Source: Jannaschia aquimarina
GTDB lineage: Bacteria > Pseudomonadota > Alphaproteobacteria > Rhodobacterales > Rhodobacteraceae
Direction: 5' to 3'
DNA length: 64,000 nt
NCBI RefSeq assembly: GCF_000877395.1
Contig: NZ_JYFE01000016.1
Coordinates: forward strand, 1 to 64,000
Under the pieces are notes generated by a model. It was not told where the DNA came from. It was given only the letters and a program-made list of their open reading frames with translations, and ran no database searches. This document shows, piece by piece, positions 1 through 64,000 of the stretch (positions are counted from its first letter, which is position 1; each line of letters begins with the position of its first letter). The position numbers were made by a program, and so were the translations under genes.

Positions 1-871
1 GGGCCTGCGCGGGCTGCGGCGCGGGGGCGGGGGCCTTGCCGGCCTTCAGCGCGTCCTCCTTCATGATCCGGCCGTCGCGGCCGGTGCCGGTCACCTGGCT
101 CGGGTCGAGACCTTTCTCGGCCATGATCTTCTTGGCCGACGGCGCGTCCTCGGTGTCCCGCCCGCCTCCGGCGGCGGCCACGTTGGCCTTGGCCTGCTCG
201 ACCTCCTCGGGGCCGGCATCGGGGTTCGGGCGCGGATCGACCGCATGGGGCGCATGTACATCCGCCCCGGCACCGGCCATCAGCACGGCCAGCTTGCCGC
301 CGGCCTGCACAGTTCCGCCCTCATCGACGACGATCTCGGACAGGGTGCCCGCCGCGGGGGCCGGCACCTCGACCGAGACCTTGTCGGTCTCCAGCTCGCA
401 CAGCATCTCGTCCTGCTCGACGCTGTCGCCGACCGACTTGAACCAGGTGGCGACGGTGGCTTCCGAGACGCTCTCGCCCAAGGCCGGGACCATCACGTCG
501 ACCGCCTGGCCTTCGCCCCCGTCTCCGCTTGCGTCGGAGGCGTCCGTCGTGCCGCCCGCGTCCGAGGTCCCTTCTTCGGAACCCGGCTGCGCCACGGCGG
601 CGGGAGCGGCGGAGTAGGACGCATCGGCGCCGGCCCCTTCGGAGATCGTGGCCAGCAGCGCGTCGACGCCCACCGTCTCACCCTCCGGGGCGACGATCTC
701 GCCCAGGGTGCCGGTCGCCGGGGAGGGCACCTCGACCGTCACCTTGTCGGTCTCCAACTCGCACAGCATCTCGTCGGTCGCGACCTCGTCGCCGGGTTGC
801 TTGAACCAGGTCGCGACGGTGGCCTCGGTCACGGACTCGCCCAGGGTGGGCACCTTAACTTCGATGGTCAT
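1..871 (-). CDS. odhB: 2-oxoglutarate dehydrogenase E2 (dihydrolipoyl succinyltransferase), partial
   Basis: E2 core of the 2-oxoglutarate dehydrogenase complex, which moves the succinyl group from E1 via lipoyl-lysine to CoA. Only the N-terminal 290 residues are in the window; the gene runs off the left edge and the catalytic domain is not seen. Two lipoyl domains are visible: residues 1-77 with lipoyl Lys43 in ETDKVTVEV, and about 121-198 with Lys162 in ETDKVSVEV. An Ala/Ser/Asp-rich linker joins them. A peripheral subunit-binding domain follows at about 241-275 ([20 protein letters not shown]). The ATG lies 3 bp after the odhA stop, so the two genes are surely co-transcribed. E. coli SucB has one lipoyl domain, so the duplication is notable. 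Pyruvate dehydrogenase E2 is unlikely given the odhA neighbour. Confidence 0.96.
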
Positions 872-874
872 TCC

Positions 875-3844
875 TTACTCCATGCCCAGCGCGTCGTTCA
901 CGAGCGCCTGCTGCTGTGCCTTGTGTTGAGAGGCGAGGCCCGTTGCGGGCGAAGCCGATGCGGCGCGGCCCGCATAGACGGGCCGGGTGTGGCTGGCGCC
1001 GATGCGCGTCAGCACCCATTCGATGTTCGGTTCGACGAAGGTCCAGCCGCCCTGGTTCTTGGGCTCTTCCTGACACCAGACGATCTCGGCCTGCTTGAAG
1101 CGTTCGAGCTCCTTGACCATGGCCAGCGCCGGGAACGGATAGAACTGCTCCAGCCGCAGGATGTAGGTGTCGTCCTTTCCCGCCTCGTCGCGCGCTTCCA
1201 GCAGGTCGTAGTAGACCTTGCCCGAACAGATCACGACGCGCTTTATCTTGTCGTCCGGCTTCAACTTCAGCTCGGAATTGCCCTGCTGCGCGTCGTCCCA
1301 GAGCACACGGTGGAAGGTCGATCCTTCGAGGAACTCTTCCATGCGGCTGACGGCCATCTTGTGCCGCAACAGCGATTTCGGCGTCATCAGGATCAGCGGC
1401 TTGCGGAAGGTCCGGTGCAACTGACGGCGCAGGATGTGGAAGTAGTTCGCGGGCGTGGTGCAATTCGCGACGATCCAGTTGTCCTGGCCGCACATCTGCA
1501 GGAACCGCTCGAGCCGGGCCGAAGAATGCTCTGGCCCCTGGCCCTCGTAGCCATGGGGCAGCAGGCAGACGAGGCCCGACATGCGCAGCCACTTCGACTC
1601 GCCCGAAGAGATGAACTGATCGAACATGATCTGCGCGCCGTTGGCGAAATCGCCGAACTGGGCCTCCCACATCGTCAGCGCATTGGGCTCGGCCAACGAG
1701 TAGCCATATTCGAAGCCCAGCACCGCATATTCCGACAGGGCACTGTCGATCACTTCGTAATGCGCCTGGCCCTCGCGCACATGATTGAGGGGGTAATACC
1801 GCTCCTCTGTCTCCTGGTTCACCAGACCGGAATGGCGTTGCGAGAAGGTGCCGCGCGTCGAATCCTGACCCGCCAGCCTGACGCGGTAGCCTTCGGTCAG
1901 GAGCGATCCGAAGGCCAGCGCCTCGGCCGTGGCCCAGTCGAACCCCTCGCCGGTCTCGAACATCTTGGCCCGGCCGTCGATCAGCCGCCCGACCGTCTTG
2001 TGCAACGGGAATCCGTCGGGGATCTTCGTAAGGGCGTCACCGACCGCATTCAGCGTCGCCTCGGCGATGCCGGTATCCCCGCGGACATATTCCGCGTCAC
2101 CGCGACGGTCGATATGCTTCCACCGGCCGTCCAGCCAGTCGGCCTTGTTGGGCTTGTAGTCCTTCCCGGCCTCGAATTCCTCGTTCAGATGCGATTGGAA
2201 CGAGGCCTTCATGTCCTCGATCTCGCCCTCGGGGATCAGGCCGTCCTTGACCAGCCGGTCCGTGTAGAGCGACAGGGTCGTCTTGTGACCCTTGATCCGC
2301 TTGTACATGATCGGGTTGGTGAACATGGGCTCGTCGCCCTCGTTATGCCCGAAGCGGCGGTAGCAGAAGATGTCGATGACGACGTCCTTGCCGAACTTCT
2401 GACGGAACTCGGTGGCGACCTTCGCGGCATGGACCACGGCCTCGGGGTCGTCGCCGTTGACGTGGAAGATGGGCGCCTCGACCACCAGCGCGTTGTCCGT
2501 GGGATAGGGGCTGGATCGCGAGAAGTGCGGCGCGGTCGTGAAGCCGATCTGGTTGTTGACCACAAGGTGGATCGTGCCGCCGGTCCTGTGACCGCGCACG
2601 CCCGAGAGCGCAAAACACTCCGCCACCACGCCCTGACCCGCAAAGGCCGCGTCGCCATGCAGCAGGACGCCGGTCACCTTGGTCCGTTCGGTGTCGTCCA
2701 ACTGATCCTGCTTGGCACGGACCTTGCCCAGCACGACCGGGTTCACCGCCTCGAGGTGCGAGGGGTTCGCGGTCAGCGACAGGTGGACGACGTTGCCATC
2801 GAATTCGCGGTCGCTGGACGCGCCGAGGTGGTATTTCACGTCGCCCGAGCCGTCCACGTCCTCAGGCTTGAAGCTGCCGCCCTGGAACTCGTTGAAGATC
2901 GCCTTGTAGGGCTTGCCCATCACGTTGGCCAAGACGCTCAGACGGCCCCGGTGCGGCATGCCGATCACGATGTCGCTGAGGCCCAGCTGGCCGCCGCGCT
3001 TGATGATCTGCTCCATCGCGGGGATCAGGGCCTCGCCGCCATCCAGCCCGAACCGCTTGGTGCCCATGTACTTGACGTGCAGGAACTTCTCGAAGCCCTC
3101 GGCCTCGACCAGCTTGTTCAGGATGGCCCGGCGGCCGTTCTTGGTGAACTCGATCTCCTTACCCAGACCCTCGATCCGCTCCTTCAGCCAGGCAGATTGC
3201 TCCGGATCCGAGATGTGCATGTATTGCAGCGCGAAGGTGCCGCAGTAGGTGCGCTTGAGGATCGAGACGATCTCGCGCAGCGTCGCGACTTCGAGGCCCA
3301 GCACCTGATCGATGAAGATCGGACGGTCCATGTCGGCGTCGGTGAAGCCGTAGGATTTGGGCTCAAGCTCGGGATGCGGCTCCTGGCTGCGCATGCCCAA
3401 CGGATCGAGATCGGCGACCAGATGGCCCCGGATCCGGTAGGCACGGATCAGCATCAGCGCGCGGATCGAGTCGAGCACGGCACGGCGCACCTGCTCGTCG
3501 GTGACCGCCTCGCCGCGGGCCTCGGCCTTGGCCTTGATCTTGTCGCCTGCCGCCTTGGCCTCTTTGGGATCGGCGGGCGGAGCGGGCCATTCACCGGTCA
3601 GCGCGGCGGTCAGATCGTCGCCCGGCACCGGCGGCCAGTCGGTCCGCGCCCAGCTCGGGCCCTCGGCTTCGGCCCGGGCATCCTGCGGGCTGTCCTGCAG
3701 CGAGCGGAAGAACTGCGCCCAGCTTTCATCGACCGCCTTGGGGTCGTTGGCATAGCGCGCATACATCTGTTCCAGGTAGGCGGCATTGTGCCCCTGCATG
3801 AACGAGGTGTTATGGAAGACGTCGTTGGGGGACTGGTCGGTCAT
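875..3844 (-). CDS. odhA: 2-oxoglutarate dehydrogenase E1 component
   Basis: Thiamine-diphosphate-dependent E1 that decarboxylates 2-oxoglutarate and succinylates the lipoyl group of OdhB in the TCA cycle. At 989 residues it has normal family length. The N-terminus has the E1o signature (NTSFMQGHNAAYLEQMYARY). The central TPP domain carries GMPHRGRLSVLANV near residue 300, LLHGDAAFAGQGVV and VVNNQIGFTT. The C-terminal part has the transketolase-like pyrimidine domain (FSQRHSGLVNQETEERY) and GYEGQGPEHSSARLERFLQ. The ATG overlaps the stop of the upstream small exported-protein gene by 4 bp (ATGA), and odhB follows 3 bp after the stop. Translation is therefore probably coupled along the operon. 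Confidence 0.98.
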   Translation of the reverse strand: MTDQSPNDVFHNTSFMQGHNAAYLEQMYARYANDPKAVDESWAQFFRSLQDSPQDARAEAEGPSWARTDWPPVPGDDLTAALTGEWPAPPADPKEAKAAGDKIKAKAEARGEAVTDEQVRRAVLDSIRALMLIRAYRIRGHLVADLDPLGMRSQEPHPELEPKSYGFTDADMDRPIFIDQVLGLEVATLREIVSILKRTYCGTFALQYMHISDPEQSAWLKERIEGLGKEIEFTKNGRRAILNKLVEAEGFEKFLHVKYMGTKRFGLDGGEALIPAMEQIIKRGGQLGLSDIVIGMPHRGRLSVLANVMGKPYKAIFNEFQGGSFKPEDVDGSGDVKYHLGASSDREFDGNVVHLSLTANPSHLEAVNPVVLGKVRAKQDQLDDTERTKVTGVLLHGDAAFAGQGVVAECFALSGVRGHRTGGTIHLVVNNQIGFTTAPHFSRSSPYPTDNALVVEAPIFHVNGDDPEAVVHAAKVATEFRQKFGKDVVIDIFCYRRFGHNEGDEPMFTNPIMYKRIKGHKTTLSLYTDRLVKDGLIPEGEIEDMKASFQSHLNEEFEAGKDYKPNKADWLDGRWKHIDRRGDAEYVRGDTGIAEATLNAVGDALTKIPDGFPLHKTVGRLIDGRAKMFETGEGFDWATAEALAFGSLLTEGYRVRLAGQDSTRGTFSQRHSGLVNQETEERYYPLNHVREGQAHYEVIDSALSEYAVLGFEYGYSLAEPNALTMWEAQFGDFANGAQIMFDQFISSGESKWLRMSGLVCLLPHGYEGQGPEHSSARLERFLQMCGQDNWIVANCTTPANYFHILRRQLHRTFRKPLILMTPKSLLRHKMAVSRMEEFLEGSTFHRVLWDDAQQGNSELKLKPDDKIKRVVICSGKVYYDLLEARDEAGKDDTYILRLEQFYPFPALAMVKELERFKQAEIVWCQEEPKNQGGWTFVEPNIEWVLTRIGASHTRPVYAGRAASASPATGLASQHKAQQQALVNDALGME

Positions 3845-4467
3845 TCTGAGGTCTCCTCGGGGAGAATGAACTCTTTGCTGTAAAGCCCGCGGGCAGGGGC
3901 GTCCGGGTGGTTCGCAGTATTCAGGGGGCCCGAGCTAACAACGTCGCGCGCATCTGGCCCGAGCGCGAGCCGGCAGCTGCGGCGCGCGCGCCCGTCCCCC
4001 GCATCCGATTGCGTCATCGTCATCACGTCGTCGCCCCGGACGTAGACGCGGAAGCGCGCCGTTCCGGTCTCGACCCGTCTGAACAGACCGGGCACGGCCC
4101 GGCGCTGTATTTCGAAGAGCGCGGCGACGTCCTGCCCGCCCCGATCGGCCCGCGTCCCGAGGCTGTCGAGATAGGGGGGCATGAGCGTCCAGGCCGCACC
4201 GCGCGCCTGCGCCGGGCTCAGATCTCCGGCTGCATGGACGCGCGCGAACCCGCGCTCGCGCAAGAAGTCTTCCGCCGCCTCGAAGGCGGACGCGTTGCAG
4301 GCCATCAGGCTGTCGGTGAAGGCCGAGGCGGGGCCACCCGCGAGCGCGACCCACAGGCCCATGCCGCCCGCGAGCGTGACCCCCAGGCCCATCGGGCCCG
4401 GGCCGCGTCTGGCGGTCGGCCGGCGCCTGCCTGCGCTGCGCGCTATCTGACGGCCCCGTCCGGTCAT
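3841..4467 (-). CDS. hypothetical exported protein between sucD and odhA
   Basis: No family is recognised. The 208-residue product has an arginine-rich first 25 residues, then a hydrophobic stretch ending in [10 protein letters not shown], which looks like a signal peptide with cleavage after ASA. The mature part has two cysteines and no known motif. The frame overlaps the sucD stop by 4 bp at its start and the odhA start by 4 bp at its end, so it is translationally coupled to both. The true start may be an inner Met (residue 26, position 4392), which would give a conventional signal peptide; the first ATG is kept because of the ATGA overlap. Periplasmic location is inferred. Whether it does anything for the TCA enzymes is unknown. 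Confidence 0.72.
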
Positions 4468-5351
4468 CCTTTGTCGATCGCCTCCTTCACGGCCTCGCCC
4501 AGTGTCGCTGGGCTGTCGGCCACGACGATGCCCGCGCTGCGCATGGCTTCGATCTTGCTTTCGGCGTCGCCCTTGCCGCCCGCGACGATGGCGCCGGCAT
4601 GGCCCATGCGGCGGCCCGGCGGGGCGGTGCGGCCGGCGATGAAGCCGGCGGTGGGCTTCCAGCGGCCCTTCTTCTTCTCGGAGGCGAGGAACTCGGCGGC
4701 CTCCTCCTCGGCGGTGCCGCCGATCTCGCCGATCATGATGATCGAGGTCGTCTCGTCGTCGGCCAGGAACATCTCGAGCACGTCGATATGCTCGGTCCCC
4801 TTGATCGGGTCGCCGCCGATGCCCACGGCGGTCGACTGGCCCAGCCCCATATCTGTCGTCTGTTTCACGGCCTCGTAGGTAAGCGTGCCCGACCGGGACA
4901 CAACGCCCACCGAGCCGCGCTTATGGATATGGCCGGGCATGATACCGATCTTGCAGGCATCCGGCGTGATCACGCCGGGGCAGTTCGGCCCGATCAGACG
5001 CGTCTTGGAGCCGTCCAGCGCGCGCTTGACCTTCATCATGTCGAGCACCGGAATGCCCTCTGTGATGCAGACGACCAGCGGGATCTCGGCGTCGATCGCC
5101 TCCAGGATCGAGTCGGCGGCGAAGGGCGGCGGAACATAGATGACCGAGGCATCGGCTCCGGTCTTTTCGACCGCCTCGAAGCAGCTGTCGAAGACGGGCA
5201 GGTCCAGATGCGTCTGGCCGCCCTTCCCGGGGGTGACGCCCCCCACCATCTGCGTGCCGTAGGCGATGGCCTGCTCGCTGTGAAACGTCCCCTGGGAGCC
5301 GGTGAACCCCTGGCAGATCACCTTCGTGTCCTTGTCGATCAGGATGGCCAT
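4464..5351 (-). CDS. sucD: succinyl-CoA synthetase alpha subunit
   Basis: Alpha subunit of succinate-CoA ligase (ADP-forming), the substrate-level phosphorylation step of the TCA cycle. It binds CoA and carries the phosphohistidine. The 295 residues match the family. Visible motifs are the CoA-binding Rossmann segment ([19 protein letters not shown]), the GPNCPG loop at about 121-126 and the active-site His251 in [11 protein letters not shown]. The beta subunit gene sucC lies 2.3 kb upstream in the same direction. Four small exported proteins sit between the two subunit genes, which is unlike the adjacent sucCD of enterobacteria. The stop overlaps the next gene by 4 bp. Confidence 0.98.
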
Positions 5352-5381
5352 GCAGTCGTTCCTTGCTTGTGCGGCACGCCT

Positions 5382-5972
5382 CTAGCGCGCCCTTTCGTGA
5401 AGAATGAGGATCACCGGATGCGTGAAGCGCTGCCCGCGCCCCTCGCTGTCGGTGATCGTGGTCTGGGCGATCGGCACCGTCACGGCGAGGTCGTCGAAGA
5501 AGACGCCCGCCCCATCGGCTGCGTTCGAGCCCGCGCCCAGCGGAGAGGCGACGCGGGGATCGCCCTCCAGCAGGCGAGGGGCCAGAAGTTCGCCGACCAC
5601 CCGGTTGGCCGCCGCGAGCCCCACCGCCGGAGAGCCGACCGAACAGCCATGCCCGCCCCCGAAGGTCCGCCGCCCGTCGGCCGTGTTCAGCGCCTGCACC
5701 GGCGAAGGGCCGAGCCGCAGGAAGGTCAGCGTGCCGGGATTGACGTAGGTGATCGCACCGTCCTGGCGTTCCCGCACGGGGAAGGCGAGGCGCCGCGCCG
5801 CCCGGTCCTGCGACGCCCGCGTCCGGTTGTTGAGGCAGACGGCCTCGGCCGCGAAGCGCATCCGCTGCAACGCGACCTGGCTTGTCGCCGCATCGAAGCC
5901 GTTGGTCGAGGTGGATTGCACGCAGCCCGACAGGATCAGCGCAGAAAGGCCGGTTAGGATCGCGCGCATCAT
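5382..5972 (-). CDS. putative lipoprotein
   Basis: Predicted outer- or inner-membrane lipoprotein of 196 residues. The start MMRAILTGLSALILSGC gives a type II signal peptide with lipobox LSGC. AAGGA lies about 12 bp upstream of the ATG. A longer frame beginning with GTG at 6026 exists but would put a charged extension before the signal, so it was not used. The mature protein has several cysteines and no domain I can name. It lies 30 bp upstream of sucD and overlaps none of its neighbours. Its place in the sucC-odhB transcription unit suggests co-expression only. Confidence 0.72.
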   Translation of the reverse strand: MMRAILTGLSALILSGCVQSTSTNGFDAATSQVALQRMRFAAEAVCLNNRTRASQDRAARRLAFPVRERQDGAITYVNPGTLTFLRLGPSPVQALNTADGRRTFGGGHGCSVGSPAVGLAAANRVVGELLAPRLLEGDPRVASPLGAGSNAADGAGVFFDDLAVTVPIAQTTITDSEGRGQRFTHPVILILHERAR

Positions 5973-6006
5973 CGTTCTGTCCTTGCCGTGCAGAGGGTCA
6001 TTCCAT

Positions 6007-6534
6007 TCATCTCGCAGCCTCCGCACTGGCCTCTGGCGTGAGGCGTTCGACGTTCAGGAACGTCTCGGTCCCGTTCGGGCCCGGGCGCGTGCCCGTATGG
6101 ACGACGGCGATCCGGGCCGGATTGAGAAAGCGGGCTGCCAGCAGGGTCGTTCCCGGCAGCGCCGCATCCTCGTGGGTCGCGGGAAGCGCGGTGTCGCGGG
6201 TGATCCCCTCGGCCGCCAGGGCCTCGACTACGGTCCCGGCGGCTGCATCGCCATGGTCTCCGTCGAGCGTCACCTCGCAGCGCCGGTCGGTGCCGGGGGT
6301 CACGGGGGTAGAGGCCGGAGAGGGCGCGGCATCGGAAAAGGGATTGAGGTCGTAGAAATCGTGGCGGGCGGGCAGCACCTCGGCCGCCCGGTCGGCTGTG
6401 AGAAAGGGCGAGAAGCAGTGGGCGGCGAAGGCGTCGAAAGGGTTCGCAGCCGCGGATCCTGCTGAGGCACAGAGCGCGATCGCGGTCGCTGAGACGGGAC
6501 GCCGCGTGAGGCCGTATGCAGGGCCGTCATTCAA
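6007..6534 (-). CDS. hypothetical secreted protein
   Basis: The 175-residue product starts with a plausible signal peptide: a charged N-terminus, then ATAIALCASAGSAAA with cleavage before NPFDAF. The only usable start is TTG at 6532-6534, which overlaps the stop of the preceding lipoprotein gene by 8 bp. CAGGA lies about 11 bp upstream. The mature chain begins with FDAFAAHCFSPFLTADRA, a pattern I associate with uncharacterised rhodobacterial periplasmic proteins that share the FxxHCFSPxLTA stretch. Two cysteines remain after cleavage. No catalytic motif is seen and no function can be assigned. Confidence 0.66.
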   Translation of the reverse strand: MNDGPAYGLTRRPVSATAIALCASAGSAAANPFDAFAAHCFSPFLTADRAAEVLPARHDFYDLNPFSDAAPSPASTPVTPGTDRRCEVTLDGDHGDAAAGTVVEALAAEGITRDTALPATHEDAALPGTTLLAARFLNPARIAVVHTGTRPGPNGTETFLNVERLTPEASAEAAR

Positions 6535-7024
6535 CGGGCTGGATCCTGAGTTCGAAGCGGTTCCCGCCGCCGGTGTTGATGCCCTCGGATGCTAGAATCT
6601 CCCCGCCCTCGACCGGCGCGGCGACATCCGCCCCGCGCATCTCTGCCCCGTCGAAAGTGGCGAGGTACGTCCCGCGCGCCTCCGGGTCCGTGGCCGTCGA
6701 GAAGAAGTTCACGAGGCAGGCATCCGGCCCGTCATCGCGCTGACGGATGACGGCCGCCAAGGATCGGTCGATCGCCCCGAGGCCGCCGTTGCCGAGCCGC
6801 TCCGTCAGCCCGGCCGCCATGGCCCGCGCCCCGAAATCCGTGAAGCTGGGATAGGTGGCGACGCAGACATCCTGGAACACGGTCAGGGCCTGTTCGAGGT
6901 CGGCGCTGGCCATTGAGACCGGGGTGGTATCCTCGGGCGTGGTGCCGATGCCGCTGGCTTGGCAACCTGATAGGAGGACGGCGGATGTGGGTACCGCGGC
7001 GCGCGTTGTAAGTCTGGCGGTCAT
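6527..7024 (-). CDS. putative lipoprotein
   Basis: A 165-residue predicted lipoprotein. The signal MTARLTTRAAVPTSAVLLSGC ends in lipobox LSGC, and GAGGGAA lies 7 bp before the ATG. The open frame extends about 290 bp further upstream but that part is low-complexity and lacks a signal sequence, so it was excluded. The mature part (ADLEQALTVFQDVCVATYPSF) looks like other unnamed roseobacter lipoproteins with a conserved VFQxxCVA segment. Its stop overlaps the TTG start of the next small exported gene. It belongs to the run of four small exported proteins between sucC and sucD. Confidence 0.68.
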   Translation of the reverse strand: MTARLTTRAAVPTSAVLLSGCQASGIGTTPEDTTPVSMASADLEQALTVFQDVCVATYPSFTDFGARAMAAGLTERLGNGGLGAIDRSLAAVIRQRDDGPDACLVNFFSTATDPEARGTYLATFDGAEMRGADVAAPVEGGEILASEGINTGGGNRFELRIQPVE

Positions 7025-7230
7025 CGGTATTCCCTCGCCTTTTATCGCTTGTCGGCAGCCCGACCGTGCAGCGGGGGCTGGCCGGCAGGAAGCGAAGCCC
7101 GCCTGCCACGCCCGCGCAAGGCCGATCGACGCGCCGCTTCCGGGCGATGGGCAATCCGCCGCATCGATTGCCCGCTTGGTCTGGTGGTTACGTCGCTGGG
7201 CGGCCGAGAGGTGGGACGAGTAGGCACCCA

Positions 7231-7575
7231 TCAGAGGGTCTCCTTCGCAAAGCCCACGGCGAGGTCGAAGACCCCCGGAAAGTTGATGCCGAGGCCGAAG
7301 AACCTGGTTCCGCAAAAGACCGCTCGCATACTCCGGCGATGGGACCCGTAGGTATGATACCCAGCCCGTATGCCGGGCTGGATGAAGCCAAGCTTGGCGC
7401 TGACCCAGTACATCGCCTGCGCGCCGTAGCTGATGGCTATGAGCACAACGCCGGTGCCGACCAGCTCGGTCGCCGTATCCGACGACGGCTCCCCACCACC
7501 TTGCGTCGCCGCGGCGGCCGTCGGCAGCATTGCTGCTGCAACGGTCAAGGTCGAGGCGGTGCTGCGAGGTGACAT
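7231..7575 (-). CDS. hypothetical membrane protein
   Basis: Open frame of 114 residues that I do not recognise. It begins with an Ala/Thr-rich stretch resembling a signal peptide (VAAAMLPTAAAA), followed by a hydrophobic segment at about 38-62 that could cross the membrane. The C-terminal half is basic and aromatic. It sits in the sucC-sucD gap with 116 bp to the sucC stop and 206 bp to the next lipoprotein start, so its spacing is looser than in the rest of the operon. Codon use is less typical than in its neighbours and it may not be a real gene. Confidence 0.45.
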   Translation of the reverse strand: MSPRSTASTLTVAAAMLPTAAAATQGGGEPSSDTATELVGTGVVLIAISYGAQAMYWVSAKLGFIQPGIRAGYHTYGSHRRSMRAVFCGTRFFGLGINFPGVFDLAVGFAKETL

Positions 7576-7691
7576 GGGGGCGATCCTAAGGTTCGTTCAG
7601 GCGTCTGGAACAGATGAGGCAATCCAGGGCTCAGCCCGTTCGGCGCTCGAAAGGTCCACTGGACCATTCGCCGGCTGTGCCAGAGCGCGCC

Positions 7692-8885
7692 TCACCCCTT
7701 CACCGCCTTCACGATCTTCTGCGCGCCGTCCTTCAGGTCGTCGGCGGCGATGACGTTCAGGCCGGACGTGTTGATGATCTCCTTGCCCTTCTCGACATTC
7801 GTCCCCTCCAGGCGCACCACCAGCGGGACCTGAAGGCCGACTTCCTTGACCGCCGCGACCACGCCCTCGGCGATGACGTCGCAGCGCATGATGCCGCCGA
7901 AGATGTTGACGAGGATGCCCTTCACGTTGTCGTCCGACGTGATGATCTTGAAGGCTTCCGTCACCTTCTCCTTGGTCGCGCCGCCGCCCACGTCGAGGAA
8001 GTTGGCAGGCTCCGCCCCGTAGAGCTTGATGATGTCCATCGTGGCCATGGCGAGGCCGGCGCCGTTGACCATGCAACCGATCTCGCCATCGAGCGCGATG
8101 TAGTTCAGGTCGTATTTGGACGCGGCGAGCTCCTTGGGGTCTTCCTCGGTCTCGTCGCGCAGTTCGGCGATGTCCTTGTGGCGGTAGATGGCGTTACCGT
8201 CGAAGCCGACCTTGGCATCCAGCACCTTGAGGTCGCCCGCATCGGTCACGATCAGCGGGTTGATCTCGAGCATCTCCATGTCCTTCTCGGTGAAGGCCTG
8301 GTAGAGCTTGCCCATCAGCGAGACGCATTGCTTGATTTGCGCGCCTTCCAGCCCCAGCGCGAACGCGATGCGGCGCCCGTGATAGGGCATGTAGCCCGTC
8401 GCGGGGTCGACATCGAAGCTGACGATCTTCTCGGGGGTCGACGCGGCGACTTCCTCGATATCCATGCCGCCTTCGGTCGAGCAGACGAAGCCGATGCGGC
8501 TGCTGGCGCGGTCGACGAGCAGGGCGAGGTACAGTTCACGCGCGATGCCGCTGCCGTCCTCGATGTAGATGCGGTTGACCTGCTTGCCCGCCGGGCCGGT
8601 CTGATGCGTCACCAGCGTGTTGCCCAGCATCGCCTTGGCATGGGCCTCGGCCTCCTCGACGGACTTGGCCAGCCGGACGCCGCCCTTGTCGCCGGCCTCC
8701 GGCTCCTTGAAGTGGCCCTTTCCGCGGCCGCCGGCATGGATCTGTGCCTTGACCACCCAGAGCGGACCGTCGAGCTGACCCGCCGCGGTCTTCGCCTCGG
8801 ACGCCTTCGTGACGGCGACGCCGTCGCTGACGGGCGCACCGTAATCGCGCAGGAGGGCCTTGGCCTGATACTCGTGGATGTTCAT
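7692..8885 (-). CDS. sucC: succinyl-CoA synthetase beta subunit
   Basis: Beta subunit of succinate-CoA ligase with an ATP-grasp fold; it binds the nucleotide and succinate and pairs with SucD. The 397 residues are close to the usual 388-400. The start [16 protein letters not shown] is the family N-terminus and was chosen over a 64-residue upstream extension. Visible motifs include [16 protein letters not shown] for nucleotide binding, [21 protein letters not shown] and [13 protein letters not shown] near the C-terminus. It is the first gene of the minus-strand sucC-odhB run. Its promoter region (8886-9111) holds two TGTGATCACA palindromes and an 8-bp inverted repeat, and diverges from the FkbM gene. 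Confidence 0.97.
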
Positions 8886-8924
8886 GGGACGCCTTCCCGT
8901 CTGGTTGGTCGTGGGTCCCGACCG

Positions 8925-8955
8925 GCTTTGCACCCGCAACCCTTGCTTGCAAAGC
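8925..8955. promoter_or_regulatory. inverted repeat in the sucC leader
   Basis: GCTTTGCA (8925-8932) and TGCAAAGC (8948-8955) form a perfect 8-bp inverted repeat with 15 bp between the arms. It lies 40-70 bp upstream of the sucC ATG, between that gene and the TGTGATCACA pair. The right arm lies in CTTGCAAAG, itself nearly palindromic and reminiscent of the TTTGCAAA half-sites bound by RamB/PccR-type regulators. It could equally be an mRNA hairpin. The role is inferred; only the symmetry is observed. Confidence 0.4.
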
Positions 8956-8999
8956 GAGACGAAAGCATTTGTCGTGATCCGGCGGAAAAACACGCGCTC

Positions 9000-9030
9000 T
9001 GTGATCACACCGCCCGCTGGTGTGATCACA
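9000..9030. promoter_or_regulatory. paired TGTGATCACA operators upstream of sucC
   Basis: Two perfect 10-bp palindromes TGTGATCACA lie at 9000-9009 and 9021-9030, with centres 21 bp apart (two helical turns). They are in the divergent region between sucC and the FkbM gene, 115-145 bp from the sucC ATG. The same pair with the same spacing occurs upstream of sdhC. The palindrome shape suits a GntR/FadR-type dimer. In Rhodobacter sphaeroides the GntR protein AkgR activates TCA genes, so it is the natural candidate, but I cannot confirm its site from memory. Confidence 0.72.
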
Positions 9031-9111
9031 AGGCCGTAGATGTCCGGTGTTGCGACGCGAATCCGGACCTGCCACATCTGTGCCCATGCCGATCAGGGAG
9101 GCCATGCGGGA

Positions 9112-9879
9112 ATGAACGAGTACGAAGAGATGGTCCGCCGGCTGATCCAGTCCGCCCCGCGGCCGATGCGGCGTCGACTTCAGGCAAACCTGCCGACGGT
9201 TCGCGCCCGCTACGCCGATCTGGACCTTCTCATCGCGCCGGCACGGAACCACACGGAGTTCTTTCTCTGGCAGAAGGGACGCCCGCCGGAGCACAAGGCA
9301 ACCCAACATCTGTGCGACCTGTTTCGCGACAAGCGGATCACGATGGTGGATGTCGGCGCGAATGCCGGGATCTTCTCGCTGCCTCTGGCGCGGGTCGCGG
9401 CGCCCGGCTCGCGGTTCGTTCTGGTCGAGCCGAATCCCGAAGTCCTGGCGCGGTTACGGGCGAACATCGCGCTGAACGGACTGACGGATGTCGAAGTGGT
9501 CGAAGTGGCCATCAGCGACGAACCGGGGCGCATGACCCTGCATTTTTCGCCGAACGACAATCAGGGAGAGGCACGTCTCGGCATCGCGTTCGACACCGAT
9601 GCGGGCGGGATCGATGTAGAGGTGACGACGCTGCCCGACCTCCTGACCACGCTCGGGATCGAGGAGGTCGATCTGCTGAAGGTCGATGTCGAAGGGGTCG
9701 AGGATCGCGTCATCCTGCCCGCGATCCGCAAGATGCCGAAGGGCGCGATCCGCCGGATCTACTTCGAGGACAGCCACGGCGAGCATTGGAGCGAGAGCGT
9801 CACCGATGCGCTGACGAATGCCGGCTTCAAGGAAGGCGGCCGGTTCCGGGCCAACGCGCTCTATGTCGCCGGGGACTGA
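9112..9879 (+). CDS. FkbM family methyltransferase
   Basis: S-adenosylmethionine-dependent O-methyltransferase of the FkbM type (255 residues), a family that usually methylates sugars or polyketide-like products. The SAM-binding motif I is MVDVGANAGIFSLPLA. The acidic strand-2 residue is in FVLVEPNPEVLARLRANI, and the family's late motif LLKVDVEGVEDRVI is present. The ATG at 9112 has a strong SD (AGGGAGG) a few bases upstream; an upstream in-frame extension was discarded. It is divergent from sucC and overlaps the 3' end of the convergent glycosyltransferase gene by 19 bp. With that neighbour it suggests surface glycan or glycoconjugate modification; the substrate is not known. Confidence 0.88.
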   Translation: MNEYEEMVRRLIQSAPRPMRRRLQANLPTVRARYADLDLLIAPARNHTEFFLWQKGRPPEHKATQHLCDLFRDKRITMVDVGANAGIFSLPLARVAAPGSRFVLVEPNPEVLARLRANIALNGLTDVEVVEVAISDEPGRMTLHFSPNDNQGEARLGIAFDTDAGGIDVEVTTLPDLLTTLGIEEVDLLKVDVEGVEDRVILPAIRKMPKGAIRRIYFEDSHGEHWSESVTDALTNAGFKEGGRFRANALYVAGD

Positions 9880-10838
9880 CCCGAAAGGCGGCCTTCCAGC
9901 CGGGCGATCTCTGCACCCAGCGCGTCGAGATGGATCAGGATCCGGTCGTCCACGACCTCGTTGAAGTTGTGCGCCTTGAAGTAGCTGTGGGTGTGGCGCC
10001 CGTTGCGGCCCTCGTTCGACCGGTTCCCGCGGCCGCGCTCCTTCTTTTCGCGGAACTTGTCCCAGGTCCGAACGGTGTAATGGTTCACCTGGGCGAGCTT
10101 GTGATGTTCGCCGGGATCCGTCAGCCGGTTGAACTTGTCCGCATGAGACCTCACGAAGCGCCGCCGCATCCGCCGGTCGGCGCTGGTGATCGCATGGAAG
10201 TCCTTGGGCGTCAGCCCGTCGACCAGCTTGGGGCGATGGATGTCCAATTGCTCGACCATATCGGACCAGCGCGTGATCGTCTTGACGTAAGGCTGATGCT
10301 CCGGGTCGCGGGTGCGGGCCATCACGAAGTCACGCGAGATCTGCCGGCCCGGCCAAGTCTCGTTGCCGCCGTCCCCGAAATGACGCCACGCGATCAGGAA
10401 GGCGTCGAAGGGTCCGACCGCGCCCAGCAGCGCGTCCATGGTCCCGTCACCGACATTCACGCAAAGGTACTCGTCCACATCGAGCCACAACACGAGGTCG
10501 CCCTCGGACAGCGCGCCGGAATCGCGGAACAGCCGCGCCGCGTCCTGCTGCGGGGGCGTGCCGGGGGCAGGCGAGTGGCTGCGGTGATGGATCTCTCCCA
10601 GATCGGCCAGACGGTCCAGCAGCGCATCCGACCCGTCGCTGCAATCGTTGGAATAGATCACGATCTCGTCGAAGCCGATCACCTTGTGAAAGGCGATCCA
10701 CTCGACCAGAAACGGCCCCTCGTTCTTCTGCACGGAAAAGAGCACCCGGCGCGCGCGGCCCTCCGGTGGAGGAGAGGCGAACGTGATCGCGGCGTCGCCG
10801 GCCGCCGGGCGGATCGTGTCGGGGGCTTCATCAGACAT
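9861..10838 (-). CDS. glycosyltransferase family 2 protein
   Basis: Predicted GT-A fold glycosyltransferase of the Glyco_tranf_2_4 type, 325 residues from the chosen start. The N-terminal core reads RVLFSVQKNEGPFLVEWIAFH, then IVIYSNDCSDGSDALLDRL, followed by the metal-binding DxD in LWLDVDEYLCV. The C-terminal part has the family-typical QVNHYTVRTWDKFREKKERG. The start ATG (10836-10838, MSDEAPDT) has no clear SD and an upstream start at 10937 is possible. It is convergent with the FkbM gene and lies just downstream of mdh. It probably acts on a surface polysaccharide; the sugar and acceptor are unknown. Confidence 0.84.
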   Translation of the reverse strand: MSDEAPDTIRPAAGDAAITFASPPPEGRARRVLFSVQKNEGPFLVEWIAFHKVIGFDEIVIYSNDCSDGSDALLDRLADLGEIHHRSHSPAPGTPPQQDAARLFRDSGALSEGDLVLWLDVDEYLCVNVGDGTMDALLGAVGPFDAFLIAWRHFGDGGNETWPGRQISRDFVMARTRDPEHQPYVKTITRWSDMVEQLDIHRPKLVDGLTPKDFHAITSADRRMRRRFVRSHADKFNRLTDPGEHHKLAQVNHYTVRTWDKFREKKERGRGNRSNEGRNGRHTHSYFKAHNFNEVVDDRILIHLDALGAEIARLEGRLSGQSPAT

Positions 10839-10955
10839 CGGCGGCACGCTGCGAGATCGGGGCGCGCCTGACAAGTCCGCGCTCGCGTAGAGACCGGAAC
10901 GAAACGGGGTGCGACGCATCCACGCCGCACCCCGCAAGGATCGCGTCGGGGCCGA

Positions 10956-12041
<1,086 letters not shown>

Positions 12042-12057
12042 TCAGCTGCGGTGGCTG

Positions 12058-12420
12058 TCACGCATCGGCATCGGCCAGATGGGAGAGGTCGTCCATCCGG
12101 TCCTCCCAGTTGCGGCCGGAGGCCATCAGGCACATCCGCCCGTCCGGCAAGGTGATGGCGATGGTCCAGCTTCCGGTCGCGTCGGATGCGAACACCTCCA
12201 CGATGCGGCCTTTCGTGCCGAGGCCGATGCCGCGCCGTGTCTCGCCGAAATGGGACGCGAGGCGCGACACGATACCGGCGCGGGGACCGCAATTGGCGCC
12301 CTGCGCATCGAGCAGGCGGGCCGCATCTTCGGCATTGGCGGAATGGGACGCGAACAGCGCAAGCGTGGCGGCCAGCAAGGCGGCGAGGCCGGCATTCAGG
12401 GTGTGAACCTTGGTCGTCAT
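12058..12420 (-). CDS. hypothetical periplasmic protein
   Basis: A 120-residue product with a clear Sec signal peptide: a short basic N-terminus, the hydrophobic run AALLAATLALFASHS, and likely cleavage after SANA. The mature part contains one CGPR segment and ends with WTIAITLPDGRMCLMASGRNWED, a C-terminal pattern common in small unnamed rhodobacterial periplasmic proteins. Two cysteines could form a disulfide. It is monocistronic, bounded by a terminator downstream and a 242-bp divergent region shared with mcl2. No function is assigned. Confidence 0.75.
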   Translation of the reverse strand: MTTKVHTLNAGLAALLAATLALFASHSANAEDAARLLDAQGANCGPRAGIVSRLASHFGETRRGIGLGTKGRIVEVFASDATGSWTIAITLPDGRMCLMASGRNWEDRMDDLSHLADADA

Positions 12421-12662
12421 GGCGCGATCCTTTCAGGCTGAGACCGGGCCGCCGCACGGGATCGCGGGGGGCGCACGATCCTCGGGAAGACGGTCCGGCC
12501 TCGTGCCGGAAGACGGGTCCAAAGGTGCGCCCGGAGGGTTGATATTGGGTTAACGATGCGAGCCGCGCTCGCGCTGCGATGCAGAAGGCACATGAGATTA
12601 AAAGATGCGCAAATGAGCGCCAAGACTTGCCAATCGTTGCGTAGCCTGCCAATCCCGCGGGC

Positions 12663-13493
12663 ATGACCGACAGACCTTTCCGCTCCGTCCTCTACATCCC
12701 CGGATCCAAGCAGAGGGCCCTCGACAAGGCCGCGACGCTGCCGGTCGACGCGATCATCTTCGACCTGGAAGACGCCGTCGCCCCCGATGAAAAGACGGCC
12801 GCGCGCGACACGCTTCGCGCCGCGTTGCAGCAGGATTACGGCCCCCGCTACAAGCTGGTCCGGGTCAACGGGCTCGATACGGAATGGGGCGCGGACGACG
12901 TCGCCGCCTTCGCCGATGCGGCCTGCGACGCGCTGTTGCTGCCAAAGGTGAACGGCCCCGACGATATCGCCGCGGTGAAGGCCGCCAAGCCCGTCTGGGC
13001 GATGATGGAAACGGCCGAAGGCATCCTGAACGCGGCCGCCATCGCCCGCGCCGCGGGCGGGCTGGTGCTGGGGACGAACGATCTGGCGAAGGAGCTTGGC
13101 TGCGCCACATCCGCCGACCGGATGCCGATGATGACAGCGTTGCAAACCTGCCTTCTGGCGGCGCGGGCGGCGGGCATTCCCTGCATCGACGGCGTTTTCA
13201 ACGCCTTCAAGGACGAGGACGGCCTTGCATACGAATGCAAGCAGGGTCGCGCGCTGGGCATGGATGGCAAGACCCTGATCCATCCGGCTCAGGTCGCCAC
13301 GACGAATGCCGCCTTCGCGCCCACCGACGAAGAGGTCGATCTCGCCCGCCGCCAGATCGCCGCCTTCGACGAGGCGATCGCCGCGGGGCAGGGCGTCGCC
13401 GTTCTCGACGGGCGCATCGTCGAGAACCTGCATGTGGACACGGCCAGGCGGACGCTGGCAAAGCTGGAGGCGATCCAATCGCTGGAGAGCTGA
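12663..13493 (+). CDS. mcl2: (3S)-malyl-CoA thioesterase (CitE-like)
   Basis: HpcH/HpaI-CitE family TIM-barrel enzyme of 276 residues. It best matches the Mcl2 branch, which hydrolyses (3S)-malyl-CoA to malate and CoA and, with malyl-CoA lyase, gives the apparent malate synthase activity of the ethylmalonyl-CoA pathway. Branch features are the N-terminus RSVLYIPGSKQRALDKA, the metal/substrate motif IIFDLEDAV, VRVNGLDTEWG, LGTNDLAKELG, DGKTLIHPAQ and the C-terminal VENLHVDTARRTLAK. It is shorter than Mcl1 (about 318 residues) and lacks that protein's N-terminus. It heads a plus-strand run with nnrU, DUF1737 and mch. A generic citrate lyase beta subunit is the alternative, but no citrate lyase partners are present. 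Confidence 0.87.
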   Translation: MTDRPFRSVLYIPGSKQRALDKAATLPVDAIIFDLEDAVAPDEKTAARDTLRAALQQDYGPRYKLVRVNGLDTEWGADDVAAFADAACDALLLPKVNGPDDIAAVKAAKPVWAMMETAEGILNAAAIARAAGGLVLGTNDLAKELGCATSADRMPMMTALQTCLLAARAAGIPCIDGVFNAFKDEDGLAYECKQGRALGMDGKTLIHPAQVATTNAAFAPTDEEVDLARRQIAAFDEAIAAGQGVAVLDGRIVENLHVDTARRTLAKLEAIQSLES

Positions 13494-13494
13494 G

Positions 13495-14052
13495 ATGCCG
13501 ATTCTGATCGCGGGCGTGGCCCTGTGGTGGGCCGCCCATCTGTTCAAGCGGGTCGCCCCCGATCTGCGCGCGCGCATGGGCGACGCGGGCAAGGGGGCCG
13601 TGGCACTGGCCCTCGTCGTCTCGATCGTCCTGATGGTGATCGGCTATCGCAACGCCGACGGTGCCTGGTTCTGGGGGCGCAGTCCCGCCATGGTCGGGAT
13701 CAACAATCTGCTGATGCTGTTGGCCTTCTACCTCTTCGCGGTGAGCGGGCCGAAAGGGGCGAAGGTCTGGCTCGGCACCAAGATGCGGCATCCGCAACTG
13801 ACCGCGGTGATCGTCTTCTGCGTCGCGCACCTGCTGGTGAACGGCGACGTGCCGTCCTTCGTGCTGTTCGGCGGCCTGCTCGCCTGGGCGGTGACCGAGA
13901 TCCTCGTGATCAACGCCAAGGAAGGGCCGTGGACCCCGCCGCCCCGTGCGCCCCTGAAGAAAGAGATCACGACCCCGATCATCGCGCTTGTGGCGATGGT
14001 GGTCGTCATGGTGATCCACAATTGGCTGGGCGTCGTGCCCTGGGGAGCCTGA
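13495..14052 (+). CDS. NnrU family membrane protein
   Basis: Integral membrane protein of 185 residues with about five hydrophobic segments. It carries the NnrU signature near the N-terminus (ILIAGVALWWAAHLFKR) and the conserved RHPQLTAVIVFCVAHLLVNGDVPS. NnrU was first linked to nitric-oxide metabolism in Rhodobacter, but many copies, like this one, lie outside denitrification clusters. The ATG starts 1 bp after the mcl2 stop and DUF1737 follows after 1 bp, so it is in the mcl2-mch operon. The precise function is unknown. Confidence 0.86.
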   Translation: MPILIAGVALWWAAHLFKRVAPDLRARMGDAGKGAVALALVVSIVLMVIGYRNADGAWFWGRSPAMVGINNLLMLLAFYLFAVSGPKGAKVWLGTKMRHPQLTAVIVFCVAHLLVNGDVPSFVLFGGLLAWAVTEILVINAKEGPWTPPPRAPLKKEITTPIIALVAMVVVMVIHNWLGVVPWGA

Positions 14053-14053
14053 C

Positions 14054-14260
14054 ATGCCCACGCTCTACCGCCTGCTGACCGAAGAGGACACGTCCGCCTT
14101 TTGCCACAAGGTCTCGGACGCGCTGGACAAGGGCTGGGTCCTGCACGGCTCGCCCGCCTATGCCTGGGACCATGCGGCTGGCGTGATGCGTTGCGCGCAG
14201 GCCGTCACCAAGGATGTGAACATGCCCTATTCCCCCGACATGAAGCTGGGACAGCAATGA
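14054..14260 (+). CDS. DUF1737 domain-containing small protein
   Basis: A 68-residue soluble protein matching the DUF1737 pattern: YRLLTEEDTSAFCHKVSDALDKGWVLHGSP at the N-terminus, then MRCAQAVTKDV. It has no signal or membrane segment. The gene begins 1 bp after nnrU and its stop overlaps the mch ATG by 4 bp, so it is firmly part of the ethylmalonyl-CoA pathway operon. The family has no known activity; the linkage hints at a role near mesaconyl-CoA hydratase. Confidence 0.86.
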   Translation: MPTLYRLLTEEDTSAFCHKVSDALDKGWVLHGSPAYAWDHAAGVMRCAQAVTKDVNMPYSPDMKLGQQ

Positions 14261-15282
14261 CCAAGACCAATCCGGGCCGCTTCTTCGAGGATTACCGCCT
14301 CGGTGACGTCATCCGCCACGCCACGCCCCGCACCGTCGCCGAGGGGGAGAGGGCGCTTTACCACGCGCTTTACCCCAGCCGGTTCGCGTTGCATTCGTCC
14401 GATGCCTTCGCCGCCGAGTGCGGTCTGGACGGGGCGCCGATGGACGATCTGATCGCCTTCCATACGGTCTTCGGCAAGACGGTACCCGACATCTCGCTGA
14501 ACGCGGTCGCCAATCTGGGCTATGCCGAAGGGCGGTTCCTGCGGCCCGTCATGCCCGGCGACACGCTGCGTTCCGAATCCGAGGTGATCGGCCTCAAGCA
14601 GAACTCCAATGGGAAATCCGGGATCGTCTGGGTCCGCACGCGTGGCCTGAACCAGATGGACGAAGTGGTGCTGTCCTATGTCCGCTGGGTCATGGTGCGC
14701 AAACGCGACGCGGACGCCCCAGCGCCGGACACTCATGTACCCGATCTGGAAAAGGCGGTCCCGGCCGGCGACCTGACGATCCCCGACGGTCTGAGCTTCG
14801 CCGATTACGATTTCGAACTGGCGGGCGAGGCCCACCGCGCGTCCGACTACGAGGCAGGCGAGCGGATCGACCATGTCGATGCCGTCACGATCGAAGAAGC
14901 CGAGCACATGATGGCCACGCGCCTGTGGCAGAACACGGCCAAGGTGCATTTCGACGCCACCAACCGCGAGGACGGCAGGCGTCTGATCTATGGCGGCCAT
15001 GTCATCAGCCTCGCGCGCGCCCTATCGTTCAACGGTCTCGCCAACGCCCAATGCATTGCCGCGATCAATGCCGGGGCGCACGCGAATCCCTCCTTCGCCG
15101 GCGACACGGTCCGCGCCTGGTCCGAGGTGCGCGAGGTCGCGAAGCTGCGCGATGACGTGGGCGCCCTGCGCCTGCGGACGGTCGCCACCCGCGGCACGCC
15201 GTTCGAACTGACGGGCGAGGACGGCAAGTACCTGCCCGACGTGCTGCTCGATCTGGATTACTGGGTGCTGATGCCCGCTTGA
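14257..15282 (+). CDS. mch: mesaconyl-C1-CoA hydratase
   Basis: Double-hotdog MaoC-type dehydratase of 341 residues that interconverts mesaconyl-CoA and beta-methylmalyl-CoA in the ethylmalonyl-CoA pathway. The protein starts KTNPGRFFEDYRLGDVIRHATPRT. The first hotdog carries FRLRPVMPGDTLRSES-like and VGLKQNSNGKSGIVWVRT-like segments, and the second carries GGHVISLARALSFNGL and AHANPSFAGDTVRAWSEV. Length and order match characterised Mch enzymes. The ATG overlaps the DUF1737 stop by 4 bp. Its neighbour mcl2 works in the same pathway, and ccr and ecm are 15 kb away. Confidence 0.93.
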   Translation: MTKTNPGRFFEDYRLGDVIRHATPRTVAEGERALYHALYPSRFALHSSDAFAAECGLDGAPMDDLIAFHTVFGKTVPDISLNAVANLGYAEGRFLRPVMPGDTLRSESEVIGLKQNSNGKSGIVWVRTRGLNQMDEVVLSYVRWVMVRKRDADAPAPDTHVPDLEKAVPAGDLTIPDGLSFADYDFELAGEAHRASDYEAGERIDHVDAVTIEEAEHMMATRLWQNTAKVHFDATNREDGRRLIYGGHVISLARALSFNGLANAQCIAAINAGAHANPSFAGDTVRAWSEVREVAKLRDDVGALRLRTVATRGTPFELTGEDGKYLPDVLLDLDYWVLMPA

Positions 15283-16379
15283 CCGTCGCGACGTTTCTCG
15301 ACCGTCTCCATGCCCGCCGCGCCGAGGCGCAACTGGAGGAGGCCGCGCGGAATGCCGCAGAGGGCCGCCTCCTCCCGAGGGGCGTGACCGGATGGACGGG
15401 CCGCCTGCTGGCCCTGACGATCCTGGCCGCGCCTCCGGGCATCGTGCTCTGCGGCGTGCTCCTGATCTGGTCCTTCTGGCCCGCCTGGGGGGCCTGGATC
15501 CCCGGCGGTCTGTTGATCGGCGCAGGTCTCTACATGCTTCCGAGGCGCGGCCGGATGCCCAGGGGAACTCGGGGCAGGGACACCATGCCCGCCACGTTCG
15601 AGCTGCTCGATCGGATCGCGGCGGCCGTTGGCGCAAGGGGGGCGGATCGCCTTCTGGTCCTGGACGACATCAACGCCTTCATTGCCCAAGTCAGGGGGCA
15701 GACGCTGCTGGGAATGGGCGGTATCCTATGGCGGGCGTCTTCTCCAGATCAGAGGATCGCCATCCTCGCCCATGAATTCGCCCATCAGATCAACGACGAT
15801 CCGCGCCGCCTGGGTCTTACCGCCCTTGCCGGAAGCATCCTGCACCGATGGTTGGACCTGACCGAGCCGGGTCATGACGCAGATCCCGTCAGCGATATCG
15901 TGACCGTCCCGCTGGCCTTCGCCAGCGAGGGATTGATACGTCTCCTGACGCGGCTGACCTACGGCGACAGCCAGCATGCCGAATACCTAGCCGATGCCAT
16001 CGCGGCCCGTGTCGCCGGCGCCGATGCGACGGCGTCCGCGCTCCGCCTGATGCTGACGGCGCCCGAGGCCGGACGGTGCATGAGGGGCTTCTACGGCCCC
16101 GAGACGCCACGAGGGATGGAATGGGTCGATATTGTGGCCGCCGCGCTGCGCGATGTGCCGGGGGACCGGCGGCAGGCGCTGTTCCGCGAGGCCGAGGCGC
16201 AATTGCACTCCGTCGATGAGAGCCATCCGCCCACTTCGCTCCGTTTGCGCTTTCTGAGCGGATTGTCAGAGCCGCCACTGGATCTGGGGCCGATCGACTG
16301 GGACAGGATCGAGGCCGAGTGGCAGGCAGACATCGTCGCGATCGGAAATCGTGGCTTCCGGGCCGCACAGCCGCAGTAA
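15279..16379 (+). CDS. M48-like zinc metallopeptidase, membrane-anchored
   Basis: A 366-residue protein with two adjacent hydrophobic segments (about 43-65 and 70-88) followed by a cytoplasmic or periplasmic protease domain. The zinc motif HEFAH sits in IAILAHEFAHQINDD, and a downstream glutamate in HAEYLADAIAAR fits the third ligand of the HtpX/Ste24 gluzincins. The start is TTG at 15279, overlapping the mch stop by 4 bp (TTGA), which supports coupling. The substrate is unknown; quality control of membrane proteins is the family role. It looks active by motif. Confidence 0.85.
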   Translation: MTVATFLDRLHARRAEAQLEEAARNAAEGRLLPRGVTGWTGRLLALTILAAPPGIVLCGVLLIWSFWPAWGAWIPGGLLIGAGLYMLPRRGRMPRGTRGRDTMPATFELLDRIAAAVGARGADRLLVLDDINAFIAQVRGQTLLGMGGILWRASSPDQRIAILAHEFAHQINDDPRRLGLTALAGSILHRWLDLTEPGHDADPVSDIVTVPLAFASEGLIRLLTRLTYGDSQHAEYLADAIAARVAGADATASALRLMLTAPEAGRCMRGFYGPETPRGMEWVDIVAAALRDVPGDRRQALFREAEAQLHSVDESHPPTSLRLRFLSGLSEPPLDLGPIDWDRIEAEWQADIVAIGNRGFRAAQPQ

Positions 16380-16417
16380 GCGCTCGACAGATCGGCGCGG
16401 ATTGGCACGATGGGATC

Positions 16418-17104
16418 ATGGTTCGTCTCGTGGTCCTTCTGTTGCTCTGTGCTGTTCCGGCACGCGCGGATTATGTGCTGAACAATCTGCGCTTCACGCT
16501 CTGGCACGAAGCCGGCCATGCGGTGATCGACCAAATGGACGTCCCGATCCGCGGACCGGAAGAGGCGATCGCCGACGGCTTCGCGCTCATGCTCGCGGCG
16601 CGGCTGCTCGGTCCGGACGAGATGGCGCAGCTTTTGTCCGACGTCGCCGAACAGGCGCGGCGCGATGCTGTTGACGAGGTCTTCGACGCATGGTCCCCCT
16701 ACATGCCGGGCGCGCAGCGCGTCGCTTGGCTGATCTGCGTGGGCTACGGGCTGTCGCCGTCCGCTCGTCCGCTGGCCCGCGCGCTTGGCCTCCCGCCGCA
16801 GAAGGAGAGCCACTGCCTCGATGCGGCCCGGCGTATCACGGGCGGCTGGGACGAGATTCTTGCCGCCCAGGGGCCGCACGATGGATCGACCAGCTTCCGC
16901 GCCTACGGCTATGACCGGACGCTGCGCCTGCTCCAAGAAGACCTGCTGAGGCTGAACCGGACGATCCGCCTTCCGCGACAGGTCCCGGTGGTGGTCGAGC
17001 GCTGCGGCGAGGACAACGCCTTCTACTATCCAGAGGAGGAAGAGATCGTCTTCTGCGAAGAAATGCTTCCCGCTCTGAAGGCCCGGCGAACGAAGACGCC
17101 CTAG
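16418..17104 (+). CDS. DUF4344-type putative metallopeptidase, secreted
   Basis: A 228-residue exported protein. The signal peptide MVRLVVLLLLCAVPARA is followed by YVLNNLRFTLWHEAGHAVID, which holds the HExxH zinc motif. The family's downstream acidic segment VPIRGPEEAIADGFALML would supply the third ligand. The C-terminus has RQVPVVVERCGEDNAFYYPE, typical of DUF4344. The ATG at 16418 was chosen because it opens the signal peptide; the upstream in-frame part overlaps the M48 gene's end. It follows that gene by 38 bp, giving two HExxH proteins in tandem. Confidence 0.82.
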   Translation: MVRLVVLLLLCAVPARADYVLNNLRFTLWHEAGHAVIDQMDVPIRGPEEAIADGFALMLAARLLGPDEMAQLLSDVAEQARRDAVDEVFDAWSPYMPGAQRVAWLICVGYGLSPSARPLARALGLPPQKESHCLDAARRITGGWDEILAAQGPHDGSTSFRAYGYDRTLRLLQEDLLRLNRTIRLPRQVPVVVERCGEDNAFYYPEEEEIVFCEEMLPALKARRTKTP

Positions 17105-17138
17105 CGGGCTGGCGACCGGATCTGGGCGGTGTTCCGGC

Positions 17139-17483
17139 TCAGTTCGCCATGCCGTTCTCGCCGAACGGATCGTGCCCCCAGTTCTTCATCGAGTATTCCC
17201 AATCGGTATCCTTCGGGTCGTCGGGTACCTGCGCGCCGTGACGTTTGATGTAGCCGATGACATCAGCCATATGGTCCCAGTCGTCGTCGCTCAGATCGTC
17301 CTTGTTCGTCCGCTTGATCTCGATGATGCGCTTGGCGGACTTCCGGCCCTTCGACTCGCCATCGCCGCTATCGGCGCCGACATCCTTTGACTTGTCGGTG
17401 TCCAGCCAGTCCTCGATCTCGGAGGGCGCCATGTTCACCAGATCGCCCCATTCGTCCCAGATCTGATCTCTCGACTTGCTCAT
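17139..17483 (-). CDS. DUF3140 domain-containing protein
   Basis: A soluble acidic/charged protein of 114 residues matching DUF3140: DQIWDEWGDLVNMAPSEIEDWL at the N-terminus and DDWDHMADVIGYIKRHGAQ in the second half. The ATG at 17483 has GGAGGACGAA immediately upstream. An ATG 12 bp further up (17495) and a longer frame were not used. The gene is divergent from sdhC and shares the 202-bp region with the TGTGATCACA pair. The family has no established function; plasmid or chromosome copies often lie near stress genes. Confidence 0.82.
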   Translation of the reverse strand: MSKSRDQIWDEWGDLVNMAPSEIEDWLDTDKSKDVGADSGDGESKGRKSAKRIIEIKRTNKDDLSDDDWDHMADVIGYIKRHGAQVPDDPKDTDWEYSMKNWGHDPFGENGMAN

Positions 17484-17542
17484 TTCGTCCTCCATGATGG
17501 TCTTCGCCAACGAGAGCGGTGAACCGTGGTTCCGGCCTCTTT

Positions 17543-17573
17543 TGTGATCACACATTTCGAGTGTGTGATCACG
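17543..17573. promoter_or_regulatory. paired TGTGATCACA/G operators upstream of sdhC
   Basis: TGTGATCACA at 17543-17552 and TGTGATCACG at 17564-17573 lie in the region between DUF3140 and sdhC. Centres are 21 bp apart, the same spacing as the pair before sucC. They lie about 115-140 bp upstream of the sdhC ATG and about 50-80 bp upstream of the proposed -35. This fits an activator site, or a repressor of the divergent DUF3140 gene. Confidence 0.72.
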
Positions 17574-17620
17574 GAGGGGCCAAAAGGACTGTCTTTCCGG
17601 CCGTGCGACGTGACGCCCCC

Positions 17621-17648
17621 GTGACATGCCGGGGGAAATCGCTAGAAC
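17621..17648 (+). promoter_or_regulatory. candidate sigma-70 promoter of sdhCDAB
   Basis: GTGACA (17621-17626) and TAGAAC (17643-17648) are separated by 16 bp. They match the -35 and -10 consensus at 5 and 4 of 6 positions. A start near 17655 would give a leader of about 30 nt before the sdhC ATG, with GAAGAGAAGGGG as SD. No experimental support; weak but best candidate in the gap. Confidence 0.42.
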
Positions 17649-17685
17649 GCTGTCAGACTGACCGGACCGAAGAGAAGGGGCCCCA

Positions 17686-18072
17686 ATGGCCGACGTGAAC
17701 CGGGGCGACCGCCCGCTATCCCCGCATCTCCAGATCTACCGCCCGCAATTGACGTCGATGACGTCGATCCTGACGCGGATCACGGGGAACGCGCTCATCG
17801 TGGCGTCGCTCATGATCACATGGTGGTTCGTGGCCGCGGCGGCCGGTCCGGACGCATTCGCCACGGCCGACGCTTTCCTGCGAAGCTGGTTCGGCGATTT
17901 GGTGATGCTCTTCTCGGTGCTGGGGCTCTGGTATCACACGCTTGCCGGGATCCGGCACCTGATCTGGGATACGGGCCGGATGCTCGAACTCGAAAAGGCA
18001 GAGGCGTCGGGCTGGGTGATCCTGATCGCGTCCGTCATGCTGACCCTCTTCACAATCGTCATCTTCTGGTGA
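17686..18072 (+). CDS. sdhC: succinate dehydrogenase cytochrome b556 subunit
   Basis: Membrane anchor subunit of complex II (128 residues, three transmembrane segments) that carries haem b and the quinone site with SdhD. Family signature RPLSPHLQIYRPQLTSMTSILTRITG is near the N-terminus. The haem-ligand histidine region is LWYHTLAGIRHLIWDTG. It is the first gene of sdhCD-A-B. GAAGAGAAGGGG upstream supports the ATG. sdhD follows 5 bp after its stop. Confidence 0.97.
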   Translation: MADVNRGDRPLSPHLQIYRPQLTSMTSILTRITGNALIVASLMITWWFVAAAAGPDAFATADAFLRSWFGDLVMLFSVLGLWYHTLAGIRHLIWDTGRMLELEKAEASGWVILIASVMLTLFTIVIFW

Positions 18073-18077
18073 GCGTC

Positions 18078-18449
18078 ATGAGCTTCGTCACAGATCGCAA
18101 GCGCGTCATGGGCCTGGGCTCTGCCGGGTCCGGAACGGAACATCACTGGCACCAGACGGTCCTGTCGGCGGCGCTGGTCGTGCTGGTCCCGCTCTTCGTC
18201 ATCACCTTCGGCTCGATCTTCGGCGCCCCCTACGAAGAGGTCGTGGCCTATTACTCCCGCCCCTGGCCCGCGCTGATCGCCGTCCTGACGCTGACGGTCG
18301 GCTGGGTCCATTTCGCCAAGGGCGTACAGGTCCTGATCGAGGATTACGTCGGCGGCTTCGCCCGCAAGGCCCTGATCGTCGCCACCACCTGCATCAGCTA
18401 CGCCGCCGCGCTGGCCAGCGTCTACGCGCTGGCCCGGCTGGCCCTGTAA
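18078..18449 (+). CDS. sdhD: succinate dehydrogenase membrane anchor subunit
   Basis: Second membrane anchor of complex II, 123 residues with three predicted transmembrane helices. N-terminal [20 protein letters not shown] is the alphaproteobacterial SdhD signature. A histidine in [18 protein letters not shown] matches the haem/quinone region. The ATG at 18078 was chosen over a longer overlapping frame that reads through sdhC. sdhA begins 19 bp after its stop. Confidence 0.95.
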
Positions 18450-18468
18450 TCCGGTAAGAGGAACGACC

Positions 18469-20280
18469 ATGCCCGCTTACGAATACGAGACCCACGAATA
18501 CGACGTCGTCGTCGTCGGTGCCGGCGGTGCCGGGCTGCGCGCCACGCTCGGCATGGCCGAGCAGGGCCTGCGCACGGCCTGCGTGACCAAGGTGTTCCCG
18601 ACCCGCTCTCATACGGTGGCCGCGCAGGGGGGCATCGCCGCCTCGCTGGGCAATATGGGCCCCGATAGCTGGCAGTGGCACATGTACGACACCGTCAAGG
18701 GCTCGGACTGGCTGGGCGACACCGACGCGATGGAATACCTCGCCCGCGAGGCGCCCAAGGCCGTCTACGAGCTGGAGCATTACGGCGTCCCCTTCTCGCG
18801 CACCGAGGAAGGCAAGATCTATCAGCGCCCCTTCGGCGGCCACACGACAGAATATGGCGAAGGCCCCCCGGTTCAGCGCACCTGCGCCGCCGCCGACCGC
18901 ACCGGCCACGCGATCCTGCACACGCTCTATGGTCAATCGCTCAAGCAGCAGGCGCAGTTCTTCATCGAATACTTCGCCATCGACCTCATCATGTCCGAGG
19001 ACGGCGCGTGCCAGGGCGTCCTCTGCTGGAAGCTGGACGACGGTACGCTGCACCTCTTCAGCGCCAAGATGACCGTGCTTGCCACCGGCGGCTATGGGCG
19101 CGCCTACTTCAGCGCCACGTCCGCCCATACCTGCACCGGCGACGGCAACGGCATGGTGGCCCGCGCGGGCCTGCCGCTGCAGGACATGGAATTCGTGCAG
19201 TTCCACCCGACGGGCATCTACGGCGCCGGCTGCCTCATCACCGAAGGCGCACGGGGTGAGGGCGGCTACCTGACGAATTCCGAGGGCGAGCGGTTCATGG
19301 AGCGCTATGCGCCCACCTACAAGGACCTCGCCAGCCGAGACGTCGTCAGTCGCTGCATGACGCTGGAAATCCGCGAGGGCCGCGGCGTCGGCAAGGAAGG
19401 CGACCATATCCACCTCCACCTCAACCACCTGCCGCCCGATGTACTGGCCGAACGCCTGCCTGGCATTTCCGAATCCGCACGTATCTTCGCCGGTGTCGAC
19501 GTCACGAAAGAGCCGATCCCCGTCCTGCCGACCGTGCACTACAATATGGGGGGCATCCCGACGAATTACTGGGGCGAGGTGCTCGCGCCGACCAAAGACG
19601 ATTCCGACCGCGTGTCGCCCGGCCTGATGGCCGTGGGCGAGGCGGGCTGCGCATCCGTACACGGCGCGAACCGCCTCGGCTCGAACTCGTTGATCGACCT
19701 CGTGGTTTTCGGTCGCGCCGCCGCGATCCGCGCCGGTCAGGTCGTCGACCCGGACACCGCCGTTCCCAGCCCGAACATGCGCTCGGTCGAGATGGCGCTG
19801 GCGCGTTTCGACGGGCTGCGCCATGCGCGCGGCCAGGTCGCCACCGCCGAGTTGCGTCTCGAGATGCAGAAGACCATGCAGCGCGATGCCGCCGTCTTCC
19901 GCACCTCCGAGACGCTCGCGCAGGGCAAGGAGGCGATGGACGGCATCGCCGACAAGCTCGACGACCTCGCCGTGACCGACAACACGCTGATCTGGAACTC
20001 CGACCTGATGGAGACGCTGGAACTCGCGAACCTGATGCCCAACGCCGTCGCCACCGTGACGGCCGCCGAGGCCCGCAAGGAAAGCCGCGGCGCCCATGCG
20101 CATGAGGACTTCCCCGACCGCGACGACGAGAACTGGCGCAAGCACAGCCTCGTCTGGTTCAAGGGCGACGAGATGAAGTCAGACTTGGGCTATCGCGGCG
20201 TGCATCTGGACTCGCTCACCTCGCACAACGAGGGCGGCATCGACCCCAAGAAGATCGCGCCGAAGGCCCGGGTGTATTGA
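18469..20280 (+). CDS. sdhA: succinate dehydrogenase flavoprotein subunit
   Basis: Catalytic FAD subunit of complex II, 603 residues. It has the Rossmann motif [15 protein letters not shown], the covalent FAD attachment His48 in [12 protein letters not shown], the active-site segment [45 protein letters not shown] and the C-terminal [17 protein letters not shown]. Length and motifs are complete. Unusually, sdhB is not next: 1.4 kb with two lipoproteins and a sulfotransferase gene separates them. Confidence 0.99.
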
Positions 20281-20282
20281 GA

Positions 20283-20528
20283 ATGGGTGCCACCGGTCTG
20301 GCTTCGGTGCTTCTGCTGCCGGCTTGCGCGGTCGAGCTTCGCGTGCCGGATCCCGCATCTTTTGATGAGGTGAATGCGTGTCTGGCTGCCCAAGGACTTG
20401 ATCCGCTCGATGACGACATGCGGACGCCGGGCCTGCGCAATCGGCAATTGACGGAACTGAACCGCTGCCTTGATCGGCGAGGGGTTCCGACCGTGTTCGA
20501 CCTGCGTCGCAGAGGGGGGGAGGCGTGA
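20283..20528 (+). CDS. small putative lipoprotein inside the sdh operon
   Basis: An 81-residue product starting MGATGLASVLLLPAC, a short type II signal peptide with lipobox LPAC. The mature part begins AVELRVPDPASFDEVNACLAAQ and contains two further cysteines. An in-frame TTG at 20277 directly after the sdhA stop is an alternative start. It has no recognised domain. The segment EVNACLAAQGLDP resembles the partner lipoprotein only in having a regularly spaced cysteine. Co-transcription with sdhA is likely from the 2-bp gap. Confidence 0.62.
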   Translation: MGATGLASVLLLPACAVELRVPDPASFDEVNACLAAQGLDPLDDDMRTPGLRNRQLTELNRCLDRRGVPTVFDLRRRGGEA

Positions 20529-20585
20529 CAGGGCTGCGTTCGACCTCCGTCGGCGCCATGCTTCCATGCAGGCGGTGCGCCTGAG

Positions 20586-20798
20586 ATGGGTCACCACTGC
20601 ATCCCCCGGCTCACGCTATTCGGCGTGCTCGGTGGGCTCACTGCCTGCATGCCCGCCCTCGACACGCCCGAGGGGCGGCGCGCGGCCTATCTCGATTGCG
20701 CGCGCGATCAGGGCGTCCCGGTGATCGACGGGCGTATCCGCGTCCGCGACAACGCGGATTTCGAGTTGCTGGATGCCTGCGAGGCGCTGCCGCGATGA
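20586..20798 (+). CDS. small putative lipoprotein inside the sdh operon
   Basis: A 70-residue predicted lipoprotein: signal MGHHCIPRLTLFGVLGGLTAC with lipobox LTAC, then a mature part with two cysteines (YLDCARDQGVP, LLDACEALPR). The stop overlaps the ATG of the sulfotransferase gene by 4 bp, which supports its being translated. No family recognised. It sits 58 bp after the previous lipoprotein gene. Confidence 0.6.
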   Translation: MGHHCIPRLTLFGVLGGLTACMPALDTPEGRRAAYLDCARDQGVPVIDGRIRVRDNADFELLDACEALPR

Positions 20799-21592
20799 TC
20801 CTGACAGCCCCCCGCCTTTATTGCGTCGGCACGCATCACAAGACCGGCACGCTGTGGATGCGGGCCGTCTTTCGACGCCTCGCCGCGGCGTTGGGCGTGG
20901 CGAGCCATGTCGTCTACCCGGCGACGGGGGTGTGCAAGGTGACCCGCGACGGCGAACGGTCGATCCTGCTCTCCTGGTCCTCGCGCTTTCCGGACTGGCT
21001 GCGCGCGCGCCCGGACGCCCGCATCCTGCACCTGATCCGCGATCCGCGGGACGTGCTTCTGTCGGGGGCGGCCTACCACGCCCACGCGGGTCCAAAGGGA
21101 GAGCAGTTCCTGCACGAGCCGCGCGAGGATCTGGACGGAAAGACCTATCAGCAGCACCTCAACGCGCTACCGACGCAGCGCGACAAGCTGCTCTTCGAGA
21201 TGCGCGGCAAGCATGCCCGGACCGTCGCCGAGATGACCGCGTGGCAGCCCGCCCCGAACACCGTCGAGGCCCGCTACGAGGTGTTGATGTCCGACGAGAC
21301 CGGGACCGCCTTCCGCGAGCATCTGCGCGATCTCGGCTTGCCAGAGCCCGAGGTCGAGACGGGGGTAGAGATCTTCTGGGCCAAGTCGCTTTGGGGCGGT
21401 CTGGCCGATGAGGCGGCGCGCCATAACCGCATCGCCGCCCATGTCTCCTCGGGCAAGGTCGCCCGCTGGCGGACCGAACTGCCCCGCGACGTCGCCGAAC
21501 CCTACGCGGACGAGTTCGGTCCTGCCCTCGTCGCGCTGGGATACGAGGATCATCCCACCCGATGGCTGTCGGAGCTGCGTCATGCGGCCTGA
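20795..21592 (+). CDS. sulfotransferase-domain protein
   Basis: PAPS-dependent sulfotransferase-like protein of 265 residues. The 5'-phosphosulfate loop is THHKTGTLWMRAVF (residues 13-26) and the 3'-phosphate motif is HLIRDPRDVLLSGAAYH. The ATG at 20795 overlaps the preceding stop by 4 bp; longer starts would overlap that gene further. The acceptor is unknown: such family members sulfate sugars, lipids or small metabolites. It lies between sdhA and sdhB, in the same direction, 64 bp before sdhB. Confidence 0.85.
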   Translation: MILTAPRLYCVGTHHKTGTLWMRAVFRRLAAALGVASHVVYPATGVCKVTRDGERSILLSWSSRFPDWLRARPDARILHLIRDPRDVLLSGAAYHAHAGPKGEQFLHEPREDLDGKTYQQHLNALPTQRDKLLFEMRGKHARTVAEMTAWQPAPNTVEARYEVLMSDETGTAFREHLRDLGLPEPEVETGVEIFWAKSLWGGLADEAARHNRIAAHVSSGKVARWRTELPRDVAEPYADEFGPALVALGYEDHPTRWLSELRHAA

Positions 21593-21656
21593 CCCCGTCC
21601 CCGCCCCACATGCGCGCCCCCGGACCGGCGCACACACCCTCTAGGAGGATCGACCC

Positions 21657-22436
21657 ATGGTGCAATTCACCCTGCCCAAGAATTCGAAGATCACGACAGG
21701 CAAGACTTGGCCCAAGCCCGAAGGCGCGAACCGGCTCAAGACCTTCAAGATCTACCGCTGGAACCCGGAAGACGGGAAGAACCCTCGCGTCGACACCTAT
21801 TTCGTCGATCTCGACACCTGCGGTCCGATGGTCCTGGACGCGCTGATCAAGATCAAGAACGAGATCGACCCGACGCTGACCTTCCGCCGCTCCTGCCGCG
21901 AAGGGATCTGCGGGTCGTGTGCCATGAATATCGACGGCGCCAACACGCTGGCCTGCACCTACGGCATCGACGAGGTCGACGGCGACGTGAAGATCTACCC
22001 GCTGCCGCACATGCCGGTTGTCAAGGACCTGATCCCCGACCTGACGCATTTCTATGCCCAGCATGCCAGCGTCATGCCGTGGCTCGAGACCAAGACGAAC
22101 ACGCCGGCGAAGGAATGGAAGCAATCCATCGAGGACCGCAAGAAGCTCGACGGCCTCTACGAATGCATCATGTGCGCCTCCTGCTCGACGGCCTGCCCGT
22201 CCTACTGGTGGAACGGCGACCGCTATCTGGGGCCGGCGGCGCTGCTGCATGCCTATCGCTGGATCATCGACTCACGCGACGAGGCGACCGGAGAGCGGCT
22301 GGACCAGCTCGAGGATCCGTTCAAGCTGTATCGTTGCCACACGATCATGAACTGCACAAAGACCTGCCCCAAGGGCCTGAACCCGGCCAAGGCCATCGCG
22401 TCGATCAAGAAGATGATGGTCGAACGGCAGCTCTGA
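21657..22436 (+). CDS. sdhB: succinate dehydrogenase iron-sulfur subunit
   Basis: Electron-transfer subunit of complex II, 259 residues. The plant-type [2Fe-2S] ligands are Cys80, Cys85, Cys88 and Cys100 ([12 protein letters not shown]). The C-terminal ferredoxin domain holds [17 protein letters not shown], and [17 protein letters not shown] for the [4Fe-4S] and [3Fe-4S] centres. AGGAGGA lies 7 bp before the ATG, one of the best SDs in the window, perhaps restoring high translation after the inserted genes. Confidence 0.98.
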
Positions 22437-22445
22437 ACGGGGGAT

Positions 22446-23075
22446 ATGCTGGCCGTCATCGTGGTGGGCACGCTGCCTTTCGGGGCAGCGTTGGTGGTAC
22501 TGGCCCTGAGGCATGTCATCAGACACGGTCGGCGTGTGTCAGCCTGGACGCCCGGACTGTTGGCCCTGTCGGCGGCCCTGTTTCTCCTCTACGCGGGCAA
22601 GCCGCAACCTTTTGCAGGTCTGGCCGCTATTCTCTATGCCCTTGTTCCACCCGCTGTGCTTCTCGATCCGACATTCGAGGAGAGCTGGGAATTCGTCGCC
22701 CGGATCCTGCCCTGGGCTCTCGCGGTCGGTCTCGGCGTCGCTTTGGCGTTCGCCGCCTCCCGAACGCTTCGGGGCTTTTCCCTCGCGGCCGGTATCATCG
22801 CTGCTGTCGTCGCGGCCTTCGCGATCGGGGAGGTCCAGTCCCGCCACCTCATGTGTCTGGCCGCCGAGGCGCGCGGGATCACGGAATTCCGCCGAAACTC
22901 GCTTCTCTGGAGCTGGTTCCACGCACCTAGGGAGTGGCAATTCGACCTCCATGCCGGCTTCGACGAGGGGGGCGAGAGATATGGGTGGAGTTACGCCGAA
23001 AGCGATTGGTACCGCCTGCCGCCCAATGTCGGTGGAAACGCTGACCTGCCACGAAGACTGCATCGTTGTACCTGA
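22446..23075 (+). CDS. hypothetical membrane protein
   Basis: A 209-residue protein that I do not recognise. The first 125 residues contain four or five hydrophobic segments (MLAVIVVGTLPFGAALVVLA, LLALSAALFLLY, ILPWALAVGLGVALAFAA, LAAGIIAAVVAAFAIG). The C-terminal 80 residues are polar and aromatic (WSWFHAPREWQFDLHAGF). The ATG is 10 bp after sdhB with GGGGGA just upstream, so it is likely the last sdh-operon gene or near it. No function is assigned. Confidence 0.62.
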   Translation: MLAVIVVGTLPFGAALVVLALRHVIRHGRRVSAWTPGLLALSAALFLLYAGKPQPFAGLAAILYALVPPAVLLDPTFEESWEFVARILPWALAVGLGVALAFAASRTLRGFSLAAGIIAAVVAAFAIGEVQSRHLMCLAAEARGITEFRRNSLLWSWFHAPREWQFDLHAGFDEGGERYGWSYAESDWYRLPPNVGGNADLPRRLHRCT

Positions 23076-23117
23076 TCGCCTATGGTCCGGCGGCCCTGCG
23101 CACCCTAACTCGCGGTG

Positions 23118-24002
23118 ATGAAACGCCCCCGCCTTCCCGATAACTGGCGCCGCGCGCTGCGGCGTGGACTGGCCTGGCTTCGCCTCAAGGTCGCGGAGCC
23201 GTGGCGCCTGCCGCTCGGCATCCTGATCGCGGTGCTGGCGGCGCTCTTCTGGTGGCTTCCCGGTCTGGGTCTCTGGATGGTACCCGTGGGCATCGCACTC
23301 GCCGCTCTGGGGGTGCGACCCATTCGGCGGCGCCTGAACCGGGGCCGCCCGCCGGCGCGTGTGATCGGCCCGGTCACACGCGGCCACATGGTCACCGTTC
23401 CGGAGCGGGAAGAGGCCATGTTGGAGACGGTGGCCCGGATCGCCCCGCAGGTGGACCGGCTGCACCTCGTTCTGAACGGCTTTGACGCGATTCCGGAGGT
23501 CCTCGGGGCCTACGGAAACGTGTCGCCCTTCATTCCCAAGCACGACTTGGGGCTCGGCGGATTGTTCCTTCCCCGTCCGGGCGAGGTGGATCGCGTCCTG
23601 CTCCTGTCAGATGATTTCGCCTATCCGACAGACTACGTGCGGACCTTGCTGGCTCACGGGGCGCGGCTCGGCCTCGATCGGAACGTGGTGGGATATGACG
23701 GGACCGCCCTGTCGAAAGATGGCCCGCGCCGCTACGCGCCGGAGGCGCGGCTGGGCTATGCCCGCGGTGTCGGGCTTCTGTCGCTCGAGACGGTCCTTCT
23801 GTCGGGCTGCCACCTCCCGCCGGTCGGGCAGGTCGAGGATGCCGCTGGGTTCGCCTCTTGGCTGTCGGGGGCGGATCTGCTCCCCTGGGCCGTCCCGCGC
23901 GAGGCGGGCTGGCTGCCGCCGCGGCCTGCGCTCATCGAAAAGCCCCTGACGGCGTTTCCGCACCAGGGGCAGCGCTGGCAGGATTGGCGCGACGCCGCGT
24001 GA
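23118..24002 (+). CDS. membrane-anchored putative GT2-like glycosyltransferase
   Basis: A 294-residue protein with two hydrophobic segments (about 33-48 and 50-66), then a soluble domain. The domain opens with TVPEREEAMLETVARIAPQVDRLHLVLNG, which resembles the first strand-helix of family-2 glycosyltransferases (PxREexLxxxVxSLlPQvDxixvyLNG). Later comes LLLSDDFAYPTDYV, in the place of their DDDixYPPDYV motif, with one aspartate replaced. So the fold is probably GT-A, with activity less certain. A GTG at 23115 directly precedes the ATG used. It lies 42 bp after the preceding membrane-protein gene. Confidence 0.55.
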   Translation: MKRPRLPDNWRRALRRGLAWLRLKVAEPWRLPLGILIAVLAALFWWLPGLGLWMVPVGIALAALGVRPIRRRLNRGRPPARVIGPVTRGHMVTVPEREEAMLETVARIAPQVDRLHLVLNGFDAIPEVLGAYGNVSPFIPKHDLGLGGLFLPRPGEVDRVLLLSDDFAYPTDYVRTLLAHGARLGLDRNVVGYDGTALSKDGPRRYAPEARLGYARGVGLLSLETVLLSGCHLPPVGQVEDAAGFASWLSGADLLPWAVPREAGWLPPRPALIEKPLTAFPHQGQRWQDWRDAA

Positions 24003-24036
24003 TCGCGGCGCCGGACCTCGTTCAGACGTCAGAGGT

Positions 24037-24174
24037 TCAGACGTCCGAGGGGATCCCTCCGGTTCCGGGCAGCGTCGGGTTCAGGTCGGGGGCGTCGCCC
24101 TCTCCCTCGTCGACGCAGGCCGCCAAGAGCGTGAGCAGCGGCAGGGCGAAAAGCAGTCGGGACAGGCGCATCAT
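24037..24174 (-). CDS. 45-residue acidic lipoprotein
   Basis: A very short gene, easily missed. MMRLSRLLFALPLLTLLAAC is an ideal lipoprotein signal with lipobox LAAC. The mature part is only 26 residues and highly acidic (VDEGEGDAPDLNPTLPGTGG). Its ATG overlaps the stop of the upstream 60-residue lipoprotein gene by 3 bp (ATGATGA), which strongly supports translation as a pair. It may be an anchored acidic peptide; no function known. Confidence 0.62.
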   Translation of the reverse strand: MMRLSRLLFALPLLTLLAACVDEGEGDAPDLNPTLPGTGGIPSDV

Positions 24175-24353
24175 TCGTCGTCGTCCTCGTTCACTTCGAA
24201 GGCCCCTTCGGTGATCGTACCGTCGCCGTCGACATCGATGTCGGTGGTCGCCTCGATTTCTTGAAGATTGTCGACCCGGTTGCCTGCGCCGTTGCAGGCC
24301 GCAAGAAGAAGGATGAGCGGCACGGCGGCCGTCAGTTTGTATCCGTTATTCAT
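24171..24353 (-). CDS. 60-residue lipoprotein with an EF-hand-like acidic motif
   Basis: Small lipoprotein with signal MNNGYKLTAAVPLILLLAAC (lipobox LAAC) and AGGAG upstream of the ATG. The mature 41 residues include DIDVDGDGTITEGAF, which follows the DxDxDG pattern of calcium loops (though the twelfth position is Ala, not Glu), and end in EVNEDDDE. Calcium binding is possible but not shown. It is divergent from the ornithine decarboxylase gene, with a 233-bp shared region. Confidence 0.66.
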   Translation of the reverse strand: MNNGYKLTAAVPLILLLAACNGAGNRVDNLQEIEATTDIDVDGDGTITEGAFEVNEDDDE

Positions 24354-24547
24354 GGAAGGCTCCTGCGGTGTGATGCAGGGCCAACCGACGATTTGCATCC
24401 AAAGTTCCGCATCCCGCGTTTTGCCTCTTGACGGAATCGCGCGCGCACCGCAATTGCGCGCCTCAGACGCCAACGCACGCGCCTCTGGCACGGCCAACGC
24501 ACGGTTACGCAGCGACGGTAACGTCTCCTTGGAAGTGAGCGGTCTGC

Positions 24548-24580
24548 GCCGGGATCCCGGCATGGCCGGGTCTTTTGGAG
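24548..24580 (+). promoter_or_regulatory. mutually exclusive hairpins at the ornithine decarboxylase start
   Basis: GCCGG-GATC-CCGGC (24548-24561 with flanking bases) can form one stem, and CCCGGC-ATG-GCCGGG (24556-24570) another. They share the CCCGGC arm, so only one can exist. The second is followed by TCTTTT and then GGAG, the ribosome-binding site, giving a terminator-like element abutting the SD. The 24460-24548 leader upstream also contains GGTTAC and GTAACG arms. Alphaproteobacterial ornithine decarboxylase genes are known to carry a conserved leader called the speF motif; this may be that element, not verified. Confidence 0.55.
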
Positions 24581-24586
24581 ATGACC

Positions 24587-25759
24587 ATGAATGCTCTCGT
24601 AACCGGCCTGTCGGGCCGCGCTGTCTCGTCGTCCGCTTCGCGCGCCGAAGCCTACATTCAGGCCCACATCTTCGACCGGCCGACGCTCGTGATCGACATC
24701 GATGCGGTCGAGGCGCAGTATCGCGCGCTGGCCGCCGGGCTGGGTCGCGCGCACATCCACTACGCGGTCAAAGCCAACCCCCATCGCGACGTGATCGAAC
24801 GGCTGCTGGCGCTGGGCTCCGGCTTCGACGCCGCCTCGCGCGGAGAGATCGAGCTCTGCCTGAGCCTCGGCGCCGACCCGGCCCGCATCTCCTTCGGCAA
24901 CACGATCAAGCGGGCAGCGGATGTCGCCTTCGCGCATCAGGCGGGGATCACCCTCTTCGCGGCCGATGCCGAGGAAGAACTGGACAAGATCGCGGCCCAC
25001 GCTCCGGGGGCTCGCGTCTATATCCGCATGCTCGTCGACAACCCCGAGGCCGACTGGCCGCTTAGCCGCAAGTTCGGCGTGCCCACGACCCGCGCCCAAG
25101 GTCTTCTGGACCACGCCGCGCATGTCGGTCTCGTGCCGTTTGGCCTGTCGTTCCATGTCGGCTCCCAGACGCGCGAGGCGCGGATGTGGGACGGCACCCT
25201 CGATCAGGTGGCGCAGGTCTGGCACGCCGCCCGCGCCGCGGGTCACGACCTTCAACTTCTGAATATCGGCGGCGGCTTCCCTGCCTTCTACGGCGCCGAG
25301 ATCGCGCATCCGACCGACTATGCGGCCGCCGTGATGCAGCGCATCGACGCCCGCTTCGGCGACGTCGCCCAGATCATGGCGGAGCCCGGCCGGGGTCTCG
25401 TGGCCGAGGCGGGCGCCATCGCCGCCGAGGTCATGCTCTCCGCGCGCAAGTCGGACGACGACCTCCACCGCTGGGTCTATCTGGATATCGGCAAGTTCTC
25501 CGGCCTGGCCGAGACCATCGACGAGGCGATCCGCTACCAGTTCGTCACTTCGCGCGACGGCGAACCGACCGGGCCCTGCATCCTCGCCGGCCCGTCCTGC
25601 GACTCTGCGGATGTGCTCTATGAACGCCGCCCCGTCGCGCTGCCGCTCTCGCTCCGGGCGGGCGACCGCGTCGTGATCCGCAATTGCGGGGCCTACACGT
25701 CGAGCTACTCCTCGGTGGGGTTCAACGGCTTCCCCCCGCTGGACGTGATCGTCACCTGA
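24587..25759 (+). CDS. ornithine/lysine decarboxylase, type III PLP
   Basis: Group IV (alanine racemase-fold) decarboxylase of 390 residues that makes putrescine from ornithine, or cadaverine from lysine. The PLP lysine lies in HYAVKANPHRDV. Other landmarks are SFHVGSQT, LNIGGGFPA, EPGRGLVAEAG and the dimer-interface active-site segment ILAGPSCDSADVLYE. The ATG at 24587 has GGAG 6 bp upstream; an ATG at 24581 and TTG at 24575 are also in frame. Substrate specificity cannot be read with certainty, though Asp in CDSAD fits ornithine/lysine enzymes. Its leader contains the overlapping hairpins, suggesting polyamine-related control. Confidence 0.9.
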   Translation: MNALVTGLSGRAVSSSASRAEAYIQAHIFDRPTLVIDIDAVEAQYRALAAGLGRAHIHYAVKANPHRDVIERLLALGSGFDAASRGEIELCLSLGADPARISFGNTIKRAADVAFAHQAGITLFAADAEEELDKIAAHAPGARVYIRMLVDNPEADWPLSRKFGVPTTRAQGLLDHAAHVGLVPFGLSFHVGSQTREARMWDGTLDQVAQVWHAARAAGHDLQLLNIGGGFPAFYGAEIAHPTDYAAAVMQRIDARFGDVAQIMAEPGRGLVAEAGAIAAEVMLSARKSDDDLHRWVYLDIGKFSGLAETIDEAIRYQFVTSRDGEPTGPCILAGPSCDSADVLYERRPVALPLSLRAGDRVVIRNCGAYTSSYSSVGFNGFPPLDVIVT

Positions 25760-25843
25760 CGGGAAACGGTCGTGATCGCCTTTCCGCTGTCATAGGGGGA
25801 TCGCCTGGGCTCGGGCAAACGCTGTTCACAACGGAGCCAGCCC

Positions 25844-27373
25844 ATGCTGTCCACCGGATATCGCTATCTGAGCGTCGGCTTTCTGACGCTCCTGATGATC
25901 ATCCCGCTCTTTCTTGCCGCGGCGGTGATCGAAGACCGCTCGCGACTGGCCGACCGGACCCGTAACGACGTCGGTCGCGAATGGGGTGGCGAACAGATCC
26001 TCACCGGATCTGCTCTCGTGGTCCCGGTCGAAGGCGACGTCACCCGCAAAGCGCGCCGCGAACGCCCGGATGCGGACGGCGTGGTGACATTCGAGACCGT
26101 CACCATCCGGGAGCGTGGCCGCGTGGAGCCGGTCGTCATCCTGCCCGAGACGCTCGATGTCGCGATGTCGACCCGGACGGATATCCGCAGCCGGGGCATC
26201 TTCGACGTTCCCGTCTACACGGCCGACATTTCGCTGAATGCGCGGTTCGACCCCTCGCGCATCCAGGGCGCCCTCGATGCGGGCGAACGGCCGATCTGGG
26301 ACGAAGCCGTCCTGCGCATGGGGCTGAGTTCCAATTCCGGGCTTCGCGGTGAGACGCGGATCGAGGGGCCGGACGGCCCCCTCGAACTGGAGCCGTTCGC
26401 CACCGGGACAGGCAGCGGCATCGTCGCGGCCTTCGGCGGCGCCCGGCGCGAGGTCGCGGCGGCCGCCGCGGATGTCGAGGCGATGGCCGCCGAAGGGGGC
26501 GCGTCCACCGCCGCCATCTCCCAGGCCCCGCGCGGAGCCGGGATCGAGGCGGGCTTTCCTCTCTCCGAAGACCCCTTCGAGATCGACGCCACGTTCACGC
26601 TGAACGGAGCACAGCGCCTCCTTGTCTCGCCGGTGGGCCGCGACAGCGCGGTCCGCATGAGTGGAGACAGGGCCGCCCCCTCTTTCACCGGCGCTTTCCT
26701 TCCCGACGCCCGCGAGGTGACCGAGAACGGATACGAGGCAAGCTGGACCATCCCTCATCTGGCGCGGAACCTGCCTCAGACCTCCCGCGGGAGCTTCACC
26801 GAGGCAAGGGCCTTCTCGTTCGGCACGGAATTCGTGCGCGTCAACGACTTCTATCAAAAGGCGTTTCGCGCCGCGCGTTATGGCGTCCTCTTCGTCGCGC
26901 TGACCTTTCTGACGATCCTGCTGATCGAGCGTCGTGGCGCCCCCACCCATCCGGTCCAATACGTCCTGATCGGTCTCGTCCAGGCGATCTTCGTGTTGCT
27001 GATGGTCGCCTATGCCGAACAGATCGGCTTCCTGCCCGCCTACCTGCTATCCGCCGGGGCGACCACGGCGCTGCTGACGATGTTCGGCTGGATCGCCTTG
27101 GGACTGGGGCGTCGGACCCTGGTCCTCGGGGCGGCGCTCGCCGTCGTCTATACGGTGCTCTACATGATCCTTCAGTCGACGGATCTGGCGCTTCTGGCCG
27201 GGGCCACGCTGGCCTTCGGCGCGCTTGCATTGACGATGATCGCGACGCGGAACGAGAACTGGTACGGCGAAGGCGGCCCGGGCCGCTTCTCGTTCACCAG
27301 CGGTCCGCCCGCGCGTCCTGACGCCTCGACCGCGCCGCCGCCCGCCCCGACCGCTCCACCCCCGTCCGGGTGA
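25844..27373 (+). CDS. creD: inner-membrane protein CreD family
   Basis: CreD/Cet family membrane protein of 509 residues. It has an N-terminal transmembrane segment (SVGFLTLLMIIPLFLAAAVI), a long periplasmic beta-rich region with AAAADVEAMAAEGG-like low-complexity insertion, and a C-terminal bundle of about six helices (YGVLFVALTFLTILLIER, PVQYVLIGLVQAIFVLLMVAYAEQIGF). The C-terminus ends in a Pro/Ala-rich tail. E. coli CreD is tied to envelope stress through CreBC; no creBC genes are near here. It is somewhat longer than the usual 450 residues owing to the inserted region and tail. Confidence 0.88.
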   Translation: MLSTGYRYLSVGFLTLLMIIPLFLAAAVIEDRSRLADRTRNDVGREWGGEQILTGSALVVPVEGDVTRKARRERPDADGVVTFETVTIRERGRVEPVVILPETLDVAMSTRTDIRSRGIFDVPVYTADISLNARFDPSRIQGALDAGERPIWDEAVLRMGLSSNSGLRGETRIEGPDGPLELEPFATGTGSGIVAAFGGARREVAAAAADVEAMAAEGGASTAAISQAPRGAGIEAGFPLSEDPFEIDATFTLNGAQRLLVSPVGRDSAVRMSGDRAAPSFTGAFLPDAREVTENGYEASWTIPHLARNLPQTSRGSFTEARAFSFGTEFVRVNDFYQKAFRAARYGVLFVALTFLTILLIERRGAPTHPVQYVLIGLVQAIFVLLMVAYAEQIGFLPAYLLSAGATTALLTMFGWIALGLGRRTLVLGAALAVVYTVLYMILQSTDLALLAGATLAFGALALTMIATRNENWYGEGGPGRFSFTSGPPARPDASTAPPPAPTAPPPSG

Positions 27374-27410
27374 AGCAGGGAGGGCGCCGATCCGTCCAGA
27401 TCCAAGGGGG

Positions 27411-27467
27411 GAGGGGGGCGCTGCCCCCCGCTGCGCTCCCCCCGGAGTATTTCCACCGAGAAGAAGA
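27411..27467 (+). repeat. intergenic hairpin repeat, copy 1
   Basis: Starts with a hairpin of six G and six C residues around CGCTG (27413-27429), continues with GCTGCGCTCCCCCC, and ends in the shared tail CGGAGTATTT-N6-GAGAAGAAG. The tail pairs with the inverted second copy 150 bp away. Such GC hairpin plus GGAGTATTT elements recur in many Rhodobacteraceae genomes. This identification is from memory, not a search. Confidence 0.62.
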
Positions 27468-27607
27468 CCCGAGCCGCGGATGCGTCCCGGGCGGCCCGTT
27501 CCGTATCCGGCATTCGTCCCGCCATGGGCGGACCCGCCCATGCGTGCCGTCGATGCAGGCCCCTTTTCGAGGCACGCCCACACGCCGTTTACTTTAATGC
27601 GTTCCTG

Positions 27608-27652
27608 CTTCTTCTCGGCTCAAATACTCCGGGGTCCGGGGCAGAGCCCCGG
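27608..27652 (-). repeat. intergenic hairpin repeat, copy 2 (inverted)
   Basis: On the minus strand: hairpin CCGGGGC-TCT-GCCCCGG (27636-27652), then ACCCCGGAGTATTTGAGCC and GAGAAGAAG. The tail matches copy 1 (GGAGTATTT, GAGAAGAAG) in the opposite orientation, while the hairpin arms differ, as usual for these elements. It lies 48 bp past the deoD stop. Confidence 0.62.
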
Positions 27653-27699
27653 CTCGTTCGCCACCTGCGCCGCCGGCGAGGGGCCGGAGCGGGCGACGC

Positions 27700-28404
27700 T
27701 CAGGCGAAGGCCGCCTCCAGCGCGATCTCGACCATGTCCCCGAAGCTCGACTGGCGATCCTCGGACGGCAGGGCCTCGTGGGTCAGCAGGTGGTCGCTGA
27801 CCGTCAGCACCGCCAGCGCGCGGCAATCGTGGCGGGCCGCCAGAGTATAAAGCTCGGCCGCCTCCATCTCGACGGCGAGCACGCCATGGCGCGTCATCTG
27901 CTCTGTCAGGTCCGGCCGCTCGTCGTAGAAGACGTCCGACGAATAGATGCCGCCGACATGAACGTTCGACGCCTTGGCCAGCGCCGCAGCCTCTGCCGCC
28001 TTCAGCAGGGTCCAATCGGCGCAGGGGGCGTAGTTCAACTCCCGGAGGATCCCCCGCGAAGGCGTCGAGATCGTGGAGGCGGTCATGGCGAGGATCACGT
28101 CGCGGATCGCCACGTCCTTCTGCATCGCCCCGCAAGAGCCGATGCGGATCAACGTCTTCGCGCCGTATTGCGAGATCAGTTCGTTGGCATAGATCGACAG
28201 GCTCGGCATCCCCATTCCCGAACCGTGGATCGTCACTTCGTTGCCGTTCCACATCCCGGTAAAGCCCAGCATTCCCCGGACGTCGTTCACCAGGCGCGGG
28301 CTTTCGAGAAACGTTTCGGCGGCCCATTTCGCGCGCAGGGGGTCCCCCGGCATCAGGACGGTCTCGGCGATCTCTCCCTTGGCGGCGCGGATATGGGGGG
28401 TCAT
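27700..28404 (-). CDS. deoD: purine-nucleoside phosphorylase (DeoD type)
   Basis: Hexameric purine-nucleoside phosphorylase of 234 residues that cleaves (deoxy)inosine, guanosine or adenosine with phosphate, for nucleoside salvage. Motifs include [27 protein letters not shown] at the N-terminus with the phosphate-binding [15 protein letters not shown], and [13 protein letters not shown], and the catalytic Asp in [17 protein letters not shown] precedes the ATG. The nucleoside-type ABC transporter 11 kb away could supply substrate. It is convergent with creD across the repeat region. Confidence 0.96.
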
Positions 28405-28418
28405 GGTCTCTCCGAAAG

Positions 28419-28442
28419 AAAAAGGGGCGTCCCCGACGCCCC
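28419..28442 (-). terminator. rho-independent terminator of the H-NS gene
   Basis: On the minus strand, GGGGCGTC and GACGCCCC form a perfect 8-bp stem with a GGG loop, followed by TTTTT (AAAAA at 28419-28423 on the plus strand). It lies 22 bp after the H-NS stop and before the deoD start, so deoD needs its own promoter or readthrough. Confidence 0.86.
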
Positions 28443-28464
28443 TAATCCCGGTTCGGCGAGAAAG

Positions 28465-28809
28465 CTAGATCGCCAGATCCTCGGCCTTGCCGCCGTTTTC
28501 GATGTGATCCTTGTACCATTGCGGCTGACGGCCCCGGCCGGACCAGGTCATCGCGGCATTCTCGGGGTGGCGGTATTTCGCAGGCAATTTCGCGCGACCG
28601 GCGGTGTTCCGCTTGCCCGATTTGCCACCCGTCAGATCGTCGAGCGTATAGCCTTCCTTGGCCAGCATCGCCTCGACCTCGGCGCGCAATTCCTTGATGC
28701 GGCGCCCGTCGTAATCGGCCTGGGCCTTCGCGATCGCTTTCAATTGCGCCTCCGCTTCGGCCTTCGCCTTTTCCAGTTCATCCCTGTTCATCTTGTCGAT
28801 CTTTGCCAC
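28465..28809 (-). CDS. H-NS family nucleoid-associated protein (HvrA-like)
   Basis: A 114-residue DNA-binding protein. An N-terminal coiled coil (residues 5-50, rich in Glu/Lys/Ala) would oligomerise. A basic linker follows, then the C-terminal H-NS DNA-binding motif AAMTWSGRGRQPQWYKDHI, the TWxGRGRxPxW core of the HvrA/Spb branch. Such proteins silence AT-rich DNA and tune photosynthesis or metabolic genes in Rhodobacter. It lies in front of ecm, with which it shares orientation (76-bp gap), and has its own terminator. Confidence 0.9.
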   Translation of the reverse strand: MAKIDKMNRDELEKAKAEAEAQLKAIAKAQADYDGRRIKELRAEVEAMLAKEGYTLDDLTGGKSGKRNTAGRAKLPAKYRHPENAAMTWSGRGRQPQWYKDHIENGGKAEDLAI

Positions 28810-28885
28810 GACTCTTCCCTTCGCAATGGCTTTGGTAATTCGCCATTACGTTCGGACGCTCAATCGCGCAACCTATCTATTCGGT

Positions 28886-30844
28886 CTACTCGGCGGCCAA
28901 TTCCGGCGGTGCTGCCAATTCGACCAGATCGCCCATGATCCGATTCAATTCGAAATCCTTCGGTGTATAGACCCGGGCGACGCCCATTCCGCGCAGCCGG
29001 TCGGCGTCTTCGTCGGGGATGATCCCGCCGACCACGACGGGCAGGTCCAGCCCCTCGGCACGCAGCCGGGCCATGACATCCTCGACCAGCGGCAGGTGGC
29101 TGCCCGACAGGATCGACAGGCCCACCACATGGGCCCCGTCCTCGCGCGCCGCGTCCACGATGGCCTCGGGTGTCAGGCGGATCCCGGCATAGCTCACCTG
29201 CATCCCGCAATCGCGCGCGCGCACGGCGATCTGCTCGGCCCCGTTGGAATGGCCGTCCAGGCCCGGCTTGCCCATCAGGAAGGTCAGACGGCGCCCCAGC
29301 CGGTCGCTCGCCGCATCCACCGCGTCGCGGAGGGGCTCCAGCCCCTCGGTCCGGTTCGAGGGCGAGGCCGAGACCCCGGTGGGCCCCCGATACTCCCCGT
29401 GGACCGAGCGCATGACGCCCGCCCATTCGCCGGTGGTCACGCCCGCCTTCGCAGCGGCGATCGAGGCGGGCATCACGTTGCCGCCCTCTCGCGCCGCGTG
29501 GGACAGATCCGACAGCGCCTCCTCAACGGCTGCCGGGTCCCGCGCGGCGCGCCAGGCCTGGAGCCGGTCGATCTGGTCCGCCTCCACGCCTGGATCCACG
29601 ACCATGATGCCGCCATCCGAGCCGACCAGCGGCGAGGGTTCGCCCTCCTCCCAGCGGTTCACGCCGACCACGACCGTCTCGCCGCGCTCGATGGCGCCCA
29701 GACGGTCCGAATTGGCCTCGACCAGACGGGACTTCATGTATTCGATCGCATCCACCGCGCCGCCCATCCCTTCGATGGCGGCCAGTTCCTCGCGGGCGCG
29801 GTCCTTCAATTCGTCGACCTTGGCCGCCACCACCGGAGAGCCGTCGAAGAGATCGCCGTATTCCAGAAGGTCGGTTTCGTAGGCCAGCACCTGCTGCATG
29901 CGAAGCGACCATTGCTGGTCCCACGGGCGCGGCAAGCCCAACGCCTCATTCCAGGCGGGCAATTGAACGGCGCGCGCCCGGGCGCCCTTGGACAGCGTCA
30001 CCGCCAGCATCTCCAGCAGGATGCGATAGACGTTGTTCTCGGGCTGCTGTTCGGTCAGGCCGAGGCTGTTGACCTGCACGCCATAACGGAAACGGCGGAA
30101 CTTCGGGTCCTCGACGCCGTAGCGTTCGCGGCAGATCTCGTCCCAAAGCTCGGTGAAGGCGCGCATCTTGCACATCTCGGTGACGAACCGGATGCCCGCA
30201 TTCACGAAGAAGCTGATGCGCCCGACCATGCGCGGGAAATCCGCCGGGTCGACACGGGGCCGCAACTCGTCCAGCACGGCCTGCGCGGTCGCCAGGGCGA
30301 AGGCCAGTTCCTGCTCGGGCGTCGCGCCGGCTTCCTGCAGGTGGTAGGAGCAGACGTTCATCGGGTTCCATTTGGGCGCGTGCCCTGCGCACCATTCGGC
30401 CACGTCCCCGATCAGCTTCATCGATGGGCGCGGGGGCAGGACGTAGGTGCCCCGGCTCAGATATTCCTTCACCAGATCGTTCTGGACCGTCCCCTGAAGG
30501 CCGGCGATATCGGCGCCCTGCTCCTCGGCCACGGCGACATACAGCGCCAGCAGCCAGGGGGCCGTGGCGTTGATCGTCATCGACGTGTTCATCTGGTCCA
30601 GCGGGATGTCCTGGAACAGCGTGCGCATGTCGCCCAGATGGCTGACCGGGACGCCGACCTTGCCCACCTCTCCGCGTGCCAGGATGTGATCGGAATCGTA
30701 GCCCGTCTGCGTCGGCAGGTCGAAGGCGACCGACAGGCCGGTCTGACCCTTGGACAGGTTCGTGCGGTACAGCGCGTTGGACTTGGCGGCAGTCGAATGG
30801 CCCGCATAGGTCCGGAACAGCCAGGGACGGTCCTTCTGCGACAT
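28886..30844 (-). CDS. ecm: ethylmalonyl-CoA mutase
   Basis: Coenzyme B12-dependent mutase that converts (2R)-ethylmalonyl-CoA to methylsuccinyl-CoA, the defining rearrangement of the ethylmalonyl-CoA pathway. The 652 residues and start SQKDRPWLFRTYAGHSTAAK are those of Ecm rather than methylmalonyl-CoA mutase. Substrate-domain segments include SVAFDLPTQTGYDSDH, TINATAPW, and RFRYGVQVNSLGLTEQQPENN. The cobalamin domain near the C-terminus has the base-on ligand motif GKPGLDGHSNGAEQIA and LSILSGSHL. GGAGACC supports the ATG at 30844. Ccr, its upstream enzyme, lies 1.7 kb away on the other strand. Confidence 0.96.
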   Translation of the reverse strand: MSQKDRPWLFRTYAGHSTAAKSNALYRTNLSKGQTGLSVAFDLPTQTGYDSDHILARGEVGKVGVPVSHLGDMRTLFQDIPLDQMNTSMTINATAPWLLALYVAVAEEQGADIAGLQGTVQNDLVKEYLSRGTYVLPPRPSMKLIGDVAEWCAGHAPKWNPMNVCSYHLQEAGATPEQELAFALATAQAVLDELRPRVDPADFPRMVGRISFFVNAGIRFVTEMCKMRAFTELWDEICRERYGVEDPKFRRFRYGVQVNSLGLTEQQPENNVYRILLEMLAVTLSKGARARAVQLPAWNEALGLPRPWDQQWSLRMQQVLAYETDLLEYGDLFDGSPVVAAKVDELKDRAREELAAIEGMGGAVDAIEYMKSRLVEANSDRLGAIERGETVVVGVNRWEEGEPSPLVGSDGGIMVVDPGVEADQIDRLQAWRAARDPAAVEEALSDLSHAAREGGNVMPASIAAAKAGVTTGEWAGVMRSVHGEYRGPTGVSASPSNRTEGLEPLRDAVDAASDRLGRRLTFLMGKPGLDGHSNGAEQIAVRARDCGMQVSYAGIRLTPEAIVDAAREDGAHVVGLSILSGSHLPLVEDVMARLRAEGLDLPVVVGGIIPDEDADRLRGMGVARVYTPKDFELNRIMGDLVELAAPPELAAE

Positions 30845-30963
30845 GGCGACGGTCTCCGCAAGAAAATTACTCAAAGACCGCCATATCGGAAATTTCCTGC
30901 CCATGTCAATTCGCTGCGCTGCGGCGCGCCGAAATGCCCGGAGTCTGCCATTTGTGCAGACGG

Positions 30964-30996
30964 GGGGTGCACAGGGGGTGCACAGGGGGTGTACGC
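30964..30996. promoter_or_regulatory. 11-bp tandem repeats between ecm and the acyltransferase gene
   Basis: GGGGTGCACAG occurs twice in direct tandem (30964-30974, 30975-30985), followed by a diverged third copy, GGGGTGTACG (30986-30995). The 11-bp period is one helical turn, so three TGCACA cores line up on one DNA face. They lie 120 bp upstream of the ecm ATG and 33-65 bp upstream of the acyltransferase ATG, in the divergent promoter region. An operator array is inferred; a replication-slippage microsatellite is the alternative. Confidence 0.5.
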
Positions 30997-31028
30997 GTTG
31001 TTAACCGAGTTTTGACCGCCGGAGAGGC

Positions 31029-32402
31029 ATGTTCCAGACCGTAGAGCTTCCCCTCTGGACCCTGCTCCTGCTCTGTGCGTTCGCCGCGGTGACGTTCGCG
31101 TCGCATTTCCTGTTTCCGTCGGTGCGCTGGTTCTTTCGCAAGCGGGCGGAACGGCTGGTCGCGCGGTTGAATACCCGCCTCAAGGAACCGATCCAGCCCT
31201 TCAAGCTGGCCGCTCGCAAGGACACGATTATGCGGCTGGTCCACGATCCCGAAGTGGCCCAAGCCATCGCGGACCACGCGGCCGAGCGGGACATTCCCGA
31301 ACAGGTCGCCTTCGAGAAAGCCGGCCGCTACGCCCGGGAGATCGTGCCCAGCTTTTCGGCCCGCCTCTATTTCGGCCTGGCGACCTGGGCCGCGAGATGG
31401 CTCAGCCAAGGGCTCTACCGTGTGCGTGTGTCGGGTGCGGATCGGGCCGCCTCGGTGATCGGGCCGGACGTCACGACGGTCTTCGTGATGAACCACCGCT
31501 CGAATATGGACTACGTGCTGGTCACGTGGCTGATGGCGCAACAAACCTCGCTGGCTTACGCTGTCGGCGAATGGGCGCGGCGCTGGCCCCTCCGGCCCCT
31601 GATCCGCGCGATGGGCGGCTATTTCGTACGCAGGCGGGACCTCAACCCATTGTACCGGAAGGTTTTGTCCCGCTACGTGCAGATCGCCACGCGCGCGGGC
31701 GTGACCCAGGCCGTCTTTCCGGAAGGCCGGCTTTCACGTGACGGCGCGTTGCAACCGCCCAAGCTGGGCATCCTCAGCTACATCCTCGATGGCTACGATC
31801 CCGCGGGGCGCGATGTGGTCTTCGTGCCCGTCGCGCTGAATTACGAACGCGTCCTCGAGGATCGCAGCCTCCTCGCCGATCGGCTGAAACCCGGCGCCGC
31901 GCAGCTGAGCTGGATCGCCGTCGCGCTCTACTTCCTCGATCACCTCCGGGTTCGGATGACGGGTCGCTTCGCGCGGTTCGGCTACGCCGCCGTGACCTAT
32001 GGACGGCCCCTCTCGCTTCACGATTTCCTGCAGGAGGAGCGCCCGGACCCCGCCGCCGCCGTGGCCGAGGCGTTGATGGAGCGCATCGCCGAAGTCCTCC
32101 CCGTTCTCCCGACGCCGCTCGTGGCCGAAGCGCTGATCGGCGGCGCCCGAGACCTGCCCGCCATCGCATCTCATCTGGAATTGCGCGAAGCGGCGCTCAA
32201 GGACACGATGCACCCCGTCCACCATCCGAACCGCCCCACCGCCGCCATCGCCGAGACGGCGATTCGCCTTCTCGAGTCCCGCGGTTTCGTGGAGTTCGAC
32301 GGCGAAAACGTCGAAGTCGACGACGACGCCCGCGAGATTCTGGCATTTTACGCCCGTACGCTGCCATTGCAGCGAAGCAGTGAGAAACAAAATTACGCCT
32401 AG
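31029..32402 (+). CDS. glycerol-3-phosphate acyltransferase (PlsB-like)
   Basis: Membrane-bound acyltransferase of 457 residues, PlsB/GPAT superfamily, likely for the first step of phospholipid synthesis. An N-terminal transmembrane segment (WTLLLLCAFAAVTFASHFLF) anchors it. Motif I is FVMNHRSNMDYVLV (HX4D), motif II about VGEWARRWPLRPLIRAMGGYFVRR, motif III FPEGRLSRDG and motif IV FVPVALNYER. It is half the length of E. coli PlsB (about 800 residues) but has all acyltransferase blocks. It lies between ecm and ccr, in the same direction as ccr with a 98-bp gap. Confidence 0.88.
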   Translation: MFQTVELPLWTLLLLCAFAAVTFASHFLFPSVRWFFRKRAERLVARLNTRLKEPIQPFKLAARKDTIMRLVHDPEVAQAIADHAAERDIPEQVAFEKAGRYAREIVPSFSARLYFGLATWAARWLSQGLYRVRVSGADRAASVIGPDVTTVFVMNHRSNMDYVLVTWLMAQQTSLAYAVGEWARRWPLRPLIRAMGGYFVRRRDLNPLYRKVLSRYVQIATRAGVTQAVFPEGRLSRDGALQPPKLGILSYILDGYDPAGRDVVFVPVALNYERVLEDRSLLADRLKPGAAQLSWIAVALYFLDHLRVRMTGRFARFGYAAVTYGRPLSLHDFLQEERPDPAAAVAEALMERIAEVLPVLPTPLVAEALIGGARDLPAIASHLELREAALKDTMHPVHHPNRPTAAIAETAIRLLESRGFVEFDGENVEVDDDAREILAFYARTLPLQRSSEKQNYA

Positions 32403-32459
32403 CGGTTATTTGAGGTTGGAATATTGCCCGGGGCCTGTTAGTTCTTCGCCGACGCAGCA

Positions 32460-32486
32460 GGTTCATCCTGCGACGCAGCATGAACC
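32460..32486 (+). promoter_or_regulatory. 27-bp near-perfect palindrome before ccr
   Basis: Arms GGTTCAT (32460-32466) and ATGAACC (32480-32486) enclose CTGCG and CGCAG with one central A. Only the C67/C79 pair breaks symmetry. It ends 3 bp before the SD AGGAGG of ccr. GACGCAGCA (32451-32459) is repeated directly at 32472-32480. It could be an operator for a dimeric regulator or an RNA hairpin in the leader next to the SD. Confidence 0.6.
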
Positions 32487-32500
32487 GCAGGAGGTGGAGA

Positions 32501-33787
32501 ATGGCCTTGGATACGAAGCATCCCGTCCTCGAGGACGCCCCCGTGAAAGAGCTATACGAGATGGGCGAGATGCCCCCGCTCGGGCACATCCCCAAGCAGA
32601 TGTATGCCTGGACCATCCGGCGCGAGCGACATGGCGAGCCAGACACCGCCATGCAGCAGGAAGTCGTTGATATCCCTAAGCTCGACAGCCACGATGTGCT
32701 GGTGCTCGTGATGGCGGCCGGGGTGAACTACAACGGTGTCTGGGCGTCGCTCGGTGTGCCGATCAGCCCCTTCGACGGCCATGGCGCGCCCTATCACATC
32801 GCCGGCTCCGACGCATCTGGCGTGGTCTGGGCCGTGGGTGACAAGGTCAAGCGCTGGAAGGTCGGCGACGAGGTCGTGATCCACTGCAATCAGGACGACG
32901 GCGACGACGAACATTGCAACGGCGGCGATCCGATGTATTCGCCCAGCCAGCGCATCTGGGGTTACGAGACGCCCGACGGCAGCTTCGCCCAGTTCACCGC
33001 CGTTCAGGCCCAGCAGCTCATGCCGCGTCCAAAGCACCTGACCTGGGAGGAGTCGGCCTGCTACACGCTGACGCTGGCCACCGCCTACCGGATGCTCTTC
33101 GGACATGAGCCCCACGATCTGAAGCCCGGTCAGAACGTGCTGGTCTGGGGGGCGTCCGGCGGCCTCGGCTCCTATGCGATCCAGCTCATCAACACGGCGG
33201 GCGCCAATGCGATCGGCGTCATCTCGGACGAGAGCAAGCGCGATTTCGTCATGGGCCTCGGCGCGAAAGGCGTCATCAACCGCAACGACTTCACGTGCTG
33301 GGGTCAGCTCCCGAAGGTGAACACGCCCGAATACAACGAGTGGTTCAAGGAAGCCCGGAAGTTCGGCAAGGCCATCTGGGACATTACCGGCAAGGGTGTG
33401 AATGTCGACATGGTGTTCGAACATCCCGGCGAGGCGACCTTCCCGGTCTCGACCTTCGTCTGCAAGAAGGGCGGCATGGTCGTGATCTGTGCGGGCACGA
33501 CGGGCTACAACCTGACCTTCGACGTCCGCTACATGTGGATGCACCAGAAGCGCCTTCAGGGCAGCCATTTCGCGCATCTCAAGCAGGCCAGCGCGGCGAA
33601 CCAGCTCATGGTCGAGCAGCGCCTCGATCCGTGTATGTCCGAATGCTTCCCGTGGGAGCAATTGCCCGAGGCCCACATGAAGATGCGCCGCAACGAGCAT
33701 CTGCCCGGCAACATGTCGGTGCTGGTCCAGGCGCCGACCACCGGCCTGCGCACGGTTGAGGATGTCGTCGAAGCGGGCCGCCGCTGA
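32501..33787 (+). CDS. ccr: crotonyl-CoA carboxylase/reductase
   Basis: NADPH-dependent reductive carboxylase that turns crotonyl-CoA plus CO2 into (2S)-ethylmalonyl-CoA, the key step of the ethylmalonyl-CoA pathway. The 428 residues align throughout with the Rhodobacter sphaeroides enzyme: MYAWTIRRERHGEPD, VLVMAAGVNYNGVWASLG, VIHCNQDDGDDEHCNGGDPM, QRIWGYETPDGSFAQF (Phe and Glu region that orients CO2), the nucleotide loop VWGASGGLGSYAIQ, and GSHFAHLKQASAANQ. The SD GGAGG fixes the ATG at 32501; an upstream ATG at 32480 lies inside a palindrome and lacks homology. Confidence 0.98.
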   Translation: MALDTKHPVLEDAPVKELYEMGEMPPLGHIPKQMYAWTIRRERHGEPDTAMQQEVVDIPKLDSHDVLVLVMAAGVNYNGVWASLGVPISPFDGHGAPYHIAGSDASGVVWAVGDKVKRWKVGDEVVIHCNQDDGDDEHCNGGDPMYSPSQRIWGYETPDGSFAQFTAVQAQQLMPRPKHLTWEESACYTLTLATAYRMLFGHEPHDLKPGQNVLVWGASGGLGSYAIQLINTAGANAIGVISDESKRDFVMGLGAKGVINRNDFTCWGQLPKVNTPEYNEWFKEARKFGKAIWDITGKGVNVDMVFEHPGEATFPVSTFVCKKGGMVVICAGTTGYNLTFDVRYMWMHQKRLQGSHFAHLKQASAANQLMVEQRLDPCMSECFPWEQLPEAHMKMRRNEHLPGNMSVLVQAPTTGLRTVEDVVEAGRR

Positions 33788-33841
33788 GTCGTTCTTATTC
33801 TGTTCTGGTCTTGGACCGGAATCAGATGCTTACGCTTACGA

Positions 33842-33869
33842 GCCTCCCCATTTTGGGGGAGGCTTTTTT
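33842..33869 (+). terminator. rho-independent terminator after ccr
   Basis: GCCTCCCC (33842-33849) pairs with GGGGAGGC (33856-33863), followed by TTTTTT (33864-33869). The 8-bp GC stem with a U-tract is textbook. It lies 55 bp after the ccr stop and separates ccr from the downstream quorum-sensing genes. Confidence 0.93.
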
Positions 33870-33945
33870 CGCGAATATCGCCCTGATCGCGCGTCTTCTA
33901 AGGTCGGGCTTAAGGCTTTCTTAACCACCGCAGAGGAACTCTCGG

Positions 33946-34149
33946 ATGTCGAAGGACTGGATCATCGACGTGCTACGCGACCTGCGCGCATTCTCGGCCG
34001 ACAACAATCTGCCCGCCCTCGCCGAGCATATGGACGAGGCGCTGGCCGTCGCATCGGTAGAGATCGCCCAGGATGGCGACGCCAGTGCGGCGGAGGGGAA
34101 TGGTGCAAACAGAACTCAGGCTTGGGGAGCTTTGCGAACGGCTATCTGA
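33946..34149 (+). CDS. small protein preceding luxR
   Basis: A 67-residue soluble protein starting MSKDWIIDVLRDLRAFSADNNLPALAEHMDEA, predicted to be helical. Similar small genes with SKDWIxDVL and LPALAExL stretches precede luxR genes in roseobacters; this is recalled, not searched. The C-terminus overlaps the luxR start by 50 bp in another frame, so luxR translation may depend on it. GAGGAACT upstream gives a reasonable SD. No function is known; it might modulate LuxR. Confidence 0.66.
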   Translation: MSKDWIIDVLRDLRAFSADNNLPALAEHMDEALAVASVEIAQDGDASAAEGNGANRTQAWGALRTAI

Positions 34150-34819
34150 GGCGCAGGATCACGACGACCTCGCGCGAGCCGTCGCAGGTCTGCGGGACAC
34201 CTATGACGTCGAACACGTGGTCTACCATTGCGTCCGCTCGGGGGGCGAACAATGGGGGGCATTGACCTATCCGAAGGAGTGGGTCGACGCCTACGTCAAA
34301 GAGGATTTCAAATCGATCGACCCGGTGGTCGCGGCGTGCTTCTCGCGGCCGACGCCCGTCGACTGGAAGGCGCTCGACTGGAGCGCGCGGCCGGCGCGGG
34401 AACTGCTGGGCTCGGCCACCGCATCGGGCCTGGGGAGCCAGGGATGCAGTCTGGGAGTTCGTGGGCCGAGCGGACGATATGCCCTCTTCAGCGTGAACGA
34501 CCGGATGTCCGACGGGCTCCGGTCCAGGTTCACCGATGCCCGGGTCGACGAGATGATCCTCGCCGCGCATTACATCGACTCGCGCGCGCAGGAGATGGAG
34601 GCCGAGCCCGTCGCCAAGCTCCGCACGCTGTCGCCACGCGAGACGGATGCGCTCACACTTCTGGCGAAGGGCCTGGGCCGTGCCCAGGCGGCGGAGAGGC
34701 TCGCGATTTCCGAGCACACCTTCCGTGTCTATGTGGAGAGTGCGCGCAACAAGCTGGGCGCACGCAATACGCTCCACGCCGTCGCCCATGCGATGAGCCT
34801 CGGCCTGATCTGCCTGTGA
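34100..34819 (+). CDS. LuxR-type autoinducer-binding regulator
   Basis: Quorum-sensing transcription factor of 239 residues. The autoinducer domain has the six near-invariant residues of AHL-binding LuxRs at matching spacing: Trp61, Tyr65, Asp74, Pro75, Trp89 and Gly112. The C-terminal LuxR helix-turn-helix spans about 178-235 (LSPRETDALTLLAKG, LAISEHTFRVYVESARNKLGARN). The ATG at 34100 has GGAGGGGA upstream. The next gene is its probable partner luxI, 113 bp away in the same direction. It likely binds the signal made by that enzyme. Confidence 0.93.
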   Translation: MVQTELRLGELCERLSEAQDHDDLARAVAGLRDTYDVEHVVYHCVRSGGEQWGALTYPKEWVDAYVKEDFKSIDPVVAACFSRPTPVDWKALDWSARPARELLGSATASGLGSQGCSLGVRGPSGRYALFSVNDRMSDGLRSRFTDARVDEMILAAHYIDSRAQEMEAEPVAKLRTLSPRETDALTLLAKGLGRAQAAERLAISEHTFRVYVESARNKLGARNTLHAVAHAMSLGLICL

Positions 34820-34932
34820 ATGCCGGTCCGATCACCCCTGTTGCGGGATCTTTCCGGCAGCGAGCGGTGAGGATCTCTTAACCCGCTCAGCGGCACCTCC
34901 TCCGGTCATCCGACTGGAAGGAGTTTCCGCCG

Positions 34933-35538
34933 ATGCTGCGCTACCTCTACGCAACCGACCTCGAACGTGCCCCCGATCTTGCCGCGGGGATGTTCCGCGA
35001 TCGCGCGGCCCAGTTCCGCGATCGGCTTGGCTGGGACGTGCAGGTCGACGCCCTCGGCTGGGAAACGGATCAGTACGATGTCTGCGATCCGCTTTATGTC
35101 ATCGCGACGGATCGGTCCGGGGCCCATCTCGGATCGCTTCGGTTTCTTCCGACCACGGGCCCGCACATGCTCGCCGAGGTGTTTCCGCATCTGGCGCCCC
35201 GGATCCATGATCGGGATGTCTGGGAAGCGACGCGCTTCTGCCTCGCGCCTCGTTCGCCTTTGGGGACGGCGCGGCTCCTGCTGCTGGCCGCGTCGCAGCT
35301 TGGGCTTTCCATGGGACTTACCCATGCGCTGGGCGTGTTCGATGGCGCGATGCCGCGCGTCTACCGCCGCCTTGGCTGGGAACCGGAAGTCCTGGGTCAG
35401 GCCGCCGGGATCGCGGCAGGGCGCTGGACGTTCGATCCCGCGATCCATGATCGGCTGTGCCATGCCACCGGGGTCTCGCCTCAGCGTGCGCGTGACTGGT
35501 TCGAGGCCGATCTGGGCCATCTGCCCCTTCCCACCTGA
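34933..35538 (+). CDS. acyl-homoserine-lactone synthase (LuxI type)
   Basis: GNAT-fold autoinducer synthase of 201 residues that makes an acyl-homoserine lactone from SAM and acyl-ACP. Landmarks of LuxI proteins are present: FRDRAAQFRDRLGW (Arg24, Phe28, Trp34), the DQYD stretch (46-49), GSLRFLPTTGPHML (Arg70), Phe84, and VWEATRFCL (Glu99, Arg101 region). AAGGAG lies 9 bp before the ATG. It is 113 bp downstream of the luxR gene. Acyl chain length cannot be told from sequence. Confidence 0.92.
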   Translation: MLRYLYATDLERAPDLAAGMFRDRAAQFRDRLGWDVQVDALGWETDQYDVCDPLYVIATDRSGAHLGSLRFLPTTGPHMLAEVFPHLAPRIHDRDVWEATRFCLAPRSPLGTARLLLLAASQLGLSMGLTHALGVFDGAMPRVYRRLGWEPEVLGQAAGIAAGRWTFDPAIHDRLCHATGVSPQRARDWFEADLGHLPLPT

Positions 35539-35562
35539 GACGGCGCGCGCCACAAGGGGCGC

Positions 35563-37086
35563 ATGTCGCTTCCCGAACTGTCCGAAGACCAGGCCGAGGC
35601 CTGGGACCGCATCGCGGAAATCCTGTCCGACTCAGGCGTTGACCTGACCGAAGGCTGGGCCGCGATGCGGGAGGATGACGAGACGCGCGTCCTCGGCGTG
35701 ACGGGCAAGGCGGGATCGGGAAAGACGCTTCTGCTGGCCGGGCTCGTCGGGGCGCTTCGCGACGCTGGCCTCGATGTCGTTTCAGGCGACTACGAGCGGA
35801 AGAAGCGCGATCGCCGCACGCTAGCCGTGCTCGCGCCGACCAACAAGGCCGCCAGCGTCCTGCGCGCGCGGGGCGTCCCCGCCACGACGATCCACCGGAT
35901 CATCTACACGCCCGTCTATGACCCGGAATACGAGAAGATCGCCGAGTGGCTGGCGGGCGACCGGGACCGCCCCTCGGTCGAGGGGCTGACCGACGAGGCG
36001 CTGGACCGTGCCAAGCGTGTCTACGACGAGACCTCGTCCGTTCCCGGCGCGCTGGCGGCCGCCGGATTGCGGGGATCGGATTTCATCACGGGGTGGAAGC
36101 GCCGGGACAGTCCGCTGGATATCGGCTTCGTCGACGAGGCGTCGATGCTGGACGACAAGCAATACGAAGACCTGCGCGAGATCTTTCCGACGCTGGTTCT
36201 GTTCGGCGATCCGGCACAGCTTGCGCCTGTCAATCAGTCGGGACGGATGGTCTTCGACCGGTTCGAGGGCGACGACCACAAGCATCTCAGCCGCATTCAT
36301 CGGCAAGAGGCGGACAGCCCGATCCTGGACCTGGCGCACGCTCTGGGGGACGACCAGATCGACTTCTGGCGCTTCGAGCAGATGGTCGAAGAGGCGGCGC
36401 AGCGCGACGACCGTGTGGTCGTTGCCAGCCGGGTGGACAGCGACCTGATGGCGCGCTCGCCCGTTCTGGTCTGGCGCAACGCGACGCGGGTGAAGCTGAT
36501 CCGCGCTTTCCGGCAGGCGCACGGGGCGGACAATACCCATCTCCTGCCGGGTGAGCCGCTGATCTGCGATGGGCTGGAATTGCCGCTGAAGCACCGCAAG
36601 CGCCGCATCGACCTCGAGGCGCGCGGCCTGATCAAGGGGGCGCAGGTGGTCTATCTGGGACCGGGCAAGAAACCGGGCTTCTCTCGGCTACACGTCCTGG
36701 GGGCGCCCGATCCGCTGGTCAGCGTCTCGTCCATCGTCAAGATCGAGGATCCCGATACCGAAGAGCCGTTCCTGCCTTTCGCGGCCCGGATGGGGGCGGC
36801 CTTCCTGCACGGGGCCGCCGTGACGATCCACAAGGCCCAGGGCAGTCAGTGGGACGAGGTTCAGGTCTTCGCCCCGGATCTGGAGGTCGCCAACAGGATG
36901 GGGCGCAGCGAGGCGGGCCAGCCGCTCTGGAAGCGTCTCGCCTATGTCGCGATCACGCGCGCCGTGACGCGGCTTGTCTGGGTGCGGCGTGCCGCGCTGG
37001 CGCTGCCGAAGGCGCCGCTCGGGACCGACGATCTGGACACCGTGCCCGCGCCGCTGACGTTGCAGGCCCCGGAAGCAGAGAGCTAG
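35563..37086 (+). CDS. SF1 RecD/Pif1-like DNA helicase
   Basis: ATP-dependent 5'-3' helicase of superfamily 1B, 507 residues. Walker A is VTGKAGSGKTLLL (48-55), motif Ia LAPTNKAASVLR, Walker B IGFVDEASMLDD, motif III FGDPAQLAPVNQSG, and C-terminal motifs VTIHKAQGSQWDEVQVF and AYVAITRAVTRLVW. It lies 24 bp after luxI but its role is general DNA processing, such as in recombination or plasmid/phage metabolism. It overlaps the convergent TIGR02186 gene by 4 bp. Confidence 0.92.
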   Translation: MSLPELSEDQAEAWDRIAEILSDSGVDLTEGWAAMREDDETRVLGVTGKAGSGKTLLLAGLVGALRDAGLDVVSGDYERKKRDRRTLAVLAPTNKAASVLRARGVPATTIHRIIYTPVYDPEYEKIAEWLAGDRDRPSVEGLTDEALDRAKRVYDETSSVPGALAAAGLRGSDFITGWKRRDSPLDIGFVDEASMLDDKQYEDLREIFPTLVLFGDPAQLAPVNQSGRMVFDRFEGDDHKHLSRIHRQEADSPILDLAHALGDDQIDFWRFEQMVEEAAQRDDRVVVASRVDSDLMARSPVLVWRNATRVKLIRAFRQAHGADNTHLLPGEPLICDGLELPLKHRKRRIDLEARGLIKGAQVVYLGPGKKPGFSRLHVLGAPDPLVSVSSIVKIEDPDTEEPFLPFAARMGAAFLHGAAVTIHKAQGSQWDEVQVFAPDLEVANRMGRSEAGQPLWKRLAYVAITRAVTRLVWVRRAALALPKAPLGTDDLDTVPAPLTLQAPEAES

Positions 37087-37838
37087 CGCCGGACAAGCTG
37101 GAACACGGCGGATGCGCCCCACCCGGCGGCGATCGCTATGGCGAGGGACAGCAATCCGTAGATGAGCGGTTGCTCGTGGGCCAGATTGTAGATCCACCGT
37201 TCCAGCCCGACCTTTCGTACGAAGATCGACGTTGCGAAGCTGTCGATGACCTGGCCGTCGCGCGTGAGAAAGATGCGGGTGTCGTAATTCCCCTCGGTCA
37301 GGTTGGCCGGCAGGTCGATCTCCGTCGAGAACAGGGTGTCGTCGCGAAGGATCACCTCCTCCTCGGCGATGACGTAGCTGCCATTGGCCTGCCGCACGCG
37401 AATGAGTGCCGTGAGGAAATCAGGGGCGTGATCGCTCATACCGGCCACGTCAACCGCGCGCACCACCCGGCGCGGCGAGATGCGCCAGCGCTGGTCTTCC
37501 GTGCGGGTCAGAGCCTCGGATAGGGGTGCGGTCGTGGCCACGGCGTAGAAGCTGGGCGCGCTGTCGACCTCGACGGCTTCGGTGTTGATCCAGATGCCGA
37601 AGCGGCGATCCTTGCGGCGGACCGTGACGGGTTCGGCGGGCCCGGCGATCGTAACGATGACTTGGAGCGGCTGCCCTCGGGGGATCGGCTCGGTTCGCTT
37701 GACGGCACCGAAGACCAGGATCTCGGAGCCGTCGAACGAGGTCGAGATCGAGACCCGATCCTGGCTCAGCGCCGCTATGACCTCTTCGGCCGCGGCGGGC
37801 AGGGCGGCAAGCCACAGGAAGAGCGCCAGGCGGATCAA
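37083..37838 (-). CDS. TIGR02186 family membrane protein
   Basis: Uncharacterised membrane protein of the TIGR02186 family, 251 residues. The signal LALFLWLAALPAAA is followed by EEVIAALSQDRVSISTSFDGSEILVFGAVKR, a strong family match. A long periplasmic beta-rich region and one C-terminal transmembrane segment follow (LIYGLLSLAIAIAAGWGASAVFQL). The start is TTG at 37838, overlapping the stop of the TauE/SafE gene by 4 bp (TTGA). The two families occur paired in Rhodobacterales and may form an exporter unit, which is inference. Confidence 0.88.
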   Translation of the reverse strand: MIRLALFLWLAALPAAAEEVIAALSQDRVSISTSFDGSEILVFGAVKRTEPIPRGQPLQVIVTIAGPAEPVTVRRKDRRFGIWINTEAVEVDSAPSFYAVATTAPLSEALTRTEDQRWRISPRRVVRAVDVAGMSDHAPDFLTALIRVRQANGSYVIAEEEVILRDDTLFSTEIDLPANLTEGNYDTRIFLTRDGQVIDSFATSIFVRKVGLERWIYNLAHEQPLIYGLLSLAIAIAAGWGASAVFQLVRR

Positions 37839-38758
37839 TGCCCCGCTCCCGCGCCGATGGAGTAGAGCTCCGCAGGTTCGATCAAGAGGTCCGAGGCGAG
37901 CTTGCCACAGACCGCGAGCACCATGACTGCCAGAAGGATGCGGAGTTGCTCCGCCTTGAGACGAGTGCCGATCTGCGTCCCGATCTGGGCGCCCACGACC
38001 CCGCCCACCAGCAGCAGAACCGCCAGCAGCATGTCGACGGTGTAGTTCGTCGTCGCATGCAGCAGCGTCGCGAAGGCCGTCACGAAGATGATCTGGAAGA
38101 GCGACGTCCCCACGACGACCTTCGTGGGCATCCCCAGGATGTAGATCATCGCCGGGACCATGATGAATCCACCGCCCACGCCCATCACCGCGGCCAGAAC
38201 TCCGACGATCAGGCCGACGACGAAAGGCGGGATCGCACTGATATAAAGACCCGAGGTGCGGAACTTCATCTTCATCGGAAGGGCGTGGACCCAGCCGCGC
38301 TGCCGCCGCACGATGCGCTGGACCGGGCCCTTGCGGCGTGCCTTGCGGATGGCGTTCAGGCTTTCGACGAACATCAGGCTGCCGATCACGCCGAGAAAGA
38401 CGACGTAGCACAGGCGCACGAGCAGATCGACCTGACCCAGCTCCCTCAGGATGTTGAAGACCTGGACCCCGAGCGCTGCGCCCACCAGACCGCCTGCCAG
38501 CAGCACGAGGCCCATTCGGAAATCGACCGTCTTCCGTCTTACATGGGCAAGGACGCCGGAGAAGCTGGAGGCGACGATCTGGTTCGCCTCGGTCGCGACC
38601 GCGACCGCGGGCGGAATGCCGATCATGAACAGAAGCGGTGTCATCAGAAATCCGCCGCCCACGCCGAACATGCCCGACAGGATACCCACCACACCGCCGA
38701 GGCCCAGCAGCAGGAAGGCGTTCACGGAGACTTCGGCGATGGGAAGATAGATCTGCAC
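37835..38758 (-). CDS. TauE/SafE (TSUP) family sulfite/organic-anion exporter
   Basis: Integral membrane transporter of 307 residues with about eight helices. It contains two family repeats: GVVGILSGMFGVGGGFLMTPLL with ANQIVASSFSG, and VGLIVGVLAAVMGVGGGFIMVPAM with GTSLFQIIFVTAF. A GTG at 38758 (VQIYLPIAE) with AAAGGG upstream fits the family N-terminus better than the ATGs at 38788 or 38812. Such proteins export sulfite, sulfoacetate or similar anions; the substrate is unknown. The downstream TIGR02186 gene is translationally coupled. Confidence 0.9.
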   Translation of the reverse strand: MQIYLPIAEVSVNAFLLLGLGGVVGILSGMFGVGGGFLMTPLLFMIGIPPAVAVATEANQIVASSFSGVLAHVRRKTVDFRMGLVLLAGGLVGAALGVQVFNILRELGQVDLLVRLCYVVFLGVIGSLMFVESLNAIRKARRKGPVQRIVRRQRGWVHALPMKMKFRTSGLYISAIPPFVVGLIVGVLAAVMGVGGGFIMVPAMIYILGMPTKVVVGTSLFQIIFVTAFATLLHATTNYTVDMLLAVLLLVGGVVGAQIGTQIGTRLKAEQLRILLAVMVLAVCGKLASDLLIEPAELYSIGAGAGH

Positions 38759-38885
38759 CGCGGCCCTTTCGAGGCTATGATGCCCCATCGCGCGGACGCG
38801 GCGCCCTGTCAAATGTCAGTCGCGCCGAGCCTCCGATCGAACTCATTTCCGGTCTGGTGGACCGATGCCTTGTGTCGATCTGGCC

Positions 38886-39851
38886 TCACCGCTCCTTGAC
38901 GTAGGGCTCACCACCGGCACGGGGCGGGATCGCCTTTCCCACGAAACCTGCAAGGATCACGACCGTCAGGATATAGGGCAGGGCCTGCATGAACTGCGTC
39001 GGCACGTCGATGCCGGCGATGTCGATGTTCTGGTAGCGGTTGCCCAGCGCCTCCAGCAGGCCGAACAGCAGGCAGGCGCCCAGCGCGTACCACGGCCGCC
39101 ACTTGGCGAAGATCAGGGCGGCCAGCGCGATGAAGCCGCGGCCCGCCGACATCTCCTTGACGAAACCCGCACCCAGCGCGGTCGCCAGATGCGCACCGGC
39201 AAGTCCGCAGAGCAGGCCGCAGATCATCACGGCGGCGAAGCGCAGGCCGACGACACTGACGCCGGCGGTATCCACGGCGGCCGGGTTTTCGCCCACCGCG
39301 CGCAAGCGCAGCCCAAAGCGCGTGCGGAAGAGGATCCACCAGGTCAGCGGCACGGCGGCGAGGCCCATGTAGACGAGGACCGAATGGCCTGAGAGGAGAT
39401 CGTGATAGATCGGCCCGAGGACCGGAATTCCCTGCAGCGCGTCCGCGAAGGGCAGGTCGATTTCCTGGAACCGGGCGGGCCCGGCGAGGGCGGGGGTCCG
39501 CCCGCCCAGACCGAACCACGCTTCGCCGATCACCACCGTAAGGCCAGAGGCGAGGAAGTTGATCGCGACGCCGGAGATGAGCTGATTGCCGCGGAACGTG
39601 ATCGAGGCGACGCCGTGGATCGTGGCCAGGATGAGCGATGCGGCCATACCGGCGCAAAGACCCAGCCATGCCGAATTCGTCGCGAATGCCACCGATGCGG
39701 ACAAAAAGGCGGCCGCCAGCATCTTGCCTTCCAGCCCGATGTCGAAGATGCCCGCCCGCTCGCTGAAGAGCCCGGCGAGGCAGGCCAGAAGCAGCGGGGT
39801 CGCAAGGCGCATCGCGCTGTCGAGGATCTGGATGATCGTAGCGAGGTCCAT
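38886..39851 (-). CDS. ABC transporter permease, nucleoside type (NupQ/YufQ-like)
   Basis: Inner-membrane permease of 321 residues for the BMP-type ABC importer encoded upstream. It has eight to ten helices and the RbsC-like signature GIFDIGLEGKMLAAAF, plus VMICGLLCGLAGAHLATALG. Family members import purine nucleosides. It is the last gene of the operon. LysE, a different gene, sits 1 bp upstream between the two permease genes. Confidence 0.93.
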   Translation of the reverse strand: MDLATIIQILDSAMRLATPLLLACLAGLFSERAGIFDIGLEGKMLAAAFLSASVAFATNSAWLGLCAGMAASLILATIHGVASITFRGNQLISGVAINFLASGLTVVIGEAWFGLGGRTPALAGPARFQEIDLPFADALQGIPVLGPIYHDLLSGHSVLVYMGLAAVPLTWWILFRTRFGLRLRAVGENPAAVDTAGVSVVGLRFAAVMICGLLCGLAGAHLATALGAGFVKEMSAGRGFIALAALIFAKWRPWYALGACLLFGLLEALGNRYQNIDIAGIDVPTQFMQALPYILTVVILAGFVGKAIPPRAGGEPYVKER

Positions 39852-39852
39852 C

Positions 39853-40494
39853 TCAGCTTCTCTCCGTGGCGAGCCGGTAGGCGAAGGCGGTGAACACCGC
39901 GCCGAGTGTCATTTCGATCCAGCGTCGTGCGGAGGCATAGGCCTTCCTCGCGGGGCGCGATGAAAGCGCGAAGGCCCAGGCGCCATGCGTGGAGAACGCG
40001 ATGATGTAGGCGCCTACGCAGAACAACAGGATGATGTCCAATCCGCCGCCGGCAGTCGGGCCGAGGGCTGCGATGGCCACCCAGAAAACCAAGGCCTTGG
40101 GATTGGAAAGCTGAAACAACAGGCCAGTGCGATAATGCGCAAATGCGGATCGCGCGGTGATGTCGGATCGCCCTTCGTCAAAGGGCGGATTTCGCCAGGC
40201 ATTGCGGAATGCTCCGTAGGCGAGCCAGGCGAGATAGGCAGCACCTGCAAGGCGGATCGTCGTCGCGGCCCATTCCGCTTGTGTCAGAACAGCGCCCATC
40301 CCAAGCGATGCGACCAACGCCCAGAACGCCCCGGCGGTCGCAATTCCCAAACAAGCGACAAGCGCAGCTCGGCGACCATGCGTCGTTCCGATCCCCAAAA
40401 GCATCGCGACCGCCGGACCAGGTGAAGCCCCCCCCGCGATCTGTATGGCGTAGGCCGCCGCGAAACCGGGCAGGAAGACCAGCAGATCGCTCAT
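39853..40494 (-). CDS. LysE/RhtB family amino-acid exporter
   Basis: Efflux permease of 213 residues with about six helices. It carries the LysE/RhtB signature GGASPGPAVAMLLGIGTTHGRRAALVACLGIATA, and FQLSNPKALVFWVAIAALGP in the second half. It overlaps the preceding permease gene by 4 bp and sits 1 bp before the next, so it is embedded in the nucleoside importer operon. That is not part of the normal set. Why an exporter is there is unknown; it may remove an amino acid or related product released by catabolism. Confidence 0.9.
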   Translation of the reverse strand: MSDLLVFLPGFAAAYAIQIAGGASPGPAVAMLLGIGTTHGRRAALVACLGIATAGAFWALVASLGMGAVLTQAEWAATTIRLAGAAYLAWLAYGAFRNAWRNPPFDEGRSDITARSAFAHYRTGLLFQLSNPKALVFWVAIAALGPTAGGGLDIILLFCVGAYIIAFSTHGAWAFALSSRPARKAYASARRWIEMTLGAVFTAFAYRLATERS

Positions 40495-41651
40495 GGCTCA
40501 ACCTGCTTGCGCTCGGGGTGCCCGCCCGCTTCCAGGGGCGTGGTCGGTTCGGGTTTCGATGGGCGTTTCCGGCGGGCGACGAATGCTTTCTCGAGCGGTC
40601 CGCGCACCATGTTGTCGAGCGCGCCGGTGAACAGGATGACTAGGGCCTGGATCACGATGACCATCTCGCGGCTGATGCCCGGGATCTCGAATTCCAGTTC
40701 GGCCCCGCCTTGATAGAGCATCCCGAACAACAGCGCGGCCAGCGCGACGCCGACGGGATGGGACCGGCCCATCAGGGCCACGGCGATCCCGACGAACCCC
40801 GCGCCCTGGACCGGGTCGATCACCAGGCGTTCCGCCTCTCCCATGACCGAGTTGATCGCCATCATCCCGCATAGCCCGCCCGAGATGAGCATGGCGATCA
40901 TGGTGATGCGCACCGGCGCGATACCGGCATAGATCGCCGCGGGGGCGGCATGACCGAAGGCGCGGATCTCGTACCCGATCCGGGTTCGCCAGATCAGCCA
41001 CCAGACGAAGAAACACGCGAGGATCGCGACGGCGAACGAGATGTTCAGCGGCGTCGAGCGCGGGAAACCCATGAAGGGCAGCACCGTGGCTGCATTCGGC
41101 AGGTGGACGGCCTCAACGAAGCGGGCCGTCTCGGGCGAGCCTCCCGCGCCGGGCACCAGAAGCACACGGCTCAGCAGGTAGACCATCAGGGCCGAGGCGA
41201 TGAAGTTGAACATGATCGTCGTGATGACGATGTGGCTGCCCCGCTTGGCCTGCAGATAGGCCGGGATCGCCGCCCAGGCCGCACCGAACAGCGCCGCACC
41301 GAAGATCGCGGCGATCAGAGCGATGCTCCAATGCGGCCAGGGGATGAAGAGCAGGCAGAGGGCCACACCCAGGCCGCCCAGAGCCGCCTGGCCCTCACCG
41401 CCGATGTTGAACATCCGCGCATGGAAGGCGACGGCGACGCCGAGCCCGGTAAAGACGAAATTCGTCATGTAATAGAGCGTGTAGCCCCACCCGTAAGCCG
41501 AACCGATCGCCCCGTTCACGAGGATCCGCAGGGCCTCGAAGGGGTTCTCGCCAATCAGGGCGACCACGATGCCCGACACGATAAGGGCCAGCGTCACATT
41601 GACCAGCGGGATCAGGGCGATATCGACCCATTTCGGCAATGTGTCGGTCAT
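40491..41651 (-). CDS. ABC transporter permease, nucleoside type (NupP/YufP-like)
   Basis: Second permease of the BMP importer, 386 residues. It has about ten transmembrane segments, the signature FNIGGEGQAALGGLG, and PVRITMIAMLISGGLCGMMAI. A long hydrophilic C-terminus (RRKRPSKPEPTTPLEAGGH) follows. Its ATG overlaps the stop of the ATPase gene by 4 bp, and the LysE gene overlaps its stop. The substrate is likely a nucleoside as for other family members. Confidence 0.93.
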   Translation of the reverse strand: MTDTLPKWVDIALIPLVNVTLALIVSGIVVALIGENPFEALRILVNGAIGSAYGWGYTLYYMTNFVFTGLGVAVAFHARMFNIGGEGQAALGGLGVALCLLFIPWPHWSIALIAAIFGAALFGAAWAAIPAYLQAKRGSHIVITTIMFNFIASALMVYLLSRVLLVPGAGGSPETARFVEAVHLPNAATVLPFMGFPRSTPLNISFAVAILACFFVWWLIWRTRIGYEIRAFGHAAPAAIYAGIAPVRITMIAMLISGGLCGMMAINSVMGEAERLVIDPVQGAGFVGIAVALMGRSHPVGVALAALLFGMLYQGGAELEFEIPGISREMVIVIQALVILFTGALDNMVRGPLEKAFVARRKRPSKPEPTTPLEAGGHPERKQVEP

Positions 41652-43222
41652 GCCGCTTCCCCACTCATGCCCGCCATCAGAAGACCCAGCTCGCCCTGAT
41701 CCGTTTCCGATGGCAGACGCTCGCCCATGATGCGTCCGTCGAAAAGGACGGCGATGCGGTCGCTCAGCCCCATGATCTCGTCCAGTTCCACCGAGACGAG
41801 CAGGATGGCCTTCCCCCGGTCGCGCAGGGCGACGATCTGCTGGTGGATGAACTCAATCGCACCGATATCGACGCCCCGCGTGGGCTGCCCGATCAGCAGC
41901 AGGTCCGGATCCCGCTCGATTTCGCGGGCCAGCACGATCTTCTGCTGGTTTCCGCCCGAGAAATTCTTCGCCTCGAGCGACGGATCGGGGGGGCGGACGT
42001 CGAACCGCTCCATCTTGCCGGCGCAATCCTCGCGCATGGCGGCGTTGTCCATGTGAAAGGCGCTGCCGTAACGCGCGTCGTCGTGATAGCCGAAGGCGAT
42101 GTTCTCCCAGGCGTGGAAGTCCATGATCAGACCTTCGCGCTGGCGGTCCTCCGGAACATGGGCGATCCCGCGCGCGCGTCGGGTCCGGGCATCCGACGCC
42201 GTACCCGTCAGGTCGATCTCCTGTCCCTTGATCCGGATCGAGCCGGTGCCGCTGGCATAGCCGCCGAGCACCTGGAGCAGTTCGGACTGGCCGTTCCCGG
42301 CGACCCCGGCGATCCCCAGGATCTCTCCGGCACGCAGATCGAGGTCGATGCCTCGCAGCTTTTCGACGCCCTGGCTGTTGACCACCTGGAGGTTGCGCAC
42401 TTCCAGAACGGTATCGCCAGGCGTGGCGGGGGCCTTGTCGACACGCAACAGGACCTTCCGGCCGACCATGAGTTCGGCCAATTGCTCGGGGCTGGTCTTG
42501 GCGGTCTGCACAGTGGCCGTCATCTCGCCACGCCGCATGACGCTGACGCTGTCGGTAATCTCCATGATCTCGCGCAGCTTGTGGGTGATCAGGATGATCG
42601 TCTTGCCCTGGTCGCGCAGGCCGCGGAGGATGCGGAACAGGTGGTCGGCCTCGGCTGGCGTCAGAACGCCCGTCGGCTCGTCCAGAATCAGGATATCCGC
42701 CTCGCGATAGAGCGCCTTCAGGATCTCGACCCGTTGCTGCAGCCCGACGGAGAGGTCCTCGACCACAGCGTCCGGATCGACGTCCATCTCGTACTCATGG
42801 GCCAGATCGGTCAGCAGCTTGCGGGCTTTGGCAAGGCTCGGTCGAAGCATCGCGCCGTCTTCGGCGCCGAGCACCACGTTTTCGAGAACGGTGAAGTTCG
42901 GTACCAGCTTGAAGTGCTGAAAGACCATCCCGATGCCCGACGCGATGGCGGTCTGGCTATCGGGGATCTCGGTCCTGCGGCCGCCGATATAGATCTCGCC
43001 CGCATCGGCCTTGTAGAAGCCGTAGAGGATCGACATCAGGGTCGACTTTCCGGCACCGTTCTCGCCGATGATCCCGTGGATCGTCCCCCGCCGGACCTGT
43101 ATCGAGATATCCTTGTTCGCCTGGACCGGACCGAACGCCTTGGAGATGCCGCGCAATTCGAGCGCGAGACCTTCGTCGCCCAGCGCAGGCGTATGGGAGG
43201 GGCCGAGGGACGCGGAGGTCAT
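41648..43222 (-). CDS. ABC transporter ATP-binding protein, nucleoside type (NupO/YufO-like)
   Basis: Fused two-domain ATPase of 524 residues. Domain 1 has Walker A GENGAGKS (53-60), the signature LSVGLQQRVEILKAL and Walker B ILILDEPTGVLTP. Domain 2 has a degenerate Walker A GVAGNGQSELLQ and the signature FSGGNQQKIVLAREI with LLIGQPTRGVDIG. This asymmetry is normal in RbsA-type proteins. Its start overlaps the SnoaL-like gene by 4 bp and its stop overlaps the permease start by 4 bp. Confidence 0.96.
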   Translation of the reverse strand: MTSASLGPSHTPALGDEGLALELRGISKAFGPVQANKDISIQVRRGTIHGIIGENGAGKSTLMSILYGFYKADAGEIYIGGRRTEIPDSQTAIASGIGMVFQHFKLVPNFTVLENVVLGAEDGAMLRPSLAKARKLLTDLAHEYEMDVDPDAVVEDLSVGLQQRVEILKALYREADILILDEPTGVLTPAEADHLFRILRGLRDQGKTIILITHKLREIMEITDSVSVMRRGEMTATVQTAKTSPEQLAELMVGRKVLLRVDKAPATPGDTVLEVRNLQVVNSQGVEKLRGIDLDLRAGEILGIAGVAGNGQSELLQVLGGYASGTGSIRIKGQEIDLTGTASDARTRRARGIAHVPEDRQREGLIMDFHAWENIAFGYHDDARYGSAFHMDNAAMREDCAGKMERFDVRPPDPSLEAKNFSGGNQQKIVLAREIERDPDLLLIGQPTRGVDIGAIEFIHQQIVALRDRGKAILLVSVELDEIMGLSDRIAVLFDGRIMGERLPSETDQGELGLLMAGMSGEAA

Positions 43223-43578
43223 TCGCTTTCGACGAAGCCGGTGACGCGGGTCAGGCCATCCTCGCCCATGGATCCGACGAAGTTGAGGCGTGCGAACGGG
43301 GTCCCGTCACGGTCCAGCCGAGCATGGATGATCGCGGTTCCATGCGTGACCTGAGGCGACCCCATCGGAAGCAGCATCGCGTCGGGCAGATTCTCGCGGA
43401 AGATCGTCAGGTACTCCGCCATCCCGTTCGGCCCCTCGAACGGGGCTGGCGCGTGCGGATCCTCGTAGATGAACGAGGCCCCGAGGGCCTCGTTCAAGAT
43501 GTCGGCACGGGCGTCAGCATCGGCCTCGTTCCAGGCCGTCAGCAGCTTGACCAGCATCTCGCCCGCGTTGCCTGCCAT
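43219..43578 (-). CDS. SnoaL-like NTF2-fold protein
   Basis: A small NTF2/SnoaL-fold protein of 119 residues starting AGNAGEMLVKLLTAWNEADADARADIL, followed by FIYEDPHAPAPFEGPNGMAEYL and a beta-rich C-terminus (TAIIHARLDRDGTPFARLNFV). The ATG at 43578 overlaps the BMP gene's stop by 1 bp (TGATG). It is embedded between the solute-binding protein and ATPase genes. Function is unknown; the fold binds small molecules. Confidence 0.82.
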   Translation of the reverse strand: MAGNAGEMLVKLLTAWNEADADARADILNEALGASFIYEDPHAPAPFEGPNGMAEYLTIFRENLPDAMLLPMGSPQVTHGTAIIHARLDRDGTPFARLNFVGSMGEDGLTRVTGFVESE

Positions 43579-44585
43579 CAAAGCGGCACCGGGCAGCTGT
43601 TATCGGACAAATAGTCGTGAACCTCGATCTCGCCGGCGATGATTGCGGCCTGGGCTTCCTCGACCGCGGCGCGCATCTCGTCGGTCACAAGGTCCTGGTT
43701 GTTCTCGTCCAGCGCGTAGCCCACACCGTCGTTTTCCAGGCCCATCACGGTGATGCCGGGCTCGAGGTTGCCTTCGGCGGCGGCGACGAAGCTGTCATAG
43801 ACGGCGTTGTCGACCCGCTTGACCATCGAGGTCAGGACTTCGCCGGGATGCAGGTAGTTCTGGTTGCTGTCGACGCCGATGGACAGGATATCCTCGTCGG
43901 CTGCCGCTTGCAGCACGCCGATACCGGTGCCGCCTGCTGCGGCGAAGACGACGTCAGACCCCTGGCTGATCTGGCTACGCGTGAGTTCGGCGCCGCGCAC
44001 GGGATCGTTCCAAGCGGTCGGCGTGGTGCCCGTCATGTTGACGATGACGTTGGCATCCGGGTTCACCGCCTTGACGCCTTGGGCATAGCCGCAGGCGAAC
44101 TTGGAGATCAGCGGAACGTCCATGCCGCCGACGAAGCTGACGGTCCCGGTTTCCGAGGCCATCGCCGCCATCATGCCGACAAGATAGCTGCCTTCGTGCT
44201 CCGAAAACACGATCGACTTCACGTTCGGCTGGTCGACGACCATGTCCACGATGACGAATTCGGTGTCGGGATAGTCGGGGGCGACCTGATCCAGCGTCGA
44301 CGCATTGGCGAAGCCCAGCACCACGACCGGGTTCGCGCCACGGTCGGCCATGCGGCGCATCGTCTGCTCGCGCTGAGCCTCGTTGGCCAGCTCGGTTTCC
44401 ATGTACTCGCCGCCGGTCTCCTCGACCCAGCGCTGCGCCCCGTTGAACGCGCTCTCGTTGAACGACTTGTCGAACTTGCCGCCCAGGTCGATGATGAGGC
44501 CCGGATTGGCGTCCTGAGCTGCCGCCATCCCGGCGGTCAGGGCCAGCGCGCCGGCGGCTCCTAGAAGCGTCTGCTTCGCGGTCAT
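43578..44585 (-). CDS. BMP family ABC transporter substrate-binding protein
   Basis: Periplasmic basic-membrane-protein-type receptor of 335 residues for the nucleoside importer. Signal MTAKQTLLGAAGALALTAGMAAAQ is followed by NPGLIIDLGGKFDKSFNESAFNGAQRW, the family N-terminal motif. Later come NPVVVLGFANAS, FVGGMDVPLISKFACGYAQGV and GIGVLQAAADE. The ATG at 44585 has GGGAGAG upstream; the longer frame is rejected. It heads the BMP-SnoaL-ATPase-permease-LysE-permease operon. Confidence 0.95.
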   Translation of the reverse strand: MTAKQTLLGAAGALALTAGMAAAQDANPGLIIDLGGKFDKSFNESAFNGAQRWVEETGGEYMETELANEAQREQTMRRMADRGANPVVVLGFANASTLDQVAPDYPDTEFVIVDMVVDQPNVKSIVFSEHEGSYLVGMMAAMASETGTVSFVGGMDVPLISKFACGYAQGVKAVNPDANVIVNMTGTTPTAWNDPVRGAELTRSQISQGSDVVFAAAGGTGIGVLQAAADEDILSIGVDSNQNYLHPGEVLTSMVKRVDNAVYDSFVAAAEGNLEPGITVMGLENDGVGYALDENNQDLVTDEMRAAVEEAQAAIIAGEIEVHDYLSDNSCPVPL

Positions 44586-44666
44586 TGATCTCTCCCGTTG
44601 AACTGGGCGGGTTGAGTCCACGCCCTTGGCCATGGGCGATATCTAGGCCGCAGAGGCGCCGGAAGG

Positions 44667-45101
44667 TCAACCGGCCTGCTGGGTCTGACGCAGGGTCCTT
44701 TCCATCAGGATGGCGTCGACGTCGCCGTAATAGGCAGGCCGACGACCTACCGCACTCCATTGGGCGCCTTCATAAAGCGCGAGGGCGAAGTGGTTATCGG
44801 CGGCGACTTCGAGGAACATTCGCGTGGCACCCCGCCGACGCGCCTCGGTTTCGAAACACCGCAGAAGCGTACGGGCGATCCCGCGCCGGCGGAACTCAGG
44901 ATCGACAACGAGGGTAAGCAACTCGCATTCGTCGGCGACGACACGGCCCAGGGCAAATCCCTCGGCGGCGTCGCTTTCCGATATGAAGAAGCAGGCCGGG
45001 TCGGCGAGCGCCTTCCGGAAGGACGGTGCTGACCAGCGGGCCGGCCCATCGAAGGCGCGTGCATGGATGGCCGCAAGCCGGTCTGCACTGAGGTCGTTCA
45101 T
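44667..45101 (-). CDS. rimI: ribosomal-protein-alanine N-acetyltransferase
   Basis: GNAT acetyltransferase of 144 residues. The acetyl-CoA motif is LLTLVVDPEFRRRGIARTLL, followed by RMFLEVAADNHFALALYEGAQWSAVGRRPAYY, the RimI pattern. It is downstream of tsaB (58 bp), the usual rimI-tsaB linkage. GGGAGGG supports the ATG at 45101. Confidence 0.9.
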   Translation of the reverse strand: MNDLSADRLAAIHARAFDGPARWSAPSFRKALADPACFFISESDAAEGFALGRVVADECELLTLVVDPEFRRRGIARTLLRCFETEARRRGATRMFLEVAADNHFALALYEGAQWSAVGRRPAYYGDVDAILMERTLRQTQQAG

Positions 45102-45159
45102 TGCCCTCCCATTGTGCACATCTTCGAGGCCGGACGCCACGAATTTGATTGCCGCATGG

Positions 45160-45783
45160 TCAGCCCGGCAGGATCATCGGTGGTCGGTCCGCGGGCTTCG
45201 CAGCATCGGCGGCTCGCAGGTAGATCGGCGCGGGCCGGGGCCTTCCCGGTCCGGCGCGCGCGCTGGCGATCCGTGCGATCGACGCCGCAAGGGGCGCGGC
45301 TTCGACGTAGTCCACCCCGTCGAGGCGTTCTGCACCCGGTCCGGCGACGCGGGTCGGCCAGCCCTCTGGCCATGGATCTCCGGCCGAGAGCGATACGACG
45401 TGGCCTCGATGCCCCAAATGGAGCCCTCCGCGCGGTGCCGGCAGCGCGACGGTGACGTCCCCGCGCTCCAGGGCCAGCGCATCAATCGCAGAGACGCCCT
45501 CGGCCGGGATGTCCAACCCGAGGGATAGGCCGCGCGCCGCGGCGACGCCGAGCCGGATGCCGGTGAAGTTGCCGGGCCCCGTCCCCACGCCGAGCGCGTC
45601 GATCTCCTGCCAATCCGCTCCACCTTTCCGGAGCACATCCGCGAGGAGCGGCAGCAGCCTCTCCGCCTGTCCGCGCGCCATCTCTTCGTGGGCTTCGGCG
45701 ACGATCTCCCCCTTGTGCACAAGGGCAGCCCTGCAATGACCTGCGGACGTGTCGAAGCCCAAAACGAGGTCGAGCCGCCTCAT
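45160..45783 (-). CDS. tsaB: tRNA threonylcarbamoyladenosine biosynthesis protein TsaB
   Basis: ASKHA-fold partner of TsaD needed for t6A at position 37 of ANN-decoding tRNAs. The 207 residues start MRRLDLVLGFDTSAGHCRAAL and carry ALGVGTGPGNFTGIRLGVAAARGLSL. The ATG at 45783 overlaps the GFA gene stop by 4 bp; the long upstream frame reads through that gene and was rejected. rimI follows. Confidence 0.93.
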   Translation of the reverse strand: MRRLDLVLGFDTSAGHCRAALVHKGEIVAEAHEEMARGQAERLLPLLADVLRKGGADWQEIDALGVGTGPGNFTGIRLGVAAARGLSLGLDIPAEGVSAIDALALERGDVTVALPAPRGGLHLGHRGHVVSLSAGDPWPEGWPTRVAGPGAERLDGVDYVEAAPLAASIARIASARAGPGRPRPAPIYLRAADAAKPADRPPMILPG

Positions 45784-46184
45784 TTCACAGGATCGAGGGC
45801 GGCGCGTCCGCTTCCTGCTTCCCTCGGCACATCGTCGGATATCGTCAGCCAGGGCAGGGCGGAGGCGGAATGGCAGTGCAGGACGGGTGCCAGGTCGGCG
45901 GCCTTGTCCAGCACGCCGACTGGCACGAAGACCTGCCCAGGAAGATAGTCGAAACACGCCGCCATCGGACTGCCGCATGACCGGCAGAACCAACGCGCGA
46001 CGCCCGCGGAATGCGAAACGGGCTTACCGGCCCGAACATCCACCGCCTCGCTCCGAAAGGCGGCGAAGGCCGCCACCGGCGCGCCGGTCACGCGCCTGCA
46101 ATCGGCACAATGGCAATAGGTCACGATCTCCGGCTCGCCCGTCGCGACGACGCTGGAGGCGCCGCAATAGCACCGCCCGGTCAT
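45780..46184 (-). CDS. GFA family (CENP-V/GFA domain) protein
   Basis: A 134-residue zinc protein of the glutathione-dependent formaldehyde-activating domain family. The zinc ligands are CYCG (residues 5-7), CHCADCRR (24-29) and FCRSCGSP. Most members, like this, have no shown activity. It starts 25 bp after the NfuA-like gene ends and overlaps tsaB by 4 bp. Confidence 0.91.
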   Translation of the reverse strand: MTGRCYCGASSVVATGEPEIVTYCHCADCRRVTGAPVAAFAAFRSEAVDVRAGKPVSHSAGVARWFCRSCGSPMAACFDYLPGQVFVPVGVLDKAADLAPVLHCHSASALPWLTISDDVPREAGSGRAALDPVK

Positions 46185-46209
46185 GTCTGACGTCGCGTCG
46201 CTGCCCGGG

Positions 46210-46770
46210 TCAGAGCCCGACAGGGCGAACCTCGAGCACTTCGGGAATGTAATGACGCAGAAGGTTCTCGATCCCCATCTTCAACGTCATCGTCGAGGAG
46301 GGACAGCCCGCGCAGGCGCCGCGCATCTGAAGATAGACCACGCCCCGGTCGAAGCCGTGAAACGTGATGTCGCCGCCATCCTGCGCCACGGCGGGCCGAA
46401 CGCGGGTGTCGAGAAGTTCCTTGATCTGGCCGACCACTTCCTCGTCGGCCTCGTCATGGTTTGAGCCGTGCGCGGCCTCCGCCTCGCCTTCCATCGCCGG
46501 ATCGCCGGACTGGAAATGCTCCATGATCGCGCCGAGGATCGACGGCTTGACGTGATCCCACTCGGTGCCGTCGGTCTTGGTCACCGTCACGAAATCGTTC
46601 CCGAGGAAGACACCCGTGACACCGTCGACGGCGAAGATACGCCTCGCGAGAGGGCTTTGCGCACCCGCGTCGGCGGTGGGGAAGTCCGCCGTCCCCGCGT
46701 CGAGAACGGTCTGGCCGGGCAGGAACTTGAGAGTTGCTGGATTCGGCGTCGTCTCGGTCTGAATGAACAT
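46210..46770 (-). CDS. NfuA/NifU-type Fe-S cluster scaffold protein
   Basis: Iron-sulfur carrier of 186 residues. The N-terminal Nfu_N domain opens MFIQTETTPNPATLKFLPG. The C-terminal NifU domain carries LLDTRVRPAVAQDGGDITFHGF and CAGCPSS, whose CxxC binds the transferred [4Fe-4S] cluster. It would feed Fe-S clusters to enzymes such as aconitase. It is the first gene of a minus-strand run with gfa, tsaB and rimI. Confidence 0.94.
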   Translation of the reverse strand: MFIQTETTPNPATLKFLPGQTVLDAGTADFPTADAGAQSPLARRIFAVDGVTGVFLGNDFVTVTKTDGTEWDHVKPSILGAIMEHFQSGDPAMEGEAEAAHGSNHDEADEEVVGQIKELLDTRVRPAVAQDGGDITFHGFDRGVVYLQMRGACAGCPSSTMTLKMGIENLLRHYIPEVLEVRPVGL

Positions 46771-46851
46771 GGTGCGTCCCTCCGGCTGCGGACCTTCTAT
46801 GTGCGCGGCGCCGGGTTGAGTGTCAAGGATCTGGAACGGTTCTAAACTGCG

Positions 46852-48228
46852 TCAGTCGCCAGCGCAGCGGATCGTGATCAGAGACCAGCCGAGCCGTGTG
46901 TCGCCCTCTTCGCTGCCCGGGATCTCGACCACGCCCTCGTAGAACGGGACCCGCGCTTCGATCAGCCGGTCCGCGAAGGCGGAGGCCGGGACCGCATCCC
47001 CGGACCGCCCGCCCAAGGCCATCGCGACAACCCGTCCCGATGCGTCCAGAAGAGGGGTGCCGGCAATGCGCCGTTCGTCCCCGCGCCGGAAGGCCGTGCG
47101 CGTGCCGCTGGCAGGCTCCGTCAACGCGGTCCGCGAAAGGCGCACTCCCTGTTCGGCGCGACGCTGTGCAAGCCGGACTTCCGCTCCCCGCCTCAGAGAC
47201 GTCTGCGCCGCGACAGGGATCCAGTTCTCTCCCCGTCCGGCCTGCGAGACCACCGCGATCCCGAGGTCGCGGTCGACGAACTGGACCGAGAGCGCGGTGC
47301 CGCGATGGGACTCGATCCGCCGGTCGCAGCGTTCGACGGCCGCCGCGCTCGTCACGAGGTCCGTCGTGTTGACCCTGAACGCGGTCGCGACCCCGGTCCG
47401 CGCCTCGTCATCTCGCGCGGCCGGCCGTTCGTCGCGCCGGTTGCGGACCGCGTTCCGCAGGACCAGTTCCAGGGCTTCCTCGATCGTGACGCGGCGCGGA
47501 CCTTGTGGCGGTCCGGAAGGCTGCTCGCGCGGTTCGATCCGCTCCGACACGTCGCGGCCCGGCGGCGGCGCCAGCGACGGCTGACGCTCCCGCGCGATGG
47601 AGGCCGCGATGAGGCGCATCCGCCCCGCATTTGCATCGTCCGCGATGATGACATGCGTAAACCACCGGACGCCCTCCCGGTCGGAGCGGACATAGGCGCT
47701 GACGCCTTGCCGCAACCGCCCCGAGGTGATCAGCCTGTCGCTGCGGCGCGCTTCGTAAGGCGAGCCCGATATCGCATCTCGGAAGGCGTCGTGGACGTCT
47801 TCCGGCAGGAACGGATCCTGCTGGAAACGCACCACGAGGCCGCCATCGGCAGACGAGTAGCGGATCTCTCCGGGCGTATTCCGGCGCTCGAGCAGGGCTT
47901 CGGGCAGCAGATGAGAGATCCGTGCGTCCTCGTGCCAGATCTGGCGCCACCCTCCCGAAACCCGTTCGGCTTCGAAGTCCTGGATCAGCCGAGCGACCGC
48001 GCGTCGGTTCGGCGCACGCCCCGTCTCGCGGCGCGACCACTCTTCCAGCGCGCTTTGCGTCCCGCGCCCCCAATCGCCGTCGAGAAATGCGGTATAGTCG
48101 CCCGAATAAGCCAGCGCGGCCTGCACACGTCTCACATCGGCGGGCGGTAGGTCACGACCATCGAAGCCCTGGGCCATCGCGGACGGGGCGGCCAAGATCA
48201 GAAGAAGAGCAAAGATCCGGATCAGCAT
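46852..48228 (-). CDS. trypsin-like protein with degenerate catalytic residues
   Basis: An exported 458-residue protein. The signal LIRIFALLLILAAPSAMA is followed by a peptidoglycan-binding-like stretch (LPPADVRRVQAALAYSGDYTAFLDGDWGRGTQSALEEW), a long middle region, then a trypsin-like domain (from about residue 290). The family's catalytic His and Ser are absent: TDLVTSAAAVERC has Ala for His and RRIAGTPLLDASG has Thr for Ser, though the Asp region RDLGIAVVS remains. So it is probably not an active protease. The ATG overlaps the universal stress protein stop by 7 bp, with GGAGG upstream. Confidence 0.78.
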   Translation of the reverse strand: MLIRIFALLLILAAPSAMAQGFDGRDLPPADVRRVQAALAYSGDYTAFLDGDWGRGTQSALEEWSRRETGRAPNRRAVARLIQDFEAERVSGGWRQIWHEDARISHLLPEALLERRNTPGEIRYSSADGGLVVRFQQDPFLPEDVHDAFRDAISGSPYEARRSDRLITSGRLRQGVSAYVRSDREGVRWFTHVIIADDANAGRMRLIAASIARERQPSLAPPPGRDVSERIEPREQPSGPPQGPRRVTIEEALELVLRNAVRNRRDERPAARDDEARTGVATAFRVNTTDLVTSAAAVERCDRRIESHRGTALSVQFVDRDLGIAVVSQAGRGENWIPVAAQTSLRRGAEVRLAQRRAEQGVRLSRTALTEPASGTRTAFRRGDERRIAGTPLLDASGRVVAMALGGRSGDAVPASAFADRLIEARVPFYEGVVEIPGSEEGDTRLGWSLITIRCAGD

Positions 48229-48677
48229 ATCGCCTCCAGTTGTTCCTTTGAAAGGTTTCCGGGCACGATGGTGATCGGGACGGGCAATGTGCCTGAACTC
48301 TTGGAAAGCTGCGTGACGAGCGGCCCGGGCCCGCCCTTTTCGGAGCTCGCGCCAAGCACCAGGACGCCGATCTCCGGGTCCTCCCTGACCTGACTGAGGA
48401 TCTCTTCGACGGGAACGCCTTCGCGGATGACGAGATGCGGGTCGAGATCGTGCTTGTCGCGCATCCATTTCGCGAAGACCTCGAAATGCGCCACGATGCG
48501 ATCCCTCGCTTCTTCGCGCATCAGGTCGCCGACGCCGATCCAGTGGTTGAACTCGTCCGGCGGGATCACCGAAAGAACCTCGATCCCACCGCCTGTCTTC
48601 TGGGCCCGCATGGAGGCGAAACGCATGGCGTTGAGGCATTCGCGGCTATCGTCGAGAACGACGAGGAATTTTCTCAT
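48222..48677 (-). CDS. universal stress protein (UspA family)
   Basis: A 151-residue USP-fold protein: MRKFLVVLDDSRECLNAMRFA at the N-terminus, VLVLGASSEKGGPGPLVTQLSKSSG in the nucleotide-binding loop region (G-2x-G-9x-G-S/T pattern is partly present) and PVPITIVPGNLS. Its stop overlaps the trypsin-like protein's ATG by 7 bp. It is likely a stress or energy sensor. Confidence 0.9.
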   Translation of the reverse strand: MRKFLVVLDDSRECLNAMRFASMRAQKTGGGIEVLSVIPPDEFNHWIGVGDLMREEARDRIVAHFEVFAKWMRDKHDLDPHLVIREGVPVEEILSQVREDPEIGVLVLGASSEKGGPGPLVTQLSKSSGTLPVPITIVPGNLSKEQLEAIC

Positions 48678-48742
48678 GCTCCCCCCGGGCCTGATGGTCC
48701 CGCGTCAGGATGACGCCCGATCCCGACCCTGTCCACCATGCA

Positions 48743-49603
48743 TCAGGCCGAGAGCGCCCAGTCCCAGTACATCTCGCGAACCCGTCGGGTGACCGGGCCG
48801 ACCTGATATTGACGATCATCGAACGCGGTCACCGGGGTCACCTTCGTCAGATTGCCCGAAAGGAAGACCTCGTCGGCGTCGCGGAAATCGTCGAAGGTCA
48901 GGACCGTCTCATGGCAATCCACACCATCCGCGCGCAGATTGGAGAGATGGCGCGCGCGGGTGATCCCGGACAGGAACGTCCCGTTCGCAATCGGCGTGAA
49001 GACTTCACCGTCCTTCACGATGAAGACGTTCGACGTGGCGCTCTCGGCCACGTTGCCCATGGCGTCCGCCACCAGCGCGTTCCCGAACCCCTTCGCCTGC
49101 GCCTCGGCCAGCATCCGCGCGTTGTTCGGATAGAGGCATCCGGCCTTCGCGTCGCACACGTTGTCTTCCAGGACCGGGCGTCGAAATCGCGTTGTCGTCA
49201 GGGTCGTGGTCTTGTCCGGGCCGTACATCGGCACTTCCTCGAGGCAGATGGCAAAGCCCGTCTCCTCGCGCGACGGCACCAGACCAAGCTCGCTGCCGTG
49301 GATGCCCCAATACATCGGCCGGATGTAGATCGCCGCGTCGGGCGCAAAGCCCTCGAGGCCCTCATGGATCAGCTCGACCATCCGTTCGGGTGTCATCGTC
49401 GGCTTCAGCATCAGCGCCTCGGCGCTGCGGTTCACCCTGGCGCAATGCCGGTCGAGGTCGGGCGTCACCCCTTCGAACCGCCTCGCGCCGTCGAAGACGC
49501 TCGACCCTTGCCACAGACCGTGGTCGGCCGCGCGCATGACCATGGCGTCGCCGTCATGCCAGGTGCCGTCGAACCAGGTGCAGATCGCCTTTCCGAATGC
49601 CAT
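48743..49603 (-). CDS. class IV PLP aminotransferase (branched-chain type)
   Basis: A fold-type IV aminotransferase of 286 residues that probably transaminates branched-chain amino acids. Landmarks: ADHGLWQGSSVFDGARRFEG, PLP lysine Lys153 in CDAKAGCLYPNN, GNVAESATSNVFIVKDG, and GITRARHLSNL. The ATG at 49603 was chosen over a longer frame. Assignment to IlvE rather than an (R)-amine transaminase or D-amino acid transaminase is tentative. It lies divergent from the PNPOx gene. Confidence 0.86.
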   Translation of the reverse strand: MAFGKAICTWFDGTWHDGDAMVMRAADHGLWQGSSVFDGARRFEGVTPDLDRHCARVNRSAEALMLKPTMTPERMVELIHEGLEGFAPDAAIYIRPMYWGIHGSELGLVPSREETGFAICLEEVPMYGPDKTTTLTTTRFRRPVLEDNVCDAKAGCLYPNNARMLAEAQAKGFGNALVADAMGNVAESATSNVFIVKDGEVFTPIANGTFLSGITRARHLSNLRADGVDCHETVLTFDDFRDADEVFLSGNLTKVTPVTAFDDRQYQVGPVTRRVREMYWDWALSA

Positions 49604-49697
49604 TCCGTGTCTCCTTTGCGGAAAGACGCTAGGACGGCGGACCCGGGGCGTCCAGCGGGCCTTGCGCTGCGGGGCCGAAGGTTTCACCGTCTTTCGG

Positions 49698-50156
49698 ATG
49701 GATCCCTATCGCCTCGTCGACGCGGACGCCCTGTCGCTTGCCGCCACCTTGCGGGCGTCTCAGTCCTGTGCGCTCGGGACGCTGACGGACGGTGCGCCGG
49801 TCGTCAGCCGCGCCGCCTGCCTCTGGGTCGCAGGGGTGGGCCTCACCCTGCTGGTCTCATCGTTGTCCGATCACGCGAAATCGCTTCGGGCCGACCCGCG
49901 CTGTTCCGCGCTGCTGGGCGATCCGGGGACCAAGGGGGATCCGCTGACCCACCCGCGCCTGACGGTCCGGGGCCGGGCCGCGGTCTGTGCCAAGGACGAA
50001 CTGCGGACCGAATGGCTCAAGCAACGCCCCAAGACGAAGCTCTATTTCGACTTCGCCGACTTCGCGGTCTGGCGCATCGAGGTCGATGACGCGCTCCTGA
50101 ACGGGGGGTTCGGAAAGGCCTATCGCCTGTCCCCCGAGGATCTGGAGCGGGCGTGA
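49698..50156 (+). CDS. pyridoxamine 5'-phosphate oxidase family protein
   Basis: A flavin- or haem-binding split-barrel protein of 152 residues: SLAATLRASQSCALGTLTDGAPVVSRAACLWV near the N-terminus and LTLLVSSLSDHAKSLRADPRCSALLGDP. It matches the PNPOx-like/HugZ pattern, not authentic PdxH. The ATG at 49698 opens the domain. Its stop overlaps the YdcF-like GTG start by 4 bp. Confidence 0.86.
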   Translation: MDPYRLVDADALSLAATLRASQSCALGTLTDGAPVVSRAACLWVAGVGLTLLVSSLSDHAKSLRADPRCSALLGDPGTKGDPLTHPRLTVRGRAAVCAKDELRTEWLKQRPKTKLYFDFADFAVWRIEVDDALLNGGFGKAYRLSPEDLERA

Positions 50157-50641
50157 TCGCGGCGATCGTTCTCGGCGCTGCGGTCAGGCCGGACGGGACG
50201 CCGTCGGAGACCCTTCGACTGCGCTGTCTGCACGCCGCGGATCTCTTTCACAGGGGAACGGTCGATCTTCTGGTTCCGACCGGGGGCGGCCCGGAAGACA
50301 GAGCCGAAGGTCGGATCGGGGCGGCTCTGATGCACGAGGCGGGCGTCCCGATGGACCGGATCCTGCCGGAAACCGTCTCGACCTCCACCCTGTCCAACCT
50401 GACCCATGCGCTGGCCCTGTTGCCGGCCGGGGTGGAGCAGACGGTCCTGGTCTCGAACCGGTGGCACCTTCCCCGCGCGCTTATGATCGCGCGCATCGTC
50501 GGACTGCCGGACCCGGCCGGATCGGGTCCGGCCGGGCAGGCGCCGCCTCTCTGGACGGCGCGCCAGATGCTTCGGGAAGGGGCCGCCATGGCCCCTTCGG
50601 CGGTCAGGGCAATCAGGTGGGCGCGTCGCAGCGGGCCGTGA
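50153..50641 (+). CDS. YdcF/ElyC family (DUF218) protein
   Basis: A 162-residue DUF218 protein: IAAIVLGAAVRPDGTPSETLRLRCLHAADLF at the start and TSTLSNLTHALALLP-VSNRWHLPRALMIA in the middle. The start is GTG overlapping the preceding stop by 4 bp (GTGA). The family includes SanA and ElyC envelope proteins. No signal is seen. It overlaps the convergent beta-helix gene's stop by 29 bp. Confidence 0.85.
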   Translation: MIAAIVLGAAVRPDGTPSETLRLRCLHAADLFHRGTVDLLVPTGGGPEDRAEGRIGAALMHEAGVPMDRILPETVSTSTLSNLTHALALLPAGVEQTVLVSNRWHLPRALMIARIVGLPDPAGSGPAGQAPPLWTARQMLREGAAMAPSAVRAIRWARRSGP

Positions 50642-52910
50642 CGAAGACCTTGCCGCGGGCCGGAACCCGCCAGTTCACGCGGACCGATCGCCGATTCGCT
50701 CCGATCCCGCCCGCGCAATAGGGCATGTCCCAGATCGTTGCATTGGCGTTGTCCTTGATGCGCCCTTCCGGAACGATGGCGGTCACGACCCGCGCCTCGC
50801 CGCCGAAGGGCAGGAAATCGCTCAGGTCGATGTCCCAGGTCGTGTCGCCGGTGCTGCTGACGATCGGAACCGTGACCGGGTTCTGGATCTGCTTGCCGAT
50901 CCCGTGGAACGTGTTCGAATGCACGGCCACATCCACGAACCGGCCGTAGTCGAGATCCGCGTGGGTCGTATCGACCAGATCTACGCGGTCCAGCGCCTGC
51001 CCCTTGATCGTCTTGAACGTGTTCGCGGTGATGCTCATGCCGTTCAGATAGTGACCTGATCCGAAGGGTTTGACATGGATCGGTGCGTAGTTCCGGCTGA
51101 CATTCGACGAGAAGATGATGTTCCCCGTGATGTGAAGGCCGCCAAAGCTCAACTCTCCGGAGAAGTCGGGCGCAGGGTCGTACTCGTTCGTCCACTCGAT
51201 ATAGCAATTGTCCACGTAGTTGGCCGAGAAGACCGTCTTCGCCTGAGGCTCCGCGAAGACGATGCCCGCGGTCCGCGGCCCAAGGCTTACGGTGTCGCCC
51301 TGGAAGAAGTGGTTCCCGGTCACGATGTGACCCGTCCCGCCCATCACGGCCCAGGTGCGGAACCTGACGGCGCGGTTGTTCCGGATCTTGGTGTCGTTCT
51401 TGTTTGTGTTGAAGCCGATCGTATGGCGGTCGGCCACGTCCTGGCCGCTTTCGGACGACAGGAACTGGCACCGGTCGATCAGAAGCCCCTGACAGCCTTC
51501 TGCATGACTTGTCAGGCCGCGGTCCTTCGGTCCGGTGAAGAAGCAATCCTTCACGTGGAAGATCAGACCGACCTTGGGCAGAAGGATTCCGCTCGCCTTG
51601 TCGGCCAGCAGGAATTCGATGTCCTGCAGGACGAAGCGTTGCAGGTTGTCGAAGCCCGAGAAGTCCAGCGCGTATTTGAAGCGGTGGAAGGTATAGGTCT
51701 GCGATGACGGCGCGCCCCAGAGCGGCTGGCTCAGATAGAGTCGGTTGCGTGCCACGTCCTTGCCGGACACGTAGACCTCGCGGCCAACGCCCTGGCCCGC
51801 GACCACAAGGCTGCCGACCGGGATGGCACTGACATTCGCGACATCCGACAGCTCTTTCGGGCGATCCGGGTCGTAGGTGCAGGCTTCGCTATGGGTCTCG
51901 GTGTTGAAGGCCGGGCCATCCTGGATGTGGATCTGCCCGTTGCGGATCTTGCGCTGGTTCGCGTAGCTCCGTTTGTCGCCCACAGCCGCCTGCACGTCGG
52001 TCGGCTGGGTCAGCTCGACCCGGCGGCCCATCATGTCCAGCGTATCGTGGTCGGTGAAGTCGAACAGCGCCTGGATCGCCTTCTGGAAGCCCTCCTGCTC
52101 GTCGCCGAACGCGTCGATATAGGTGGGCAGGTCGTAGCTCCGCACCAGTTGAAGCCGCTTGGATCGCGGCATGGTGACCGTTCCCTCGAACCGGACCGCG
52201 CTGTCGATCGTGACATGATCCGTCAGCCGGTAGGTGCCCGCACTCACAAGCACCGTGCGCCCGTCGGCGGCGTTGTCCGCGGCAAGGAAGGCAGCGGTGT
52301 CGTCGGTGGACCCGTCGCCCACGGCGCCGTAATCGCGCACGTCCACGACGTCGATCAGGTCACGGAGAAACGCGCCTGTGATGTCTTCGACCTCCAGATC
52401 GTCGATGCGGATGATCCCGCCCGTCGGCCCGGTCAGCGACAGGCCCACATGGACATGCCGGACCCGGTCGTCCCAGGCCAGATCGACGCCGCCCCGCGCG
52501 CCGGTCCCGAGGATCCCCTCGACCACAACGACATCGCCATAGCTCCGCAGCGAGATGGCGGGCGCATCCTGGGGCAGCCCGCTGACGACCCCTCCACCGC
52601 TGTTGATCGGCACACACGAGACCGTCACGTCGGGCAGGTTACCCGAGACCATCTTCACCCGGGCCCGGACCCGCAGGTAGCAGCCGGGCGTCACGGGGAT
52701 CCGCGTGAACCAGCGCAGAGGCTGGACGGACATGGTCTTGGAGATCTCGACACAGCCGCCGAAATCCTGATCGGCGGGCACTACGACCGCGTCCGAGCGG
52801 TTGATGTAGCTGTCGTCGCCATGCCGGCCGTTTTGGCTCGACCAGTTCTGCAAGCCGTCGATGAACGGATCCGGCGTAAGCTGCAGACCCTCGGTGATCG
52901 CCTTGTTCAT
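50613..52910 (-). CDS. beta-helix protein, GH28-related/GTA head-spike-like
   Basis: A 765-residue protein without signal peptide. The N-terminal 200 residues (starting MNKAITEGLQLTPDPFIDGLQNWSS, then VVPADQDFGGCVEISKT) form a beta-sandwich-like carrier. DVVDVRDYGAVGDGSTDDTAAFLAA opens a pectate-lyase-superfamily right-handed beta-helix, which continues with repeated TGN/ITAN turns. The N-terminus resembles proteins I associate with gene-transfer-agent head spikes (GhsA/GhsB) and related rhodobacterial proteins. The SD AAAGGGG is 8 bp before the ATG at 52910 and lies in a hairpin. No other phage or GTA genes are adjacent. Confidence 0.8.
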   Translation of the reverse strand: MNKAITEGLQLTPDPFIDGLQNWSSQNGRHGDDSYINRSDAVVVPADQDFGGCVEISKTMSVQPLRWFTRIPVTPGCYLRVRARVKMVSGNLPDVTVSCVPINSGGGVVSGLPQDAPAISLRSYGDVVVVEGILGTGARGGVDLAWDDRVRHVHVGLSLTGPTGGIIRIDDLEVEDITGAFLRDLIDVVDVRDYGAVGDGSTDDTAAFLAADNAADGRTVLVSAGTYRLTDHVTIDSAVRFEGTVTMPRSKRLQLVRSYDLPTYIDAFGDEQEGFQKAIQALFDFTDHDTLDMMGRRVELTQPTDVQAAVGDKRSYANQRKIRNGQIHIQDGPAFNTETHSEACTYDPDRPKELSDVANVSAIPVGSLVVAGQGVGREVYVSGKDVARNRLYLSQPLWGAPSSQTYTFHRFKYALDFSGFDNLQRFVLQDIEFLLADKASGILLPKVGLIFHVKDCFFTGPKDRGLTSHAEGCQGLLIDRCQFLSSESGQDVADRHTIGFNTNKNDTKIRNNRAVRFRTWAVMGGTGHIVTGNHFFQGDTVSLGPRTAGIVFAEPQAKTVFSANYVDNCYIEWTNEYDPAPDFSGELSFGGLHITGNIIFSSNVSRNYAPIHVKPFGSGHYLNGMSITANTFKTIKGQALDRVDLVDTTHADLDYGRFVDVAVHSNTFHGIGKQIQNPVTVPIVSSTGDTTWDIDLSDFLPFGGEARVVTAIVPEGRIKDNANATIWDMPYCAGGIGANRRSVRVNWRVPARGKVFVTARCDAPT

Positions 52911-52920
52911 GTTCCGAACC

Positions 52921-52984
52921 CCTTTCGTCGGACCCCCTGGAACGAAAGGAGGATCGCGCCGGGCCTGTCCCGGGTCGCGATCCT
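52921..52984 (-). promoter_or_regulatory. double hairpin in the leader of the beta-helix gene
   Basis: CCTTTCG (52921-52927) pairs with CGAAAGG (52943-52949), and AGGATCGCG (52950-52958) with CGCGATCCT (52976-52984). The second pair is extended inwards by CCGGG/CCGGG. They are adjacent with no gap. On the mRNA the first contains the putative Shine-Dalgarno, so folding may block ribosome entry. Symmetry is observed; regulation is inferred. Confidence 0.62.
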
Positions 52985-53099
52985 CTGTCCGTGAGCGAAT
53001 GGCATGCGAGGCAAATGCCACGCGGCCGATGGGGGCGATTCTTCGCCTCGAGCGCCTAACGGAGGGTTAAGGGGGGCGGGGCAGCGTGCGGTAGGCCGT

Positions 53100-53495
53100 T
53101 CAGACGGCCGGGGCGCTCGACTCCAGAAGCTGCACGCCGGCGATGCGCCAGCCGTCCGGCGTCTCGATCATCCGGTAAAGAAGCTTGTGAAGCCGCCCGG
53201 AGCCGTCGGTGATCAGCACCTCCTGTTCCCAGGCTGCGCCGATGTCGCGGGCCCCCAGATACTCGACCTCGGCAGGGCGCCAGACCATCGGATAGCCCTG
53301 CTGGACCATCGTCCCGAAGTTCCCCGGCGTGCGAAAGATGCTCCGGATGCCGGGGGCCGCGAAGGTGAAGGCTGTGGCGAAATCGTCGGCGCGGAACGCT
53401 TCGATCTGGCTGTCGATCGTGCCCTGGATCGCCACCTCGTCCGCAGCGGCGGGCGAGACGAGGACAAGGGAGAAAGCTGTCAGGATGGCGCGCAT
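53100..53495 (-). CDS. DUF4864 domain-containing secreted protein
   Basis: Exported 131-residue protein: signal MRAILTAFSLVLVSPAAA, then DEVAIQGTIDSQIEAFRADDFATAFTFAAPGI, the DUF4864 pattern, and TPDGWRIAGVQLLESSAPAV at the C-terminus. The NTF2-like fold is likely. It lies between the beta-helix gene and lysS; no function known. Confidence 0.87.
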   Translation of the reverse strand: MRAILTAFSLVLVSPAAADEVAIQGTIDSQIEAFRADDFATAFTFAAPGIRSIFRTPGNFGTMVQQGYPMVWRPAEVEYLGARDIGAAWEQEVLITDGSGRLHKLLYRMIETPDGWRIAGVQLLESSAPAV

Positions 53496-53555
53496 GGATC
53501 GGATCCTCCTGCCGGCAACCGTAGCTCTTGGCCCGAGGGGATCAATTCCCCTGCG

Positions 53556-55130
53556 TCACGCCGCCGCCAGCTCCCCCGCCAGGGCGCGGCGGATCAGGGC
53601 GATCGTTTCGTCCACGCCGTAAAGCGCGATGAAGCCCCCGAAGCGCGGCCCCTGATCGGCACCCAGCAGGACCTGATAGAGCGCCTTGAACCAATCGCGC
53701 ATCGGGTCGAACCGGTCGCGGCCGACATCGTAGATGATCTGTTGCATCGCCTCGTCCGTGACCGGGCCATCATGCTCTTGCAATCGTATGCAAAGCTCCT
53801 CCATCGCCTCTCGCTCCTGCCCGGTCGGGGCACGGAACACTTTGGTCGGCTTGACGAAATCGTTGTAGTAGCGAACTGCCCCTTCCGCCGCGCGATCCAG
53901 CTGCGGGTTGCCGTCCGGGCTGGCTTCGGGCGCATAGCGGCGGATGAATCCCCACAGCGTCTCCTTGTCCTCCGCCCCTGCGACCGAGGCGAGGTTCAGG
54001 AGCATCGAGAACGGGACGACCATGTCGCTTTCGGGCACGTCGCCCGAATGGATGTGGAAGACGGGATTGGCCGCCTTCTGTGCGTCGTCCTGACCGGGAT
54101 AGGCACGCAATTGTTGGTGGTACTCGTCTACCGCCTTCGGGATCACGTCCCACCAGAGCCGCTTGGCGGTTTTGGGCTTCTGATACATGAAATACGACAG
54201 GCTTTCGGTCGCGGCGTAGGTCAGCCATTCGTCGATGGACAACCCGTTCCCCGACGACTTGGAGATCTTGCTTCCTTCGGCGTCGAGGAACAGCTCGTAA
54301 GTGAAGTGCTCCGGCGGACGGCCACCCAGGACGCGACAGATGCCGTCATAGATCGGCGTGTTGGTCGAATGGTCCTTGCCGTACATCTCGAAATCGACAC
54401 CGAGAGCGGCCCAACGGGCGCCGAAATCCGGCTTCCATTGCAGCTTCACGTTCCCGCCGGTCACCGGCAGGGTCCATTCGCGGCCCTCTTCGTCGTCGAA
54501 GGTCACCGTGCCCTGTGCAGAATCCACATTTTTCATCGGGACGTACAGCACGCGGCCTGTTTCGGGGTGGATCGGCAGGAAGATCGAATAGGTTTTCCGC
54601 CGTTCCTCGCGCAGCGACTTCAGCATGATCGCCATGACATCGTCGTAGCGCTCTGCGGCGCGGCGCAGGACGTCGTCGAACTGACCCGAACGATAGAACT
54701 CCGTGGCCGAGATGAATTCGTATGCAAAGCCGAACGTGTCCAGGAACCGGCGCAGCATCGCATTGTTGTGATGGCCAAAGCTCTCATGCGTTCCGAACGG
54801 ATCGGGGACCGATGTCAGCGGCTTCTGCAAATGCTCCGTCAGTGCTTCGGGGTTCGGGACGTTGCCCGGCACTTTCCGCATTCCGTCCAGATCGTCGGAA
54901 AAGCAGATCAGGCGTGTCGGGATGTCGCTGATCACCTCGAACGCGCGGCGGATCATCGTGGTCCGGGCCACCTCTCCGAAGGTCCCGATATGGGGCAGGC
55001 CCGACGGGCCGTAGCCGGTTTCGAACAGGACATGGTCCTTGCCCGCCTTCTCCACGCGTTTCAGCAGCCGGCGGGCCTCTTCGAACGGCCAGGCCTTCGA
55101 TTGCATCGCTGCGTCGCGGAGCGCGGTCAT
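53556..55130 (-). CDS. lysS: lysine--tRNA ligase, class I
   Basis: Class I lysyl-tRNA synthetase of 524 residues, the archaeal-type enzyme used by many alphaproteobacteria instead of the class II LysRS. It has the class I signatures: HIGH-like PHIG in [19 protein letters not shown] (residues 47-50) and KMSKS-like KISKS in [14 protein letters not shown]. The length is normal. No class II lysS is in the window. The divergent TerB gene is 87 bp away. Confidence 0.96.
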
Positions 55131-55217
55131 GATCGGCTTTCCTTCGGCTGAAACAGGGCGCTCACCTATTGCGGCAACGCGGCACGGTCAATAAATCCCG
55201 GCGGGAAAGGGGGCGCC

Positions 55218-55646
55218 ATGGCCGAGATCACGAACGAGCAGGGCTTCTCGCCCCAGGACGCATTGGTGGCGTTGATGATCACCGTGTCGGTCTCGGATGC
55301 GACGATCCGCACGGCCGAGCTTCTGACGATCGAGCAGATCGTCGATCACCTGCCCATCTTCGCCGAATACGACGCCGACCGGATGCAATCCGTCAGCCAG
55401 ACCGTCTTCGACCTGCTGGAGGAGGAGGACGGCCTCGACGCGATCATCGGGCTCGTCCGCAATGCCGTCCCCTCGACCCACTGGGAAACGGCCTATGCGC
55501 TGTCCTGCGACGTCGCCGCCGCCGACGGCAATCTGCGTCAGGCCGAGTTGCGCCTGCTGCAGGAGTTGCGCCACGAACTGGAGATCGACCCGCTCCACGC
55601 AGCCGCGATCGAGCGGGGCGCACGGGCGCGGCATCTGAGCCTGTAA
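55218..55646 (+). CDS. TerB family tellurite-resistance-like protein
   Basis: A soluble helical protein of 142 residues. It starts MAEITNEQGFSPQDALVALMITVSVSDATIRTAEL and has DVAAADGNLRQAELRLLQEL, the TerB metal-binding acidic helix repeat. It may bind calcium or other divalent ions. It is divergent from lysS and convergent with yaaA (18-bp gap). Confidence 0.88.
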   Translation: MAEITNEQGFSPQDALVALMITVSVSDATIRTAELLTIEQIVDHLPIFAEYDADRMQSVSQTVFDLLEEEDGLDAIIGLVRNAVPSTHWETAYALSCDVAAADGNLRQAELRLLQELRHELEIDPLHAAAIERGARARHLSL

Positions 55647-55664
55647 TCGAAGGCCTGCCTGCGG

Positions 55665-56435
55665 TCAGGCGGCCCTGGCGGCCTCTTCGCTCCGCAGGAA
55701 CACCGGCTCTGTCTCGGTCGACTCATCCGGCTGCCAGACGTAGCCGCCAGTCGTGAAGTCCCGCAATTGTGCCGGGTCTTCGATCCTGGTCTCGGCCACA
55801 AAGCGCGCCATGGCCCCCCGAGCCCTCTTTGCGTGGAACGAGATGACCTTCGGGCCGCCCGGCCGGTCTTCCTGGAACACGGGCGTGATCACCGGCAGGG
55901 TCAGCGCATCGCGGTCCACCGCGCCGAAATACTCCTGGCTCGCGCAGTTCAGGAGCCATCGCGCCCCGACGGCCTCTGCCTGCTCGTTCAGGGCACGTGC
56001 GATCCGGTCGCCCCAGAACGCATAGAGATCCTTGCCCCGTCGCGTCGCGAGCTTCGTTCCCATCTCCAGCCGGTAAGGCCGGATCGCATCGAGCGGGCGC
56101 AACAGCCCGTAAAGGCCCGAGAGGATGCAGAGGTGGTCCTGCGCCCACCGAAGCGCGTCCCGATCCAGCGAGGGGGCGTCGAGACCGGCATAGGTGTCAC
56201 CCGCGAAGGCGAAGGCCGCGGGCTTCTCTTCGGCGGTATCCCAGTCGCGGAAGCGATCCCGGTTGAGACGCGCCAGATCCTCGGAAATCGACATGAGACG
56301 CTGCAGGTCGCCGATGCCCTGACGCCGGGCGGTCGTCAGCAGGGCCGCCGTGTCGTCCTCGAAGCGCGGGCGCGTCGGATCGTGGTCCACAGGTGTCAGG
56401 TCGAGCCGCTTCGCGGGCGAGATTACTGTCAGCAT
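55665..56435 (-). CDS. yaaA: peroxide stress protein YaaA
   Basis: A 256-residue YaaA/DUF328 protein: MLTVISPAKRLDL at the N-terminus, AFAFAGDTYAGLDA, LCILSGLYGLLRPLDAIRPYRLEMGTKLA and ISFHAKRARGAMARFV. E. coli YaaA limits free intracellular iron during hydrogen-peroxide stress. It is divergent from the ATP-grasp gene. Confidence 0.95.
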   Translation of the reverse strand: MLTVISPAKRLDLTPVDHDPTRPRFEDDTAALLTTARRQGIGDLQRLMSISEDLARLNRDRFRDWDTAEEKPAAFAFAGDTYAGLDAPSLDRDALRWAQDHLCILSGLYGLLRPLDAIRPYRLEMGTKLATRRGKDLYAFWGDRIARALNEQAEAVGARWLLNCASQEYFGAVDRDALTLPVITPVFQEDRPGGPKVISFHAKRARGAMARFVAETRIEDPAQLRDFTTGGYVWQPDESTETEPVFLRSEEAARAA

Positions 56436-56513
56436 GGGCTTCCTCCGGTCTTACGGGCAACCTATCCTTCGGCGCAGCAGGCTCAAGGGATCCGGCACCA
56501 TGTCGCGGACAGG

Positions 56514-57539
56514 ATGAACGTCAAAGAGGCGATCGACGCGGCGCTCCGCCGGATCTTCGAGGAGGGATTGCACGGCACCCGCCTGCCGACGCCCGTCGGC
56601 TATGCCAGAGGCTTCGAGCGGTTCGGCGACGGGCTGGCCGACGCGATGGGCCCCTCGGTTCGCATCTTCCGGCGGGGCCATGGCGACCTGCCGGATCTGA
56701 TCGCCCCGCGCCGCTTCACCGAGCGCCAGCTTCTCTTCAAGTTCTTCGCGCCCATTCCCCTGATGTCCCCATCGGACAAGCTCGGCAGCCGGGTCTATCT
56801 TCCGGACGCGTACCGGGACCGGATCAGACAACCCAAGGTCTTGTGGCGATCCCAAAGGGCTGAATTGCCTGCCAACGAGGCGTTCCCGCCCGGAGACGTC
56901 TGGTTCAAGTCGAACCATGGCAGCGGGACCAACCAGTGCATCCGCTACCCGCTGGAACCCCGGCGCCGGCGCCGGCTGGAAGCGACCGCGCGGGACTGGC
57001 TGACGCGGGTCCACAACGCGCGCCTTGCCCTTTGGTGGTACGAGTCGATGGATCGGTTCGTCTATCTCGAAGAGGATCTGCGTCCCGCTTCGGGCGAAAG
57101 CGCCGCGGATTGGAAGTTCTTCGTCTGCAACGGCCGGGTCGCGCTGTTCCAGCACGATGCCGACAGGTTCGGCGACCATATCCAGACGCTCTACGACCGA
57201 GAGGGTCGGTTCATTCCCCACGAGCTTTACGCCCCCACCGGCGACCCGGTCCCGATGCCCGACGACTTGGACATCATGATCGAGGCCGCCGAGGCGGTGG
57301 GCCAGCATTTCGACTTCATCCGCGTGGACATGTTCCGGTTGGGTGAAACGATCTATCTCGGCGAGATCGGTCTGGTCCCGAATGGCGGGCGGACACCGAT
57401 CCGCTCTCCGGAGATCGAAGAGCGACTGGCGGCGGCCTGGAGCCCCCCGTGGTTGGGCGAGGTCGATGCTGACGCCTTCCGGTCCTATTACGAGGGACGA
57501 TTGCCGGCGGAGGCGGACGCGACGGCTCAGGCGTCCTGA
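56514..57539 (+). CDS. TupA-like ATP-grasp protein
   Basis: An ATP-grasp fold protein of 341 residues of the TupA type, named for a Bacillus teichuronopeptide synthesis protein. Landmarks: FTERQLLFKFFAPIPLMSPSDK near residue 75, PGDVWFKSNHGSGTNQCIRY, ADWKFFVCNGRVALFQHDADRF and FDFIRVDMFRLGETIYLGEIGLVPNGG. It may ligate amino acids to a polysaccharide. The ATG at 56514 lies in AGGATGAACG; its 3' end overlaps recQ by 13 bp. Confidence 0.86.
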   Translation: MNVKEAIDAALRRIFEEGLHGTRLPTPVGYARGFERFGDGLADAMGPSVRIFRRGHGDLPDLIAPRRFTERQLLFKFFAPIPLMSPSDKLGSRVYLPDAYRDRIRQPKVLWRSQRAELPANEAFPPGDVWFKSNHGSGTNQCIRYPLEPRRRRRLEATARDWLTRVHNARLALWWYESMDRFVYLEEDLRPASGESAADWKFFVCNGRVALFQHDADRFGDHIQTLYDREGRFIPHELYAPTGDPVPMPDDLDIMIEAAEAVGQHFDFIRVDMFRLGETIYLGEIGLVPNGGRTPIRSPEIEERLAAAWSPPWLGEVDADAFRSYYEGRLPAEADATAQAS

Positions 57540-59572
57540 GCTTCGCGCAGCACCTCCAGGAAAGCAGCGCCGAACCGCTCGTCGTAGCGGTCGCCCAGCA
57601 CACGGCCCAAAGCGGCACGGTCGGGCGGGCATTTCGCGACCTTGGCCAGCAGGGCGGAGGAACAGCTCAGCGGTTTGCCCGTCCCGTCTTCGCCACGGAT
57701 CAGGTCGGCCTGCGCGGTCAGCAAGCGGTCGTAGGTCTCTCCCGCGTCCCGTCCGGCCAGCTTGGCGCGGGCCGGATGCACGGGCGCGGGCGCCTCTCCG
57801 GTGATGACGGTGAGGAAGGCTGCGCCGTAGCGGTCCAGCTTGGTGGCGCCCACCCCCGAGATGCCCGCCATCTGGTCCAGCGTCACGGGCCGCCGTTCGG
57901 CCATCTCGATCAGGGTGCGGTCGGTGAAGACCACATAGGCGGGCACGCCCTGCGCTTCGGCCAACGCGCGGCGCTTGGCCTTGAGCGCGCTCAGGAGCGG
58001 GGCGTCCTCTTCGGAGACGAGCGTCCTCACCTGGGGCCGCCGCTCAGCCTTCTGGATCGTGTCGCGGCGCAGCGTCACTTCGGCCTCGCCCCGCAGGACC
58101 GGCCGCGCGGCCTCCATGAAGCGCAGCGCGCCGTGGCGTTCGGGATCGGGCCGCACGAGGTCGAGCCCCATCATCTGCCGGAACACTGCCTGCCATTGCG
58201 GGCGCGGCAGGTCCGCGCCGCAGCCCCACGTGGGCAGGGCGTCGTGGCCGAACCGGCGGGTCTTGTCGGTCTGCGTGCCGGTCAGCACGTCGATCAGGTG
58301 ACCCGTGCCGAAGCGTTCATCCGTGCGCAGCATCGCCGACAGGGCCTTGCGCACGGCCGTGGTGCCGTCGAACAGGTCCGGCGGGGCCTTGCACAGGTCG
58401 CAATTGCCGCAAGGCTCCGGGTCCTCTCCGAAGTAGCGCAGGAGGACCTGGCGGCGGCAGCCCTGCGCCTCGGCCAGACCCAGCAATGCATTGAGGCGGC
58501 CATGATCGGCGGCCTTGCGTTCGGGCGGGGCCAATCCCTCGTCGATCTGGGAGCGGCGAAAGCGGATGTCGTCGGCGCCGTAGAGCGTCAGCGTGTCGGC
58601 CGGGGCGCCGTCGCGGCCGGCGCGGCCGATCTCCTGGTAGTAGCTCTCGATGGATTTCGGCAGGTCCGCCTGGGCGACCCAACGGATATCGGGCTTGTCG
58701 ACGCCCATGCCGAACGCGATGGTCGCGACGACGATCAGACCGTCCTCGCGGCTGAAGCGCGCCTCGACGATGCGGCGGTCCTCGGCCTCCATCCCGCCGT
58801 GGTAATGGACCGCGGAATGCCCCTCGTCGCGCAGGGCCTTGGCCAGACTCTCCGTCTTGGCGCGGGTGCCGCAATAGACGATGCCGGACTGGCCCTTGCG
58901 GGCGGCCGCGAAGGACAGGATCTGGCGTCGCGGCTGCGCCTTGGGCTGAAAGGCGAGCGTCAGGTTCGGTCGGTCGAAGCCGCGCAGGAACTCGACCACG
59001 TCGCGCCCCTCGAAGAGACGGGCGCGGATCTCTTCGCGGGTCTCGGCATCGGCGGTGGCGGTGAACGCGGCCAGGGGCACGTCGAGCGCGCGGCGCAATT
59101 CTCCGATGCGCAGGTAGTCCGGGCGGAAATCGTGGCCCCATTGCGCGACGCAATGCGCCTCGTCCACGGCGATCAGGGCGCATCCCGCGCGGCGAAGCAT
59201 CCGCGCGGTCCCGCCGGACGCCAGCCGCTCGGGCGCGATGTAGAGCAGCTTGAGCGTTCCGTTCTCGATCGCCTGCCAGACGGCGTCGGTTTCCTCTTCG
59301 GTGTTGCCCGACGTCAGCGCACCGGCGGCGACGCCCGCCTGCGCCAGCGCGCGCACTTGGTCGCGCATCAGCGCGATCAGCGGCGAGATGACGACCGTCA
59401 GCCCGTCCCGGGCAAGCGCGGGCAGCTGGTAGCAAAGCGACTTGCCCCCGCCCGTCGGCATGATCGCAAGCACGTCGCGCCCGCTTGCCACGGCTTCGAC
59501 CACGTCGCGCTGACCGGGGCGAAAGGCGTCGAAGCCGAAAATGTCCGAAAGAATGCGGTCGTGCGCCGTCAT
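57527..59572 (-). CDS. recQ: ATP-dependent DNA helicase RecQ
   Basis: 3'-5' DNA helicase of 681 residues for recombination and fork repair. It has Walker A PTGGGKS (39-45), DEAHC in IAVDEAHCVAQWGHDF, GIVYCGTRAKTE, and IGRAGRDG in the helicase core. The RQC zinc region has CGNCDLC and the C-terminal HRDC domain follows (RALAEAQGVPAYVVFTDRTLIEMA). Start ATG 59572 precedes AHDRILSDIFGFDAF. It is convergent with the ATP-grasp gene. Confidence 0.97.
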   Translation of the reverse strand: MTAHDRILSDIFGFDAFRPGQRDVVEAVASGRDVLAIMPTGGGKSLCYQLPALARDGLTVVISPLIALMRDQVRALAQAGVAAGALTSGNTEEETDAVWQAIENGTLKLLYIAPERLASGGTARMLRRAGCALIAVDEAHCVAQWGHDFRPDYLRIGELRRALDVPLAAFTATADAETREEIRARLFEGRDVVEFLRGFDRPNLTLAFQPKAQPRRQILSFAAARKGQSGIVYCGTRAKTESLAKALRDEGHSAVHYHGGMEAEDRRIVEARFSREDGLIVVATIAFGMGVDKPDIRWVAQADLPKSIESYYQEIGRAGRDGAPADTLTLYGADDIRFRRSQIDEGLAPPERKAADHGRLNALLGLAEAQGCRRQVLLRYFGEDPEPCGNCDLCKAPPDLFDGTTAVRKALSAMLRTDERFGTGHLIDVLTGTQTDKTRRFGHDALPTWGCGADLPRPQWQAVFRQMMGLDLVRPDPERHGALRFMEAARPVLRGEAEVTLRRDTIQKAERRPQVRTLVSEEDAPLLSALKAKRRALAEAQGVPAYVVFTDRTLIEMAERRPVTLDQMAGISGVGATKLDRYGAAFLTVITGEAPAPVHPARAKLAGRDAGETYDRLLTAQADLIRGEDGTGKPLSCSSALLAKVAKCPPDRAALGRVLGDRYDERFGAAFLEVLREAQDA

Positions 59573-59748
59573 GCCGTGTCGATCTGCCCTGCCCGATTGC
59601 CCCCCCGAATCCCATATGAATCCGAGGTGAACAAGACGTCTATCCCACATCTTGTTGCGAACGACTTGCAAATATCAGGATGTGGACCTACCTGAGGTTG
59701 CGCGGCACTTGGGTAAGTGTCGCTGACCTAACAGATGGAGGGGCCGCC

Positions 59749-60768
59749 ATGACCCTGTTCCGTACGTTTCTCGCCGCAAGTCTCGTCGCCGCACCGGCCT
59801 TGGCCGAACCAGAGGTGACCTTGCGTTTCCAGCACTTCGTGAACCCGAATTCCGCCAACCCGGCGAATTTCATGCAGCCCTGGGCCGACGCGATCGAAGA
59901 GCAATCGGGCGGCCGGATCGAGGTGCAGCTTCATCCCCAGATGGCATTGGGCGGCGCCGCGCCCGAAATGTACGACCTGATCGCCGACGGTGTCGTCGAC
60001 GGAGGCTGGGTCATCCCGGCCTACCAGGCGGGCCGCTTCCCCGAGGCCGAGGCGCTGGAGCTTCCCTTCATGACGCCGAAATCCGCCGAAGCCGCCAGCG
60101 TCGCCGCGTGGGAGTTCACGCAGGCGCATCTGATGGACGACTTCGCGGATGTGCATGTCATCGCCGCGCACATGCATGGGCCCGGTCTGATCCATGTCGA
60201 CGGTCCCGCGCCCGAAATGGCCGACGACCTGCGTGGCCTGCGTCTTCGCGGCCCCTCGCGCGCCTCGATCCTGCTGCTGGAAAAACTGGGCGCCGAACCC
60301 GTGGGGATGCCCGTGCCGGCCTTCCCCGAGGCGCTGGCCAAGGGCGTCCTGGACGGCGGTGTCATCACGTGGGAGCAGGCCAGGGCGCTGAAGCTGGACG
60401 AGTTGACCGAAAGTCATACGGATGTCGCGGGCGACCGGGCGTTTTACAACCTCTACTTCCTCTGGGCGATGAACAAGGATGTCTACGAGGGGCTGCCCGA
60501 CGACCTGCGCGCGGTGATCGACGCCAATTCCGGTGCCATGGCCAGCGCCTGGGCCGGCCGCGCACACGACATCGGCGATGCCGAAGGGCGCGATGCGATG
60601 ATCGCCTCCGGCAACGAGATCGCGGTCCTGTCCGCGGACGCCACCGCCGATCTGAAGGCGACCGGAGAGGCCGTCGTCGCCGCCTGGATCGCCGAAGCCG
60701 AAGGCAAAGGGCTGGATGGCGCGGGACTGGTCGCAGATGCGCGCGCCGCGATGGAAGCAGCCGAGTGA
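59749..60768 (+). CDS. TRAP transporter solute-binding protein (DctP family)
   Basis: Periplasmic receptor of 339 residues. Signal TLFRTFLAASLVAAPALA is followed by EPEVTLRFQHFVNPNSANPANFMQPWADAIEEQSGGRIEV, the DctP N-terminus. LRGLRLRGPSRASILLLEKLGAEPVGMPVPAFPEALAKGVLDG and the conserved arginine segment (about Arg166) match. GGAGGGG lies just upstream. No dctQ/dctM permease genes are adjacent; it lies alone, divergent from recQ. Confidence 0.9.
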   Translation: MTLFRTFLAASLVAAPALAEPEVTLRFQHFVNPNSANPANFMQPWADAIEEQSGGRIEVQLHPQMALGGAAPEMYDLIADGVVDGGWVIPAYQAGRFPEAEALELPFMTPKSAEAASVAAWEFTQAHLMDDFADVHVIAAHMHGPGLIHVDGPAPEMADDLRGLRLRGPSRASILLLEKLGAEPVGMPVPAFPEALAKGVLDGGVITWEQARALKLDELTESHTDVAGDRAFYNLYFLWAMNKDVYEGLPDDLRAVIDANSGAMASAWAGRAHDIGDAEGRDAMIASGNEIAVLSADATADLKATGEAVVAAWIAEAEGKGLDGAGLVADARAAMEAAE

Positions 60769-60789
60769 CGGCCGCCGGGCCGGGACCGG

Positions 60790-61359
60790 TCAGGCCCCGG
60801 CCCGATCCTGGATACCGGCCCGCGCGAAGGTGACCAGCGTATCGCCGTAGCGCCGCTCGTCCAGCCGATCCCATCCCACGGGAAGGGCGGGGCGGGCGGC
60901 CTCCTCCCAGACGATGAACGCATCGGGGGCGATCCATCCTTCGCGCAGGAGCATCGCCACGGCCTTCTCGCCCAAGCCCTTTCCGTAAGGCGGATCAAGG
61001 AAGATCAGGTCATGAGGCGAGCCCGGTCCGGGCCGCAAGGCGTCGCGGGCGTGGATCCGCGCCTCGGCCCCGAGGAGGTCGGCATTGGCCCGCAAGAGGG
61101 CGAGCGCCGGGCGACCGCTTTCGATGAATGTCGCCTCGGCCGCACCCCGCGACAGCGCCTCGAAGCCCAGAGCTCCGGTCCCGGCGAAGACGTCGAGCAC
61201 GCGAAGCCCGTCCAGATCCACCGCATCTGGGCCGTGGGTCAGCGCATTGAACATCGCCTCGCGGACCCTGTCGGCGGTCGGCCGCAACCGGGCCGCCGCG
61301 TCGCCCTTGCCGACGGGTGCCAGGCGCCGACCTCGCCAGCGTCCGCCGACGATCCTCAC
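60790..61359 (-). CDS. rsmD: 16S rRNA (guanine966-N2)-methyltransferase
   Basis: RsmD methylates G966 of 16S rRNA. The 189 residues start VRIVGGRWRGRRLAP (GTG), with RPTADRVREAMFNAL, the SAM motif VLDVFAGTGALGFEALSRGA and catalytic DPPY in DLIFLDPPYGKG. The GTG start at 61359 overlaps the flavoprotein gene's stop by 4 bp (GTGA); a longer frame lacks homology. Confidence 0.94.
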   Translation of the reverse strand: MRIVGGRWRGRRLAPVGKGDAAARLRPTADRVREAMFNALTHGPDAVDLDGLRVLDVFAGTGALGFEALSRGAAEATFIESGRPALALLRANADLLGAEARIHARDALRPGPGSPHDLIFLDPPYGKGLGEKAVAMLLREGWIAPDAFIVWEEAARPALPVGWDRLDERRYGDTLVTFARAGIQDRAGA

Positions 61360-62558
61360 CCCATCAGCGCCTTTGCGGAAACGGAAGGATCCGCGACCGA
61401 CGCGCGATCCGGCGAACGCCCCGCCTCGATCAGCCGCTTGCCCGCCATGTAATCGCGCGGGGCGTTCATCGCATCCACCGCCAGCAGGGTGTCGCCGGCG
61501 AAATACCAGTGCGAGCGTCCGTGACCGGTCTGGCGCACGACCACATCCTCGTAGCCCGTGTTCAACCCCGCGATCTGCAGCTTCACGTCGTACTGGTCCG
61601 ACCAGAACCACGGCTTGGGGTGATAGGCTTCCTCGCCGCCCAGGATGTTGCCCGCGATGCAGGTGGCATGGTCGATCGCATGGGGCACGGATTCGAGGCG
61701 GATCCGCCCGCCCCGATGGGGAAACGACGCGCAATCCCCGATCGCCCAGATCCCCGGCGCGGAGGTCCGGCCGTAGTCATCGACCGCGATGCCGTTCGCG
61801 ACCGTCAGCCCCGCCGCCTCTGCCAGATCCGTCGCGGGCCGTATCCCGATCCCGCAGATCACGGCATCCACATGGAGGACGGTTCCATCCGCCAGGACGG
61901 CCCGTTCGACCTTGGGGTCGCCTTCCAGACGGTCGAGCGTCACGTTCTCGAGGATGCGGACACCGTGTCCCCGATGCAGGGCCCCGAACCACCGCGCCGT
62001 CTCTGGCGCGGCGACGCGAGCCAGCAGACGGCTCGCCGTTTCGACGAGGGTGACCTCGGCGCCCAGCTTGCGGGCGACCGCCGCCGCTTCGAGGCCGATA
62101 TACCCTCCGCCGACGACGAGCAGATGCGCGCCCTGGCGCAGATCCGGCCGCATCCTCTCGATATCCGGAAGCGTGCGCACCACGTGGACGCCTTCCAGAT
62201 CGCCGCCCATCGCGGCGGGCAAACGGTTCGGCACCGACCCGGTCGCGAGGACAAGCGTATCCCACTCTTCGGTTCCACCGGCATGGCGCAGCGTGCGGGA
62301 GGCAGGGTCGATCGCCTCGACCCGCTTGCCGTTGCGCATCTCGACCCGCTGCTCCTTCCAGAAGCTTCCGGGCCGCAACAGGAGCCGGTCCCGCGTCATT
62401 TCCCCAAGCAGGTAGGCCTTGGACAGGGGCGGGCGCTGATATGGCAGGGCCATCTCGTCGCCCCAGAGCGTCAGGCGGCCCTCGTAGCCCCGTTTGCGCA
62501 ACGTCTCGCACAGGGTCGCGCCGGCCTGGCCCGCGCCTATCACCGCGATGTGGTCCAT
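61356..62558 (-). CDS. FAD-dependent ferredoxin reductase-like oxidoreductase
   Basis: A 400-residue pyridine-nucleotide-disulfide-type reductase: FAD motif AVIGAGQAGATLCETLRKRG, RPPLSKAYL, NAD motif LLVVGGGYIGLEAAAVARKLGAEV, and GIWAIGDCASFPH with C-terminal YDVKLQIAGLNTGYEDVV. This is the putidaredoxin/rhodocoxin reductase branch. A ferredoxin/P450 partner is not adjacent. It starts at MDHIAVIG, overlapping rsmD by 4 bp. Confidence 0.93.
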   Translation of the reverse strand: MDHIAVIGAGQAGATLCETLRKRGYEGRLTLWGDEMALPYQRPPLSKAYLLGEMTRDRLLLRPGSFWKEQRVEMRNGKRVEAIDPASRTLRHAGGTEEWDTLVLATGSVPNRLPAAMGGDLEGVHVVRTLPDIERMRPDLRQGAHLLVVGGGYIGLEAAAVARKLGAEVTLVETASRLLARVAAPETARWFGALHRGHGVRILENVTLDRLEGDPKVERAVLADGTVLHVDAVICGIGIRPATDLAEAAGLTVANGIAVDDYGRTSAPGIWAIGDCASFPHRGGRIRLESVPHAIDHATCIAGNILGGEEAYHPKPWFWSDQYDVKLQIAGLNTGYEDVVVRQTGHGRSHWYFAGDTLLAVDAMNAPRDYMAGKRLIEAGRSPDRASVADPSVSAKALMG

Positions 62559-62634
62559 GCCGCTCTCCCCTGTGCGCGCCGCGGTCCGGGTGTATATGCC
62601 CAAGAACGATGCCCGCGAAAGAGGAGAGACGGAC

Positions 62635-63123
62635 ATGGCCATCACAGAAGGCGACCGGCTGCCGGACGCAACCTTGATCCGCGGGGGCGATGGCGGCCCG
62701 GAAGCGGTCGAGCTGTCGTCCCTGACCAAGGGGCGCCGCGTCGCGCTGTTCGCGGTGCCCGGTGCCTTTACCGGGACCTGTTCCACCGCGCATGTTCCCA
62801 GCTTCATCCGCACGAAGGACGGCTTCGCCGAGAAGGGGATCGACACGATCATCTGCGTGAGCGTCAACGATCCGTTCGTGATGAAGGCCTGGGGCGAGGA
62901 TACGGGCGCGACGCCGGCCGGGATCGAGATGCTCGGAGACGCGGACGGCACCTTCACCAAGGCGATGGGGATGGATTTCGACGCGCCGCCCGCGGGACTG
63001 TTCGGGCGGTCCAAGCGCTATGCGCTGATCGCCGACGATGGCGTGGTCAAGACGATCGGCGTCGAGGAAAGCCCCGGCGTCTGCGAGGTGTCCGCGGGCG
63101 AGGCCCTCCTGGAGAAGGCCTGA
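62635..63123 (+). CDS. peroxiredoxin (Prx5/AhpE-type)
   Basis: A 162-residue thiol peroxidase: AITEGDRLPDATLIR, then peroxidatic Cys49 in VPGAFTGTCSTAHVPSF, and ICVSVNDPFVMKAWGE. A second cysteine in GVCEVS may resolve. It is the Prx5 group by sequence. GGAGAGACGG lies before the ATG at 62635; upstream is the divergent flavoprotein gene. Convergent with pyrG. Confidence 0.94.
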   Translation: MAITEGDRLPDATLIRGGDGGPEAVELSSLTKGRRVALFAVPGAFTGTCSTAHVPSFIRTKDGFAEKGIDTIICVSVNDPFVMKAWGEDTGATPAGIEMLGDADGTFTKAMGMDFDAPPAGLFGRSKRYALIADDGVVKTIGVEESPGVCEVSAGEALLEKA

Positions 63124-63134
63124 CCACATCCTGT

Positions 63135-63153
63135 GGGGGCGGTCATCGCCCCC
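63135..63153. terminator. hairpin between peroxiredoxin and pyrG
   Basis: GGGGGCG (63135-63141) and CGCCCCC (63147-63153) form a perfect 7-bp stem with a GTCAT loop in the 43-bp convergent gap. There is no U-tract on either strand, so it is likely a weak bidirectional terminator or mRNA 3'-end protector. Confidence 0.5.
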
Positions 63154-63166
63154 GCGACCCAGAATG

Positions 63167-64000
63167 TCAGACGAGGCGCGATTGCTCCTTGGCGGCGCGG
63201 ATGAAGTCGCGGAAGAGCGGATGCGGCTCGAACGGCTTCGACTTGAGTTCCGGATGGAACTGGACGCCGATGAACCACGGATGGTCCGTCCATTCCACGA
63301 TCTCCGGGAGGCGCCCGTCGGGGGAGAGACCCGAAAAGCAGAGCCCCTTCTCTTCCAGCTTCTCTCGGAAGGCGATGTCCACCTCGTAGCGGTGGCGGTG
63401 GCGTTCTTCGATGCTGGTGGTGCCGTAGACCTCCGCGACCCGCGACCCCTCGGTCAGAAGCGCGTCATACGCACCAAGGCGCATCGTGCCGCCCTTGGCG
63501 TCGGTCTTCTTGCGGGTGACCTTCGCGTTCCCCTTCACCCATTCCTTGAGGTGGTAGACCACGGGCGTGAACTTGCGGGGGTCGACACCTTCGGCGAACT
63601 CCTCCGAGGCGGCATCGCCGAGATCGGCGGTATTCCGGGCCGCCTCGATGACGGCCATCTGCATGCCGAGACAGATCCCCAGATACGGCACCTTCTTCTC
63701 GCGGGCGAACTGGGCCGCGCGGATCTTGCCCTCGGTCCCGCGTTCGCCGAATCCGCCGGGCACGAGGATCGCATGGAATCCCTGCAGATGGGTCGTCGGA
63801 TCCTCGTTCTCGAAGATCTCGCTGTCGATCCATTGCGCGCGGACCTTGACCCGGTTGGCGATCCCGCCATGGGTCAGCGCCTCGGCGATGGATTTGTAGG
63901 CGTCTTCGAGCTGCGTGTACTTGCCGACCACCGCCACGCGTACCTCGCCATCGGTATTGTGGATCCGGTCGACGACATCTTCCCAGCGGCGCAGATCCGG
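63167..64000 (-). CDS. pyrG: CTP synthase, C-terminal part
   Basis: Partial gene; the start lies beyond the right edge. The 277 residues visible contain the linker and glutamine amidotransferase domain: [21 protein letters not shown]-like segment, [20 protein letters not shown], the nucleophile in [18 protein letters not shown] (Cys in ICLGM), and [18 protein letters not shown] with the His and Glu of the triad. The enzyme turns UTP into CTP. A GTG in frame at 63937 is a valine codon, not a start. Confidence 0.97.

Follow-up and report, generated by a model that had tools for sequence, protein, structure and literature searches.

AkgR of Rhodobacter (Cereibacter) sphaeroides, which was reportedly described by Imam et al. 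in mBio in 2015 and which we take to be the same protein as RSP_0981, is the closest described counterpart of the control system considered here. PMC6365646 (2019) terms AkgR a transcriptional activator and gives GTGATCAC among its binding sites, and a 2015 network paper (PMC4344238) predicts the GntR regulator RSP_0981 to act on sucCD, sdh, and odh. The window analysed here, a stretch of 64,000 nucleotides from Jannaschia aquimarina, resembles this system in the 8-bp motif GTGATCAC, in the predicted targets sucCD, odh, and sdh, and in the GntR superfamily membership of the regulator. The core occurs in all four boxes of the window, the putative targets are sucCD, sucAB, and sdh, and the genome encodes a GntR candidate; an auto-box at the regulator's own gene, a feature that we propose here and do not take from print, is absent from this genome. 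AkgR had been named as a candidate by the sequence-only reading, together with a comparison against its published sites. This proposal gained support, as both the published motif and the predicted targets are the same. Most likely, then, the two pairs belong to the AkgR regulon of a further member of the family.

Other described GntR-type regulators are more distant. PS417_07240, a GntR-like protein of a deoxyribonate cluster in Pseudomonas simiae, is 32% identical to AkgR and has GTGATCAC upstream of its cluster (PMC6365646), but its box lies at -47 to -40 from the start codon and its targets belong to sugar-acid catabolism, not to the TCA cycle. PdhR, GlcR, and LldR (FadR-type, central carbon) share the HTH-FCD architecture and the metabolic setting of our candidate regulator; PdhR-type proteins differ in that this genome's PdhR-like protein and its opened orthologues lack GTGATCAC at the gene. 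The best sequence match of the candidate among solved structures is McbR of Escherichia coli (4p9f, E 2e-24), a likeness of fold family only; the function and targets of McbR differ. We found no description of the pair layout, the phased tracts, the auto-box, or the fumC site in the literature searched, the AkgR paper lying outside that search.

Paired boxes upstream of sucC and sdhC

Two pairs of palindromic boxes lie 8.5 kb apart on the contig. The sucC pair comprises a gene-proximal box at 9000..9009 and a gene-distal box at 9021..9030, both TGTGATCACA and 21 bp apart from centre to centre. The sdhC pair comprises a gene-distal box at 17543..17552 (TGTGATCACA) and a gene-proximal box at 17564..17573 (TGTGATCACG), the last base of which is G, one off the decamer. 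The distance to the start codon is 115 bp for the sucC pair and 113 bp for the sdhC pair. The sequence-only reading had reported matched pairs with the same 21-bp spacing before both genes, and its coordinates are exact. It had called the boxes perfect palindromes, which holds for the decamer TGTGATCACA in three of the four and fails in the sdhC-proximal box, while the 8-bp palindromic core GTGATCAC is intact in all four. The opposite strands it had assigned are correct for the genes (sucC minus, sdhC plus) and do not apply to the boxes, which as palindromes are strandless.

The sucC gene (7692..8885, minus strand; NCBIfam PRK00696) is the first of a sucC-sucD-sucA-sucB run that continues on the same strand with sucD (4464..5351; PRK05678), sucA for the 2-oxoglutarate dehydrogenase E1 component (875..3844; PRK09404), and the first part of sucB (44..871; tblastn with a relative's SucB), inside which the contig ends. 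Transcription from sucC through sucB probably yields a single transcript. On the plus strand, sdhC (17686..18072; TIGR02970) is the first gene of the sdh operon, which includes sdhA (18469..20280; TIGR01816) and sdhB (21657..22436; PRK05950); all these NCBIfam matches of the suc and sdh genes are above cut-off. Each pair-bearing intergenic region is shared with a divergent gene, so co-control of these neighbours is possible: an FkbM-type methyltransferase gene (9040..9879, plus strand; Pfam PF05050), whose likely start is the in-frame ATG at 9112, and a DUF3140 gene (17139..17483, minus strand; PF11338). Consensus scans of the regions upstream of sucC and sdhC identified no sigma-70-type promoter, and a terminator scan of the same regions was likewise negative. 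Across the related sucC sites described below, a weak positional signal past the pair, with T-richness at 48-50 and an A at 84-85, is insufficient to name a promoter.

Short A/T tracts separate the boxes from the genes, within 8950-9000 for sucC and 17573-17620 for sdhC. On the gene strand of sucC (minus), TTTTT at 8986..8990 lies 11-15 bp past the core of the proximal box and AAAT at 8967..8970 lies 31-34 bp past it. On the plus strand before sdhC, AAAA at 17582..17585 and TTT at 17594..17596 lie 10-13 bp and 22-24 bp past the core of the proximal box, respectively.

The pairs are rare in the genome (G000; 4.10 Mb, 81 contigs). No further copy had been noted in the window, and there is none at up to one mismatch; none of 100 shuffled windows reached four matches. 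Genome-wide we counted ten exact decamers, compared with about 1.8 expected from the dinucleotides of the window. Three of them are the sucC and sdhC sites. Long reading frames contain the remaining seven, as placed by eye from translations (one, in proB, was inferred from its neighbours). When the genome was scanned for the 21-bp pair with up to three mismatches, only the sucC and sdhC sites were recovered, so the random scatter that would have spoken against a TCA link did not appear. The wider pattern TGATCA-N0..30-TGATCA occurs at 12 other places in the genome, and the one that was opened (L011) lies inside a transporter-like reading frame.

Conservation, spacing, and phasing of the pairs

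The pairs are deeply conserved across the bacterial family. Exact core pairs, mostly two to a genome, are present in 106 of 120 family genomes sampled at one per genus, a count of pair presence in which the downstream gene was checked for part of the genomes. In a class sample of 385 genomes, exact pairs occur in all five family members (two each) and in five of the 380 others. A looser pattern is found in 26 of 40 genomes (this one and 39 relatives), namely the genome itself, 17 of 19 others of the same genus, all four from other genera of the family, and four of 16 from other families; some of these matches are not exact core pairs, as in G023, which has none. The two congeners in which the looser pattern gave no pair are G012 and G017, and 11 of the 17 that matched have two sites on the same contig at a distance of 5-7 kb, much as in the present genome with its 8.5 kb.

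Scanning a collection of 84,980 species yielded at least 120 loci, with 126 pair sites among the matches listed. Of these listed sites, 92 lie 97-205 bp before sucC (53) or sdhC (39), which supports the earlier suggestion of a dedicated TCA regulator. Judged by eye from their titles, the 92 come from organisms with Rhodobacteraceae-type names or from metagenome-assembled genomes of Alphaproteobacteria or Proteobacteria, the exceptions being one Robiginitomaculum and one Maritalea. The remaining 34 listed sites have no sucC or sdhC assignment; five are from Rhodobacterales by title and 29 from other orders, classes, or phyla. Of the five, L101 has the sucC gene just beyond the end of the locus (L232), the loci L134 and L139 end near the pair site, and the pairs of L128 and L131 lie inside or across reading frames. 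Among the 34, 27 fall within open frames of 150 or more codons, an overlap that proves little because several TCA sites overlap such frames too.

Spacing is almost invariant. In a set of 148 distinct sites (88 sucC and 60 sdhC), the centres are 21 bp apart in 136 and 20 bp apart in 12. This set was chosen by exact core pairs, so looser variants would escape it, and spacings of 19-23 bp were allowed in the family sample and 20-22 bp in the species-collection scan. The outer flanks extend the boxes as TTTGTGATCACAAA, and the inner flanks do so to a lesser degree. In the sucC and sdhC sets alike, the sequence past the gene-proximal box turns A/T-rich repeatedly, at about +11, +22, +32, and +42. 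In mean A/T profiles in which related sequences are weighted equally, the 9-12 bp power downstream of the pair is 0.96 for sucC and 0.69 for sdhC, compared with 0.04 and 0.08 upstream of the pair; close to the start codon it is 0.05 and 0.02. No shuffled profile was as strong as the downstream ones (0 of 500 and 0 of 2000). Even the small control values were seldom matched, three of the four in 0 of 500 shuffles and the fourth in 30 of 500, so the effect size, and not the shuffle count, is the evidence here.

Several pairs are located at other genes. In G452 (C16, L369:3293-3323), and in this one genome, a third pair lies 124 bp before fumC, another TCA gene. In another alphaproteobacterial family (f15), TonB-receptor-like genes are preceded by pairs spaced 21-22 bp, and a GntR homologue is encoded nearby (G037 and G177; L237:992-1020 and L368:4808-4839), which suggests that the same operator type is used for uptake genes in that family. 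In G409 a 22-bp-spaced pair (L367:3821-3852) closely follows the 3' end of a chemotaxis-receptor gene, and this genome encodes a 40% identical homologue of the candidate regulator with a box upstream. The pairs in G037, G177, and G409 show that genes outside the TCA cycle can have this layout too.

Candidate regulator and alternative readings

The genome encodes 11 FCD-type GntR proteins, three of which were compared as candidates. The preferred one (C81:33197-33841; L236:5198-5842) has GntR and FCD domains and is encoded 1.6 kb from lpd, the identity of which was confirmed. Its orthologues are present in 103 of the 120 sampled genera and track the exact pair: 102 genomes have both, 13 neither, one the regulator only, and four the pair only (Fisher p 3.7e-13, uncorrected for relatedness). 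As such tests ignore phylogeny, the genomes without both may reflect few losses. In the class sample, orthologues with 73-100% identity are confined to the five family members, and the next best match is 43% identical. The one genome with the regulator and no exact pair is G450 (C18, L365), which has no box at up to one mismatch in the 19.5 kb around the regulator, a stretch lying outside suc. The pair is found without a regulator match in G429, G443, G504, and G522; for G522, a contig break inside sucC may explain the absence. Among relatives of the 11 FCD proteins searched for inside the listed pair loci (at least 120 named), only a weak Actinomadura match was found.

The core GTGATCAC also marks most of the opened regulator genes themselves. 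It lies within -120 to +60 of the start codon in 30 of 37 opened orthologues, usually 10-20 bp before the start; the 37 comprise 33 loci from the class and family searches (mostly best scorers and thus non-random) and four from individually opened genomes. The gene of J. aquimarina has no such auto-box (best match with three mismatches), and neither do six of the other 36. In the FCD domain, the C81 protein has an aspartate where the genome's ten other FCD proteins have a histidine, a position that we assume to be a metal ligand of FCD domains. This aspartate is invariant in all 37 orthologues and in all 24 distant homologues, a set made up of class-sample matches with E up to 1e-30 and two f15 loci. 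The core lies upstream of six of these 24, which include all four from family f105 and the f15 genome G177, where a pair precedes the GntR gene by about 150 bp.

Gene order links the regulator to the suc operon in some relatives. All six genomes opened for this purpose (Defluviimonas, Planktomarina, Amylibacter, Maritimibacter, G452, and G483) have the orthologue close to lpd and suc, and regulator and pair are at most 30 kb apart in 16 of 20 hand-picked genomes that have both on one contig. The distance is 0.1-2.7 Mb in the other four, G361, G184, G445, and G449, and further genomes have them on separate contigs. J. aquimarina likewise has its regulator and suc genes on different contigs. The contig of the window ends inside sucB, lpd and the regulator are interior to another contig, and no sucB was found in 11 kb around them (L236, lpd at 7482-8867); the usual sucB-lpd order therefore seems broken here.

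The third GntR protein compared (C15) was dropped, with GTGATCAC at the gene in none of eight cases, its own copy included; close relatives with 68-75% identity occur in all seven individually opened genomes.

The remaining candidate, a PdhR-like GntR protein (C48:65626-66390 in this genome), could bind the boxes; its gene lies on the sdh side of the TCA cluster in some relatives. It is about 4-6 kb from sdhB in Defluviimonas and G522, the gene number RSP_0981 also hints at the sdh side, and across the 120 genomes its presence is correlated, though more weakly, with that of the pair (87 both, 12 neither, two regulator only, 19 pair only; p 8.5e-7). Those 19 genomes keep the pair in its absence, however, compared with four for the C81 regulator. 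Moreover, GTGATCAC lies near the start of none of its orthologues in sets of six and 30, both of which contain the own copy, and on this ground the protein was dropped. PdhR itself binds TGGTnnnACC, and the best NCBIfam match of C48 is PdhR at 194.9 bits, below the family cut-off of 330. We consider binding by this protein quite improbable. A factor of the CRP/FNR type or some other reader of TGTGA/TCACA half-sites is less probable still: the half-sites do look CRP-like, but the CRP consensus is TGTGA-N6-TCACA, and here the half-sites adjoin with no 6-bp gap in a gapless, paired palindrome, while co-occurrence and the auto-box point to one GntR clade. The CceR consensus predicted in PMC4344238 is absent from the scanned regions upstream of sucC, sdhC, and mdh.

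Less easily set aside, though still unlikely, is that the same GntR regulator works with the opposite sign and that each pair is an operator repressing sdh and suc. Many FCD/GntR proteins are repressors, and an auto-box near the start codon looks repressive. Against this, AkgR is an activator in the wording of PMC6365646, and the boxes at the TCA genes keep a distance of at least 97 bp from the start codons, a stretch that contains the phased A/T tracts. That the pairs are a product of chance or a structural repeat has a negligible probability. Single copies of TGTGATCACA elsewhere in the genome do sit inside genes, yet 0.0012 exact core pairs are expected for one spacing in the whole genome, whereas pairs occur in 106 of 120 genera with a variable spacer sequence; conservation already refutes this reading.

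Proposed joint control of two TCA operons

The sites, their spacing and phasing, the co-occurrence, and the auto-box are computational observations, and we place the probability that the pairs at sucC and sdhC are tandem operators of an AkgR-type GntR/FCD factor at roughly 0.8. Each pair would accommodate two dimers. The C81 protein, probably the AkgR orthologue, is predicted to bind both pairs, with neighbouring dimers two turns apart and thus on the same helical face. Located some 115 bp ahead of the start codons, it would activate suc and sdh jointly, and the phased A/T tracts that lead from the boxes to the promoter may serve as contacts for RNA polymerase. The single box found at the regulator's start codon in most of the relatives examined suggests that it may also repress its own gene. 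Very probably, then, the pairs bind one dedicated regulator that has already been described in a relative.

A more far-reaching version, in which a phased operator array and an aspartate-bearing FCD reader together set TCA flux, is tentative, and we hold it to be somewhat less likely than its negation. Its elements, offered jointly, are dimer sites paired at two turns, after which come about four A/T tracts, one every 10 bp; tracts that would keep the face of the boxes turned towards the promoter; DNA that might be bent or wrapped, or might present a ladder of contacts for RNA polymerase alpha subunits; and a reader forming a distinct FCD subfamily, with aspartate for the last histidine of the sensor pocket, that could set TCA flux family-wide.

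The control switch is real but mostly known, as published work already has AkgR acting on the TCA cycle, and the present analysis adds details. The survey yields a candidate regulator, an operator with strict geometry, and a box by which the regulator may often control itself, and the fumC pair of G452 would widen the TCA regulon. With these, AkgR-type control can be tested directly in species other than R. sphaeroides. Throughout a large bacterial family, two operons of the Krebs cycle seem to be set jointly by a single regulator that has two sites.
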